From contig NC_089429.1 of the NCBI RefSeq assembly GCF_026210795.1, positions 2,666,001 through 2,730,000 of the forward strand: a DNA stretch of 64,000 nucleotides, given 5' to 3'. Numbering within the stretch: the first letter of the stretch is position 1; every line of letters begins with the position of its first letter. A model generated the notes under the pieces. The model had not been told where the DNA came from and did not search any database. It saw nothing but the letters and a program-made list of their open reading frames with translations. Made by a program: the position numbers and the translations under genes. This DNA comes from Rhizophagus irregularis (taxonomy: Eukaryota > Glomeromycota > Glomeromycetes > Glomerales > Glomeraceae). Positions 1 through 64,000 of this stretch are shown here, one piece after another.

Positions 1-2649
1 CACGATTAGAACGTGACATAAATAAAGAGAGTAAGAATTGAATAGCATTTTGAGGCAAACGTAAACGTTGAAAAGCAAAACGCAACATAGATAAATCAGG
101 ACCCCGGATATCTCCAAAACAGGTCATAAGTCACACTTTCGGCAGATTGGCCTATTTTTCAGGAGGCTCAAAAAATCGTTTTTTGTAAATATCTCGGCAT
201 CCAGTGGTCCAATTTTGATGAACTTTTTTATAAATTGTAGAGCTAAATGAGGGCTACAAAGTAAAAAAAAGTTCATTAAAATTGAATTACTGGATGCTGA
301 GATATTTACAAAAAACGATTTTTTGAGTTTCAGCAAAAAGGGGTGTTTTTGGCCAAAAGTCCATTATGACCTTTATATTAGATATCCGGGGTCCTGATAA
401 ATCCACAGAATCAAATGCTTTTGAAATGTCTTGAGAAAGAATCCATAAGGGTTGTTTAGTAACTACCGAATCATGGATGATGGATTCCAGAGTAATAATA
501 GGATCACGGCAGGACCCTCCAGGTAAACCTGCAAAATTACCGCCTTAGAGAACATGGTGAGAGGCAAGCAAAGGAGCGAGACGATTGTAAAAAAGTTTAA
601 CCAAAGCCTTACGAATCACCTCCAGTAAAGTGATAGGACGTGTATTTTTAAGTTGGCATTTCCATTCATGCGGTTTAGGAATAGGAAAAACAGTAGCTTG
701 TCTCCATAAATCAGGGATATTTGCTTCTGATAAACAAGCACAAATTAAGTTGAAAAGCAAGGTAGAAGCAGAAGGGCCTAGGTGTTTTAACATCTCGTAC
801 GAGATCATAGAAGGACCTGGGGTTTTATCGTTAGGCATGAATGAAATTGTTGAGTACCATTCATCAAGGGTAGGAGGATCCATTAGTGAATCAAAAATAG
901 CTGGAGAAACATCAGCAAGTGGTGTATAAGTTTTAGACCATCGATCAGGCAAATCCTGTATGGAAGAAGGAGGAGTAGAAGTAATTGGAACAAAATTTTG
1001 AAAATGATCAATAACTTCTTGATCAATAGCATCTGGAAAAGTTAATAAAGTAGGGTGTGTTGGATGATCAATAAAAACACGGTTAAGAACTATTCGTCGT
1101 CTGGTTCGTGACAAAGAAGACTCAATAAAAGTGGAAATATCATTGGTAAAGTTATCATTCCGAGCATCAATCTTTGCCTGAATAGAGGAAGCTTGGAATT
1201 CTTTTCTTTAAGCAAAAGTAGGCTTCGCAAAAGCAGAGTCATATTCTCTATTATTTGAAGTAAGTTAACAAAATCATCAATTCTTGCATCTCGAAGAAGG
1301 GGAGGAAGGATAATAGGTGTAACAAATGTTTGTTTATAAAGGGATAAAAGATTATTAAGACGTATATAATATGAGGACCATTTGGTTTCATGATGAATAG
1401 AATATGATGTAGGAGTCTTATGAAGGGAACGGATAGTCTTAGCCACGTTAGACAAAAATCTATAAGACTGGCATAAACTTTCCAAGTCTTTAGGCTTTTT
1501 TGGAACATAGGTGTTGTCCACAGTAACTGAGGGTAAGGCGGAATTAGCAGCCTTGATAATCCTAGAATAAAGATATTCACACTTCTGATTGAGAGGCCAA
1601 GCGTCAAAAATAAGTGGATCAATTGGACATAATTTATCCAAATCATCAGCAAAGACAGTCCACTGTTCAGTAGAAATAGAATCATATTTAAAAACACGTC
1701 GAGTATTGCGACCAAGTTGACGAGCTCGTGCAGATTTAATAGCATCTGATAATAATGAAACATCAAAATATGTAATAATAGGGTTATGGTCAGAAATGTG
1801 TAAATCATGAGCATCAAAAATAGAAGCTGTTAACATATATTGGCGAAGAAGTGGACAAGACCAAACAAAGTCAATACGGGTAATAGTATCCAAATGATGA
1901 TAAGTACCTAAGGTACCGGATAAATTAAGGGGGGTGCAATCCTCATAATTATGAGAAAGCAAATAGTGAAACAATTTGTGAATTCGTTTAGCAGCAACCT
2001 GAGGTTGATGCAAAAAAATAGGGTAATATTTCTCTAAATTCATATTAAAATCACCGCAAATAGCATGGTGAAAGTTTTGTGAAGAAGTTTGGAAAATAAG
2101 AGAAATTAATTGATCAATGACTTCGTAACGAAGAACAAGATCATTTGTAGAGGAGATATAGACAACAAATATACGCAATTTAACATTGCCTTTAAAAAAT
2201 AAGTCTACAGAAAGAATTCGAGAAAAATGGGATTGATAAAATTGAACATGCGTAGCTAAAGAGCTATGTATAAACAAAGAAACACCACCAGAGGAATGGC
2301 CGTGTTTGGTAGAATCCAAATCAGAATGAAAAGAAGTATAATCACAAACACGCTTAGATAAAAATTTCATTTGTTTAGGTGATAAATGAGTATCAACAAT
2401 GCCACCAAAGGAGATGTGATTACGAGAAAAAAAGGAAGAAATTTGGTCCATTTTAAAGGAACCTTGACCAGAAGTTTTAAGACCATTAACATTAAAGGAA
2501 GAAATGTTAAAAGAATTGGGGATGGGGGAAGTAGAAGAAGAGGGAGAAAATAATGTATCAGATATAGGATCATTAAAAATATCACTAAAATCAACGGGGT
2601 TGGGGGGATTTTGCACAAAGGTATCATGATCTATATTATTGTCCATCAT
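1..2649 (-). pseudogene. LINE copy 1 ORF2: EEP endonuclease + reverse transcriptase, broken and truncated by window edge
   Basis: It starts at 2649 with MMDNNIDHD. The N-terminal ~300 residues are an exonuclease/endonuclease/phosphatase (EEP) domain with FNVNGLK, DTHLS (Asp where APE-type nucleases usually have Glu), GDFNMN and ISDHNPI. A single-base deletion near 1200 (compare copy 2 at 9470) shifts the frame. The continuation reads at 1114-545 and shows the RT entry motif NDKTPGPS. A CAA codon is now TAA near 558, and the frame then continues (WILSQDISKAFDSVD) until a MITE at 98-395. The remaining RT lies beyond position 1. In LINEs this protein nicks the target and primes reverse transcription; this copy cannot make it. 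Confidence 0.85.
98..395. mobile_element. MITE family B (AGGACCCCGG…), 298 bp
   Basis: Its terminal inverted repeats start AGGACCCCGGATATCT and the interior is almost one long palindrome centred on a GATGAACTT…AAGTTCAT hairpin. It is flanked by an exact 8-bp duplication, GATAAATC (90-97 and 396-403). Copy 2 of the LINE (about 10270-10290) has the single uninterrupted site, so insertion and duplication are proved within the window. The 8-bp duplication points to a hAT- or P-type transposase. There is no coding capacity. Confidence 0.92.
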
Positions 2650-2697
2650 TATTACACTATGATAAGAATTACGGGGTGAAAGGGGAAGGATAACAAA

Positions 2698-4840
2698 TTA
2701 ATCAGACGAAGTCATATTGACTAAGTCCGAGGAAGAGCCACCAGAAATGGAGCTAATAAATCTTTCAATAGAACCGGATAAGTGATCGAATTTGTTATCT
2801 AAAGATCGTTGAAAGGAATAAATTTCAGCACGTTCTTTATTAATAGTAACTTCATCAGCAGTTTCGGGAATGGGGGAGGAGGAAATGGTGGAGAGGGAAA
2901 TAGGAACCATTGGGAGAGGGAGAATCGGGCCGGAAAGAGGCTTATTCGAGGCGGGCAGATTGGATTGTGTTAGATAAGGAGGGTGCGTTGGTGATTGTCA
3001 ACAAGCATATGTGAAAAATCATTGGGATCAGGTGGAAGAACATCGTCTTGCATATGTCCAAAAACACGAAGTTCCAGCCGAGACATTCTTTGATCAGCTA
3101 ATTCAAGAGCATGAATTCTAGCACGTACACTAGTCATATCTTCTTGAAGGCTTTTGAGCACCGAAAGGATCTCTTGAATTTGGGAACAACTAGGATCCAC
3201 CAAGGGAGGTTTATGGCCAGATGAGTTGGAAGTAGAGGTACTATTACGTTGAGAAGTGGAAAAGGAAACAGAACGGTCTTTGCCTTTACGCTCATTAGAT
3301 CGAGGTCGTTGTGCAGACTGGGTAGAATTATTGGAGTTAAGAGAATTGGGTGAAGAAGTATTATTGGTATTATTATTATTCCGACCAGTACTACTGGCAG
3401 AACGGTTACGTTGTCGAGAGTTAGAACGATCTTTAGATTGAGAACGAGAACGGTGTCTACTGCGATTAGCAGAAGAGTTATGGTTATTTGATTGTCCAAT
3501 ATTGAAACGTTTTTTTAAATGTGCAACAGGGTTACGGATGCATAAGCGACCTCGAGAATTGTTCAATGGGCATGCAGTAGGAGCGCAGCCCAGTTTGCCG
3601 CATCTATGGCAACAGCTTGTTTGTATTCTCTGGGAGTTCCCATTGGAGCCTATGACCTTGCAGGGCGATTGATTGTTCCATTGCAGTGTTCATCATTTGT
3701 TGTGATTTAAAATTGATGTAAGCCCATCGTTTAGGTTTGTAGGAATTAAGAGATAAGGGGATATTAACAGCCATAGCACCAACTGCTTATACCAAGGGCG
3801 CTAAATGCACATTTTTTGTGTTAGGAGGAAGCTGAGATAAAACAGCAACGAATTCACGTCGCGATTTCTTTTGATCAAGAGTAAGGGAGCACGGTGTAAT
3901 ACGTAAACAAGTAGAATAACAATAGATCGCCCACTGTTTATCCATAAAATGTTGGATGGAGGAGACATCATCATAAACGATACGAGCTTGTTGGACTTTA
4001 GCATTAGCACGTGTATGAAGGCGACAGGATTGTATGTTACCATACTTTTTGAAAAGAGCAGTAATATCATCTTTCTTGATGAAGAACGGGATGTCGGTAA
4101 CTTGGATAGCTCGAAGATCTTCATCGGTTCGGAGTTGCTGTGGGTCATGTAGGAAAAATCTGAGATCGGCAAAATCATCATGTCGGAGAGAAAGGCAGGC
4201 GTCACGTTCGGTGGTCGAGTTAAAATGAATAACCAATCTTTTGAAGTCGAGAGCCAGGGACATGCGGGCGCGGCCGATGTAGGAGTGATAAGTTTCCAAA
4301 GGAGATTATTGACGGCGTCAATCGCTAGCCGATTGGTAGGATATTTTTACAAATTCAGGGGAAATATTAGGCGCCGCAGCAGCTGATAATCACGCCTAAG
4401 AATGGAAATAGTGGGCGTGTCGGGGAGGAGAAGTATCATTGGTATCCATAATATCCTTGATTAGACGCATCTAAGGGGGAAGTTTCTTTGTCTTTTGGAG
4501 CATGCATGGACGCGTCAGTACCAGATGCGACAGAACCAGACGCAGAAGGCGCAGTAGTATCTATGGGAGGAGGAGACGTAAAATTGTCAGCATTATTTTG
4601 TTGAGGAGGAGTAGTATTGCTACTTAGCGTCGCTCTGAAGTCGGCGACGTAATCTTCTTCTATGGGATTTTCTGGGAGCGTACGGGTACGTTTGAAAGGG
4701 TTGTTTTTATTGTTTGTTTGTTCATTATCAGAGTTCGAAATGTCAGAGCTAGAGTCTTTATTTTTGTTTCGTTTGTCTTATCGCTTGGCAGGTCCCCCGT
4801 TAGGGTTATTGCCAGCTTTTTTATTACCTTTGGGAGGCAT
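2698..4840 (-). pseudogene. LINE copy 1 ORF1: RRM / zinc-knuckle RNA-binding protein, broken
   Basis: The start codon is at 4840-4838 (MPPKGNKK…), and the same start is present in copy 2. The visible order is: an acidic/Ser-Asn-rich N-terminus; an RRM-like fold at about 4110-3900 (RNP2-like IQVTDIP, RNP1-like QQARIVY); a zinc knuckle at about 3600-3620; an Arg/Ser-rich stretch at 3480-3400 (SRHRSRSQSKDRSNSR); Asn/Ser-rich linkers; and a short C-terminal helix ending at 2698. The reading frame is broken several times, so only segments (3787-4299, 2970-3566, 2698-2910) stay open. In LINEs, ORF1 binds the element RNA to form the transposition particle; that role is inferred here from domains only. 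Confidence 0.75.
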
Positions 4841-4941
4841 ATTGATAGTAAAATAAGAGATGTGTTAATATGAAGAATAAAAATTTCTTCTGCGAAATTT
4901 TTGACCAAGGATCTACAAGAAAGAGTTGGCAGATTGGGATC

Positions 4942-5193
4942 AAGTAACACTTTTGGTAAATTGGCCCATTTTTCAGGGGTTCAAAAAATTATTTTTTATA
5001 AATATCTCGGCATCCAGTAGGCCAATTTTGATGAACTTTTTTTTAAATTGTAAAGCTAAATGAAGGCTACAAAATAAAAAAAGTTCATTAAAATTGAATC
5101 ACTGGATGCTGAGATATTCACAAAAAACGATTTTTTGAGTTTTAGCAAAAAGGGGTGTTTTGGCCAAAAGTCCATTAGGATCCCGATCTGCCA
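4942..5193. mobile_element. MITE family B remnant between the two LINE copies
   Basis: The palindromic core of family B is clear (ATCTCGGCATCCAGT… and its mirror), but the AGGACCCC termini are missing. On both sides lies the LINE 5' sequence in mirror image (…AGAGTTGGCAGAT / ATCTGCCAACTCT…). The MITE therefore sits exactly at the centre of the LINE inverted repeat. Confidence 0.75.
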
Positions 5194-5280
5194 ACTCTTT
5201 CTTGTAGATCCTTGGTCAAAAAATTTCGCGGAAGAAATTTTTACTCTTCGTATCAATACATCTCTTATTTTACTATTAAA

Positions 5281-7436
5281 ATGCCTCTCAAAAGTAACAA
5301 AAAAGCTAGCAATAACCTTAACGGGGGACCTGCCAAGCGACAAGATAAATGAAACAAAAATAAAGACTCTGGTTCTGACGTTTCAAACTCTGATAATGAA
5401 CAAACAAACAATAAAAATAACCCTTCCAAACGTACTCGTACGCTCCCAGAAAATCCTATGGAAGATGACTACGTCGCCGACTCAGCAGTTGATGCTGGAG
5501 GCAGCAATACTACTCCTTCTCAACAAAATAATACTGACAATTTTTCGTCTCCTCCTCCCAAAGATACTACTGCGCCTTCTGCGCCTGATTCTATCGCATC
5601 TGGTACCGACGCGTCCATGCATGCTCCAAATGACAAAGAATCTTCCCTCTTAAACGCGTCTTCTAATAAGGATATTATGGATACCAATGATACTTCTCCT
5701 CTTCCCCTTGATACGCCCACTATTTCCATTCTTAGGCGTGATTATCAGGCTGCTGCAGCGCCTAATACTTCCCCTGAATTTGTCAAAAAATATCCTACCA
5801 ATCGGGCTATGATTGACGCTGTCAATAATCTCCTTTTGGAAACTTATCACTCTTACACTGGCTGTGCTCGCATGTTTGGTTCTGGTGACTTCAAAAGATT
5901 AGTCATTCATTTTAATTCAATCACTAAACGTGATGCTTGCCTTTCTCTCTGACATAATGATCTTGCCGATCTCCAATTTTTCCTACATGACCTACAGCAA
6001 CTCCGAACTGATGAAGATCTCCGGGCTATCCAAGTTACTGATATCCCGTTTTTCATCAAAAAAGATGATATTATTGCTCTTTTCAAAAAGTATGGTAACA
6101 TACAATCCTATCGTTTTCATACGCGTGCAAATGCTAAAGTCCAACAAGCTCATATCGTTTATGATGATGTTTCTTCCATCTGGCATTTTGTTGATAAGCA
6201 GTGGGCGATTTATTGCTACTCCACTTGTTTACGCATTACGCCATATTCCCTCACCCTTGATAAAAAGAAATCATGACGTGAATTCGTTGCTGTTTTATCT
6301 CAACTCCCTCCTAACACAAAAGATGTGCATTTAGCGCCCTTGGTACGAGCAATTGGCGCTATGGCCGTTAATATCCCCCTGTCTCTTAATTCCTACAAAC
6401 CTAAACGATGAGCTTACATCACTTTTAAATCACAACAAATGATGGACACCGCAATGGAACAATCAATCACCCTGCAAGGTCATAGATTCCAATGGGAACT
6501 CCCAGAGAATACAAACAAGCTTTGCCATAGATGCGGCAAACTGGGCTGTGCTCCTGCTGCATGCCCATTGAACAACTCTCGAGGTCGCTTACGCACCCGT
6601 AATCCCATTACACACTTAAAAGAACGCTTCAATATTGGACAATCGAATAACTATAACTCTTCTGCTAATCGCAGTAGACATCGTTCCCGCTCTCAATCCA
6701 AGGATCGTTCTAATTCTCGATAACATAATCATTCAGCCAGTAATACTGGACGGAACAATAATAATACCAATAATACTTTTTCGCACAATCCCTCTAATTC
6801 TAATAATTCTACTCAAACTGCTCAACGATTTTGATCTAATGAGTGTAAAGGCAAAGACCGTTCAGTTTCCTTTTCCACTTCCCAACATAATAGTACCTCT
6901 GCTCACAATTCATCTGGCCACAAACCTCCCTTGGTGGATCTTAATTGTTCCCGAATTCAAGAGATCCTTTGGTGCTTAAAAGCCTTCAAGAAGATATGGC
7001 TAGTGTACGTGCTAGAATTCATGCTCTTGAATTAGCTGATCAGAAGATGTCTCGGCTGGAACTTCCTGTTTTTGGACATATGCAAGACGATGTTCTCCCA
7101 CCTGACCCTAATGATTCTTCACATATGCTTGTTGATAACCACCAAAGCACCCCTCCTTATATAACACAATCTAACCCGTCCACCTCGAACAGGTCCTTTT
7201 CTGGCCTGATTTTCCCTTCCCCAATGGTTCCTGTTCCCCGTTCCACTATTTCCTTCTCCTCCATTCCCGAAACTGCCGATGAAGCTACTATTAATAAAGA
7301 ACATGCTGAAATTTATTCCTTTCAACGATCTTTAGATAACAAATTCGATCACTTATCCGGCTCTATTGAAAGATTTATTAGCTTCATTTCTGGTAGCTCT
7401 CCCTCGGACTTAGTCAATAAGACTTCGTTTGATTAA
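5281..7436 (+). pseudogene. LINE copy 2 ORF1: RRM / CX2CX4CX4C knuckle / SR-rich protein, broken
   Basis: The start codon at 5281 matches copy 1. The order is: acidic N-terminus; conserved block LLLETYHSYTGCARM (about 5830-5880); RRM-like domain (IQVTDIP near 6030, QQAHIVY near 6145); zinc knuckle CHRCGKLGCAPAAC (about 6524-6570); SR-rich stretch (6660-6720); Asn-rich linker; and a C-terminal segment with SLDNKFDHLSGSIERF (about 7330-7376). At least five in-frame stops occur (for example near 5360, 5951, 6274, 6721, 6832), mostly explained by transitions from Arg, Gln or Trp codons still present in copy 1. An additional frameshift lies near 6970. It is not functional. Confidence 0.8.
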
Positions 7437-7484
7437 TTTGTTATCCTCCCCCTTTCACCCCATAGTTTTTATCATAGTGTAATA

Positions 7485-10400
7485 ATGATGAACGATAATA
7501 TAGATTATGATACCTTTATGCGAAATCCCCCCAACCCCGTTGATTTTAGTGATATTTTTAATGATCCTTTATCTGATACATTATTTTCTTCTTCTTCTTC
7601 TACCTCCCCCATCCCCAATTCTTTTAACATTTCTTCTTTTAATGTTAATGGTCTTAAGACTTCTGGTCAAGGTTCGTTTAAAATGGACCAACTTTCTTCC
7701 TTCTTTTTACAAAATCATATCTCCTTTGGCGATATTGTTGATACTCATCTATCGCCTAAACAAATGAAATTTTTGTCTAAACGAGTTTGTGATTATACTT
7801 CTTTTCATTCTAATTTAGATTCTACTAAATATAGCCGTTCTTCTGGTAGTGTTTCTTTATTTATACACAACTCTTTAGCTACCCATGTTCAATTTTATCA
7901 ATCTCATTCTTCACGAATTCTTTCTGTAGACTTATTTTTTAAAGGCAATGTTAAATTGCGTATATTTGTAGTCTATATTCCCCTACAAATGACTTTGTTC
8001 TTCGTTATAAAGTCATTGATCAATTAATTTCTCTTATTTCTCAAACTTCTTCACAAAATTTTCACCATGCTATTTGCAGTGATTTTAATATGAATTTGGA
8101 GAAGTTTTACCCCATATTTTTACATCAACCTCAGGTTGCTGTTAAAAGAATCCATAAACTATTTCATTATTTGCTTTCTCATAATTATGAGGATTGTACC
8201 CCTCTTAATTTATCCAGTACCTTAGGTATTTATCACCACTTGAACACTATTACCCGCATTGACTTTGTTTGGTCTTGCCCGCTTCTTCATCATTATATGT
8301 TAACATTAACCATTTTTGATGCCTATGATATACACATTTCTGACCACAATCCTATTATCACCTATTTTGATGCCTCTTTACTGTCAGATGCTATTAAATC
8401 TGCTCGTGCTCGTCAACTTGGCCGTAATACTCAACGCGTCTTTAAATATGATTCTATTTCTACTGAACAGTGGACTGCTTTTGCTAATGATTTGGATGCG
8501 TTATGTCCAATTGATCCACTTGTCTTTGATGCTTGGCCTCTTAACCAGAAGTGTGAATATCTCCATTCTAGGATTATTAAAGTCGCAAAATCCAATTTAC
8601 CCTCAGTTACTGTGAGCAATACTTATACTCCGAAGAAGCCTATCACAGGTCAAAAAGTGAAAAATCAGGCACCAATCGGTTACCAATCAGGTAGCTGATT
8701 GGTAACTAATTGGTAACCGATTGGTGACTGATTGGCATTTTTGCCAAATACCGTCACCAATCAGACAGTTTACTAACTTTTGATCTAGTGATCAGAAAAA
8801 GATGAAATATAGCTCATTGGAATCGTCTTAACATGACGAATCTAATGGTAGTAAAATCGAATTTCTAGGATTAATACTTGATGAGAAATTAAGTAAAATA
8901 TAAAAATAAAAATGTATCATTTATATTTTATTTAATTTTTTATTAACTATTAATCCTAGAGATGTGATTTTACTACCATTAGATTCGTCTTATTGAGACG
9001 ATTCCAATGAGCTATATTTCATTCTTTTCTGATCACTGGATCAAAAGTTAGCAAACTGCCTGATTGGTGACGGTATTTGGCAAAAATGCCAATCAGTCAC
9101 CAATCGGTTACCAATCAGGTACCTGATTGGTGACCGATTGGCGACTGATTGATGCCTGATTTTTCACTTTTCAACCTGTACTAAGGATCTGGAAAGTTTA
9201 TGCCAGTCTTACCGATTTTTGTCTAAAGTGGCTAAGACTATCTGTTCCCTTCATAAAAATCCTATTTTATATTCTGTTAGTTTTGAAACCAAATGGTCTT
9301 TTTTTTATATACGTCTTAATAATCTCCTTTTTGTTTATAAACAAATTTTTGTTATCTTTATTGTTCTTCTTTCTTCTCTTCATGATGAACGAATTGATGA
9401 TTTTGCTAATTTACTTCAAACGTTAGAGAACATGACTTTGCTTTTGCGGAGCCTACTTTTGCTTAAAGAAAAGGAATTCCAAGCTTCCTCTATTCAGGCA
9501 AAAATTGATGCTCGGAATGATAACTTCACCAATGATATCTCCACTTTTATTGAATCTGCCTTGTCACAAGCCAGACAACGAATCGTTCTTGATCGTGTCT
9601 TTATTGATCATCTAACACACCTTACTTTATTAACCTCTCCAGATGCCATTGATCAAGAAGTTATTGAACATTTTCAAAACTTTGTTCCAATTACCTCTAC
9701 TCCTCTTTCTTCCATACAGGATTTGCCTGAACGATGGTATAATGCATATGCGCCACTTGCTGATGTCTCTCCAGCTATTTTTGATTCGACATGGATCATC
9801 CCTCCCTACGCTTGATAGAATAGGTCATGACAATTTCCTCCATGCACAATGATAAAGTGCAGACCCTCTATGATCTCGTATGAGATGTTAAAACACCTAG
9901 GTCCTTCTGCTTCTGCTCTGCTTTTCAACTTAATTTGCGCCTGTTTATCAGACGCAAATATCCCCTGATTTATGGAGACAAGCTACTGTCTTTCCTATTC
10001 CCAAACCGCATGAATGGAAATGCCAACTTAAAAATACACGTCCTATTACTTTATTAGAGGTAATTCGTAAGGCCTTGGTTAAGCTCTTTTACAATCGTCT
10101 CGCTCCTTTACTTGCCTCCCACCATGTTCTCCAAGGAGGTAATTTCGCAAGTTTACCAAGAGGTTCCTGCCGTGATCTTATAATTACTCTGGAATCTATT
10201 ATCCATGACTCAGTAGTCACCAAACAACCCTTATGGATCCTCTCTCAAGACATTTCAAAAGCGTTTGATTCTGTTGATTTATCCATGTTGAGTCTTGCTC
10301 TCCAACATTTACATCTGCCACAAAATGCTATTCAATTCTTACTTTCTTTGTTTATGTTCCGTTCTAACCGTGTCATTACTGCACATGGCCCTACTCCACC

Positions 10401-13400
10401 ATATAGAGTTAGAATTGGGATTGACCAAGGTGAAGTTATCTCTCCGCTCTTATGGGTTATTTATTTAGACCTTCTGCTCACAGCTCTCAAAAATGAGAAG
10501 AAAGACTCTTATCGTTTGGTTTCTCCAATGGCTTCTGATACTGTTTCATCAAACTCTTGTTCTCTGGATGTTTTGGAAATTAATAATTTGGTGTTTATGG
10601 ATGATTCTACTTTGATTTCTTCTTTTAAAGAGGGAATGGAACATATGTTGTCTATCACTGAAGAATTTTATCGTTTGAACAATACTTCAGCCAACCATAA
10701 TAAATATGTTTTAGCCACCAATGCAGTTGCTGCTTCTCGAGATTTATCTCCTATTGCCTTTAATTTGAGGACTTCATCACTCAACATTATGTCCAATATT
10801 ACTGTTACTCCTATCCCTATGTCCTCATCTTTCCGTTTTTTGGGCGTTTGGTTTAATATTAACGGCTCTAGGAATTTTATCTGACAGCAACTCAAACGAG
10901 AATGTAATTCTTTCTCTGCAATTCTCCGCCCTGCGAAATTGACTGTTCAACAAGTGGTATATCTTTATAATACTGTTTTAATCCCGAAATTGGATTATTG
11001 AATGCAAGTCACGCATTTATCTGAGATTAAATGTTCTACTATTACTTCTTCAGTTCGTGCCTTAGTTAAACACAAGGCCAAATTATCACGTTCTATTCCT
11101 AATGTGGTGTCATATTTAACACAAGCCTTGGGTTTGATCAATTTATTTTCGTTTCAACAACAAAGTCATTTTACTAATTTATTTTTGTTAGCAAATTCTT
11201 CTTCTGTTTTTATGAAATCACTTTTTAATTATAGGTTGCGATTTATTCAATTTTATTGTTTAATTCCTATTTCTCCTTTGATGGTTTTGGATTGGACTTG
11301 TTGGTCTTCTCTTATAATTTTTAAACAAGATTATATCGCTAATACTTTAGCTTCATTGCTCTCAACTCCCTTCCGTCTGTCACGCGCTAATTTATCACTT
11401 GTGCCTGATTTAACTTATCCTAATGGCCATACTCCCATTTATCAATGTCTTTCTTTGGATGTATTCAAGGCCAATTTAACAAGACTTCGAAAACATGGCC
11501 TTTTTTACCTTTCGCAACTTTTGACACCTCAGGGAACACATTTACTCTCTTGGTCTGTCATATATGCTAACTCTATTCAAAAGCGTGGTAATGCCCGTCT
11601 TCCCAATTGGTATAAAAATCTTTCTGCCAACGTCACGATTCCAGATAAACCTGGTTTATTGAAAGATCGATTTATGACTGAACAACGACCTGTGAGCCAG
11701 ATTGCAAAAGAACTTGCTCTTTGTATTCCTCCTTCTGGTTATAAGAAGAATTGGATTGTCACGATGAATGATGATGGCTTCCCTATATTCGGTAAACAGA
11801 TTCAAATCCAACCTAAGTATTTTACTTGTACTATTGTACATTGGATTTCAGACTGCTTATCTCGTCCGAGCGACTTTATTACTTTACAACCCTGTCCTGG
11901 CTGCATCTTGAATATAAACAAATCCTCTTATATAAAAAAATCGGTTGCTACCAGTTCTGTGTCTTGCTCCTATTCGGTCTCTCTTCGTCGGTCATGGATT
12001 TTGCCTATGAAGAAATCATCTATTATGAATCACACATTCAGCTTGATTGCTACGGTGTCATGGACAGAAATCATGGATTTTGTTACTTCAATTTGCAATC
12101 CTTCAGTTCGCTTAGCGTTTGTTGCTGATATTCCCAATATTTTCCTTGATACTGTTGACATGGCTTTGCCTACTCCACATTTACTTATGGCTGGCGATGT
12201 TGCTGCATTATCATTGGTCGTGTTTTCTCCAGACTCACATTATACCTTTTACACTGATGGTTCTCTTATTAATTTAGGAACTAGTGATGCCTCTATGGGA
12301 TGGGATTGGGTTCAAATTGTTAAAGATTCTGGCTTTCATAATTCCATTGCCACTTATAAGCGGGGTATTATTCATGATTGGCCTTTCTCTTCTCAAGCCG
12401 AAGCTGCTGCTATTTATGCTGCCTTATCAGCTTCTCCTGCCAACTCAGTTGTTCATATTTATACAGATTCACAGTCTTCCATCGAGGGTTTGAAACATTG
12501 TTTTTTATCTGATTATTCAGTTTCTCGTCTTTATTATAAGACTACCAATTTTGAACTTTGGGCCATCATTCAACAACTGATTGTGGATAAACAACTTTCG
12601 GTTTTGCCTTTCAAAGTTAAAGCTCACTTTAATTTTTATTGGATTGACTTCACTGATTCTCTTGCCAATACTGCCCATACATCTGACGACACTGTTCTCA
12701 TCTTCCATCTCGATCTCGCCACGGTTCATGATTATATTATGCTTTATGATGACGTGGTCTGTGAATCCAACCCAAGACATCTGTTTAAACAATATCACCA
12801 GATGTTGTATATGAAAGACCTCTTAGCTCTTTCTCGCTTCCATTTTATTTCTCTCTTAACGGATCCATCTCGATACATGATTGATTGGGCTCTTACCTAG
12901 CATACATTAATGTTCCAACCTAAATTTGATAATTCTTTCACCAAGGAGAATGTCTCTAGACATCACACGTTAAAATTTCAACTTTTTCTGGAAGACCTAC
13001 CCACTTTGGAATCACTGAAAAGGACACGACCTGATTTATATGTGGAGATTTTAACCTGTCGCTCTTGTGAAGATCATTTTGAAGATTTTATGCATTTATT
13101 TTTATGCAAAAAGTGTCGTGTTAAATTACACCAAATTTTAACATCCTACCTCCACCACCTTATTCAAAAACTTAAAGAAGCGGGTGATAATGCCAATTGT
13201 GATTATTCTTCTCTAGTTGATAGAATTACTTCCCTCCCTTGTTGGACTTTCTCATCTAGTAATTGGTCCTCCTATAGTCTGGTTCGTGGCTGTTTGCCTA
13301 CCGCCTTTCTAGAAGTTTTTGAAAACTTAGGTATTCCTCGCCTTGCTGCTATGAATGTGGTTGCTGCCATACATAACAATTTTGTCAACAAATTCCGTAA

Positions 13401-13689
13401 ACGAATTTGGAATCCGCATTCGTATGATAAAGGATTATGGGAATATGCAATAAACATCACTTCAACACTTAAACAATTTTCAAGGCCTAAAGGTTTGTCC
13501 AAATCTTCTTATTTACCTTACTCATCTTTACCACTTCTGACCTATGCTGATTCACGTGACTCCAGAACCGATTGGTTAAAAAACTCGATGCAATATGGAT
13601 TATCTTGGTTTAATCACATTTCGGTTTTTATGGGTCGTCTAACGGTGCTACTTAAAAACTGCTTTTGCAGGATGGAGTATCGATTTTAA
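7485..13689 (+). pseudogene. LINE copy 2 ORF2: EEP endonuclease, reverse transcriptase, RNase H, Cys-rich tail; broken
   Basis: Domains run in order. The EEP nuclease covers 7485-8450 (FNVNGLK, DTHLS, SDFNMN where copy 1 has GDFNMN, ISDHNPI), with a one-base frameshift near 7980. A linker is split by the MITE at 8643-9180. Decayed sequence lies at 9815-10070. The RT palm is at 10075-10884 (SQDISKAFDSVD; GIDQGEVISPLL; catalytic box FMDDSTL). There are stops at 10881 and 11000. The RT thumb and RNase H are at 11002-12900 (YTDGS, SQAEAAAIYAAL, YTDSQSS, FTDSLANTA carrying the expected acidic residues). After a further stop comes a C-terminal CRSC…H…C zinc-binding region (about 13060-13105), typical of LINE ORF2 tails. 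The protein is dead through several independent lesions. Confidence 0.87.
8643..9180. mobile_element. MITE family A (TCACAGGTC…), 538 bp, inserted in LINE copy 2
   Basis: It is a long imperfect palindrome. The ends read TCACAGGTCAAAAAGTG and CACTTTTCAACCTGTA, followed inward by many copies of ACCAATCGGTTACCAATCAG-like words. A central pair of arms carries GAATCGTCT…GACGAATCTAATGG. It sits between CTA (8640-8642) and CTA (9181-9183). LINE copy 1 (near 1495) has one CTA at this point, so a 3-bp target duplication is supported. Three-base duplications fit CACTA or Harbinger-type transposases. No ORF is carried. Confidence 0.9.
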
Positions 13690-13936
13690 TAGTGGGCGCG
13701 TCATTTGTTTTTTTGTTAGCATAGTTGCTTCTACTTTGGTTGGAATATATCAAGGGGAGAGATCTAGGAAGTGTTAGTATTAGCGAATTTTCTTTTGAAC
13801 TTTCTTTTAATTTTAATTTCTTTCTAGGAGACTATATAGCTTTGTTTTTAGTTAGTTTTTATTTTATTTTCTTTTTCTTATATGTAATTTTGTAAAGTTT
13901 GATAAATAATTAATAAAGATAAAGGCTGCTATGCCA

Positions 13937-13985
13937 TGTTTGCCTAAAAGTCCATTATGACCTTTATATTAGATATCCAGGATCC
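13937..13985. repeat. Terminal fragment of MITE family B
   Basis: About 49 bp match one terminal arm of family B (AAAGTCCATTATGACC… GATATCCAGGATCCT). The rest of the element is absent. It marks the junction between the LINE 3' end and the downstream coding fragment. Confidence 0.7.
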
Positions 13986-14238
13986 TTCAGAGATCAAAGA
14001 AAAAGAATTCCAACTATTTTTTGCAGACAAAGCAAATGTAAACATGAGTTCTTACAAAATAGACGCAAAAACACAATTACCAATACTTTATTTGAAAGAT
14101 CAAAAAAGTGCTTTTTGGGAAAAATTTTCTGCTACTTATCCTGATGGGATGAAACGTACTTCTTTTATGTTCTGCTTACAAAATAGTTACTTCAAATCAC
14201 TAGTCGGAATATTCCATTTCGTCCAAATTTCAAATTGA
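13986..14238 (+). pseudogene. Fragment of an unrecognised protein-coding sequence
   Basis: An open frame from the MITE junction to 14238 reads EIKEKEFQLFFADKANVN, then LPILYLKDQKSAFWEKFSAT and PDGMKRTSFMF. Composition and phrasing are protein-like (mixed aromatic and charged residues, no low complexity), unlike random AT-rich frames nearby. There is no upstream start of its own, and it ends in a degenerate tail, so it is a truncated piece. I do not recognise the family, and no function is assigned. Confidence 0.4.
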
Positions 14239-14576
14239 TGAATGTTGAGCGAAAGTTGGTCTAAATTCAGCTGATCATTGCCAAAAAAATCATCAAAATT
14301 ATTATGGACGATTTGCACAGTTCACCTGCCACTTGTCAACAAATCGATCAGTAGAAATTGACAACAAATCAGTAAAATCAAATTGACGATTGTTAATAAA
14401 CCTAATAATTTATTACTGATTTTTGTACATTTAACTAATTACTGATTTTAATTTTATAATAATTTATTAATTAAATTTTATTAATTCGTTTATTAAAAAT
14501 TACATAAATTAATATCTATCTATCATCTATATACACCATCCACTGCCCACCATCCATCATCCATCATCCACCTAAC
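14239..14576. other. AT-rich noncoding spacer with CCATC/ATCC microsatellite
   Basis: No coding frame or terminal repeat is seen. The stretch ends in a short simple repeat (CATCCATCATCCATCATCC, about 14537-14572) directly before the tandem array. Confidence 0.5.
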
Positions 14577-15664
14577 CTGATAAAAGTCTGTAGAAAACCT
14601 ACAAAAAAAAGAGGAAACGGGTAGTAACCTATTTTTTAAATAAAAAAATTGAAGTTTCAAAAGAAACTTACCTGATCTAATAAAATCTGAAGAGAAACCT
14701 ACAAAAAAAAAGTAAAGAAACGGTTAGTTCGTTTCTTTAATAAAAAAAAATAAAGTTTCAAAAGATTTGAAACTTACCTGCCCATCCAATAAAGTCCGAA
14801 GGAGAAAATCTACAAAAAAAAGAAGAAACAATTAGTTTAATGTTTCTTTAATAAAAAAATTAAAGTTTCGAAAATTCGAAACTTACCCACAAATTCGATA
14901 ATAGAAACTAACAAATAAAAAAAAGAAACGGTTAGTTCGTTTCTTTAATAAAAAAAATAAAGTTTTGAAAAATTCAAAACTTACCCGCCCATCTAATACT
15001 CGCCCATCCAATAAAGTCCAAAGGGAAAATTTACAAAAAAAAAGAAGAAACAATTAGTTTAATATTTTTTCAATAAAAAAATTAAAGTTTCAAAAATTCG
15101 AAACTTATCTGCCCATCCAATAAAGTCCCAAGGGGAGAACCTACAAAAAAAGAAGAAACAATTAGTTTAACGTTTCTTCAATAAAAAAATTAAAGTTTTG
15201 AAAATTTGAAACTTACCCGCCCATCCAATAAAGTTCCAAGAAGGGGAAACCTACAAAAAAAAGAAGAAACAATCAGTTTAACATTTCTTAAATAAAAAAA
15301 ATTAAAGTTTTGATACTTCAAAACTTACCCGCCAATTTGATAATGGAAACCTACAAATAAAAAAAATAAAAAAATGGTTAGTCCATTTCTTTAATAATAA
15401 TAAAAAATAAAGTTTCAAAATACACTTCAAAACTTACCCGTCTATTCAATATTAGTCCGAAGAAGAACCTACAAAAAAAAATTAAGAAACGGTTAGCAAA
15501 CCGATTCTGTTATAAAAAAAATTTCAAAGTTTCAAAATCGAAACTTATCCGATCCATCAGCCTGAAATGGAAGCCTACAAAAGTAAAAAGAAATGATTAT
15601 TAGTAAATCATTTCTTTTAAAGTTTCGAAATTAACCCAACTTCAAAACTTACCATCGACCAACT
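14577..15664 (-). repeat. Tandem array A1: ~105-bp units with intron/mini-exon architecture
   Basis: About ten degenerate units occur. Read on the minus strand, each has a T-run plus GTAG (acceptor-like), then 22-46 nt (often …GGACTTTATTGGATGGGC), then GTAAGTTT (donor-like), then 70-85 nt with two small hairpins (AGTTTCGAA/TTCGAAACT type and GAAAC…GTTTC type). Donor-like GT dinucleotides lie at 14670, 14776, 14885, 14983, 15215, 15327, 15436 and 15651. Two units carry GATAAG instead (near 15115 and 15545). These signals match the introns of the real genes in this window (GTAAG…TTTTTTAG). The exon-like pieces are not multiples of three and carry no clear protein. Confidence 0.8.
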
Positions 15665-15769
15665 CATGCCCTAAACTCTAATATCTATTATACTTCGAGA
15701 GCGAATAGAGGTGGACCAAAATGAAAAGGTGATAACAGGAATAATGCACCAAAAGCGGGTGGTGATGCA

Positions 15770-16190
15770 CCAAAAAGAGGAGGTGATCTTGAACCTACAA
15801 AAAAAATGTTAGTAAACGTTTTGTTAAATAAAATTTTTTAAAAACATTTAACTCTCCTACTAAAGTTCCCACGTGTCTAAAAGAGGTGATCTTGAACCTA
15901 CAAAAAAAAAGAATAAAACGTTAGCAAACATTTTGTTAAATAAAATTTTTAAAAAACATCTAACTCTCCTACTAAAGTTTCTATGCGTTTAAAAGAGGTG
16001 ATCTTAAATCTACAAAAAAAAGAATGAAAACGTTAGCAAACATTTCGTTAAATAAAATTTTTTTAAAAAATCTAACTCTCCTACCGAAGTTTCCACACAT
16101 CTAAAAGCTGAATAACTAAAAAAAAAAATTTGAAATTAGTTTATTAAGGCAAAAACAAAAGAAATAAAAAAAATTAAAAACTTACCAAAA
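15770..16190 (-). repeat. Tandem array A2: ~120-bp units continuing the intron-like array
   Basis: Three units share AGAGGTGATCTT and CTAACTCTCCTAC blocks on the plus strand. On the minus strand each begins after TTTTTTTGTAG (acceptor-like ends near 15795, 15898, 16012) and contains GTTAGCAAACGTT-type hairpins similar to array A1. The upstream-most module (minus strand, about 16230-16187) has acceptor TTCTTTTAG, a 33-nt piece and donor GTAAGTTTTT. The block between A1 and A2 (15664-15770) is unique sequence with possible coding character. Confidence 0.65.
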
Positions 16191-16194
16191 TACT

Positions 16195-16400
16195 GTATCC
16201 AAAGAGTCGAGGCATCACCTAAAAGAAGAAAGAGGGAATGGACGAAAGAAAGGGAAAAGGGAAAGACAAAAAAGTGAGAGGAAAGGGAGATGAAAAAGTG
16301 AATAGAAAGGGGGGAAGACAAAAAAGTGACGAATAGGGTGAGTGGAAAAGTAAAATGAAAAAGTGGAAGTGTGAGAAAAAAAAAAGTTAATTTAAGTTAA
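16195..16400. other. Polypurine tract
   Basis: The plus strand is almost purely A/G over about 180 bases (GAAAGGGAAAAGGGAAAG and similar), with interspersed AAAAAGTGA words. No protein-like frame is present. It sits immediately upstream (minus-strand sense) of the splice-like array. Confidence 0.6.
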
Positions 16401-16664
16401 ATATAGTATCACCTATTGTGTAATGCACGTGATACATAATTTTATAAAATATCGACTAAAAAGTTATTGGTCAATTTTTTTTCAATTTTTAAGTTTAGCC
16501 AAAATCTAGTCGAATCATGTGACACTTCAGACGAAATTTTGCTGAAAGGTCTTGGTGACGAAAGAAATGATTTTGACCAGTAGCGAAAACAACAGTTGAT
16601 TCGCATCACGCAACGGTAAATAATTATTTTGATGTAATTTTAATTTTTTTTCTCATTTTATGTT

Positions 16665-18183
16665 AATCAATTATAGATTACACATGTGATCAAAAGATAT
16701 GTTAGAATTGGATGTGATCTTACTGAAGGCGAAAATATTGAAATGGCACTTCAAGATCTAAACGGGATATCAGTATCACATATAGAATCAAATCGGGATA
16801 TAGAAACATTAGTTGATCAAGAAAATTTAGATTAAGAAAATTTGAGGTAAATTTATTTTCAATTATCTCAATAAAATAAAGATATAATCGAAAATAAAAT
16901 GATAGATCTATAATTTTATAATAGATCAAGAGTGTAAATTTATTGTGAAATCTTATTTGTAATAAAAAATAATAACATGTAGTAAAACTATTTATAATTG
17001 AAAATACAATAAATAGAACACTAAAACTAAAATTACTGGTAAAATAAAAATAAAAAATAAATCATTAGGTTTATAATTTTATATTAAATCAAAAGTGTAA
17101 TTTATTTTGATTTTATTTATAAACAAAAAAAAAATACAACTATACTGGTAAAATTATTTATAATTGATGAAAATACAATAAATAGAATCCTGAAATAAAA
17201 AATTACCGGTAAAACTAAATAAAAAATATTGTTCATAAATAATGGAGCGTAATAAAAATGATAGAACGCTAGCAAAAAAAAAAATAATATCAATTATAAA
17301 ATTACATAATAGGGATAATCAAAAACCAAAAAATACCAAAAATATCAAAGAAAAAAAATCTAAAATTATATCCAGCATTTCAAAGTGATTTGGGTGGAGT
17401 TGGCCTGTAGCAGGTTAATTTGCTGAATGCGTTTATGCATGCTCTCTTTCACATATTGGCAAATGGATCGATTTCTCTCCTGCACAAATTGCTAACCTTT
17501 GTGGTACAGTTTACAGACCCTTCCCAACAGTTTCAGAGCCAACTGAGCCAAATACTCCTTGGATAATGCCGAATCCTAGTATAAAAACAGGTTGTATAAT
17601 TATTTATTGCTGCAAATTTGAAATCATGGAAAACTAAATAATTACCTGTAATTATTTATAAGATTCAGAGTTTCCAATAAATGAGGTGGTAAATGAAATC
17701 GTTGAGAGCTAAGCTATAAGGTAATATCAACATGAATTTTCATTTTATTTTATACTTAGCAAAATACTAATACTAAGTAACTAAATCTTTAGCCTTGAAC
17801 AAGAATTTTCTCTTAAAAAAGGATGGGCCTTGAAGGAAAATCTAAAGCTTAGTAATAAAGGTGGAGGTAAACGTATATCAAAAAATGTTGTTCAGTATTT
17901 ACAAGGTTATTTTTGGCTGGAAATCTGAGAGCTACGGATTGCTATTCACCAGAAAATATGTACACCTGTTTAGAAGAATTGGCTGCAAAGGGAGAACTTA
18001 CCTTGGAAGAAATACCAATAGTAAAAACCATCAAAGGATGGATAGGAAGGCATATAGTGCTATTTTCAAAAAGGAAGCATCAGAGAAGACGCTGATTGAA
18101 AATATGAAAAGTAATCAAAGTGGAGCAGTTGTGAAAAGTAGTATTAAACCCAATAACCGCCAAAAAAAGGTTAAAAACTTATA
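16665..18183 (+). pseudogene. Split coding remnants of an unrecognised gene or transposon
   Basis: Three protein-like blocks share the plus strand and are separated by AT-rich gaps. The first is at 16671-16810 (RIGCDLTEGENIEMALQDLN…). The second is at 17430-17590 (CSLSHIGKWIDFSPAQIANL, then PTVSEPTEPNTPW, followed by a donor-like GT). The third is at 17796-18183 (GGGKRISKNVVQYLQGYFLA, NMYTCLEELAAKGELTLEEI). In the third block the frame shifts near 18050 between GWIGRH and YSAIFKKEASEKTL, so it is broken. I do not recognise the family; it could be a decayed multi-exon host gene or part of a dispersed repeat. Confidence 0.45.
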
Positions 18184-18346
18184 GAGAGTGTTTTGTTAGA
18201 GTAGAAATTAGCGGACTATATCAATAAAACTATTATGAAATCTTCCTTTCCCTTATATAAAACTTCGTAAACTGCAATATAATAAACAGTTTTTTTTTTA
18301 CAATTTGCTTTTTAAAGATCCTCATCACACAATTGTAATAGTAAAT

Positions 18347-18636
18347 TAGTGTTTGGAATCATATAACAGTTATTTGAATAACTCGAGTATATTCGAGTAT
18401 TCGAATAAGCATAATGGTTATTTGAGTATTCATTTAGCCAGTTATAGTATAGTTAAAATTCTAATTGGGCATTAAATCCTTAAATTTAACTGAGTTAAAA
18501 TCATAATTCATGGCCAAAAATTATGTAAATCATTACTATAAAAGGAAATTTAACTTATTTGAATATTATTCGAATACACTTTATAAATTTAAATGAATAC
18601 TCGAGTATATTTGAATATATTCGATTTCAAACACTA
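18347..18636. mobile_element. hAT-type MITE (TAGTGTTTGGAATC), 290 bp, copy 1
   Basis: The terminal inverted repeats read TAGTGTTTGG… and …CAAACACTA, with TAGTAAAT duplicated exactly on both sides (18339-18346, 18637-18644). The subterminal regions are rich in ATTCGAATA/ACTCGAGT words. The 8-bp duplication and TAGTG terminus fit the hAT superfamily. A near-identical sister lies at 48337-48625. Confidence 0.92.
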
Positions 18637-18644
18637 TAGTAAAT

Positions 18645-19261
18645 TACGCAATCTTATAACAAATAATTGGTGATTTATTTAATACAAAATGATCATCAAC
18701 ATTATTATATATAAAAATTGCATCACATTTTATTATAGAAACTCTATTGATCACATGCAGATCGGCAATTAATACTTATTAAATATTGCTATTCAATAAA
18801 CATACGGTTTCAGTTGGTCTAACATCTACCTAATTTTAAGCAATTATTGATTTTTTTGCGATTTTTTCAAATTTTTCAGTTTTCTAAGTTAAATAACTCT
18901 GCGAAAATAAATTTTGATGCTTTAAAATGATCTGTGCCGCCCCTAAATCACATATTCTGAATGTGTACTACAAAGTGTTTATTTTTAGATTATTAAGTAA
19001 AATCAGATTTTTAATTAGTCTATTGTTCACATGTGGATTAGCAATTAAGTACTTGGGCAAAAAACAAATACATTAAAAGTATATTTTAAAAGTATTTTAG
19101 ATACATTTTAGGTATATTATAAGTATATCGTGAATTAAAATTGATACTTATTTTAAGTATATTTTAATAAAATTTTAAGTAAATTTTAAGTATAAAAACT
19201 TTTCATAGGGATTATATTAATTTTATATACAATAATATATACTACTATTACCATAATATCA
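18645..19261. other. AT-rich noncoding region
   Basis: No protein-like frame or clear repeat boundary was found. A short run of related words (AAGTATATTTTAA, TTTTAGGTATA) at 19070-19195 suggests old low-complexity duplication. Confidence 0.4.
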
Positions 19262-19640
19262 ATATTACCATCATAATAATCTAATCCAATTCTTCACGAT
19301 CAATGATATTCATTTTCTCAAAGAAATTATTCATTCACTCTATGACTTCGCTTGGAATCATATTAATACCCTTTGAAGGATCCAAATAATTTAAAGCAAC
19401 TGTCATACTGAAAGCTATGGAATTTTTTTCTGTATTTGAACTAGTAAATACATGATCAATGATTGAATTAAGATAGGTATAATGTGGATCATTATTAGAT
19501 CAATTGGTTAATTCAATTTTTTATACCAATCACGGGTTATTTTTGAATCTTTAAACTTCTTCTCTGCTTCACGTGTAACTTGATGATTTTTGGTCTTAGA
19601 CTTCTCAAGATCCATAAATTCAGCATGAAGCCATGAACAG
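19262..19640 (-). pseudogene. Decayed coding fragment, unknown
   Basis: The minus strand reads protein-like text with two frame changes: AEFMDLEKSKTKNHQVTREA, then YTYLNSIIDHVFTSSNTEKN, then FSMTVALNYLDPSKGINMIP. Internal stops interrupt it. The family is not recognised. The following hAT remnant is on the opposite strand, so the two are probably unrelated. Confidence 0.35.
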
Positions 19641-19675
19641 CATCCTTAACAATGATTTCTGATTTAAAATCAAAA

Positions 19676-21439
19676 GGGGGTTAATGTTGGTGCCATTGTA
19701 ACAGATAGTGCAAGTGCATATACTGCAGCTAGGTAGATATTTTTATTCTATTTGATATTTAATACAATTAATATAATAATAATATGACTATTTAAACCTT
19801 AGGCAAAGATTAAGAATTTCAAATAGAACAATAGTTTTTTTACTTTGCTTTGCCCATCAGATTAATCTCTGTGTAGATGAAATCTTTAAAGAATCAACTG
19901 AGTTAAAAGTAGCATTGAATAATGCGATTAGACTTACAACTTACTTTAGAAATCCTAATCATAAATTTTTTGTAGCAAAATTACACGAACATAAAAAATT
20001 ACTTATGATGGTAAAATCTATACACTAGCAGTTTCAGAAAAACCCCAGTGGAACAGTTATTACGAAGTATGTTCAAGTCTTTTGAGAACTTAACAAGCGT
20101 TACAGGTAAATTTACCAACATACTGTTAAATTCATTATTAATTATATTAAATTTTAATTAATTTATTAAAATTTGATAATTTTAGATACTTGCAATTAAT
20201 TTTAAACCACTTTTTAGTCAAGTTTGACGGCAAGCAGGAGAAACTCCAACTATTTCATGTGAAATATTTGAGATTATTGATTCTGAATCATTTTGGATGA
20301 ATATACATTTAATTGTAAAAATATTATATCTATATTGCAAAATACTAGATATTCTTTAAAAGGATAAAGCGCGTTTATTTCAAGTTATATACTGTTTTGC
20401 ATACCTTTTTTAATTTTAGAATGATTATATGAATATTCAACTTGCTACACAAATTCAAGTACAATTAGAAAAAAGATGGAGTGATTGGAAACAGCCACTA
20501 CTTTTATTATCATGTTTACTACATCCTGAATATTGAATAGAACAATTCAAAAATAATGTAAATATCAATTATACTACTTTTGGTAAATGGCAAAAAAAAT
20601 CTACCTGTATTTTATGTGAATTTGATAATTTTCATTTGGACAAATATCTGTTTAATGATGATACATATGGGGTTTTTGCAATAGAAAGGTACAAAACTCA
20701 AAAAAAATTTTAATTTTACTTTATATGCTAATTATGTTTTTTTTTACTGAAATAAATGCAAATTTAATATTAATTTAATTTTTAATTTTTTTTGAGTTTC
20801 GTACCTTTCTATTGTAAAGACCCATATAAACAATTTAATAATGATATCTGTATTTTGCGAGAGTATCTACAAATGAATTAGGATTAGCTGCTTGCACATT
20901 ATTTGGTATTTATGTAAATGCTGCTTCTGTTGAATGTTTATGGAGTTGTATGGGTTTTTTGCAAACTAATTGTCAAAATTGTTTAAAGTTATTTAATTTT
21001 TTATTTTATAAATAATATAAACAAATATTAAATTAATATGTAAATTTTTTTTTAGTCATCAAAAGTTCTTAATATGAGTAAATTAAGAGCGGATATAACA
21101 TGGAAACATCATATAAATTCTGATTCTTCAATTTTAACTTCATTAAGTATTATTATAACTTGTAATGAAGAGGAAAATAATAATGAAAAAGAAGTTGAAG
21201 AAAATCTAGTAATTATTAAAGAAGAAGAAGAAGAAGAAGAAGATTTAGAAAAAAAATTTAATAATTATTTGCAAGGATGGTCAGAAATGTTAGAAGAAGA
21301 AACTTATGAATTTGAAGAAAATGAAAATGAAAATGATATAATGCATATAACAGTTGATGATATTCTTCATCCTGCAATTGATCCTAATGCTAAATGGAAT
21401 TTGAATTCATTTTTTAAAGAATTAGAATTTCTTTTTTAA
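19676..21439 (+). pseudogene. hAT-family transposase remnant
   Basis: Scattered blocks on the plus strand match the order of a hAT transposase. GVNVGAIVTDSASAYTAA (about 19680-19732) is a catalytic-Asp block. CFAHQINLCVDEIFKEST (about 19848-19900) carries the conserved H-x-x-N/L segment. RWSDWKQPLLLLSCLLHPEY lies near 20475-20535. The C-terminal dimerisation block LAACTLFGIYVNAASVECLW runs from about 20887-20945 into an acidic tail that stays open to the stop at 21439. Frame breaks, in-frame stops and a 154-bp MITE at 20670-20823 inactivate it. hAT transposases cut and paste DNA with 8-bp target duplications. Confidence 0.75.
20670..20823. mobile_element. Short palindromic MITE (GGGTTTTTGCAATAG), 154 bp
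   Basis: The ends GGGTTTTTGCAATAGAAAGG and CCTTTCTATTGTAAAGACCC form inverted repeats around an AT-rich loop. Flanks are CATATG and ATATAA, suggesting insertion at an ATAT target. It splits the hAT transposase remnant between CILCEFDNFHLDKYLF and the next block. Confidence 0.75.
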
Positions 21440-21534
21440 TAATAATTTTATAAATTGTAAATAAATAAATAAATATTATAAGATCATGTGATATAAATGT
21501 CCCAATGTTCTGAAAATTAAAAAATTTTTGTTTA

Positions 21535-21574
21535 TGTCCATGGACTGTCCTGCCCTGTCCCTATGACAACACTG
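21535..21574 (+). repeat. Right terminal inverted repeat of the hAT element
   Basis: The sequence ends CCCTATGACAACACTG. Its complement CAGTGTTGTCATAGGGAC is the left end of the MITE at 62550-62814. It lies ~95 bp after the transposase stop, as expected for the 3' end of this hAT. The left end of the element was not found. Confidence 0.7.
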
Positions 21575-21734
21575 GATAAGATAATAGTTAAGTTGCACAT
21601 TTGCACTCAAATAAACAAAGATTTAGCTTGTATTAATTTCTTTTATTAAATGTATTTCTTTTAAATTTATTACAAAGTTTTTACATATAAATTATAATAA
21701 AAATTTCATTTCTGCGCATTAAGAAATATTTACT

Positions 21735-21930
21735 ATAGTAATACCACCAATTTTATAATTAAAATTTCACCCCCTACGTGATCAGTGACAGTTAAGGGGT
21801 TGTGAAAAAAATAATTTTAGAAGGCAAAAAAAAAACTAAGTCTTTCAGATAAATATAAATAGTGAAAACGTGGTGGAGTGTGATGCCGGTGATGAATATT
21901 ATTAGGTCACGTAAGGTGAAAAATTTAGTG
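21735..21930 (-). repeat. Repeat R, copy 1 (inverted)
   Basis: About 195 bp match, in reverse complement, the two tandem copies at 28373-28830 (shared words GATGCCGGTGATGAATATTA, AAGGGGTTGTGAAAAAAAT). It contains CACGTG-like palindromes. No coding content. Confidence 0.75.
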
Positions 21931-21938
21931 ATATTACC

Positions 21939-22048
21939 TCACAGGTCGAAAAGTGAAAAATCAGGCATCAATCAGTCACCAATCAGATAGCTGATTGGTG
22001 ACTGATTAGTGACTAATTGATGCCTGATTTTTCACTTTTCGACCTGTG
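21939..22048. mobile_element. Short MITE family A derivative, 110 bp
   Basis: It consists of the two family A ends only (TCACAGGTCGAAAAGTG … CACTTTTCGACCTGTG) joined by ATCAGTCACC-type words. It directly abuts the left end of the P-like element at 22050. Confidence 0.8.
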
Positions 22049-22049
22049 G

Positions 22050-22125
22050 CCTAGAGGTTAGATAAATAAACAGGGGCTAATTCATAGGTTACACAGACTG
22101 ATCAATCCCTGATAAAGCTGAAGCC
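22050..22125 (+). repeat. Left terminal inverted repeat of P-like element
   Basis: It begins CCTAGAGGTTAGATAAATAA, continues CAGGGGCTAA and TTACACAGACTGAT, and ends near GCTGAAGCC. The first 29 bases match the right repeat exactly (CAGGGGC included), then identity falls with small differences. Confidence 0.88.
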
Positions 22126-24556
22126 ACATAAATTGGTTACACAAATTCATTCTCCATATTAAATATCGTAAAAATTTTAAATTTTTTTTAATTTTTTTAA
22201 TACATATACATAAAAAAGCTGCTGATTTTAAAAGTTAAGACCATTTAGATTAGCTCTACATGTTCGAAGTGACTTTATTCAAATTGGGCTATTGTAGCTT
22301 TCTACAGGTTGTCTTTTACTGCTGAATTATACGAATTAATACATCGTTTCATACATCATATTAATTAACGTTTGTAAAAACTTTTGAAGACTTTATTTAT
22401 TATGAAAACTTTAGTTTCAAAAGTACTTTAAATCTAATTTTTAACTCACTTTTCTACAAAAATTTGTCCTTTTGATATAGCTTCTTCAGAGAAAGGAGTT
22501 TCTTTTTTAAGATAATCTAAAATTAAAGGTATTAAACCTTTTTTTCTCTTGCATTTTATATTATCTCCAAACACTCAAAGTAACCATTATAGTTCGTTTA
22601 TTGAAAACATTTTTAAAAATTCTTCTTTAGCACAATCAAATTGCGCCTAAATCTGAAGTTGTACCAGTCCAAGCGTAGGATTTGTTGGAATATTAGACTT
22701 TTTCATTAAAGTATGTTTGTTGTTTTCAATTTTGGTTGAATGCTGAATATCTTTACGCATAGCTTTAAGGTTTTCTCTGAGGCTTAAAGTACTTTTTTCA
22801 GAAATAAACTCATTGAATTTTCGCCAGGATTTTTACTTACTCCTCATGTAAATAGAAACGATTCTTTCGTAAAGGAAATTTGTATCTTTTAATTTATTCA
22901 TAGAAAGCATCTGGCTGGAAATATTGAGAAGTGTATTAAAAGCTTCTAACAATGATATATTGCATAATAAGCTATTATGTATATATTGAAGAATATTAGG
23001 GCCAAATTCTTTATGTTTTTCAAATAATAGTAAGACTAATGACTTCATTTTATACATAAATTCTAGAAACTCTTGGCCTGAAATCACATTTGTTGTTTGA
23101 GATTGAATATCCTCTTCATATACAACTTGTTCTGAGTTTAGAATCATAAGGTAAATGTTAATGGCTTCAAATTCAGAGTGCGATTTTGTTATATTATCAC
23201 TTTTAGTTAATTTATAAATAATCCATCCAACAATGTAGGAAAATTTTGACGCTTCTGCTGGTTCCAAAACAATAGTTTTTTCAGGTATCAAATGTGGATC
23301 AGCTGAAAGATGAATTTGTAAGCTATTTGGCATTGTTTTTTCACTGAATGTAAATTTGATTACTTCTTGTAAAAGGAAGTATGCAACAAGCCTTTGGGTA
23401 AAAGAACCATTTAAATTAGTTGCAGTGAGGAAGTCTTGATACTAAATTCCTGAACATTTGAAATTGTTGAGGTTATTTTCAAAGTGAGCGTGCCAATTAG
23501 CCAGCCATTGAACTCCTATTTTTTTCAGAATTGCTTTCTGAGCTATTTTTTTAATAATATTTTGCCATTTTTGTAGCAATTCGTCAATTGAATTCTTGTA
23601 AAGAATAGTTTTTATAAGACTGCATCGTTCATTCTGAAGATGAATTATTTTAAAGTTATCCTGATCAACATTTTTATTATATGATTCTAATGGAATTTTA
23701 ACTTTTCCCATAATTAAATTATCTGCAAATATGTTTTTAAAAACACTTTAAAAAAGGGAGGATAATTGCTCTAAGCGAGTAAAATGCTTTTGATGCATAT
23801 AATTGTCATCTTGAATATTTATGGTTTTTTTATCTTTTCGATAATCTCTAATTTAAATAAAAATTTTTTATTACATTTAAATAATATTATTCAAAATATA
23901 TACCTTCTTATTAAAGTAGTAATACCAGTTCCAGTACTATCTTTTCCATAATTAAAACTTTTAACTTCAAATGAAACTAGTGCTGTTATTTGATATTTAT
24001 TTAGGGCATATCCATAAGATTTAAGTGTGTGTGTGGAAGAATCTACACCAAATTCATGAATTACACCAAAAAGTCCTTCAAGTATATCTTGTGAAATACG
24101 TTTTGGTTGAACTATTGAACCTGGATAATTACTTAAAAGATATTTAAGTATTCTAAGAAAGCCATTGATAGATAAAATCAAGTCAAACTGACATTGTGAT
24201 GAAATCCACCCCTTAGATTCTGTTTTTTGTTTATTATCATAAACAAACCAATTCTGAATTTCTTTTAAAGTATTAATACGTGAATCTTCTAATGACCAGA
24301 AATTAATTTTACTATGCATTATTTGACGATATTTTTGTGAATATTTAATGAAATTCTTTATAAAAAATTAAGATTATTATATTATTTGTTTTGTTTAAAG
24401 AAAAATATAATTTATTTTAAAAATTACTTACTCTTGTTTCTTCTGATATTTTTTTAAAACTTTCAATAGATGCCAATGCATCTTCAACTTCTTTTAATAA
24501 TGTATATTCAGCTAAATCAACACGCATTTTACTCCATAAAATAAGCCATATATGAC

Positions 24557-24853
24557 AGGACCCCGGATATCTAATATAAAGGTCATAATGGACTTTTGGC
24601 CAAAAACACCCCTTTTTGCTGAAACTCAAAAAATCGTTTTTTGTAAATATCTCAGCATCCAGTAATTCAATTTTAATGAACTTTTTTTTATTTTGTAGCC
24701 CTCATTTAGCTCTACAATTTAAAAAAAAGTTCATCAAAATTGGACCACTGGATGCCGAGATATTTACAAAAAACGATTTTTTAAGCCCCTGAAAAATGGG
24801 CCAATCTGCCGAAAGTGTGACTTATGACCTGTTTTGGAGATATCCGGGGTCCT
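24557..24853. mobile_element. MITE family B, 297 bp, inside the P-like transposase
   Basis: The termini are AGGACCCCGGATATCT, the interior is palindromic and an exact duplication TATATGAC flanks it (24549-24556, 24854-24861). It is the opposite orientation of the copy at 98-395 and nearly the same length. It splits the transposase between TKLTKRHI and the SKMRVDL block. Confidence 0.93.
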
Positions 24854-25036
24854 TATATGACGTTTTGTAAGTTTAGTAGCTTTTGCTGTTGCATGCTGAT
24901 TTGTATGTTTATATACACCTTTTATATGTTTCCAACTAATCTCTTTCCCATTTAACATTATTTCCCTAGAATTCTTTTTGCCTGTATGACTTTTTGATAG
25001 ATTATTTCTATGTTTTTTAAAAACATGTGTTGGAAC

Positions 25037-25406
25037 TAGAGATGCTGGGCGAACCGAAATATTTAGTCATTTGACGAAACTGAAATAGTTTAGACATTTA
25101 AAATTAAAAGACGAAATGTCGAAATTCAATATTCCATGGTATTTCTATGGATTTTTTATAAATTTCCATGGATTTTTAATTATAATAATTATTTAAAAAA
25201 ATAAATTTTTATTAAAATATAATATTTTTTAAAAAGAATTTATAAAACTAATTAATTTTATATATTTTTATAATAAAACTATAATTTTATATAATTAAAA
25301 TTAAAATTAAAAATTATTATTATATAGTTTAGTCAATGACGAAACTGAAACTAGTTGGTGACGAAACTGAAATTTTTTGCAAAAAGAGTTTAGGCAGGCA
25401 TCACTA
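25037..25406. mobile_element. hAT-type MITE (TAGAGATGCTGGGCG), 370 bp, inside the P-like transposase
   Basis: The ends read TAGAGATGC… and …GCATCACTA, with flanks GTTGGAAC (25029-25036) and GTTGGATC (25407-25414), a 7/8 duplication. Subterminal GACGAAACTGAAA words are repeated. The insertion breaks the codon context of the third candidate catalytic Asp (ISDPTHVF) of the transposase. Confidence 0.85.
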
Positions 25407-28229
25407 GTTGGATCACTGATAAAAAACCAATCTTCTCCAGTAATTGGATTTATTGTTTTATAATTTGCTGAAAGTTTTTGGCTATCATATACAGGTCATA
25501 AAAATTTTTCAATATGATAATTAAAAACTTGCCATCCTTCATTAACTCCTTTTGCATTAGTAATTTCAACTGATAATATTAATTCAACTGGATCAAAAGC
25601 TATTATTCGTCCTAAATATCATTGATTATCATTTGGACTTCTAAATTCACATAATTCATTAACATTCCATTCTGATTTTGAAAGTATTAGTGGGCGAATA
25701 AAAGTTCGATCAATAGTAATATTTGTAGAATTATTGCAATTTAATTGAAATACAATAAATTTTGTTTTTTCATAATTGCTATTTATAATTTTTGCTGTGT
25801 AAAAAGATTTTTTATCTTTATTAAAGTTGACTTCTACAAGATCACCAGAAGACCACTTTAATGCATATCAATCAAAACTTTTAATGTGAATTCTATTTCC
25901 TTCTGCTCCATCACAAATTAATGCAATTATATGAATACCTATACATTCTAACTTTGCTGCAAGACTAAAAATTAATGTATTTAAATTGTATGCTTTCATA
26001 TTATTAATTTCATAATAAGATATAGGATATGAAAAATTATATGTTATTGAATGCCAAACAATTTGATGAACTTGAGTTGCAAGATCATATTTTTGTTCAC
26101 TTGATATAGATAAATTAGGTAAAGAATTTGTTGATTTTATTTCAAGTTTACATTGTAGAGCAAATGCCTCATAGTCTTGTATTTCATTTTCAAAATCCAA
26201 ATAACCAACATAACAATTTTTACATTGATTCCATAAAAGACCTATTAAATTAACATATTATTAAAAGTAAATAAAAAATGTACATTTATTATTCTATGAA
26301 AAAAATAAATTACCTTTTTGAATTTTAAAAGAATCATGTGAAAAAAATCCTACCTGACCATATTCCCAAATATTATTAATTGTTAAATTTTCTAATATCC
26401 GATAAGTAATTTTATCTTGCCATCCTAAACATTGATCATTGTCATTTATATAACTCTTAAGTGTAGAAATTGATGGTAAATATATGATCTCCTTCATTGC
26501 ATTATAAGTTGCATTGCCTGATTTGTAATATACAGATATAGTCTAACGTAAAAACTTACAATATAAATGATTCATTAATTTTTATATAAATTTCAAATAA
26601 TTGCTTTTAAATTTAATTCTTATATCAGATGGTATCTTATTCCATTTGGACTTTTTGTTTGAATAAGAATAAGTTCTTGAAAAATAGGATGTAAATTTGA
26701 AATATTCTTTTGTTTACTAGCAACATTGTTAGCTACAATATAAACAACATTTGCCATTTCATCTGATATCTCTACTTCCTCTAACTTTATTTTTTGTTGT
26801 AAATATTTTTTCATATTCAAAATTATTTCATTTTGCATTTTAATAAGTCTTTGTTGTTTTTTAACTTTTTCTATAAGAATATCTTTAGATGCATGTACAG
26901 TTTTTGTAGAATTCATAATTAACAATCTTTGGCAAATCTGTTGCATTGTTTTTCTTAATTTTTCACAATTTTTGCATACATCTTTTTCTTTCACTACAAG
27001 CATACAGTCTATACATTGATCTGCTTCATCTGGTTTTCCTTGCTTTTCCAAAAAAGCAAAAGATATATGTTCTTTATTGTTATTTTGTTTATTGTTAACT
27101 AATTGAGTTCCTCTAACACGTATTACATCTTCAAAACCTTAAAAGTTAAAAATATTTAATAAAATGTAAAAAAAAATTATATAAAAGATTTTTTATTTTA
27201 ATTTACCTTTGGTACTTTATCCATGACAAATTTTGAGAGAAAAAACATATTGTATAAGACTTTCTATTTCATTAAGAGTTCTTTTCATTGCTTACTTGAA
27301 AAAAGACGATGTATTTCTTGTAATATGTGATCAAGAATACAAACTTCATATTTAAGCAAAATACCTTGAGTTATAATTGTTAGTTTCTTTTCAGATTTTA
27401 CACTTCTCTCAAAAAAATTAAATTCAAGACTTTCATTTATTTCTTGCACAGCCATTCCAGAAAATTTTCCTCCTGGCAATATTTCCTTTTGAATTAATAA
27501 AAGGATATCTTTGATATTTATAAACATAGCTGTCTTCCAATATGGAGAATAATTTGTTTCATATAAAATTGATGCAATTGGTAAACTGGTGGGATTTGAC
27601 TCTAAAAATATTATTGCAAGAGCTGATTTATTTTCTTTGAATAATTTATGTTTTCTCAATCCATTCATCCATTTGGAAAAAGACTCATATTTGCGATCAT
27701 TCTTAATACTATATATAAAAGCCTTTTTATCTTTTGCATCAAACATTAATACACCTTCAAAGTATTTATCTAAGGTTGGAAAGAAATAAACTGTTTGTCC
27801 TTTGAAATCAGGTCATATATGCACAAGTTCTTGTAGTGCTTCAGTTTTTTTTCACTTTTTTATTGGTAAAGAATTACTAATATTCTCAAGTATACGTGTC
27901 TTTTGACCCTATTAATATAAAAAAATACAAAAAAAATATTATTAATTACTATTTAAAGTCATTAATGTAGTATTTCTTTTTAAAATTCACCATTTTCCTA
28001 ATACACTTTTCTAATTAGAAGGTATATGTTTCACTGATCAAGTTTTTCTAAAGAACCTAAAGTCAAACCGTGACAAACTTATACGGTAGATAGATACACA
28101 TCACGTTACAATGGCATGATTTTTTTGTCTAAAATTATCTAGCGCAATTTATTTTTTTATTCAATTTAAGCAACGATATGCGATAAAAATTTTATAATTT
28201 TATTATAAAATCATATAAAATTTATATAT

Positions 28230-28305
28230 GGCTTCAGTTCTGTCGATCATTAATCAGTCTGTGTAATCTATATGTTGGCCCCTGTTTATTTATCTAACCT
28301 CTAGG
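28230..28305 (-). repeat. Right terminal inverted repeat of P-like element
   Basis: It is the complement of the left repeat: it starts GGCTTCAG, holds ATCAGTCTGTGTAA, and ends TTATTTATCTAACCTCTAGG. Confidence 0.88.
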
Positions 28306-28372
28306 TGTTACTGAAAGTGTTAAGAATCGCTGCTCACGCGATATATACGATCACACGACGCCAGCATTGACC

Positions 28373-28830
28373 ACCATCTTCCCCAAGCATCACCGACACT
28401 TTTTTCACCCCCACGTGATTTTGTAATATTCATCACCGGCATCACACCCCACCGCATTTTCACTATTTATATTTATCTGAGGGACTTAGTTTTTTTTTGC
28501 CTCACAAAATTATTTTTTTCACATCCCTTTAAATGTCACCGGTCATGTGGGGGTGGAATTTTAATTATAAAAGTGTCGGTGATACTGGGGTAAATGCTGA
28601 CCACCCACTTTCCCACTAAATTTTTTGCCCCCACGTGATCTAATAATATTCATCACCGGCATCACACCCCACCGCGTTTTCACTGTTTATATTTATCTGA
28701 GGGACTTGGTTTTTTTTTGCCTTCCAAAATTATTTTTTTCACAACCCCTTAACTGTTACCGGTCACGTGGAGGTGGAATTTTAATTATAAAATTGGTGGT
28801 GTTACTACGGTAAATGCTGACCACCAGTGG
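28373..28830 (+). repeat. Repeat R, copies 2 and 3 in tandem
   Basis: Two ~225-bp direct copies (about 28373-28600 and 28601-28830) each contain CCCCCACGTGAT, CATCACCGGCATCACACCCC and a GTAAATGCTGACCACC junction. A third copy lies inverted at 21735-21930, across the P-like element. Confidence 0.8.
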
Positions 28831-29516
28831 TGGTAAATAGCAAACTTCAATATATAAAATGCAAAAATTTGATAATTTAACATGGAATTTCTCGGCAATT
28901 AGTCATTCAGATTTATTTTATAAAATAAAAAATTTTATTAGATTTGAATTACTAGTTAACAAGAAATTTAAAGAAATATGCTAACCACAACTTTTTTCTT
29001 AGCTCATTATATTTAATATAATTTTAATGTACTGTACAGTATATTTTTTACAGTATTTTATCAGATGAAATTCTTTTATTTAATGAAATAACTAAATTAT
29101 CTTTACTAATTAGACTTTTACAGGTATCCAACAAACCTGATAAATACTTTAAATACTTTATTTTTATTAAAATAAATTCTCTTCTTTGCTTAACTTTTTT
29201 TCTACAACCTTTAAAGCAAGATAAGCAAAGAGTAACTTTTGAGCATATGTTAATAAATTACTTGTTCCCGTGATACATGATACTAATCAATTTCTGAATC
29301 GATAGTTTCGTTACAATGAAACTTGCGTTAGCATCAACTTATGGAGTATGTCAACTAGGTATTCAATATTATGCAAAAAAAACAAAAAAAAAAGAAATCT
29401 GGAATTACATTTTTATTCTTTGGCATAAAGTATTTCATAATTATACTAAAAAAATATTAAAATAATCAGTGGATTGTTAAAAAATATTTTTATTTTTATT
29501 TTTTAAAAAAAAAACA
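28831..29516. other. AT-rich noncoding region
   Basis: No convincing gene, terminal repeat or RNA gene is seen. A short plus-strand frame near 29316-29460 is lysine-rich and not protein-like. Confidence 0.4.
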
Positions 29517-30758
29517 TTAATATAGAAAAGACTTTATTTTTGATATTTTAAAGATATTTTGCGTTATCATATCATATAATAAGGTTGGTTCCTTCATTGC
29601 TTGTGCTAGAAATAATGCTTCTTTTTGTGTAATTTGTTCAAAACCATTAGGCGGATAACCATTCCGAATAAGATATGATGTCATAATTGACCGACCAACA
29701 AGCCCATTACCATTAATAAACGGATGAATATGAAGAAAAGCTGAAAGTATACGACATGCAATTAAGAGAGGGTGAAAACTGGCGTTTTTAATGCATTCAT
29801 TACGAAATTGTATAAATCTTTCCATTAATGCAGGTACTTCTATTGAACACTGCAAAAATTAAATTAAAATTATTAAATTCTTTAATAAAATATTAAAAAA
29901 AATTATAACTTACTGGATAAACAGTTAAATGAAACCCGCCTGCCCTTACATCTACCATTCGAAACTCTCCTGTATGTTGAATTTTATTTCCTCTAATTTA
30001 TATTTATCTTTTAATGTATCTTTTGTATCTTTCAAAATAATGTAATGAATTCTCTTAATATCATTGACTTATTTCATGTCGCAATTTAAATAAAGTATTA
30101 TAAAGTGAGTAAGTGACAAGTAAATGATTCCGAATTTCATTTTCTGATTTACTAGGTGCTGGTAATGATATTTCCTTATTTTTTAGCAAATCATCCAAGT
30201 TATAATCTTTATTAATAAATCCCAAATTTTTTGTGTTTCTACTACATCTAATTCATTTCTTTCTATAGCGCAGCTTTGCTGCGTAAACTGTAAAGCTTAC
30301 AGTCATATGTTGTAAAATAGCTGATAATCGTGTAGATACTTTAAGAGTATCAATTTCTTTAAAAAATTAATCTGTTTTGCTTGAAATTCTGAAATAGAAC
30401 CAATTAGTATTTTAAGGTGAATAAAATATAAAATATAAAATTATACCATAATCTTTTGCGTGCCATTCAAATGGATGAAAATAGTTTTCTCAAATTCTTC
30501 CAGACTTGAAAAGTTTAATTTGTCCCTTATCGAGTTTCAAAATAAGCAAGTAGATCTGTGATCAAAATAGGTTAGAAAATTAAATCTTGGCATTTTGCAC
30601 ATGTATTTTTAAAATAGAAAAAAAACCTTATTTAATAGAGCATGCCTTTCCTCTTGTTTCATATTATACTCATGAACTTTTTTACTTGATGAGAAAAATA
30701 ATCGGCGTTGAAAATTTGTGTTATGAGCAGTATTTACCAGAAGAAACTTTCGTAACAT
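29517..30758 (-). pseudogene. Fic/DOC-domain protein gene, broken
   Basis: The minus-strand start at 30758 gives a leader rich in Arg, Phe and Ser (MLRKFLLVNTAHNTNFQRRL), resembling a mitochondrial presequence. Later blocks are FHPFEWHAKDY (about 30500-30455), an inhibitory-helix-like SCAIERN (about 30272, family consensus S/T-x-x-x-E-G/N), SLPAPSKSENEIRNHLLVTY (about 30165-30105), EFRMVDVRAGGFHLTVYP (about 29965-29910) and the Fic core HPFINGNGLVGR (about 29731-29696). The His and Gly-Asn-Gly are kept, but the usual Asp/Glu is Asn and the first Arg after GNG is Leu. A TGA interrupts after KSGRI near 30495, and frame changes occur near 30290 and 30070-29990. Fic proteins usually transfer AMP to hydroxyl side chains; this copy looks inactive, though mis-set introns could explain some breaks. 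Confidence 0.65.
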
Positions 30759-31569
30759 GATTTTTGGTCTGAACTTTTTTTTTCGACTTGAACATACATA
30801 ATTACTAGATAATTTAACAAATCCAATAATTAGTCATAATTAATAAAAATTACCTGCCATAGACGGTAAGGTATCACACCTATTTTGTTTTTGGAAAATA
30901 ATTGAAATAGCAATTTAAAATTAGAATTACTTTATTAATGTTATAATTATTAAATGTAAAGGGTCTAATAAAAAAATTTCTATAGTAGAAAGTTTTAATA
31001 ATTAAATGCAAAAACTTAATAAAAAAATTTCTATAATAGATGATTAGTTCCGTGCTCAGCCGATTTTTAATACAAACGCAAAAGCGATTTTCATTATAAA
31101 TTAAACAACAAATAGCGAGAATAAAAATAAAATTATGTGCGTATTTGGATGTGAAGCACAAATCAAATGGACAAATCTGGAAAATAATTTATGACATGGT
31201 TACACTAAATTTAGATCCGCATATTTTTGTACTCACATTTTAGAATAGTTCTCGAATGAATAAATTTCGACAGGAAAAAATTTTCTAGATAGAACTTTAC
31301 CTTTTTTTATTATTTTTATTGGCAGGAGCGAGGTTTGTATAGAAACAAATGTGGCTATACATTTATATGTTTTTTAATACTAAGTACTAATTTTTTTTCT
31401 TTATAATTTATTCTTTTAGCGGATTTTATACTTACTCCTACTCTCATTTGAATTTTTGTAAATTCGTAAAGACGTATTTTACAAATCCCTCGCAAATATA
31501 ACAATAATTCCTTTACCCTCACTACTCGCACTCCTTATCATCACTAATTGAAGAGAAAACGTTATAAAC
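30759..31569. promoter_or_regulatory. Intergenic region upstream of the CAX gene and of the Fic remnant
   Basis: The two genes diverge from this ~0.8-kb AT-rich stretch, so it should contain both promoters. A duplicated motif (AAAAAAATTTCTATA at about 30972 and 31024) is present. The last 130 bases before the CAX start are C/T-rich (CCTTTACCCTCACTACTCGC), a pyrimidine-rich leader common before fungal starts. Confidence 0.4.
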
Positions 31570-33696
31570 ATGTCATACTACGAATATCCGTCTGGAACGG
31601 GAAATGTACCAGTATATGATAATAATTTTTCTAATCGAAGAAGTATATTAGTCGAACCTAATCATAATTATCCCCCAAATAATCATGTACGTTATGATAT
31701 ACACCAACCACAAAATGCTCACTATGCAAATGAAAAAGAGAACGTTAGATTTCAACATGATGTAGAAGCACCACGAAAGACTAATAAAATCATTTCAAAA
31801 AGTCCCGTAAAATGGTACAGAAATACGAGAGCAGTTTTACAAATGTTTAAATCAAATTTCTTATTGATTTTTCTTCCTCCCGCAATTATTATGAAGAGAT
31901 TTGGTGTAAATGAATCTATATTATTTTTCTTCAACTTTTTGGCTATTGTTCCCATGGCAAAAATTTTGTCTGTGGGCATAAATGATCTTTCAGCAAGATT
32001 GCATCCAGTAAGAAAGAATTCTTTTTTCAATTTATTATTTCAACCAATACATAGTATTCAAAATTCAAGTTAGCTGGTTATACTATAAATTCTTTTTTTT
32101 TCTCAATCATTTTTGTGAGAGCTGAACAATTGTTATTTTTGAAAACGGATTAAATGCTAACAGTTAACTTCTTTATTATATTTAAGTCTTATGGAGCAGT
32201 ACTTCACGCTTTTGCTGGAAATTTTGTTGAACTTGTAATTTCGAGTTATGCCTTAATGGATAAACAATATGCGATTGTCCGTTCCTCTGTACTTGGTGCC
32301 ATTTTATGTAATATTTTATTGGTAAGTTTTAAGCGAAAGCCTTGATTCTGAAAAGAAATTTACTTATATCATTATAATTAATTAAACGCACGTTTTTTTT
32401 AAAATCTTATAGATTCTTGGTGTTGTGTTTTTGGCAGGGTCTTGGCCGAGAAAGGGAGCACGTCGTCAATCCATGAATGCACATTTATCTACACAACTTT
32501 TTGTATCTACAAGTGCTTCAACTCTCGCTCTTGCAGTTCTTGCTTTAGTAACACCCGCGGCATTTAAAATTGCTGCTCCAACTGGGACAAACATCGAATG
32601 TGATTTACAAAATATTAGTCACGCTACTGCTATTATTTTATTATTTGTATATGCTGGATTATTAGTCTTTCAATTAAAAACACATGCTAATGAGGTTTTT
32701 ATTTTTTTTTTATAAAAGATTTACAAGATTTTTGAACATTATGATTAAAAAACTTCATTTATATAGACTGTTGATAATAATGAAGCACATCATGGCGAAG
32801 CACAATATTTCCTCGTATTTGACCTATTTTTGTAAGTATATTTTATTTTTCTAGTACCAAATTCCGAGTTTTTTTTTTTAAAAAAAATATATTCACTCAA
32901 ATAAAATTTTTTTGCAGAATTGTCGCTTCTATTTCAGGTATCACTGTGTGTGCTAGATATTTGGTTACAAGTATTGAACATTTGGCCCATAGTTTTCATC
33001 TTGGTAACGGGTTTATTGGAATGGTCCTTTTGCCACTTTGTGGTATGTAATAATAATATTTTTAATAATTGTAAATAAGAATTTACTTTTTATATTAATT
33101 AAAATTTTTTTAAATCAGTCGTATCCAATTTCATGGAACATTACGATGCTATTAAAGAAGCCTCTGAAGATAAAGTTGATACTGCTGTCGGTTTAATTCT
33201 TAATACATCAGTTGTAAGTTAATCTTTATTTTTTTAAGAAAATTGATATTACTTTAATTTATATATTAAATAATTAATTACACATATATTTGGATAAAAG
33301 CAAATTGCACTTTTAGTCACACCAGTTCTTGTACTTGTCGGATGGATTACATCGAGACCATTGACATTAGATTTCAATACATTGGAAATTTGTGTATTAG
33401 CTTGTGCGGTGTTAATTGTAAATTATTTAGTTGCAGACGGTAAAGCAAATTGGCTAGAGGGTTATATGCTTATAGTAAGTATATTCAATAAGATTTCATT
33501 ATTTTTAAAAGAATTTTACTTAAATTATTTTATTTTTTTTTAGGTTTCTTATATTATTATTGCAGTTGCATTCTTTTATTTCCCGAATGTACCTGAAGTT
33601 CCGGGGCTTGAAACTATGAAATGTAATCCTTGGAGTAGAAATCTTCCACCAGAATTGTTAGGGATTGGTGAAGGAGAGGGTGGTGGTAGTCATTAA
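31570..33696 (+). CDS. CAX-family vacuolar cation/H+ exchanger (divergent), 8 exons
   Basis: The spliced product is 488 aa from exons 31570-32007, 32187-32321, 32413-32694, 32767-32831, 32918-33042, 33119-33213, 33301-33474 and 33544-33696; all join in frame at GT-AG sites. A ~100-residue polar N-terminus precedes about eleven hydrophobic segments. The first repeat has NFLAIVPMAKIL and GNFVELVISSYAL (the c-1 motif, family GNxxE). The second has SIEHLAHSFHLGNGFIGMVL, then SNFMEHYDAIKEA where CAX proteins normally show GNAAEH, then LNTSVQIALLVTPVLVLVGW (family GSSIQIALFVTP). CAX proteins exchange Ca2+ or Mn2+ for H+ at the vacuole. Because the second ion-binding motif has lost Gly-Asn, activity or ion choice may differ. 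The partner gene downstream is convergent. Confidence 0.9.
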
Positions 33697-33973
33697 ATAT
33701 TCATTGATTAGGTTTATTCTCTTCTTTCTTACTTCGAAGTTCCGATTACCTTAATATCCATAAAATATTCATCCACAATTAAAAAATTAGAAAAACTAGA
33801 AAATCAAAATCGCTCCCGCCATTTTCTCTCTTTATTTGTTATTATGATCTTTATTTGTTGTAGAAAAAGTAAATAATAATAAAATTTACTAATAAAACTA
33901 GATTTCATTCATGATTATCAATATGATTTCTATAATTGGTTAAATTATCGATCATTTATACAAAATCTATTTT

Positions 33974-35603
33974 TCATTTTTTTCTCGTTAATATTTTTTG
34001 TGATAATTGAATCAAAGCATTACGAGCATCGGATTCGGGTAATTTTAATATAGCATTAATAGCTGTTTGACAATGTGAAGCGGCTAATAATTTTGTTTGT
34101 TCTATTCCATTACTTTGATAAACTAATTCACTCGCCTAAAAAAACGAATAATTTAAAGGTTAAGATATTGAATGCTAATATTCCTAAAAAATAATTTTTT
34201 TTTAGAAAAAAAAAATTACTTTTTTTACATCTCCTTCTTGAGAGAATTTACGTTTTATTAATGGACCTAATTCGGGATATTCCTCCCATGCATATAATAC
34301 AGGAGCTGTAGCTAAACCTAGTCTTAAATCAGCTCCAGCAGGTTTACCTAGTTCTTTTGAACTAACAATAAAATCTAACATATCGTCTACCAGCTACAAG
34401 TGAAGAAAAAGTGAAAAAAAGTAAAAATTTTATTTTTTTTAAAGAAATCTATTAAAAAATACTTACTTGAAAAGCTAAACCAATATTTCTACCATAAGTA
34501 TAAGCAATTTCTGATACTTCTTGAGTAGAACCACCTAATACTGAAGCGGCACGACAACCTTTTGCCATTAAACTAGCAGTTTTCATATAAGTTTTTTCCA
34601 TATAATATTCAAAGGTAGCTGTACCTTTAGAAGGTACATTTTTAAGCTGCATAAATTCACCTTCAACTAAATTAGCAATAGCGGTAGCTAATAACTCAAT
34701 AACTTCCGGGTTACGCAAACGGGCTAACGCAACTGATGCTCTAGCTAATAAAAAATCTCCTGCAAGTATTGCCATTTTATTACCAAAACTTATATTAGCA
34801 GAAGGATTATTACGTCTTGCTTCTGATTCATCAATTACGTCATCATGGAATAACGATGCTGTGTGAATCATTTCTATAATTTCTGCTAATCTTCTTTGAG
34901 TTGGAAGGATTATTACACCTGTTGAAGAAAATGATGGATAATATAGAGTTGAAGAAGTGTCTTTACTATTTAGTGTTTCAAATAATGATGATGTTGATAA
35001 TGGTTTATCCATTGTTTGAAAATGTTCTGTGTAAGCAGCATTATATTGTTTTGGGGCAATGCTTGTTGCTTGTGACATTAATAATACAATTAAGGGTCTA
35101 ATATGTTTTCCTTCAGAAGAAAAATAATATTCACTTATAGTGTTTAATAACGGATGTCCGCTTCCTATTAGCCTTTTAATGTTTTTTGTTAGATATAGTA
35201 AATCTTTACCTACAAGTTTAATTGGATCAATATATTTAGTTTCTTTTTTTCCATCTTGAACTAATTTTTCCGCTTCTGCTATTGCTTGATTCCATGTATC
35301 TGTTCTATTAATAAAATTTTTTGACACTGCTGATCCCCCCCCGAAAATTTCTTTTAATTTGTCGTTGTCTTTACTAGAATTTTTTTCTTTAAATATTGAA
35401 GATTTAACTATATTAAAGCTATTTGATATACGTTCTAGAAATGTTGGTGATATCTCTTTTGATGATGACGTTTTTGTATCTGTTGTTAATGTTGATTTTT
35501 GTGCTCTTGTAATGATTACTAATTTTAAAGGCGTATGCACTCGAATATATTTATGCCATTTATGCATTGATAGTAATATTTTTCTAGAATATATGTGCAC
35601 CAT
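33974..35603 (-). CDS. COQ1: Mitochondrial polyprenyl (solanesyl/hexaprenyl-type) diphosphate synthase
   Basis: Three exons (35603-34467, 34393-34220, 34135-33974) give 490 aa, all GT-AG and in frame. The N-terminus (MVHIYSRKILLSMHKWHKYI…RAQKSTL) is basic and fits a mitochondrial presequence. Family motifs follow: GKHIRP, first Asp-rich motif DDVIDESEARR (near residue 252), KTASLMAKGCRAASVLGG, and the second Asp-rich motif LVDDMLDF (residue ~381, at the start of exon 2). The enzyme adds isopentenyl units to make the side chain of ubiquinone on the matrix side of the inner membrane. A ~45-residue Ser/Thr-rich insertion (TEHFQTMDKPLSTSSLFETL…) separates the MSQATSIAP helix from TQRRLAEIIEM. Chain length cannot be told from the sequence alone. 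It converges with the CAX gene over a 277-bp gap. Confidence 0.93.
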
Positions 35604-36042
35604 CCTCGTGCTACAAAAAAAGCTTATTTGAAAAGTTCAAAAAAAAAAATAAATTTTTAACTGGAATACTTTTTTTTAATTGATTTATATATATGTATAT
35701 ATATATATATACAAAAATTTTTTTTTTTGGCATCGACATATAATTTTTTATCTAGTTTAACTATAAATGGAAAACTTTCAGGGGTTCAAACTATTAAATG
35801 TCACAAGAATATGATCTAAACCATAATTTGATTTCGATATAATCACAGAATCCTTTCTTCGTTTAAATATCCTGCTTATCCAAATATTTGTTATCCTTTT
35901 TCTTGAAAGAAATAATATTATACAACATACATTTAGGAAAATTTGTACTCTTTTTAAGAGTGGAATGGAAAATGGACCATACTAAAATGCATCCTACCAA
36001 TTAAACCAATCAACATCTACCGTCCTCGGATCTATTTTTTGA
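35604..36042. promoter_or_regulatory. Intergenic region: COQ1 promoter and AAA gene 3' end
   Basis: Upstream of the COQ1 start lies a TATATATGTATATATATATA microsatellite (about 35686-35710) and poly-T/A runs. No coding sequence is seen. The AAA gene on the same strand ends with its stop at 36043-36045. Confidence 0.45.
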
Positions 36043-38590
<2,548 letters not shown>

Positions 38591-39590
38591 GATTGTGAGA
38601 AAAATTTTTGTGATATACTAAATTTTTAAACATTTCGAAGCAACACAAGATGTGATTGGCGATCTTTGTTCATGTGACATTAAGTGATGTTGTATTAACG
38701 AACTGGCTGGAGTTAACGTTAACGCTATCACATGCAAGTGCATAACTCCTAAACTCTGGTAGAATGTATGTACACCCCAAAATTATTTTAACAGTTAATT
38801 AAACTTTTGTTGTCCGCTATTTCAATAAACACAACAAAATTAATTAAAATTTAAACAACTAATTTATAGCAAAACAAACTCGTCCCTTTTTTTGCGTATC
38901 AGTAATGCCGACCAAAAACATTTAATGCCGGTCTAAATCGACATAATTCGGGCCAGAGGTGCATAGTAACTAATGAAACATGTGTCTGTTTTAAGCTTGA
39001 AACATTTTTGTGTGATCTCGGACGCTTCCAGATTCCAGATATTTCTTTCCAGATTATTTAATCAACACCGCAGGAAAAGAAAATTCGTATTGTTGTATTA
39101 TAATTATTCTAAACAATGCCTTTTCTGAAATCCGAATGTTATGCCAAATGATGTATAGTACGTGGCGCAGATTTATGTGGCGCAGACTTTACCGATTCAC
39201 CCGAAAATCAGAAACAGGCGTTGCCAAATTTTATGGCAGATCATTCCAAAAATGTATTTTAATTACAAGTTTCATAAATGCTCTTTTGACACAGTATTAC
39301 ATAATAACTTAACGTAGATCTTATGATACAATCCAGTAATTCATAACACAAAAATAGAAATATTGTAAAATCCTAATTGTTTCACAATATAACCGAATGT
39401 AATAATCCAATTCTTGTTTTTCTTTTAAAGGATGTTTTTTAATATTGTTTTTAATTTATTTAAATGTTAGTTGATTCCTTTTTTTTTGATTCATTTTTCT
39501 CACTTTTGACTTTTTCTTTTATAATCAATTTAACTTAATTTTAATTTTTTTGAAAATTTTGAGAATTTTCAAATTTTTATTTTCACGAGC
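38591..39590. promoter_or_regulatory. Divergent intergenic region between AAA ATPase and ABC transporter genes
   Basis: Both genes start outward from this 1-kb stretch, which is less AT-rich at its centre (38690-39240) than the surroundings. A duplicated word GTGGCGCAGA is seen at 39162 and 39178, and TTCCAGATT-type repeats lie at 39027-39060. The last 150 bases before the ABC start are T/C-rich. No open frame or RNA gene is supported. Confidence 0.45.
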
Positions 39591-42500
39591 ATGGAAAAAT
39601 ACACTTCACAAGATGTATATAATAATAAAGCTGATTCTATAAGTAGTTTTACGTCAAACGACACACTAGTAGAACTAGTAGATTTAACGTATAATAATCG
39701 TGCGAGTATTCTTTATAATGATGATGAATCATTAAATTATGGCAAAGCATCAACGGAAGACGAAAATACGCAGCAAATTACAAGTCAGAAGTTAAGAGAC
39801 TCAATACTTAAAAAAACCAGCATCAAAGCCACAACATTCACAAGTAAAGATTCAGATCAACATCATTATCATCAACCTTCAAATAATATTAACCCGGATG
39901 GCCGTTCAAAATCAATATATTTACCTGTACAAAAACCTCAATTAAATATTACACCTACATCTTTCTTTCATATATTTCAATTCGCTACATTGTTTGATTA
40001 TCTTCTCATGACGTTAGGAATGTTTTTTAGTATATTAAGCGGTCTAGTGATTCCTCTTTTGTCAAATTTTTTAGGCAGAATATTTGGTGTGTTTACTGAC
40101 AAAGAAACCGGAGTCATAACTAAACGATTATTTGAGCAACGAATAAATTCTTTAATATTTGAATTTACACTGTTAGGGATAGGAGCTTTTGCGCTTACAG
40201 CTTTGATGATTACGTGTTGGATGTGGACTGGTGAAAGACAAGCAAAAAGAATGAAGACAACTTATTTTAAATCTTTATTAAGAATGAACATTAGTTACTT
40301 CGAAAGTGATGAAATAACATCTGGTGGCTTATTGACCAGTGTGAATAAGGATACTGAAGAAATACATAGCGTAATATCTGAACATTTAGGATATTTTATT
40401 CAAGCTATTGTCACGATAACAAGTTGTTTAATATTGGCTTTTATGAAAAATGCCATCCTTACTCTCGTTATATTAGCTTCAACACCGCTTATACTCATTG
40501 TAATTGTTCTCACCTCTCGTACTGCAAGTCCATTGATCGTTAAAGAACGAAATATATTTATAAAGGCTGGTAATATTCTTGAAAATGCTCTTGCGGCCAT
40601 TAAAACAGTTCGCGCATTTAATGGAGAAGAAAAAGAAGAAAAGAAACATTATGAATGTTTACAAGAGGCAAATGATGTATCTTCACGTTTAGCATGGACG
40701 TATGCATTGAGAATAGGTTTAACTCAATTTTTAACCTTGTCCTTATTCTTTCAAGGGTTTTGGTTTGGTTCAACATTAGTTGCTGATAAAAAATTGGCTC
40801 CAGGTGATATTCTCAGTGTATTCTATGCCTGTTTATTAGGGTTGAGCGTATTAAAAGGTATATTACCTAAGTTAGTTGCGATATCAAGAGCGAAAAATGC
40901 TATCCAGCCCATAAAAGAATTATTAGAAAGAATCGCAAGAATGGAATTATATGCTTTAAATGGGTTTAAGATCCCAAATATTGAAGGAAATATAAATTTT
41001 AATCAAGTTAGTTTCTCATATCCTAGTCGTCCGGATACGCTAGTTTTGAGAAATGTTAATTTATCAATTCCTGCGGGAAAAACAACCGTTTTAGTCGGTC
41101 AAAGTGGTTCAGGGAAATCTACAATAACACAATTAATTCAAAGACTCTACGAACCTAATGATGGTTTAATTACATTAGATGGGCGTGAATTAAGAATACT
41201 TAATGTTTCTTGGTTAAGGCAACAAATTGGTATTGTAAGCCAAGAACCGATTCTTTTTAATGATACAATTTTTAAAAATATTGCTTATGGAAAAGTTGAT
41301 TATTGGAATACGACAATGGATGAAGTTATCAAGGCTTGCAAACTTGCTTGCATTCATGATACTATAGAATCCCTTCCAAATGGTTATGAAACTCATTTAA
41401 GTGAGATGGGTAAAAATCTTTCTGGAGGGCAACGCCAAAGAATTGCGATCGCCCGCGCTTTAATAAAAGATCCTGCGATTCTTATCCTAGATGAAGCAAC
41501 AAGCGCTCTTGATATGACTTCGGATTTAAAAGTACAAGAAGCACTTGAAAATTGTCGACAAAATAGAACTACAATCGTTGTCACTCACCAATTGAAACAT
41601 ATTGGTGATAAAGATCTTATTTATGTATTGCATGAAGGAAAAATTGTTGAATCTGGAATAAAGGCTGAATTATTAAATTTGAATGGCTATTATAGCAAAC
41701 TTGCGAATGAACATTCTTCAAATCCAAATCGTAAAACACATGAATTAAACAGTATTAATATGAAATTAAAGAGACAACTTACATTATTATTTCATGATCC
41801 TCAAAAACCACCAACAAACGTGAACTCATCCATTAAACGTTCCCAAAGTGCTAGAAAATCTCGATCTGGATGGCGACAATCAATTATCGAAGAATATACG
41901 TTTAACAATAGTAATGATATTATGGTGGATGTGATTCAGGGGACTGCTACCGAAGCAATCTCGAAAAGATACGCTGATAAATCGGCAATAGATGATATTA
42001 TTAGTTATTATGAAGATAATATAGAAATACTTGTAACTGATGAATCATCATCCGCAAATAATAATATGAGTATCTTTGAACTTATTAGAAAAACTATGGA
42101 TAAAAAAGTATTTTATGGAGTTGGGATTCTTTCTGCAATGATTGATGGAGGCATCAGTCCCATATTTTCAGTTGTTTTGGCAAATTTATTAAATACGTAC
42201 TCTATACCCGATAGAAATGAGCTTCTTAAAAGTTCGAGAATATTTGCTCTTTACGTGCTTTTGATTGCCGCAGTAAGTGGAACGTCAGGGCTTTTGAAAT
42301 ATTTCTTACTCGAAAGAGCTTCAGAAAGGTGGGCAGTCCGTTTAAGACATATGGGATTTGGGAATGTGTTACGTCAACCTCAATCATGGTTTGATAAATC
42401 AGAAAACGCAACCGGTAAAGTGACTACAATACTTATTTCAGATACTGAATCGGCGAAATTCTTAATAGGACATTTTGCAGGAAATGTAGTTATTGGATTG

Positions 42501-43799
42501 GTTTCTTTATTAGGTGGAGCTATCTGGGCATTTATAGTTGGATGGCAACTAACTTTGGTTGGATTTGGATCGGTTCCCATTCTAATCTTATTTTCAGAAT
42601 TAGAGGGCTATATTCTACAAAAATATGAATTAAAACAAAAAATTGCTACAGAAACTGCAGCAAATGAATTTTATCAAGGAATTTCAAGTGTTCGAACCGT
42701 GTATTCTCTTTCCATCGAAAAGATTATAGAAGATAAATTTCAAGAAGCTCTTCAAAAACCTTTTTTGATTGGAATTAGAAAAGCATTCATCTCTGGCGCA
42801 TCTACGGGGTTTTTAGAAGGGTTATCATATTTTACTAAAGCTTTAACATTTTGGTACGGAGCTCAATTAGTTTCTCAAGGAACTTATGATCTCCAAAAGA
42901 TGCTTATAGTTTGGACTTTGGTTATATTCTGTACAACATCTGCTTCGGGAGTTCTTTCTACAGTTCCATATTATAGTAAAAGTAAACAAGCCATCAAATC
43001 CATTCAGAAAATGATAAACCTTCCGGCTATTCTGGATAATGTTGGTATTTGCCCTGACAAATTACAAGGTTCAATCATGTTTAAAGATGTAAATTTTTCG
43101 TATCCTGAAAGACCTGATATTAAAATTCTTGACAAACTAAGTTTAAAATTAGAGTCTGGACAGTCTGTTGCTTTAGTAGGTAAAAGTGGTAATGGAAAAT
43201 CAACCGTAGCCGCCTTACTACAAAGAATTTATGAGCCAAATAGTGGTTCTATAATGTTAGATTATGAAAATATTGAAGACATTCAATTGAGGTGGTTAAG
43301 AGAGAATATAGGAATTGTTAGTCAAGAACCTGTATTGTTTGATATGACTATAGCGGAAAATATTGCATACGGTAAAGATGATGCCACACAAGAAGAAATT
43401 GAGATTGCTGCCAAACAAGTTAACATGCATGAATTCATTTCATCTTTACCAATTGGCTATAATACGAAACTTGGTTCAACTGGATCTCAATTATCCGGAG
43501 GCGAACGTCAAAGAATTGCCATAGCAAGAGTTCTTATAAGGAACCCTAAAATTCTTATACTTGATGAAGCTACAAGTGCATTAGATACAAAAAATGAGTC
43601 AATTGTTCAAGAAACATTAAACAAAGTTCAACAAGGTCGTACTACTTTAATGATAACTCATCGTCTTAAGAATTTAAGAAAAATGAGTAAAATAGTTCTC
43701 ATTGAAGATGGAAAAATAAAAGAGTCTGGTACTCATAAAGAATTAATGTCACTTCGTGGTGAATATTTTGAATTAATAAGAAGTGGAAATTCGTATTGA
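39591..43799 (+). CDS. Full-size ABCB-type transporter (P-glycoprotein/Ste6-like), intronless
   Basis: A single 1402-aa frame has the layout TMD1-NBD1-TMD2-NBD2. The ~125-residue N-terminus is polar. TMD1 starts near residue 134 (FDYLLMTLGMFFSILSGL). NBD1 shows Walker A GQSGSGKST (~502), LSGGQRQRIAIARAL (~609), LILDEATSALD (~630) and VVTHQL. A basic/Ser-rich linker (RSQSARKSRSGWRQS, ~750) joins TMD2 (from ~850). NBD2 shows GKSGNGKST (~1197), LSGGERQRIAIARVL (~1300), LILDEATSALD (~1320) and ITHRL. Both ATP sites look intact. Such pumps export lipids, peptides or drugs across the plasma or vacuolar membrane; the substrate cannot be told. The lack of introns contrasts with every intact neighbour. 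It diverges from the AAA gene. Confidence 0.96.
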   Translation: MEKYTSQDVYNNKADSISSFTSNDTLVELVDLTYNNRASILYNDDESLNYGKASTEDENTQQITSQKLRDSILKKTSIKATTFTSKDSDQHHYHQPSNNINPDGRSKSIYLPVQKPQLNITPTSFFHIFQFATLFDYLLMTLGMFFSILSGLVIPLLSNFLGRIFGVFTDKETGVITKRLFEQRINSLIFEFTLLGIGAFALTALMITCWMWTGERQAKRMKTTYFKSLLRMNISYFESDEITSGGLLTSVNKDTEEIHSVISEHLGYFIQAIVTITSCLILAFMKNAILTLVILASTPLILIVIVLTSRTASPLIVKERNIFIKAGNILENALAAIKTVRAFNGEEKEEKKHYECLQEANDVSSRLAWTYALRIGLTQFLTLSLFFQGFWFGSTLVADKKLAPGDILSVFYACLLGLSVLKGILPKLVAISRAKNAIQPIKELLERIARMELYALNGFKIPNIEGNINFNQVSFSYPSRPDTLVLRNVNLSIPAGKTTVLVGQSGSGKSTITQLIQRLYEPNDGLITLDGRELRILNVSWLRQQIGIVSQEPILFNDTIFKNIAYGKVDYWNTTMDEVIKACKLACIHDTIESLPNGYETHLSEMGKNLSGGQRQRIAIARALIKDPAILILDEATSALDMTSDLKVQEALENCRQNRTTIVVTHQLKHIGDKDLIYVLHEGKIVESGIKAELLNLNGYYSKLANEHSSNPNRKTHELNSINMKLKRQLTLLFHDPQKPPTNVNSSIKRSQSARKSRSGWRQSIIEEYTFNNSNDIMVDVIQGTATEAISKRYADKSAIDDIISYYEDNIEILVTDESSSANNNMSIFELIRKTMDKKVFYGVGILSAMIDGGISPIFSVVLANLLNTYSIPDRNELLKSSRIFALYVLLIAAVSGTSGLLKYFLLERASERWAVRLRHMGFGNVLRQPQSWFDKSENATGKVTTILISDTESAKFLIGHFAGNVVIGLVSLLGGAIWAFIVGWQLTLVGFGSVPILILFSELEGYILQKYELKQKIATETAANEFYQGISSVRTVYSLSIEKIIEDKFQEALQKPFLIGIRKAFISGASTGFLEGLSYFTKALTFWYGAQLVSQGTYDLQKMLIVWTLVIFCTTSASGVLSTVPYYSKSKQAIKSIQKMINLPAILDNVGICPDKLQGSIMFKDVNFSYPERPDIKILDKLSLKLESGQSVALVGKSGNGKSTVAALLQRIYEPNSGSIMLDYENIEDIQLRWLRENIGIVSQEPVLFDMTIAENIAYGKDDATQEEIEIAAKQVNMHEFISSLPIGYNTKLGSTGSQLSGGERQRIAIARVLIRNPKILILDEATSALDTKNESIVQETLNKVQQGRTTLMITHRLKNLRKMSKIVLIEDGKIKESGTHKELMSLRGEYFELIRSGNSY

Positions 43800-44218
43800 A
43801 ATTTTATTCATTAAAAAATTTATTTATTTATTATTTATTTTATTTATTATATTGTATTTTCTTAATTTATTTTTTTTTAGTTTATTTGTAGATATAATTC
43901 ATTTAATTCATTCATCTTTAATAAAAAATTAAAAACACGTGCATAATAAAATAACGTGTAAAAAAATTTTAAGCATCGAAATGACGTCAATTTGAAATAA
44001 TTTACTGCGCATCTTGTGAATTTGCCAATACTTTTTGCCAATTATGACTTAATTTTTTAGGGACGCCCGTTCATTGTTACAATACCATTATATTAAAAAT
44101 GGACAAGAAAAGAAACTTCCGATATTTCCCGTTTTATCTATTAATAGAAACAAGCTTGATAATTTTTACATAAAAGCAGGATCGTAGCCTTTTTTCGTCT
44201 ACGAATTCTTTTTAAAAA
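43800..44218. promoter_or_regulatory. Intergenic region: ABC gene 3' end and eisosome gene promoter
   Basis: A T-rich ATTTATTTATT 3' region follows the ABC stop. Near 43935-43962 ACACGTGC and AACGTG words occur, and CATCTTGTGAATT precedes the start. The 50 bases before ATG 44219 are T/C-rich. No frame is supported. Confidence 0.4.
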
Positions 44219-46445
44219 ATGAGCAATTTAACTGTTACGCCATCTGGAGAAGGAAGGCAAACGACTATTTTTGATACTTTTAAAAGTTTTACCAAAGATA
44301 ATTTGTCACATGAAGTTCGTAGAAATCTTTCTAAATTAGATCCTAGGTTACCTGAAGATTTGAAAAATATTACTCTCTATTTAAAAGAAGAGAAAAATGT
44401 TTTAACAAGTTTACAAAATGCTGCGAATGAAAGAAGAGAAGGTTAGTTTTATCACCGAATTTAAGTATTCTTTGAACATGTCTAAGCATTTTCCTTATTT
44501 AATATTTTAGCGAGCAAATATATTTACGTGTGGGGAAGAGATATGGGTGAAGATATAGCTGTACGTAACAATAACAATTTTTTTTAAAAAAAAATGATTT
44601 TAAACTACCTCATAATAGTTTTCTAATTTTTTTTTTTAATTAGGATGTAACTGAAAAATTGGCCGATTTATTAACAAAAATCTCAGATGTTGAGATCGTA
44701 TTAACAGGTAAGAATAGACAAAATAATTGAGATCATAATTAAAATTCTGTATCTGATTCGAATTTTCATTATAATTGACTCAATTTCACACTTTTAAAGA
44801 AAAATATGAACATTATAGAAATATTATTAAAGAAATTCGTGCAGCTGAGGAGCGTCTTATTGTTCATAAAGAAAGAAAACGAAAAATTAATGATGAAATA
44901 CATAAAATATCGAAATCCCATCCAAGATCACCCAGAATTCCTGAACTTGAAGCTGATCTCAAAATGGTTAATCATGACTCTTTAGCTGATGAAACTGAAG
45001 TTGGTAATATTGTAAGAAAAAAATTTAAAGAAGCTATGGCACTTCATTTAAATGCTACTTTTGAGGCTTCGGAAAAGATTGCTATTATTTCTGGTTTTGG
45101 TTGGGATCTTATTGAACAAATTGATCCTACTCCTATTAAACCTGGGGAATCAAGGGAATATAAAGGTAAAAAATAAAATAAAATAAAATAAAATATTTAT
45201 TTGTTAAAAAAATTTTTTTTTAATTAATAATACCAATACTTACAATTATTTATTATAGGTCGGGAAATATCTTCACAGGCTATTAAAGATTGTCAAATTG
45301 CTTTACATCGTTGGCAACCATCTCCGTCAGAAGTTAGACCTCTTTTACCAGCTTTAACTAATACTGCGCCAGCACAATTAGCAACCCAAAAAGCAGAATA
45401 TGAAGCAAAAATTAGTCAAATTACAGGTTCTATGACTGCTTTGAAAGATGAACATGATACTCAAGTTGCTGATTTTGCAAAAAGTTTAGAGAATCAAAAA
45501 CAAGAATATGAAAAACGAATTAATGAATTTGTTGCCGCTTTAGCCGCACAAAAAGATGGATATGAAGCACAACTTAATGATTTATCTGCTGCATTGCAAG
45601 CAGAGAAAGGAGAGTCTGACTCAAAAATTGATGCACTCAATGCAGCTTTAGAAGCTGAAAAACAAGCTTCAGAAAAAAAGGTTAATGAAATTTCTACTGC
45701 GCTAGAAAATTCAAAGAAACAACATGAGGAACAATTAAGACAATATAATCTCGTAATTTCTCAAAAACAAGAATACGAGGTGGCACTTAGAGAGAGAGAT
45801 TCAATTATTTCTAAACTTCAAGCTGATGTTAATAGTGTGGCAACAGAAAAGGGAAAATTATCTCAAGTGGTAAAAGAATTAGAAGAAACTCTCAAGTCTA
45901 AATCTACAACAATTGATCAAAAAGAAGATAAGATTAGTAAATTAGAAGATGATATTTCTAGTATAAAGGACCAGCTTTCAGGATTAAAAATATCATCACC
46001 TGATACGACACAACTATCGAATCCTTCAAGCGGAAATACACGTCAAGTTGTAGGAAACGTTCCAGTTTCTGGAGAAGGTAGTAAAGAAGAAACTCTTAGC
46101 CGCTCTGATTCTAATGCTACAGATCAAGGACAAGTTCCTCTTATGAGCGGTCAATATCAGCCTGGTGGTTTTGGACATCCACCACCTCCCCCACAAGGAT
46201 ATTATGGTCAACAATATTATCAACAACAGCCATATTATCAACAACAATTTTATCAGCAAGGTCAACCTCCATTTGGTGGTTATCAACAACAACAGCCGCC
46301 ACCAGGACAGTTTGGTCAAGCTGGACCTACACCACAGCCACCAGGTAATTTTGTTGGTGGCTTCTTCCTTGGACCTCCTGATGAAGCACCGCCGGCCTAT
46401 GATGGACCACCAAAGGAAGGATTTCCCGAAGATAAAAAAGATTAA
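44219..46445 (+). CDS. Eisosome core protein of the Pil1/Lsp1 family with long C-terminal extension
   Basis: Five exons (44219-44441, 44511-44560, 44644-44707, 44800-45165, 45259-46445) join in frame to 629 aa. Residues ~1-270 are the Pil1 BAR domain: SLSHEVRR-like N-terminus, YIYVWGRDMGEDIADVTEKL, YEHYRNIIKEIRAAEERL, KISKSHPRSPRIPELEADL and LHRWQPSPSEVRPLLP. In yeast this family forms furrow-like eisosomes under the plasma membrane by binding PI(4,5)P2. Yeast homologues end at about 340 residues. Here a heptad-rich coiled coil (about 280-480) and a tail of Pro/Gln/Tyr/Gly repeats (GYYGQQYYQQQPYYQQQ, PPPPPQ, DEAPPAYDGPP with a PPAY motif; about 535-629) follow in the same exon. The extension has normal codon use and no stop, so it is real coding sequence. 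Confidence 0.93.
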
Positions 46446-47762
46446 TGGACACAATCTTATTTTGGATTATTATTATTACTATTATTTATTTATTTATTTA
46501 TTTATTTATTGTTTATTAAATAATAATTAAGTCTTCTATTAGTAGTCGAATCTATTTACTGTATTATATATGTCATTAGAATATTTCTCCTTTTATTGTA
46601 TTCATCATTTTTTATTGAATAAATTCTGTAAGTCACGTGAAATTCTAACAGAGTCGGTTAATGGCCTCGATTAAATATTTGGCCAGAGTTAACGACAGAT
46701 CTAGAATTGTATATGTTATCACTGATTTGGTCTGGAGTGATAACTAACGTCAGAGATGTCAAACTGATCAGTTGTGGCAAAAAGGTCAAATAATAAGATT
46801 ATAGGTGTTTCAATAATTTGTGACGAAAATATAGGATAATTCCCAATAGAAAATTAATAATGAAAGTATAATTCTGGTAAATAATGTAAGGGTTTCTTGA
46901 GAATAAAAACCTATCAAACAAATAATGAAAGACAAAATACAAGGTAACACAAGTAAATACGCGAAAAGTTTACTGAAAAAACTAACAATTGAATCATACA
47001 AAAAAAAAACAATACTTCAACTTTTATTCAAAAGATAATATTGCCATATATGTTTACATTTTCACACATGACAGTTTGAACTTATCAATATTATCCTATT
47101 ATACTAATATGATTAATCAATCAATTGTCCTTTTTTCATTGCAATTATCTGCAAAAACCTTTCTATTACCATTTTGTACAAGTCCACATGTCTATATAAT
47201 TCATCAACTATGTAAATCTCAAGAAACTTCTCTAGCTAACCAGTGTGTAAAATCTATGTGCACAAGATGCACATGTGCACATTAGTTTTTAAATGTGCAC
47301 AGTTACATAACAAAAAATGTGCACAAATTATTACTAAAAATAGATAAATTATATATAAAAAAGGCAATTTTACGGATTTGTTATGATTTCTTAATTTAGT
47401 AATAAATTTATCAACTTGTGCATATGACTTTTGGTTCAGATCTTACACTGTAATTAACTAACCAATACTTATAATTGAATATTTATAATTAATGTAAGTA
47501 ACTAATAAAACTAAAATATATTATAAGAAATGTTCCATATTGTAATAAACTCAGCTATAATCATGGGATTTCTGCACACTACATCATGTGACTTGTTTGA
47601 TCTTCAACTATTTTCATAGGTAACTTTAACAATTATTTTAATTAATTCTTTTTTAAGCAAAAATTTTAGTAACATAGTATACATTAAGATCCTGTTAGAA
47701 AATTAGATAACTTATTTTCCTCTTATTTATTTAATTTAAAACAAGTACAATCATTTTATTAA
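46446..47762. other. Noncoding region downstream of the eisosome gene
   Basis: It begins with a TATTTATTTATTTATTTATT simple repeat (about 46476-46510). Near 47236-47330 the word TGTGCAC occurs at least five times in both orientations (GCACATGTGCACA), a possible decayed palindromic element. No protein-like frame was found. Confidence 0.45.
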
Positions 47763-47764
47763 TA

Positions 47765-47959
47765 CAGTCAGTTCTTTTATAGTGACACCTCTCAGAACTG
47801 AAAAAAAGGGTGTGATTATAAAAAAAGTCATATGTTGTGATTATAGAGAAGGTTTTTCTAATATATTTATTAATAAATTAAGCCAAAATATGGTATGCTT
47901 ATAAAGGAGAATTTTATATGATATAATCATATGGGAGTGACTATATAAGGGGTCAACTG
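47765..47959. mobile_element. pogo-type MITE (CAGTCAGTTC…), 195 bp
   Basis: The ends CAGTCAGTTCTTTTATAGTG and ATATAAGGGGTCAACTG are inverted repeats flanked by TA on both sides (47763-47764, 47960-47961), the Tc1/mariner-pogo target. The interior holds GTGATTATA words shared with the larger elements at 54601 and 62913. Confidence 0.75.
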
Positions 47960-47961
47960 TA

Positions 47962-48190
47962 CTACCTTAGCAGTAATTTTTTATGACAATCTAAAATATA
48001 ATAATCAAGCAATTACGCTGGTATTAAGCTACGAGTTATTAGCTGATTACGATAATAATGAAGTTACTATAAATTATTCAATAATAGTTTTACGATTATT
48101 TTCGATATAAATAATAAAATCTTTGTTTTATCATACTTATCTATATAAGATATAATATCATTTTAATATATACAATTATTTTATACTATA
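47962..48190. other. AT-rich spacer between two pogo-type MITEs
   Basis: Nothing recognisable is seen. Confidence 0.35.
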
Positions 48191-48336
48191 CAGTCTACTC
48201 TTGATATAGCGAAAAAATCATTCTGCACCTCAAATTCGTTATAGTAAATTAACGAAGAATTTGAAGAATTTGATTAGTTATTTCATTATAGTAAGGGAAA
48301 TTAGGATTGTAAGAGTTACATTACATAGGTTACGAT

Positions 48337-48625
48337 TAGTGTTTGGAATCATGTAACAGTTATTCGAATAACTCGAGTATATTTGAGTATTCGAATAAGC
48401 ATAGTGGTTATTCGAGTATTCATTTAGCCAGATATAGTATAGTTAAAATTCTAATTGGGCATTAAATCCTTAAATTTAACTGAGTTAAAATCATAATTCA
48501 GGCTAAAAATTATGTAAATCATTACTATAAAAGGAAATTTAACTTATTCAAATATTATTCGAATACACTTTATAAATTTAAATGAATACTCGAGTGTATT
48601 CGAATATATTCGATTCCAAACACTA
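48337..48625. mobile_element. hAT-type MITE (TAGTGTTTGGAATC), 289 bp, copy 2
   Basis: It is almost identical to 18347-18636 and in the same orientation. It is flanked by exact GTTACGAT duplications (48329-48336, 48626-48633). Confidence 0.93.
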
Positions 48626-49241
48626 GTTACGATACATATAAATTATACTGTAAGTTATATTAACCCCTTGTAATTTACAACTTATATTATAATATATGAT
48701 TAATTTCTATTGGTTATATTATGTGATCAAACTTTCCCAAATTAATGCATAAAATAAAACAATTTATCAACTTTATTTATTTTCTTAAAAAATTACATTT
48801 TTACAATCATATTTTTTAAAATTAATCATTAATTTTAAAAATTGGAATCATTATATTATAATTTTACTTACTGAAAAATATTGTTTTCTAATTATTCTAA
48901 TATTATTTCCAAAATCTCCCAATATAATTTATATGTAATTTACAAAACTTAAAATGTAATTTACATTAAAATTTTTTAAAATACTGTAATTTTACAACCT
49001 TAGGGAAAATTGACATATTTAATTAGCTAAACGTCACGTTATACTTTTCGTCAAAATAATAAAATACTAATTAAATTTATTTTGACAAACATAATGTATT
49101 TTGACAGATGTAATTAATTCATAGTAATTTTATAATAAATAGTGAATTGGTCCGTTCACTGAAATATGATGTAATTAATTAGCGAAGAAGTATACGTCAC
49201 GTAATTCGTTATATTAAAATTCGCTATAAGAAGAGTAAACT

Positions 49242-49507
49242 TAAGGATAGGAGTTAATTAACGATTAATTTGGTTAATTATGTTTAACTAAAATTGGTTA
49301 ATTAATGGTTAATTTGGTTAATTATAAATTAACTAATCAAAAAAGAAATTTAAATCATATGATTATAGTTAATTTGGCTTAAACTAACAAAATTAATACA
49401 TTTGACCAGAATTATAAAGTTAATCAATGGTTAAATAACAGTTAATTAACAGTTAATTAACTGGTTAATTAACCAAATTATAATTAACCGTTAATTTACC
49501 ATCTCTA
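49242..49507. mobile_element. hAT-type MITE rich in GGTTAATTAA, 266 bp
   Basis: The ends TAAGGATAGGAGTTAATTAA and AATTTACCATCTCTA are inverted repeats (TAGAGATGG type). Flanks are AGTAAACT (49234-49241) and GGTAAACT (49508-49515), 7/8 alike. The interior is a series of GGTTAATTAACC-like palindromes. Removing it restores the right end of the host pogo element. Confidence 0.82.
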
Positions 49508-49559
49508 GGTAAACTGTATTTTATTTTATAATATTATATTAATTATAAATTAATATAAT

Positions 49560-50480
49560 TAATATTATAAAGTAACTAGAAATGAAATGTTAGAAATGTT
49601 TCTTTAAACTCAAACAAATAAGAAAAGTCCTTCTTCCTTATTTACCTTTAAAAGTATGGTATGTACAAAAATCCAAGCATCCCTAAAAAAAAAAATAAAA
49701 ATGAAACATTAGAAATGTTTCTTTAAAGTCAAACAAATAAAAAAACCCCCTTCTCTTTCCAATTTACCTTTAAAGTCCATATATACAAAAAATCCAAACA
49801 TTTCTAAAAAAAAAAAAATAAAAATAAAACGTTAGAAATATTTCTTTAAAGTTAAACAAATAAAAAAATCCCTTCTCTTTTTGATTTACCTTTAAAGTTC
49901 GTATATATAAAAAATCCAAGCATCTCTAAAAAAAAAAATAAAAATAAAATATTAGAAACATTTCTTTAAAGTCAAACAAATAAAAAAACCCTTTCTTTTC
50001 CCAATTTATCTTTAAAGTCCATATATACAAAAAATCTGGAAACCTTAGAAAAGAAATAGAAAATGAAACGTTAGAAATATTTTTTTAAAGTTAAACAAAA
50101 CTTTCTTCTTTTTCCAATTTACTTTTAAAATCTGGTATATTCAAGAAATCCGAAAACTCTAAAAAAAAATGAGAAATAAAATGTTAAAAATATTTCTTTA
50201 AAGTCAAACAAATAAAAAAAGTTCTTTTTTCTAAAGTTTGACATATACAAAAAACTTAGCATTCTTAAAAAAAATAAAAAATAAAATATTAAAAATGTTT
50301 TTTTAAAGTCAAACAAAAAAACTCACTTCTTTCTAATTTATCTTTAAAGTTTAGTATATATAAGAAATCCAGAAACCTTAGAAAAAAAAGATAAGAAATA
50401 AACTGTCAAAAATATTTCTTTAAAACCAAATAAGAAAAAAAATATACTTATTATTCCAGTCTGCCGAAACCTAAAAAAAA
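49560..50480 (-). repeat. Tandem array B: ~118-bp units with intron/mini-exon architecture
   Basis: About eight units are seen. On the minus strand each reads TTTTTTTTTTAG, then 35-37 nt of type ATGCTTGGATTTTTTGTATA…GACTTTAAAG, then GTAAAT (or a decayed ATAAAT), then about 80 nt with a GAAAC…GTTTC hairpin and TTTGTTTGACTTTAAAG. Donor-like sites recur near 49640, 49762, 49882 and 50117; decayed ones near 50004 and 50338. The AAAG|GTAAAT junction is a good donor consensus. The architecture parallels array A (14577-16190), although the sequences differ. Confidence 0.8.
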
Positions 50481-50619
50481 AAACCAAAAAAAAGATTATT
50501 TTGTTTATTATAAACATAAAAATCCGATTCTATATTGCCTACAAAAATATAAATTAATTAGTACTAGTTATAAAAATTATCAAGCAGCAATCTGCAAATA
50601 AAGTAGAAAGGATTGGAAT

Positions 50620-50844
50620 AGGACCCTGCTTATTTATAATAAAAGTTACTGTAGAAAATTGGCCCTTTACTAATAGTTTTTACCTTACTTTTTTCTTAAA
50701 TTCTATTGGTTAATTAGCTAAAAAGAAAAAAAATCATAACAATATAACATAAAATTTCCTTTTATAGTAGGATCTGCAAAGAATTTTATATATGATTTTT
50801 ATCTTAAGCCTGGGGTAACCTATCTTATAAGTAAGCGGAGTCCT
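50620..50844. mobile_element. MITE family C (AGGACCCTGCTTATTTATAA), 225 bp
   Basis: The terminal repeats are AGGACCCTGCTTATTTATAA / TTATAAGTAAGCGGAGTCCT, flanked by exact ATTGGAAT duplications (50612-50619, 50845-50852). The interior includes ATAAAATTTCCTTTTATAGT and is noncoding. The 8-bp duplication points to a hAT- or P-type mobiliser. Confidence 0.92.
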
Positions 50845-50852
50845 ATTGGAAT

Positions 50853-51239
50853 ACATTTACGAACCTGAATACTTTCTTTGCAATACAAATTCTTTTTATC
50901 TCTTTAAACTATCAAAAAATGATGATAAATTCTAGTTTCAATTTTATTTTGTCAATAATAAGCTTCTGGGAAAAAATCAATGAATATTGCATAAGTCATA
51001 TAAATTCTTTCTGGTTTATTGACAAATTGCCACTTAATCCTTATACTTACAGTCAGTATTTTTAGTTAGATTAATTTCACAATGAAATATCATCTTCAAG
51101 TTTGATTAACAAATCCATTATAAGCATATACAACACTACCGTATATTAAAAGTTTTGATAAAAAAATATATTTGCTGCAAAAAATATGAGAGGCAATTCA
51201 TTCCAATAGTCATGCATTTGTAGGTAATGAGTGATACTT
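50853..51239. other. AT-rich noncoding region
   Basis: No feature can be supported here. Confidence 0.35.
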
Positions 51240-51247
51240 GTCGTTTC

Positions 51248-51491
51248 TAAGGTTGCTTGTCTAAACCTCTTCAAAATCCTACGATTAGTTTCATCAAAAT
51301 TTTACTATAGATTTATTATAGTTTCGGCAGAGTTTCGGCAGTTTCAGCATTTATAATAAGTTTCAGCAGTTTCGCCATTCTCCAAAGTTTCGCCAGTTTT
51401 TTAATATAACTTTAATATAGTTTCGGCAGAATTTCGCTTTTCGGCAAAACGCCATCTTGCCTAAACCCCTAGGCTTCGGCAAGCAACCTTA
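51248..51491. mobile_element. hAT-type MITE (TAAGGTTGCTTG), 244 bp
   Basis: The ends TAAGGTTGCTTGTC and GGCAAGCAACCTTA are inverted repeats with exact GTCGTTTC duplications (51240-51247, 51492-51499). Subterminal AGTTTCGGCAGA words repeat at least six times, a likely transposase-binding array. Confidence 0.9.
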
Positions 51492-51670
51492 GTCGTTTCA
51501 GTTGATAGGTGATATATAACTTTTTTCAAGAACATTATATATACTATAGATCAGAATTTCAGAAATTAAAGATTATGACATCAATATTACACAGAAAAAA
51601 AATAAATAATCACATAATTTGCACTTTTGGATTTGAACTTTATTTAACAATATATGATTAAAGATAATAC

Positions 51671-52345
51671 TAGAGTTCCAAATAGGTCAGGTTAGGTCAG
51701 GTTAATTGATAAACCTGACCTGAAATTTTTTTTCAGGTCAGGTCAGGTCAGGTTATATCAGATTATCTGTTTGACCTGACCTGAACTGAAACCTGAAAAT
51801 TTCAGGATTTTTATTAAAATATCAAAAAAAAAACGGTGCAAAACATTTTTTTTTTGAAATATTGCGATTCAGTTTTTTATATTAAAATCATATAAAAAGG
51901 TGAATCGCAATACCGCAACTAACTTTTTAAAAAATAAAAACATAAAATTGATATAAAAAAATGAATTCCGATACTGCAATTCACTTTTTATATATAAAAT
52001 TGATATAAAAAAATGAATTCCGATACCGCAATTCACTTTTTATATATAAAATCGATATAAAAAAGTGAAATCTAATATGCACTGCTTCCTTTTTATTATA
52101 TAAAATCAATATAAAAATAATCATATCGCAAAATTTCAACTTTTATTAACAAAAATCAATATAAAAAGTGAATTATAATACCATAACTCACTTATTATAT
52201 AAAATCATAGTTTCAGGTCAACAGGTCATTCAGGTTATATTGATGTTACAACCTGAACTGATGCTGAATTGCAATTGCTAAACCCTGATAAATTCAGGTC
52301 AACCTGTCAGGTTACCTGAATTTGGTCAACCTATTCGGAACTCTA
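51671..52345. mobile_element. hAT-type element rich in AGGTCAGGTC, 675 bp
   Basis: The ends are TAGAGTTCCAAATAGGTCAG and …CTATTCGGAACTCTA, with GATAATAC duplicated exactly (51663-51670, 52346-52353). Subterminal tandem AGGTC/GACCT arrays flank a middle of four or five imperfect ~60-bp palindromic units (AGTGAATTGCGGTATCG type, AAAATCGATATAAAAAAGTG). There is no ORF. Confidence 0.92.
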
Positions 52346-52353
52346 GATAATAC

Positions 52354-52780
52354 TGATCAGTTTAATTTTTTGTTTAAAAAAATGTCTTTTCAATTAAGCA
52401 ATATGAATAAAAATAAATCGTTTATAACTTACTATATATATATTATATATTTAACTATGGTTATTTAAAAATTTTTATATGTTCTGGTGAATCTGGTCAT
52501 TGTCTATTACTGAAATATACATTTATATTAACTTTTGATTTATAATTATGTATATATTATTATCTAACTTAGATAAACTTAATTAATTTGTTGGATTCTA
52601 TGTAGAAATACAATGCAACTTATTAGAATACTTACCTTTTGGAAGTATTAACTGATGTTTTTCCTATTTTTTTTTTTACTTAATTAGATGGCAAAAACTT
52701 GTTTTGATCCAAAGTTGTTGAAGTCTTATTAGGATAGAAATTGAATTTATTTTTGTATTACAGGAAGTCAGAAATTTACC
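52354..52780. other. AT-rich noncoding region
   Basis: Nothing recognisable beyond short TATATA runs. Confidence 0.35.
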
Positions 52781-53006
52781 AGGACCCTGCCTACTATTAA
52801 GATAAGTCACCCTGTGGCCTAAGGTAAAGTTTACATATAAATCTCTTTAAAGATCCTACTATAAAAAAAAAATTTTATATTACATTGTTATAATTTTTTT
52901 TCTTTTTAGTTAATTAACCAATAGAATTTAAGCAAATCTTAAAGTAAAGTTTCATATGAAAGTGAAATTTCTACTGGTAACATATCTTAGTAATAAGTGG
53001 AGTCCT
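52781..53006. mobile_element. MITE family C, 226 bp
   Basis: It starts AGGACCCTGCCTACTATTAA and ends TAATAAGTGGAGTCCT, with the same interior words as 50620-50844 in reverse orientation. The flanking 8 bp do not match, so the insertion is old or was rearranged. Confidence 0.8.
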
Positions 53007-53089
53007 AGCAATACAAGTAGTTATATTTATATTTAGCCAAAATGGATCCAAAAAAACTCAGCCTTACTGGAGTAAAGAAGCCTGTATTA

Positions 53090-53330
53090 GTCAAAAGTTC
53101 CAGAAATCATATAAAGTGTGTTTCTTCTGAACTCTTAGTGCTTCACTTTCAAAACATACATAAAGCATGTTTTTTCAGCTTACCTATTTCCAAAAAATAC
53201 ACAAAGCATGTTTCTTCAACTTTAAATTAACTGTCCACTTACCAAACATACAAAATGTTTTTCAGCTTCTTGGTATTTATTCATTTAACAAATATACAAG
53301 ATGTTTCTTAACTTTTTAGCAAAAATTTGT
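53090..53330. repeat. Degenerate short tandem repeat
   Basis: About five irregular units of 45-60 bp share AAACATACA…AAGCATGTTTCTTCAGCTT words. A 62-codon frame over it (53042-53230) simply translates the repeat and is not a believable gene. Confidence 0.5.
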
Positions 53331-53540
53331 TTTGATCTAAGGTTATAGATACAAGCAAAAAATCAAAAAAAAAATATCTTGATTTTTTTATGAAAAATGA
53401 AAAAATCTTTTTTGTAAAAAAATGAAAAGTATAGGATTACATTCTTACATAATATATAGTTTTTTAACACATTAAAATCTTACATCACTGTTTACTGAGC
53501 TTTTACTGATTAATCAAAATAATCATTGAACTAGCCAGTA

Positions 53541-54259
53541 TCACAGGTCGAAAAGTAAAAAATCAGGCATCAATCAGTTACCAATAAGGCAGTTTGCTAA
53601 CTTTTGATCCAGTGATCAGAAAAGAATGAAATATAGCTTATTGGAATTGTCTCAATAAGACAAATCTAATGGTAGTAAAATTGCATTTCTAGAATTAATA
53701 GTTAATAAAAAATTAAATAAAATATAAATGATATATTTTTATTTTTATATTTTACTTAATTTCTCATCAAATATTAATCCTAGAAATGAGATTTTACTAC
53801 TATTAGATTCATCTTGTTGAGACAATTCCAATGAGCTATATTTCATTCTTTTCTGATTACTGGATCAAAAGTTAGCAAATTGCCTAATTGATAATGGTAT
53901 TTAAAGAACTCCAGATGTTACATATACAACTCAGAGGGTAACTTTTTCACAGATTGACCTAAATTTCACAAAAAAAAATCAGTTTTTTGTGGTTATCTCA
54001 ACATCCAGTAGTCCAATTTGTACAAACTTTTTTTTGTTTTGTAGCTTTCATCAAACTCTACAAAATAAAAAAATCTGTACAAATCAGATCACTGGATACC
54101 GAGATAATCGCAAAAAATGGAAAATAAAAAAAAGAGCAAATTGGGTCATTTTTGGCAAAGTCAGTTGTAAGTTCTATAAAAAATGTCTGAGATCCTGTAT
54201 TTGGTAAAAATGCCAATTGGTGACTGATTGATAACTGATTTTTCACTTTTCAACTTGTG
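53541..54259. mobile_element. MITE family A, interrupted
   Basis: The outer ends TCACAGGTCGAAAAGTA and TTTTCAACTTGTG and the inner GAATTGTCTC…GACAAATCTAATGG arms match the element at 8643-9180. It holds a family B insertion at 53905-54196. Length without it is about 427 bp. Confidence 0.85.
53905..54196. mobile_element. Diverged MITE family B, 292 bp, nested in family A
   Basis: The ends AGAACTCCAGATG and GTCTGAGATCCT are degenerate, but the core (ATCTCAACATCCAGTAGTCC and its mirror) is family B. Flanks GTATTTAA and GTATTTGG form a 6/8 duplication, and the intact family A copy (near 9070) shows the single site GTATTTGG. Confidence 0.8.
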
Positions 54260-54261
54260 TT

Positions 54262-54598
54262 TTATAGCGAGTACCTACCATAGCATAGCAAATCCTAATC
54301 ATAGCAAAAAAAAGTGGTAGTTACATAATTGCATTTTATTTATCACATTATCACATCTCATTTTAGTTTTACTATTTATATTTATCTGAGAAACAGTTTT
54401 TTTCAAGTAGGTAAAAACTTATTATCATTTCTTATTTATCACTATTTATTTTCACATATTAGTACATAATTCTGTAATGCAGGCTAAAAGTTATGTAACT
54501 GCCACTTTTTTTTCGTCATGGCTGAAATACTAGTAATACAATTGGTGATGTGATTATCTGATATTTATTGCACATAAAAAAATAATAATAAATGAATA
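54262..54598. other. Noncoding spacer
   Basis: It contains ACTATTTATATTTATCTGAG (54373-54392), a word also present in repeat R, so an R fragment is likely. No gene. Confidence 0.4.
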
Positions 54599-54600
54599 TA

Positions 54601-55856
54601 CAGTCAACTCTCTTTATAGTCACATATTTGGGACAGTCCATATTTGGTGATTATGAGCAAACAGTCTTACGACTTTATCTTTTATTATTAAATTTAAACG
54701 AAAAGTACAATAAACAGATCGAACAATATTACAAATATCAAATATAGAAAATAAACATAAAAAATAAAAAGAACTAGCTTCACAATTCATACAAGTAAAG
54801 AAATCTAAACAAAATAAAATTAAGTAAAGAAAAACTAAACTATTACAGAAACGCATACCCCATCTTTACCCGAAGGCCAGTGTGAGTCAACTATCCAGCA
54901 TGTCCTAAGATCCAATCCGTTACCAAAAATAAATCCTAAGTAGAGGCTGAACTGTTAAGCGGCGCCAAAAATCCAAATGCGAAATCCAAGATCCTCCACG
55001 GATTATAGAAGAGGAAACCCAAGAAACTCAGGAATCCAAGGAAGCTGTCGCCAAGGAAGGTGTCGAAGAGTCAAGAGGAATGTTAGAGGAAGGTCAAAGA
55101 ATAGAAGAAGGCCCAATATTTGGTGATTATAAAGAGATGTGACTATATAAAAAATTTCTTATATTTGTATATCATAATTCCGGCCAAAAATTAACATAAT
55201 TTTAGTCAGAATTATACTTAAAACTTTATTGTATCGTAACTTCGCCAATATTAATCGTAGAGAGATGATCTTACCGCCATTCGATTCGTCTTGATGAGAC
55301 GGTTCTAATGGTATAAAATACGTCGAAATCCAATCACTAGATTAATTTCCGAAATTAAAAAAATATTAATGGTTTTTGTGTAATAATACTGCCAATATTG
55401 ATCCTAGAAAGACGATTTTACTACCATTCGATTCGTCTTGATGAGATGAATCTAATGGTATATACATCGATATCCAATCACTAGATCAATTTCCAAAATT
55501 AAAAAATATTAAATGGTTTTTAAGTAATAACTCCGTCAATATTGATCACAGAGAAATGAGCTTACTGCTATTCGATTCGTCTCGATGAGACGATTCTAAC
55601 AAGCTATGATACATCTTTGTACGATTATTAGATGGCAAGTTATTTAATATATTCTTTATATAACTGTGATTATAAACGGTTCTTTTTAATATAAGATTTT
55701 TGAAGATAGGTGTGATAGACTGATAGTGACTATAGATAGATTGTGACTATATAGGATAGATTTTAATAATAAAGTGTTTTGTTTTGAACATTCAACTGGT
55801 ATGACTATATAGTAGAATGTGACTATAACGGGAGTGAATATAGAGGGAGTTGACTG
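54601..55856. mobile_element. pogo-type element (CAGTCAACTCTCTTTATAGT), 1256 bp
   Basis: The ends CAGTCAACTCTCTTTATAGT and TATAGAGGGAGTTGACTG are inverted repeats with TA on both sides. Internally, three ~130-bp units with GATTCGTCT…GACGA and CCATTCGATTCGTC words alternate with ATTGATC blocks. The element at 62913-63873 is its inverse-oriented sister, without the extra segment 54654-55110. Confidence 0.88.
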
Positions 55857-55858
55857 TA

Positions 55859-56535
55859 ATGACAATATTTATGCAAATAAAGTATTTTAATAAATTTATT
55901 TATTATTTTTTTATTTATTGAATTTGTTATAATGCTATTAAATAAAAAGTAGAGATAGTTTTTGTTGATTGTTTATGAGAACATGTGAAAGTCTCTAGTA
56001 TTCGTAAATAACATTAAAATAAACCATAAATGTTGATCTATTAAGATGAAATATATTGATATTATCTCATGTAAACACCTGCAGAGGGTTGACTAAAAGA
56101 TGTTACTGTTACTGTCTAATGTGAATATGACTTTTGGTAGGATCAAACCTTAAGTCTTATAATAAAACAATTTTGCAATGAGAACTAGGTGTATTATTTC
56201 CATTGACATTGAAATAATGGGTATATTTGTAAACATCAACATCTACTATTAATCCTCTAATAGAAAATGCAACCCAGATACACTGTTCAGGCAGGTTTAC
56301 TTTGGTAACTACTCTAGGATCCCAAAAAATATATATAAAAGTCATATGTAAGTTTGCTTAACTATATTAGTAAAATTTCCAAAAGTTATAAAATTTTATT
56401 TACATAGATTTTGAGATTTTTTAAAAAGTTATATATATGGTTTGCGTAATAACAATCATTTTTATATATGTCATATATTTTAATTTTTAATTTGCATAGT
56501 CAATGGTATTTTTTAATAAAATATATATATATATA
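55859..56535. other. Noncoding region
   Basis: No supported feature. A minus-strand frame at 56157-56345 has no start context or recognisable family. Confidence 0.35.
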
Positions 56536-56715
56536 ATTCCAGTAGTCTTCTACTAATTAGCAGCATAACTCCTTGGAATTCCAGCAATTTTCTACTAATT
56601 AGTAGCATAATACCTTGGAATTCCAGCGATTTTCTACTAATTAGTAGCATAACACCTGGAATTCCAGCAATTTTCTACTAATTAGCAGCATAACGCCTTG
56701 GAATTTCAGCGATTT
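56536..56715. repeat. 42-bp minisatellite, about four copies
   Basis: The unit contains GGAATTCCAGCAATTTTC and the palindrome CTACTAATTAGTAG. TCTACTAATT recurs at 56549, 56591, 56633 and 56674, a period of 41-42. It is preceded by a TATATATATATA run. Confidence 0.9.
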
Positions 56716-57822
56716 TTCAATAAGCAGCATTATGCATAATATAATATGCAAATTTTTGAAAATACATAATTGATGGCTAATCTGATTGATAATAGATAAT
56801 TTTTTTTTCAATTTTTTGACTTTTAACAGATCATTTTATTGAAAGAAAAAAATAAAATAAATTTTTTCAGTCTGTAACAAACCATTTTATTAAAAAATAT
56901 TCAATAAAAAATTTTTTTGGCCTTTACTGTTATATTTTTTTAACAACAGGCCATTTTATTAAAAAAAATTATTTGGTTTAGAATGTTATTAATATTCCTT
57001 TTTATTATTTTTCTTTAAAAGCAACTTCTTAAATCTGAAATTTAGTATTTTAGATACCAATATCTTGGAAAAATATGAATTAAGAGAAGAGTATAGTCAA
57101 TTTTTTTTGGGAATATTACTATACTAATATTCCTTTTACTTTTTTCTTAGAAACTTGGAATTCCAATACTCACTGTAAGTAAAGAATTTTTTAACTTTAT
57201 TTTTTTATTTTAGAAGTATTATTATAAACATTTCTATTGTTTTTTCTATTAAAAATGGTTCTAGATTATAAACTAAACTGAAATTTTTAGTAAGTTGAGA
57301 ATAGGGTGGAATTTTTTTTTATTTTACATGTAAAAGTAGTATTAATATTTTTTTTCTTTAGAAATAGGATCTTCTTTTAAAAATGACTTTATAAATTATA
57401 TTGACTTTTCTTTAACTTTAGAATGTTATCAATATTCTGAATTTTTGTTATAATTTATAAAAAAATAATGAACAATATTTTTGTTTTAGTGTTAATACTT
57501 GAATTATCAAATAATTAAATATAGTAGTATAAATAAATATGTCAGTACAAATTAATTTATGCAATTTGGCATTATGCTAGCAATTGAAAATCAATTATAC
57601 TGGAAGTATATTCTAAATACAACTAATTAAATTAAAAAAAAAGCTATGATTTCATTTTTTTAATATATAAATGTCATAAAAAAAATTTGCTTATTCTAAT
57701 ATAAATTATAAAGTCAGAAGTCAATTTTGCGTATTGATCTTAGTAAAAATATTTGCTTATTTTAAAGCAAAATTTTACCAATTATCTCTGATTTTTATAT
57801 GTATTTTTTGGGGTCCTACTAC
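56716..57822. other. AT-rich noncoding region
   Basis: Three loose repeats of a CATTTTATT(G/A)AAA word with CAG(A/T)C(T/C) context lie at 56825-56965. No coding frame is supported. Confidence 0.35.
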
Positions 57823-57830
57823 TCCTATAG

Positions 57831-58556
57831 TAGAGCTCTGAACAGGTCAGCCAAATTCAGGTAACCTGACTTGACCTGACCTGAAATTCAGGTCAGGTAT
57901 GAGATTTTTAAAAAAAATCCAGGTCAGGTATGAAGATTGACCTGACCTAATTGACCTGTTGACCTGAAACTATTGATTCTACTATATAATAAAAGTGAGT
58001 TGCAGTATTGCGATTCACTTTTTTATATTGATTTTATATAATAAAAGTGAGTTGCAGTGTTGCGATTCACTTTTTTATATAGAATCTATATATAAAAGTG
58101 AATCGCAATACCGCAACTCACTTTTTTTTATACAAAATCAATATAAAAATGTTGAATCGCAATATTTCGAAAAAAAATGTTGCGAAAACGTTTTTTCATA
58201 ATATTATATTAAAAAAATGTTTCGTAACATTTTTTTTTGATATTTCAATAATAACGTTGCAAAAACATTTTTTTCATAATGTTATATTAAAAAAACGTTT
58301 TGCAATATTTTTTTCAATATTTTAATAAAAAACGTTGCAAAAACGTTTTTTTTCATAATATTATATTAAAAAAAAAAAGTTTTGTACCGTTTTTATTTCA
58401 ATACTTTAATAAAAATAGTCCTGAAAATTTTCAGGTTTCAGGTCAGGTCAGGTCAAACAGACAACCTGATATGACCTGACCTGACCTGATCTGAAAAAAA
58501 ATTTCAGATCAGGTTTATCAATTAACCTGACCTGACCTGACCCATTCGGAGCTCTA
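57831..58556. mobile_element. hAT-type element rich in AGGTCAGGTC, 726 bp, second copy
   Basis: The ends TAGAGCTCTGAACAGGTCAG and CATTCGGAGCTCTA are inverted repeats, with exact TCCTATAG duplications (57823-57830, 58557-58564). It has the same layout as 51671-52345 in the other orientation. The middle has tandem AAAAACGTTTT… and GTGAGTTGCAGT… units. Confidence 0.92.
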
Positions 58557-58564
58557 TCCTATAG

Positions 58565-59361
58565 TACTGTTACACATACCACTTGATAATTAGGGATTAT
58601 TTAGATATCATGCGAGTTTTTGGTTGCAAATAAACAAAATTAGGTTGTTTTTGATTTGAGTATGTGGTGTGAATGTAATGTGAGGGTCCTTGATCAGAAT
58701 TTACAAAATCGGATGTTTGTGATAGTAAGAAATTGTTTGAAGTAACAGGAAGTAAATTACAAATAAAAGAGTTGATTTGTTGGATAGAATTTGTTTCATA
58801 TTTGTGGGAAGATGTTATTTATTCATATTTCTTCTAAAAATCAGTAGAAAGTCATATCATGCTTTATCTCAATCCAAAATTTGTTTAGTTCTTGGTTATC
58901 TACATTTTCTTTGATATAGAAATTTAGGGTTGATTGACTATCAGTGTTTGTGACCATTCTGATAGCTAATTTTACCACCATTAAATTTATATTGATGGAA
59001 GGTATAATGTCAAAATCTAGGCTTGGCATTAATTTAATTGAGGTAGTATTTACCTTAATATTTTGTGTTAAGAGAAAAGAAAAAGAATCTTTTACTAATT
59101 TTATATAAATTAAATATAATAATAAATAATATCAGATACAAAAAAATGGCTTTTTTTTATATAAAATAAAAAAAAAAATAGAAAATGAGGATTACATATG
59201 ATATACCATCTTTCACAACTTACAAATTTCGGCAAACATGACATAGCCTCTTTATCTTTATTAATTTATTAGAAACATTTACAATTAAACAAAATACAAT
59301 AAAAGAAATAATAAAAAAAATAAACTAACTAAAAATAAAGCTATATAGTTAAAGTTGCCGT
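58565..59361. other. Noncoding region
   Basis: Slightly more mixed base composition at 58580-58900, but no frame is convincing; a 62-codon minus-strand frame (58841-59029) has no family I recognise. Confidence 0.35.
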
Positions 59362-59540
59362 AAGACCCCGCTTATTTATAAGATAGGTCACCCTAGGCCT
59401 AAGGTAAAAATCAGGACCCCACTTACTTATAAAATAGGTCACCCTCAGCCTAAGGTAAAAATCATATATAAAATTCTTTGCAGATCCTACTATAAAAGGA
59501 AATTTTATATTACATTCTTATGATTTTTTTCTTTTCATAT

Positions 59541-60447
59541 GGGCTGATTTGTCTACCTTTAATTAAAATATTGATTTGTTACATTTTTATTATACAAAAT
59601 ACTATATAATATACAGTAAATTGGGGGTGAATATTAAAAACTTTTATTTAATGTTATTATACTTTAAGTTGGTAAATATTTCTTTTAAATTAATATAATT
59701 CTTAGCACTTACTATATATATTAAAAATTTGTATCTCAACTTTAAACGTAGATATCTCCAGATCTAATGATTCAATCGGCAAGCTCTTTTTTCGCTCATA
59801 TAGACCAGATCAAGGGCTTTCCGAAAAGCCTAAATTTATAAAAAACGGATCAGTGGATCCCAAGATATTTGCATTTAAGCATGTTAAAAAGTTTGTATCT
59901 TAACTTTAAACGTAAATATCTCTGGATCTAATGATTCAATCAGCGAGCTCTTTTTTCGCTTATAAAGTCCAGAACAAGGGTTTTCCAACGAGCCTAAAAT
60001 ATAGAAAACGGATCAGTGAATCTTGATATATTTGTGTTTAAAGATGGTAATACAAATTCTGACATAAAATAATTATTTTTATTGTTTGAAAATATCTATT
60101 ATGATATCATCTTTTATATGATATTTTTATTATACTTTTATAAACATTTATTATTTATAGCTACTAAGACTATATAAATTTTTATTTTACTTTATATTTT
60201 ATTAAAATATACTTACTTTTTAATAATATATGTTAAAAATTCCATATATATGAGAAATGGGTTTTTTCACACCTCTTTTACATTTAATAATTTAAGTTTC
60301 GCAAATGTAAATTTTTGTTCAACTTATTATTTAGTCAAGTAATCATCAATTAGATGATTTTTTGGTATTACAAAACAATTTTGAGTAACGAAAATTGTAA
60401 AAATCAATTCAATAACTCTTTTTAATGCAGAGTAGACAATTCAGCCC
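59541..60447. mobile_element. TIR element (GGGCTGATTTGTCTAC), 907 bp, nested
   Basis: The ends GGGCTGATTTGTCTACC and AGTAGACAATTCAGCCC are inverted repeats with ATAT on both sides. It contains a ~164-bp direct duplication (59731-60058). GGG-type ends and an ATAT target recall the 154-bp MITE at 20670. Confidence 0.8.
59731..60058. repeat. Direct tandem duplication, two units of ~164 bp
   Basis: Both units share ATCTAATGATTCAATC, AGCTCTTTTTTCGCT and AAAACGGATCAGTG. Divergence between units is moderate, so the duplication is old. Confidence 0.85.
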
Positions 60448-60599
60448 ATATGTTTAGCTAATTAACCAATAGAATTTAAGAAAAAAGTAAGGTAAAAACT
60501 ATTAGTAAAAGGCAAATTTTCTACGGTAACCTTTATTATAAATAAGTGGGGTCCTGTAAAAATCATATATAAAATTCTTTGCAGATCCTACTATAAAAG

Positions 60600-61022
60600 G
60601 GAGCCCGTTAAAGCGGGGTAGAATCACGTGATTTAAAATTATAATGATTTGATGAATTTTTTATAAACTAAAATTAAAGTGAACTTGAAAATCATTAAAT
60701 AAATGTATTTCGGCCTGCTCCACAAGTTTACTTAAGGAGAAAAAGTGGATTTTGAACAATGTTTTTGACTTTACATATGAGCAACGAATTTTGCTGATCA
60801 TACCCAAAAAGGATAGATCAATTTTAACGAAATTGAAAAAGTTGAATAAATCGAAAATGGTGTTCTAAACCTTATTTTGTGCTCTAAGTAAACTTGTAGA
60901 ACAGGTCAAAATACACTTAATATATATTTATTTGGAAGGTTTTATATATAATAAAGAGTTTTATTTTAAAAAAAAGAAAAATTTCAAAAGTTACGTGATT
61001 CTACCCTGCTTTAACGGTCTCC
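60600..61022. mobile_element. MITE (GGAGCCCGTTAAAGCGGGG), 423 bp, nested
   Basis: The ends GGAGCCCGTTAAAGCGGGGT and CCTGCTTTAACGGTCTCC extend into AGAATCACGTGATT arms. TATAAAAG is duplicated exactly (60592-60599, 61023-61030). No ORF. Confidence 0.92.
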
Positions 61023-61366
61023 TATAAAAGGAAATTTTATGTTACATTGTTATGATTTTTTTCCTTTTTAGCTAATTAACCAATAGAATTTAAGAAAAAA
61101 GTAAGGTAAAACTATTAGTAAAAGGCCAATTTTTTACGGTGACCTTTATTATAAGTAAGCGGGGTCCTGCTGCCACCCAAAATTATTTCCTAATTCTGAA
61201 TAATTTGGCCAGAATTTTGTTTTTGAAACTAATTCTAAAATCCTGAAATCTTTCCAAAACTCCTGAAATTATCTGAAACTTCTGATTATCCTAAGTCTAT
61301 TATAAAATCACATGACTTTATAAATTTGCTAAAATTTTATCTGTATTCTAATTCCATAATTCTGGC

Positions 61367-62542
61367 TCCATAGAGCATCCTTATCCTGGATCACGGTCCA
61401 GATGCTTATCCTGGACCAGCAAATCTAATTGGATGAGAGTGTTTTATGTAATATTTGTCTTTAAAAAAAAACAATTTGCGTTTTTTAAAAAAAAAGTTAC
61501 AAAATGCCTTTTTTAAAAGCATTTAATACTACCATTTTAAAGTAATATGTTATTTAAATTTTGTATTTTGGTATGCATTTTATTAAACTTTATTAATAAA
61601 TAAGTAAAATTGCATACAGTCGACTCTGGTTATAACGAACCTGTTTGTACCGAAACCTCGCTATACCGAATCATAATTTCCAGAACCGATTTTTTATAAA
61701 TAATTTCACTGGATATAACGAACTTTTATAATAAAACACTATATAACGCATCCGAACCAAACTTAACCAGCCTCTATATATCAGCTATATAATAACTTTA
61801 TACTTTCTATAACGAACGGTCATGTGACTATATAGTAGTCCAGGCCAATTTTATAGTGCTGGCCAGAATTACTAGTAATTTTTTTGAAAATTTATGTTAA
61901 AAGAAATTATAATTTTGGCCAGCATTACAAATTTGGCCTAAATTACCTATAAAGAAAACCAGTTCGGTATATTATATAACGAATTTACTATATACCGAAC
62001 TAAACCTCTTGGAACGGAGGGTTCGTTATATCCAGAGTTGACTGTATATAACTTTATAAAAAAGGTCTTTACATTATTTTTTACTGTAATTTTATTATTA
62101 ACATTATTTTAATGTTATTATCAAAATAAAAGTATAAAGTAATATTAGATTAGCTTTAAAAGTAATGTTAATGTTATAAATATGTAATTTACAACCTTTT
62201 TTAAATAACTTTGCTTAACCTCAAAACTTTTTAAAAAAACACTTGATTTCCAAAATAATATCAATATACTGTATCATAAAACTCTTCAAAAAAAAAAATA
62301 ATAACATTTAGTATTATCATAAAACTACAATAAATACAATTAAAATTAAATATATAAACTGAAATGAAATATGAAATACTAAGTATTAACATACCACAAA
62401 AAAGAATAGAGAAAGAGTGAAAGATAGGAAGAGTGAAAGATAAAATAAATTATACCAGATAAAAGTGCTGATTAGCCAATCAAAAGTTGACTGGTTCAGA
62501 ATAAGTGTCTGGACCAGTAGATTAGGTTAAGGATGACTGGCT
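61367..62542. mobile_element. Possible old TIR element interrupted by a pogo-type MITE
   Basis: The left region (CATCCTTATCCTGGATCACG, GGTCCAGATGCTTATCCTGG, ACCAGCAAATCT) mirrors the right region (AATAAGTGTCTGGACCAGTA, AGGTTAAGGATGACTGGC). A target duplication is not clear. Length without the nested element is about 750 bp. Confidence 0.45.
61617..62044. mobile_element. pogo/Tigger-type MITE (CAGTCGACTCTGGTTATAAC), 428 bp
   Basis: The ends CAGTCGACTCTGGTTATAAC and TATATCCAGAGTTGACTG are inverted repeats, with TA at 61615-61616 and 62045-62046. ATAACGAA and CGAAC words repeat inside. Both ends and target match pogo-like elements. Confidence 0.9.
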
Positions 62543-62549
62543 CTATAGC

Positions 62550-62814
62550 CAGTGTTGTCATAGGGACGGGACATGTCCATGGACGGGATGGGACAGAACA
62601 GTCCAGGACACGTCCAAAGATTTTAGCAATGTCTAGGACATTTGGGACATTAAAATCACGTGATCTCAAATATAAATTATAACCCATTAGGTGTTGTCTT
62701 GTTAAGACAAATTGTAAACTTGGACAATTTTTGGACGGGACATAGACGGGACATAGATGGGACAATGTCCAGGACATTAAAATTTTGGCATGACATGTCC
62801 CATATACAACACTG
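62550..62814. mobile_element. hAT MITE (CAGTGTTGTCATAGGGAC), 265 bp
   Basis: The ends CAGTGTTGTCATAGGGAC and GTCCCATATACAACACTG are inverted repeats. Flanks TCTATAGC and TCCGTAGC match at 6/8. GGACGGGACAT words repeat. Its left end equals the right end of the hAT remnant at 21574, so the two share a mobiliser. Confidence 0.85.
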
Positions 62815-62912
62815 TCCGTAGCGATCTTCCTAACATGTGTAACTTCGTTTTAAGCCTATGTTCACTTTATGTAATATTAGTGCATAAAGATGCATAATTT
62901 CCTTATATAGTA

Positions 62913-63873
62913 CAGTCAACTCCCTCTATAGTCACTTCCGTTATAGTCACATTCTACTATATAGTCACACCAGTTGAATGTTCAAAACACTTTATTATTA
63001 AAATCTATCCTATATAGTCACAATCTATCTATAGTCACTAACACACCTATCCTCAAAAATCTTATATTAAAAAGAACCGTTTATAATCACAGTTATATAA
63101 AGAATATATTAAATAACTTGGCATCTAATAATCGTACAAAGATGTACCATAGCTTGTTAGAATCGTCTCACTGAGACGAATCGAATGGTGGTAGTTTTAT
63201 CCTTTTACGATCACTGGCTGATGAGTTATTCAACAAAATGTTAAGCATCGGCATTATTATATTCCTTGATTTACGTTTACTGCGCCATTTAACATTTTGC
63301 TAAATATCTCGGTACCTAGTGATTGTAAAAAGACGATTAATAGCTCGTTGGAATCGCCTCATCAAGACGAATCTAATGGTGGTAAGCTCATCTCTCTATG
63401 ATCAATATTGACGGAGTTACTACTTAAAAACTATTTAATATTTTTTAATTTCGGAAATTGATCTAGTGATTGGATTTCGATGTATTTTATACCATTAGAT
63501 TCGTCGCATCAAGACGAATCGAATGGTAGTAAGATCGTCTCTCTAGGATCAATGTTGGCAGAGTTATTACACAAAAACCATTAATATTTTTTTAATTTCG
63601 GAAATTAATCTAGTGATTGGATTTCGATGTATTTTATACCATTAGAACCGTCTCATCAAGACGAATCGAATGGCGGTAAGATCATCTCTCTACGATTAAT
63701 ATTGGAGGAGTTACGATACAATAAAGTTTTAAGTATAATTTTGGCCAAAATTATGTTAATTTTTGGCCGGAATTATGATATACTAATATAAGAAATTTTT
63801 TATATAGTCACATCTCTTTATAATCACCAAATATGGACTGTTCCAAATGTGTGACTATAAAGAGAGTTGACTG
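62913..63873. mobile_element. pogo-type element (CAGTCAACTCCCTCTATAGT), 961 bp
   Basis: The ends CAGTCAACTCCCTCTATAGT and ACTATAAAGAGAGTTGACTG, with TA on both sides, match the element at 54601-55856 in reverse. Between 63130 and 63720 it carries repeated units with GAATCGTCTC…GACGAATC and ATCAATATTG words. Confidence 0.9.
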
Positions 63874-64000
63874 TATATATGTTACATAAAGTAAACATAG
63901 GCTTAAATCGAAGCTACATATGACAGGAAAATCGTTACAGAGCTAGAATTATGGTATTAGAATACAGTTATAATTTTAGTAAAAATTTTAATTTTGGTCA

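What the first reader, a model, noticed from the sequence alone, without database searches (positions are those of the whole stretch)
14577..16190. Tandem array built from intron/mini-exon modules (array A)
On the minus strand about ten units repeat the order T-run plus GTAG, 22-46 nt, GTAAGTTT, 70-85 nt. These are the same donor and acceptor words used by the real introns in this window. The core exon-like text (GGACTTTATTGGATGGGC) is conserved better than chance, yet lengths are not multiples of three. It may be a multi-micro-exon noncoding RNA, a gene made by exon-intron unit amplification, or an element that spreads as intron plus exon.
Basis: partly seen in the sequence, partly recalled or inferred. 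Interest (0 to 1): 0.85.

Follow-up and report, generated by a model that had tools for sequence, protein, structure and literature searches.

The report
Transposons packed with tiny hairpin introns
The repeat is the inside of a small DNA transposon of what is very probably a root-symbiotic fungus, built largely from tiny intron-like pieces with miniature non-coding exons between them, and the same build recurs over a thousand times in the genome in many unrelated sequences, which suggests (without RNA proof) that these transposons use the host's splicing machinery.

Summary
The minus strand of 14577-16190 holds 11 intron-like stretches (70-87 nt); ten alternate with nine mini-exons of 21-46 nt. 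Eight strict donor-acceptor pairs stand against 0.03 in shuffles. The array is the interior of a 2.4-kb dispersed element (14198-16582) with CACTG/CACTA-type ends. Equal 3-bp flanks are present at 14 of 19 related loci, though not here, and longer copies with these ends hold tnp2: a non-autonomous CACTA transposon. The build is genome-wide: acceptor / 15-45 nt / GTAAGT / 55-85 nt / acceptor occurs 1,039 times, against 6 for the reversed pattern. A sample of 179 modules forms 21 exon families at my cut. A branch-point word precedes the 3' end in 145 of 179 (shuffled 10), and all 21 family representatives fold more stably, by z-score, than all 15 ordinary introns compared. Exons show no shared frame. 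Best reading: a transposon-borne, cis-spliced, non-coding multi-mini-exon gene. Splicing is inferred only: no RNA was available, no spliced copy was found, and recent pairing changes show no RNA-strand preference. Evading silencing through intron-rich transcripts is my bolder guess.

The parts
14198..16582 (-). whole non-autonomous CACTA-type element carrying the array (array sense is minus)
   Evidence: shared ends of dispersed copies; related loci with the same ends, 14 of 19 with equal 3-bp flanks; this copy has unequal flanks (AAT/GCG)
14198..14220 (.). left terminal inverted repeat, CACTAGTCGGAAT... (inner border approximate)
16560..16582 (.). right terminal inverted repeat, ...TTTTGACCAGTA (last base differs from CAGTG; inner border approximate)
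16233..16382 (-). pyrimidine-rich leader (88% C+T over 150 nt) upstream of the array, promoter-like position
   Evidence: function inferred
16116..16185 (-). first intron-like stretch, 70 nt; close copies in L002, L004-L007, L020, L021
15795..16115 (-). three units of 106, 112 and 103 nt with T-run+TAG acceptors but no GTAAGT donor
15653..15794 (-). 142-nt exon-like stretch between the two sub-arrays
15575..15652 (-). intron-like stretch, 78 nt
15549..15574 (-). mini-exon, 26 nt
15469..15548 (-). intron-like stretch, 80 nt; donor reads ATAAG
15438..15468 (-). mini-exon, 31 nt
15351..15437 (-). intron-like stretch, 87 nt
15329..15350 (-). mini-exon, 22 nt
15251..15328 (-). intron-like stretch, 78 nt
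15217..15250 (-). mini-exon, 34 nt
15141..15216 (-). intron-like stretch, 76 nt
15109..15140 (-). mini-exon, 32 nt
15031..15108 (-). intron-like stretch, 78 nt; donor ATAAG and acceptor GTAA
14985..15030 (-). mini-exon, 46 nt
14908..14984 (-). intron-like stretch, 77 nt
14887..14907 (-). mini-exon, 21 nt
14810..14886 (-). intron-like stretch, 77 nt
14778..14809 (-). mini-exon, 32 nt
14699..14777 (-). intron-like stretch, 79 nt
14672..14698 (-). mini-exon, 27 nt
14599..14671 (-). last intron-like stretch, 73 nt
14500..14598 (-). last exon-like stretch (GGATGAT repeats) before the A+T-rich left part; its end is not determined
   Evidence: inferred

Best explanation
The array is the body of a non-coding, multi-mini-exon gene carried by a non-autonomous CACTA (EnSpm/CMC) transposon. 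Shown by sequence: CACTG/CACTA-type ends with 3-bp target duplications in most related loci; one array sense per element in the window's family; in many copies a C+T-rich leader; then repeated modules of [T-run + AG] - mini-exon of 20-50 nt - GTAAGT - often a hairpin overlapping the donor - often a hairpin holding CTAAC - T-run + AG; no shared reading frame; same build in many exon families across the genome. Inferred: host RNA polymerase II starts near the C+T-rich leader inside the right end, the host spliceosome removes each 70-100-nt intron, and a short joined RNA of mini-exons results. Inferred: arrays grow and shrink by slippage or unequal exchange of whole modules, while selection in mobile lineages keeps splice signals and hairpins. 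Most speculative: the benefit to the transposon is that its transcript is intron-rich and is handled as ordinary host mRNA (less silencing, less damage when it sits in a transcribed region).
For: Order and spacing far beyond shuffles in the window. Genome-wide module pattern 521+518 against 3+3 for the pattern read backwards; exon 65-95 nt 118+102 against 3+3, many listed rows being one near-identical family; intron 125-155 nt 38+27 against 4+1: counts peak at mini-exon and short-intron size. Branch-point hairpin plus acceptor 333+336 against 0+0. Over 42 loci, 38 hold 183 strict modules; 179 with introns up to 100 nt form 21 exon families at my cut. CTAAY, not part of the pattern, in 145 of 179 (shuffled mean 10.2, maximum 14) and 15 of 21 family representatives (1.0, maximum 4), branch A a median 24 nt from the 3' end, quartiles 24-26. 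Array introns fold at mean z -3.3 (21 representatives) against +0.4 for 15 chaperonin introns, no overlap, p = 2e-7. Donor-hairpin inner pair 3 is Watson-Crick in 93 of 95 with three pair types, permuted mean 64.7, maximum 73; one representative per family 12 of 12. GTAAGT in sense and antisense 127 and 6 over 15 elements oriented by their ends (rows, summed). Exon lengths modulo 3: 50/62/67. CMC-EnSpm elements are reported as expressed in R. irregularis (PMC8647823, PMC11075540; passages).
Against: No RNA data were available. No exon-exon junction of a joined 9-exon chain was found in the genome. At the two CpG-bearing stem positions non-Watson-Crick pairs are G-U 65 and A-C 55, and Watson-Crick 203 against 188 permuted (P 0.03): no RNA-strand preference, recent variation looks like CpG decay. 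RNAalifold on a MAFFT alignment of 15 introns predicted no pair; I think the arms slip out of register. Hairpins cover part of donor and branch point, which could hinder splicing. 2 of 11 window donors are broken. Longest perfect stems exceed the shuffled 95% level in only 7 of 21 (donor) and 11 of 21 (branch point) representatives. 8 of 39 frames of joined chains, in 5 of 13 copies, have no stop, though pieces over 60 nt were dropped from these chains. L033 and L040 hold strict modules on both strands.
Confidence: 0.62

Rival explanations
1. A DNA-level array: the palindromes are binding sites or structural units needed for transposition (like the subterminal repeats of CACTA elements), and the splice-like words are by-products of an A+T-rich repeat.
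For: Many modules hold one or two palindromes; donor-stem changes are G-U 65 and A-C 55, no RNA-strand preference; the arrays are tandem repeats in transposons.
Against: Three tnp2 loci that share an end lack GAAACG..CGTTTC and AACGTT..AACGTT palindromes (0 in each; but GTTTCG..CGAAAC occurs 3 times in L030, and one array copy, L013, also has 0 of the first two) and hold no strict module; donor palindromes differ in sequence between families while GTAAGT, CTAAY and TAG stay in order and distance; strand bias.
Confidence: 0.14
2. Introner-type proliferation: the hairpin introns are mobile introns that multiplied, and the array is one place where they piled up.
For: Across 15 families introns share a consensus while exons differ; fungal introner-like and symmetrical introns with inverted repeats are in print (PMC8469720, abstract).
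Against: Units repeat exon and intron together, so tandem duplication is simpler; none of the 15 chaperonin introns folds like these; mobility is accounted for by the CACTA-type ends.
Confidence: 0.09
3. Decayed remains of a protein-coding gene whose repeated exons once encoded a repeat protein.
For: Modular exon-intron amplification is known for repeat-protein genes (recalled); 8 of 39 joined frames are open.
Against: Mini-exon lengths differ between copies and are spread evenly modulo 3; 31 of 39 joined frames have stops; 21 exon families at my cut.
Confidence: 0.05
4. Mini-exon donors for trans-splicing, like spliced-leader RNA arrays.
For: Tandem units, mini-exon of leader size, donor inside a hairpin.
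Against: Units also have a branch point and a 3' splice site directly before the next mini-exon, which leader genes do not need (recalled); leader trans-splicing is not known to me in fungi.
Confidence: 0.03

Closest known systems
CACTA (EnSpm/CMC) DNA transposons, non-autonomous members
   Same: CACTG/CACTA-type ends, equal 3-bp flanks at 14 of 19 loci, tnp2 in longer copies with the same ends
   Different: interior made largely of intron/mini-exon modules, no sign of a deleted transposase gene in the window copy; the tnp2 loci checked hold no such module
Introners and introner-like elements; symmetrical (stw)introns of Hypoxylaceae (PMC9860276, listing and word search; PMC8469720, abstract)
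   Same: families of similar spliceosomal introns that proliferate; inverted repeats in the Hypoxylaceae case
   Different: here they sit in tandem, with their mini-exons, inside a non-coding transposon; not seen in the 15 host introns compared
Micro-exon genes (for example of schistosomes; recalled)
   Same: many very small exons in a row
   Different: those exons keep the frame (recalled); here lengths modulo 3 are even
Tandem non-coding exon-intron units such as the SNORD116 host gene (recalled)
   Same: repeated non-coding exon plus intron
   Different: no Rfam match at gathering score in the window; introns only 70-100 nt

Membership tests
CACTA superfamily | ends CACTA/CACTG in inverted orientation | tested here: met
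   the window copy reads CACTAG...CCAGTA, one base off at the right end
CACTA superfamily | 3-bp target site duplication | tested here: met
   equal flanks at 14 of 19 loci; unequal in the window's own copy and in L004, L009, L019, L020
CACTA superfamily | tnp2-type transposase in autonomous relatives | tested here: met
   PF02992 in L011, E 1e-6, 28.5 bits, just under the 28.6 cut-off; relatives of that protein about 1.3 kb from the same right end at five loci, one of them, L031, with both ends by exact word
U2-type spliceosomal introns | donor, branch point, T-run and AG in order and at working distance | tested here: met
   donors, acceptors and length limits are part of the search patterns, the branch point is not
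U2-type spliceosomal introns | actual removal from RNA | not testable with these tools
   no RNA held; no spliced copy found in the genome
Introner elements | same intron inserted in many host genes | tested here: inconclusive
Micro-exon genes | exon lengths that keep the reading frame | tested here: not met
CACTA subterminal binding repeats | same motif present in the autonomous partner | tested here: inconclusive
   branch-point-type palindromes 0 in three tnp2 loci; donor-type palindrome 3 times in L030, 0 in L029 and L031; exact end words complete only in L031

The most novel reading that the evidence does not exclude
A whole class of transposons in this fungus has armed itself with hundreds of arrays (extrapolated: 61 clusters among the first 100 listed places of 1,039) of host-type introns, so that its non-coding transcripts pass as ordinary intron-rich host RNA and escape silencing: an intron-based disguise, the mirror image of host systems that recognise mobile DNA by its lack of introns (HUSH in humans, PMC8770142, seen as title and abstract start).
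Probability: 0.15. Interest if true: 0.92.

Novelty: categorically new. Interest (0 to 1): 0.76.

Why it matters
If spliced, this is a kind of gene that I did not find in the papers I could search: non-coding, mobile, and composed largely of tiny structured introns. It would give a natural library of over a thousand mini-exons for asking how the spliceosome handles exons of 20-50 nt and donors inside hairpins, a possible source of new introns, and a direct test of whether introns protect transposons from silencing. About two thirds of the transposable elements of R. irregularis were called unclassified (PMC11075540, passages); these arrays may explain a part of them. The carrier transposon is of a known kind; only the cargo is new.

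Tried and rejected
Rfam on the window: no match at gathering score. Joined mini-exon chain against the genome: most of the 39 matches stop within 2 nt of an exon border; four run further across one (query 1-49, 156-190, 184-220, 184-217), and at all four the genome has the intron's own splice words there, so none is a junction. G-U against A-C as an RNA test: no preference. RNAalifold on 15 introns: no pairs, and the model built from that alignment was sequence-only. Single-linkage clustering joined nearly all modules through T-runs (172 of 183) and was replaced by clustering on exons. Ends of other arrays: CACT[AG]-type ends with equal 3-bp flanks for L032 and L038 and CACAGG-type for L056, the longer piece around L034, that is 3 of 13 regions; not for the other ten, four of which I extended to 10 kb (L052-L055). 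Those may lie in other element types or reach beyond the piece fetched, so 'all arrays are in CACTA elements' is not claimed. Coding frames after the array, in its sense, in five 10-kb loci: none of 110 aa or more except one of 183 aa about 1 kb beyond it in L053. Paper searches for such arrays: none seen in the listings, which show at most 15 papers each; one search returned none; most subscription papers are not held.

Full report
1. Observation. On the minus strand of 16220-14577 the words alternate as described: 10 introns of 73-87 nt (15652-14599) with 9 mini-exons of 21-46 nt between them, plus one 70-nt intron upstream (16185-16116). GTAAGT 9, acceptors 12, pairs at intron distance 8 and CTAAY 13, against shuffled means of 0.38, 2.3, 0.03 and 2.7 (1000 shuffles); the plus strand has 0, 0, 0 and 6. 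Three units of 106, 112 and 103 nt (15795-16115) have acceptors without GTAAGT donors. Two donors (15548, 15108) and one acceptor are broken.

2. The carrier. A search of the window's own genome with the array gave 69 matches, 40 of 331 candidates being scored. Alignment of the first eight loci put common ends at 14198 and 16582. Ends read CACTGGTC... in most relatives, CACTAGTC...GACCAGTA here. The two end regions match 41 and 49 places, with 40 of 135 and 40 of 89 candidates scored. The 3 bases outside the ends are equal at 14 of 19 loci; not in the window copy, L004, L009, L019 and L020. A 9.7-kb copy with the same ends (L011) holds a tnp2 match (PF02992, 28.5 bits, cut-off 28.6), and relatives of that protein lie about 1.3 kb from the same right end at C10, C25, C18, C14 and C11; the C11 element (L031) has both CACTGGTC ends by exact word, 7.8 kb apart. 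L009 and L010 hold an RNase H gene (LINE-like) and MULE-transposase frames instead, which I take as nested insertions. The window's element is therefore a non-autonomous CACTA transposon. The genome has 146,748,485 bases in 32 contigs; the published R. irregularis DAOM197198 assembly has 32 scaffolds and 146,773,001 bp (PMC10234402, passages), so the host is very likely this fungus; no call names it.

3. Other arrays in related elements. Elements with the same ends carry other arrays with different exons and introns but the same order and sense. GTAAGT in sense and antisense (rows, summed): 154 and 8 over 18 end-bounded elements; 127 and 6 over the 15 of these oriented by their ends, the other three (L032, L038, L056) being oriented by their array. 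L019 has 0 and 0; the four 10-kb loci without found ends (L052-L055) have 34 and 9. A C+T-rich stretch (83-96% over 150 nt) precedes the array in L001-L004, L007, L013, L020, L021, L023, L052, L053 and L056; it is weaker, absent or elsewhere in L012, L014-L019, L032, L038, L054 and L055. The tnp2 loci L029-L031 yielded no strict module and no GAAACG..CGTTTC or AACGTT..AACGTT palindrome; GTTTCG..CGAAAC occurs 3 times in L030. Array copies vary too: the same three words give 2/0/1 in L001, 2/1/6 in L007, 0/0/2 in L013, 1/0/1 in L032, 4/3/7 in L033, 5/2/8 in L035.

4. Genome-wide. TTTTTTNTAG N15-45 GTAAGT N55-85 TTTTNTAG: 521 forward and 518 reverse; control (pattern read backwards) 3 and 3. Exon 65-95: 118 and 102, control 3 and 3; many of the listed rows are one near-identical family. 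Intron 125-155: 38 and 27, control 4 and 1. Branch-point hairpin plus acceptor: 333 and 336, control 0 and 0. Of the 100 places that I entered, 70 have a same-strand neighbour within 600 bases and none an opposite-strand one; joined at 1,500 bases they form 46 clusters, four with both strands. The 100 places form 61 clusters, two with both strands. Thirteen regions were chosen from the list, all on C1 and C2. A looser count there gives 4-13 modules on the richer strand and 0-2 on the other, except L033 (10 and 4); some modules are counted twice through alternative donors.

5. Introns. A strict pattern over 42 of the 44 loci then held (L008 and L022 left out as duplicates) gave 183 modules in 38 loci; L019 and L029-L031 gave none. 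The 179 with introns up to 100 nt form 21 exon families at my cut (the number depends on the cut, and several families share one element). Exons: median 33 nt; introns: median 82 nt, both bounded by the pattern; exon length modulo 3: 50, 62, 67. CTAAY lies 10-45 nt before the 3' end in 145 of 179 (shuffled 10.2) and in 15 of 21 representatives (1.0); branch A median 24 nt from the end, quartiles 24-26. This word was not part of the pattern, so it is an independent sign of introns. An alignment of 15 representatives keeps GTAAGT and TAG and most of AAGAAACG..CTAACGTTTCTT.

6. Structure. Folding z-scores: 21 representatives mean -3.3, 15 chaperonin-gene introns mean +0.4, complete separation (control borders were set by eye from gaps). 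Frequent fold: one hairpin from donor position +3 (AAGTTTCG...CGAAACTT), one around CTAAC. 114 of 131 GTAAGTTT introns have the two donor-hairpin arms, in 14 families. Inner pair 3 is Watson-Crick in 93 of 95 with A-T, C-G and T-A, permuted mean 64.7, maximum 73; pair 4, 71 of 80 (65.7, 70); pair 5, 24 of 46 (19.4, 24); pair 6, 23 of 28 (13.8, 21); pairs 1 and 2, the CpG positions, 75 of 111 and 59 of 98, do not exceed permutation (73.1, 58.1). With one representative per family pairs 3 and 6 are Watson-Crick in 12 of 12 and 8 of 9. The rows are related, so the permutation overstates the case. Against: longest perfect stems exceed the shuffled 95% level in 7 of 21 (donor) and 11 of 21 (branch point); G-U 65 and A-C 55 at the CpG positions, Watson-Crick 203 against 188 permuted, P 0.03; RNAalifold found nothing on the MAFFT alignment. 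My reading: pairing was kept while families diverged; changes within copies are decay after insertion, mostly at CpG.

7. Coding. Joined mini-exons of 13 copies, pieces over 60 nt dropped, have a stop in 31 of 39 frames; the 8 open frames lie in 5 copies (L013, L020, L024, L027, L028). I see no frame shared by the copies, and lengths at comparable places differ (for example 28, 29 and 30 nt). No joined copy was found in the genome at the sensitivity (for the four border-crossing rows).

8. Interpretation. Shown: a repeated intron/mini-exon build, one strand, in a CACTA transposon; the same build genome-wide in many sequences, with branch point and structure. Inferred: transcription from the right end, splicing, module amplification, selection in mobile lineages. 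Guessed: that an intron-rich transcript helps the element evade silencing. In human cells HUSH silences intronless mobile DNA (PMC8770142, title and abstract start), and a review on Cryptococcus introns exists (PMC5851062, listing only; the link of its introns to RNAi is recalled); neither is evidence for this fungus.

9. In print. The listings show no description of such arrays. Two R. irregularis transposon papers searched by word have no word beginning with 'intron' in their main text (PMC11075540, PMC8647823) but report CMC-EnSpm expression. The introner survey PMC9860276 has no 'Glomero', 'tandem' or 'CACTA' in its main text.

Noticed in passing
window 49580-50442, minus strand: Array B has the same build with other words: T-run+AG, about 36-nt exon ending TTTAAAG, donor GTAAAT, CTAAC/CTAAT, about 85-nt intron; related stretches lie elsewhere in the genome. 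Its ends were not determined.
   Followed up: partly
L040 (C2:998000-1002600), L033 and clusters: Two arrays lie back to back on opposite strands within a short distance, as if served by one central bidirectional promoter or made of two elements.
   Followed up: no
genome-wide, rows: A near-identical dispersed family (ATCAGTTTGGGAGTCCTTTCC...) with several T-run+TAG words in a row supplies many of the rows of the 65-95-nt exon search.
   Followed up: no
L031 (C11:864230-873500): A 7.8-kb tnp2 element with both CACTGGTC ends and tandem arrays of its own (among them 57-bp and 114-bp units); it holds no strict module.
   Followed up: partly
window 545-4299 (minus) and 5135-13689 (plus): Two LINE-like elements in opposite orientation, one ending just before the CACTA element (ORFs; identity recalled, not searched).
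   Followed up: no
window 55243-55599 and 63360-63721: Two arrays of a 144-147-bp unit whose consensus units look like reverse complements of each other.
   Followed up: no
L042 360-1060 (C1:6968200-6971700): An 80-bp tandem repeat of GCCGAAACGTTTTTT...AAAAAACGTTTCGGC palindromes beside an intron-type array.
   Followed up: no
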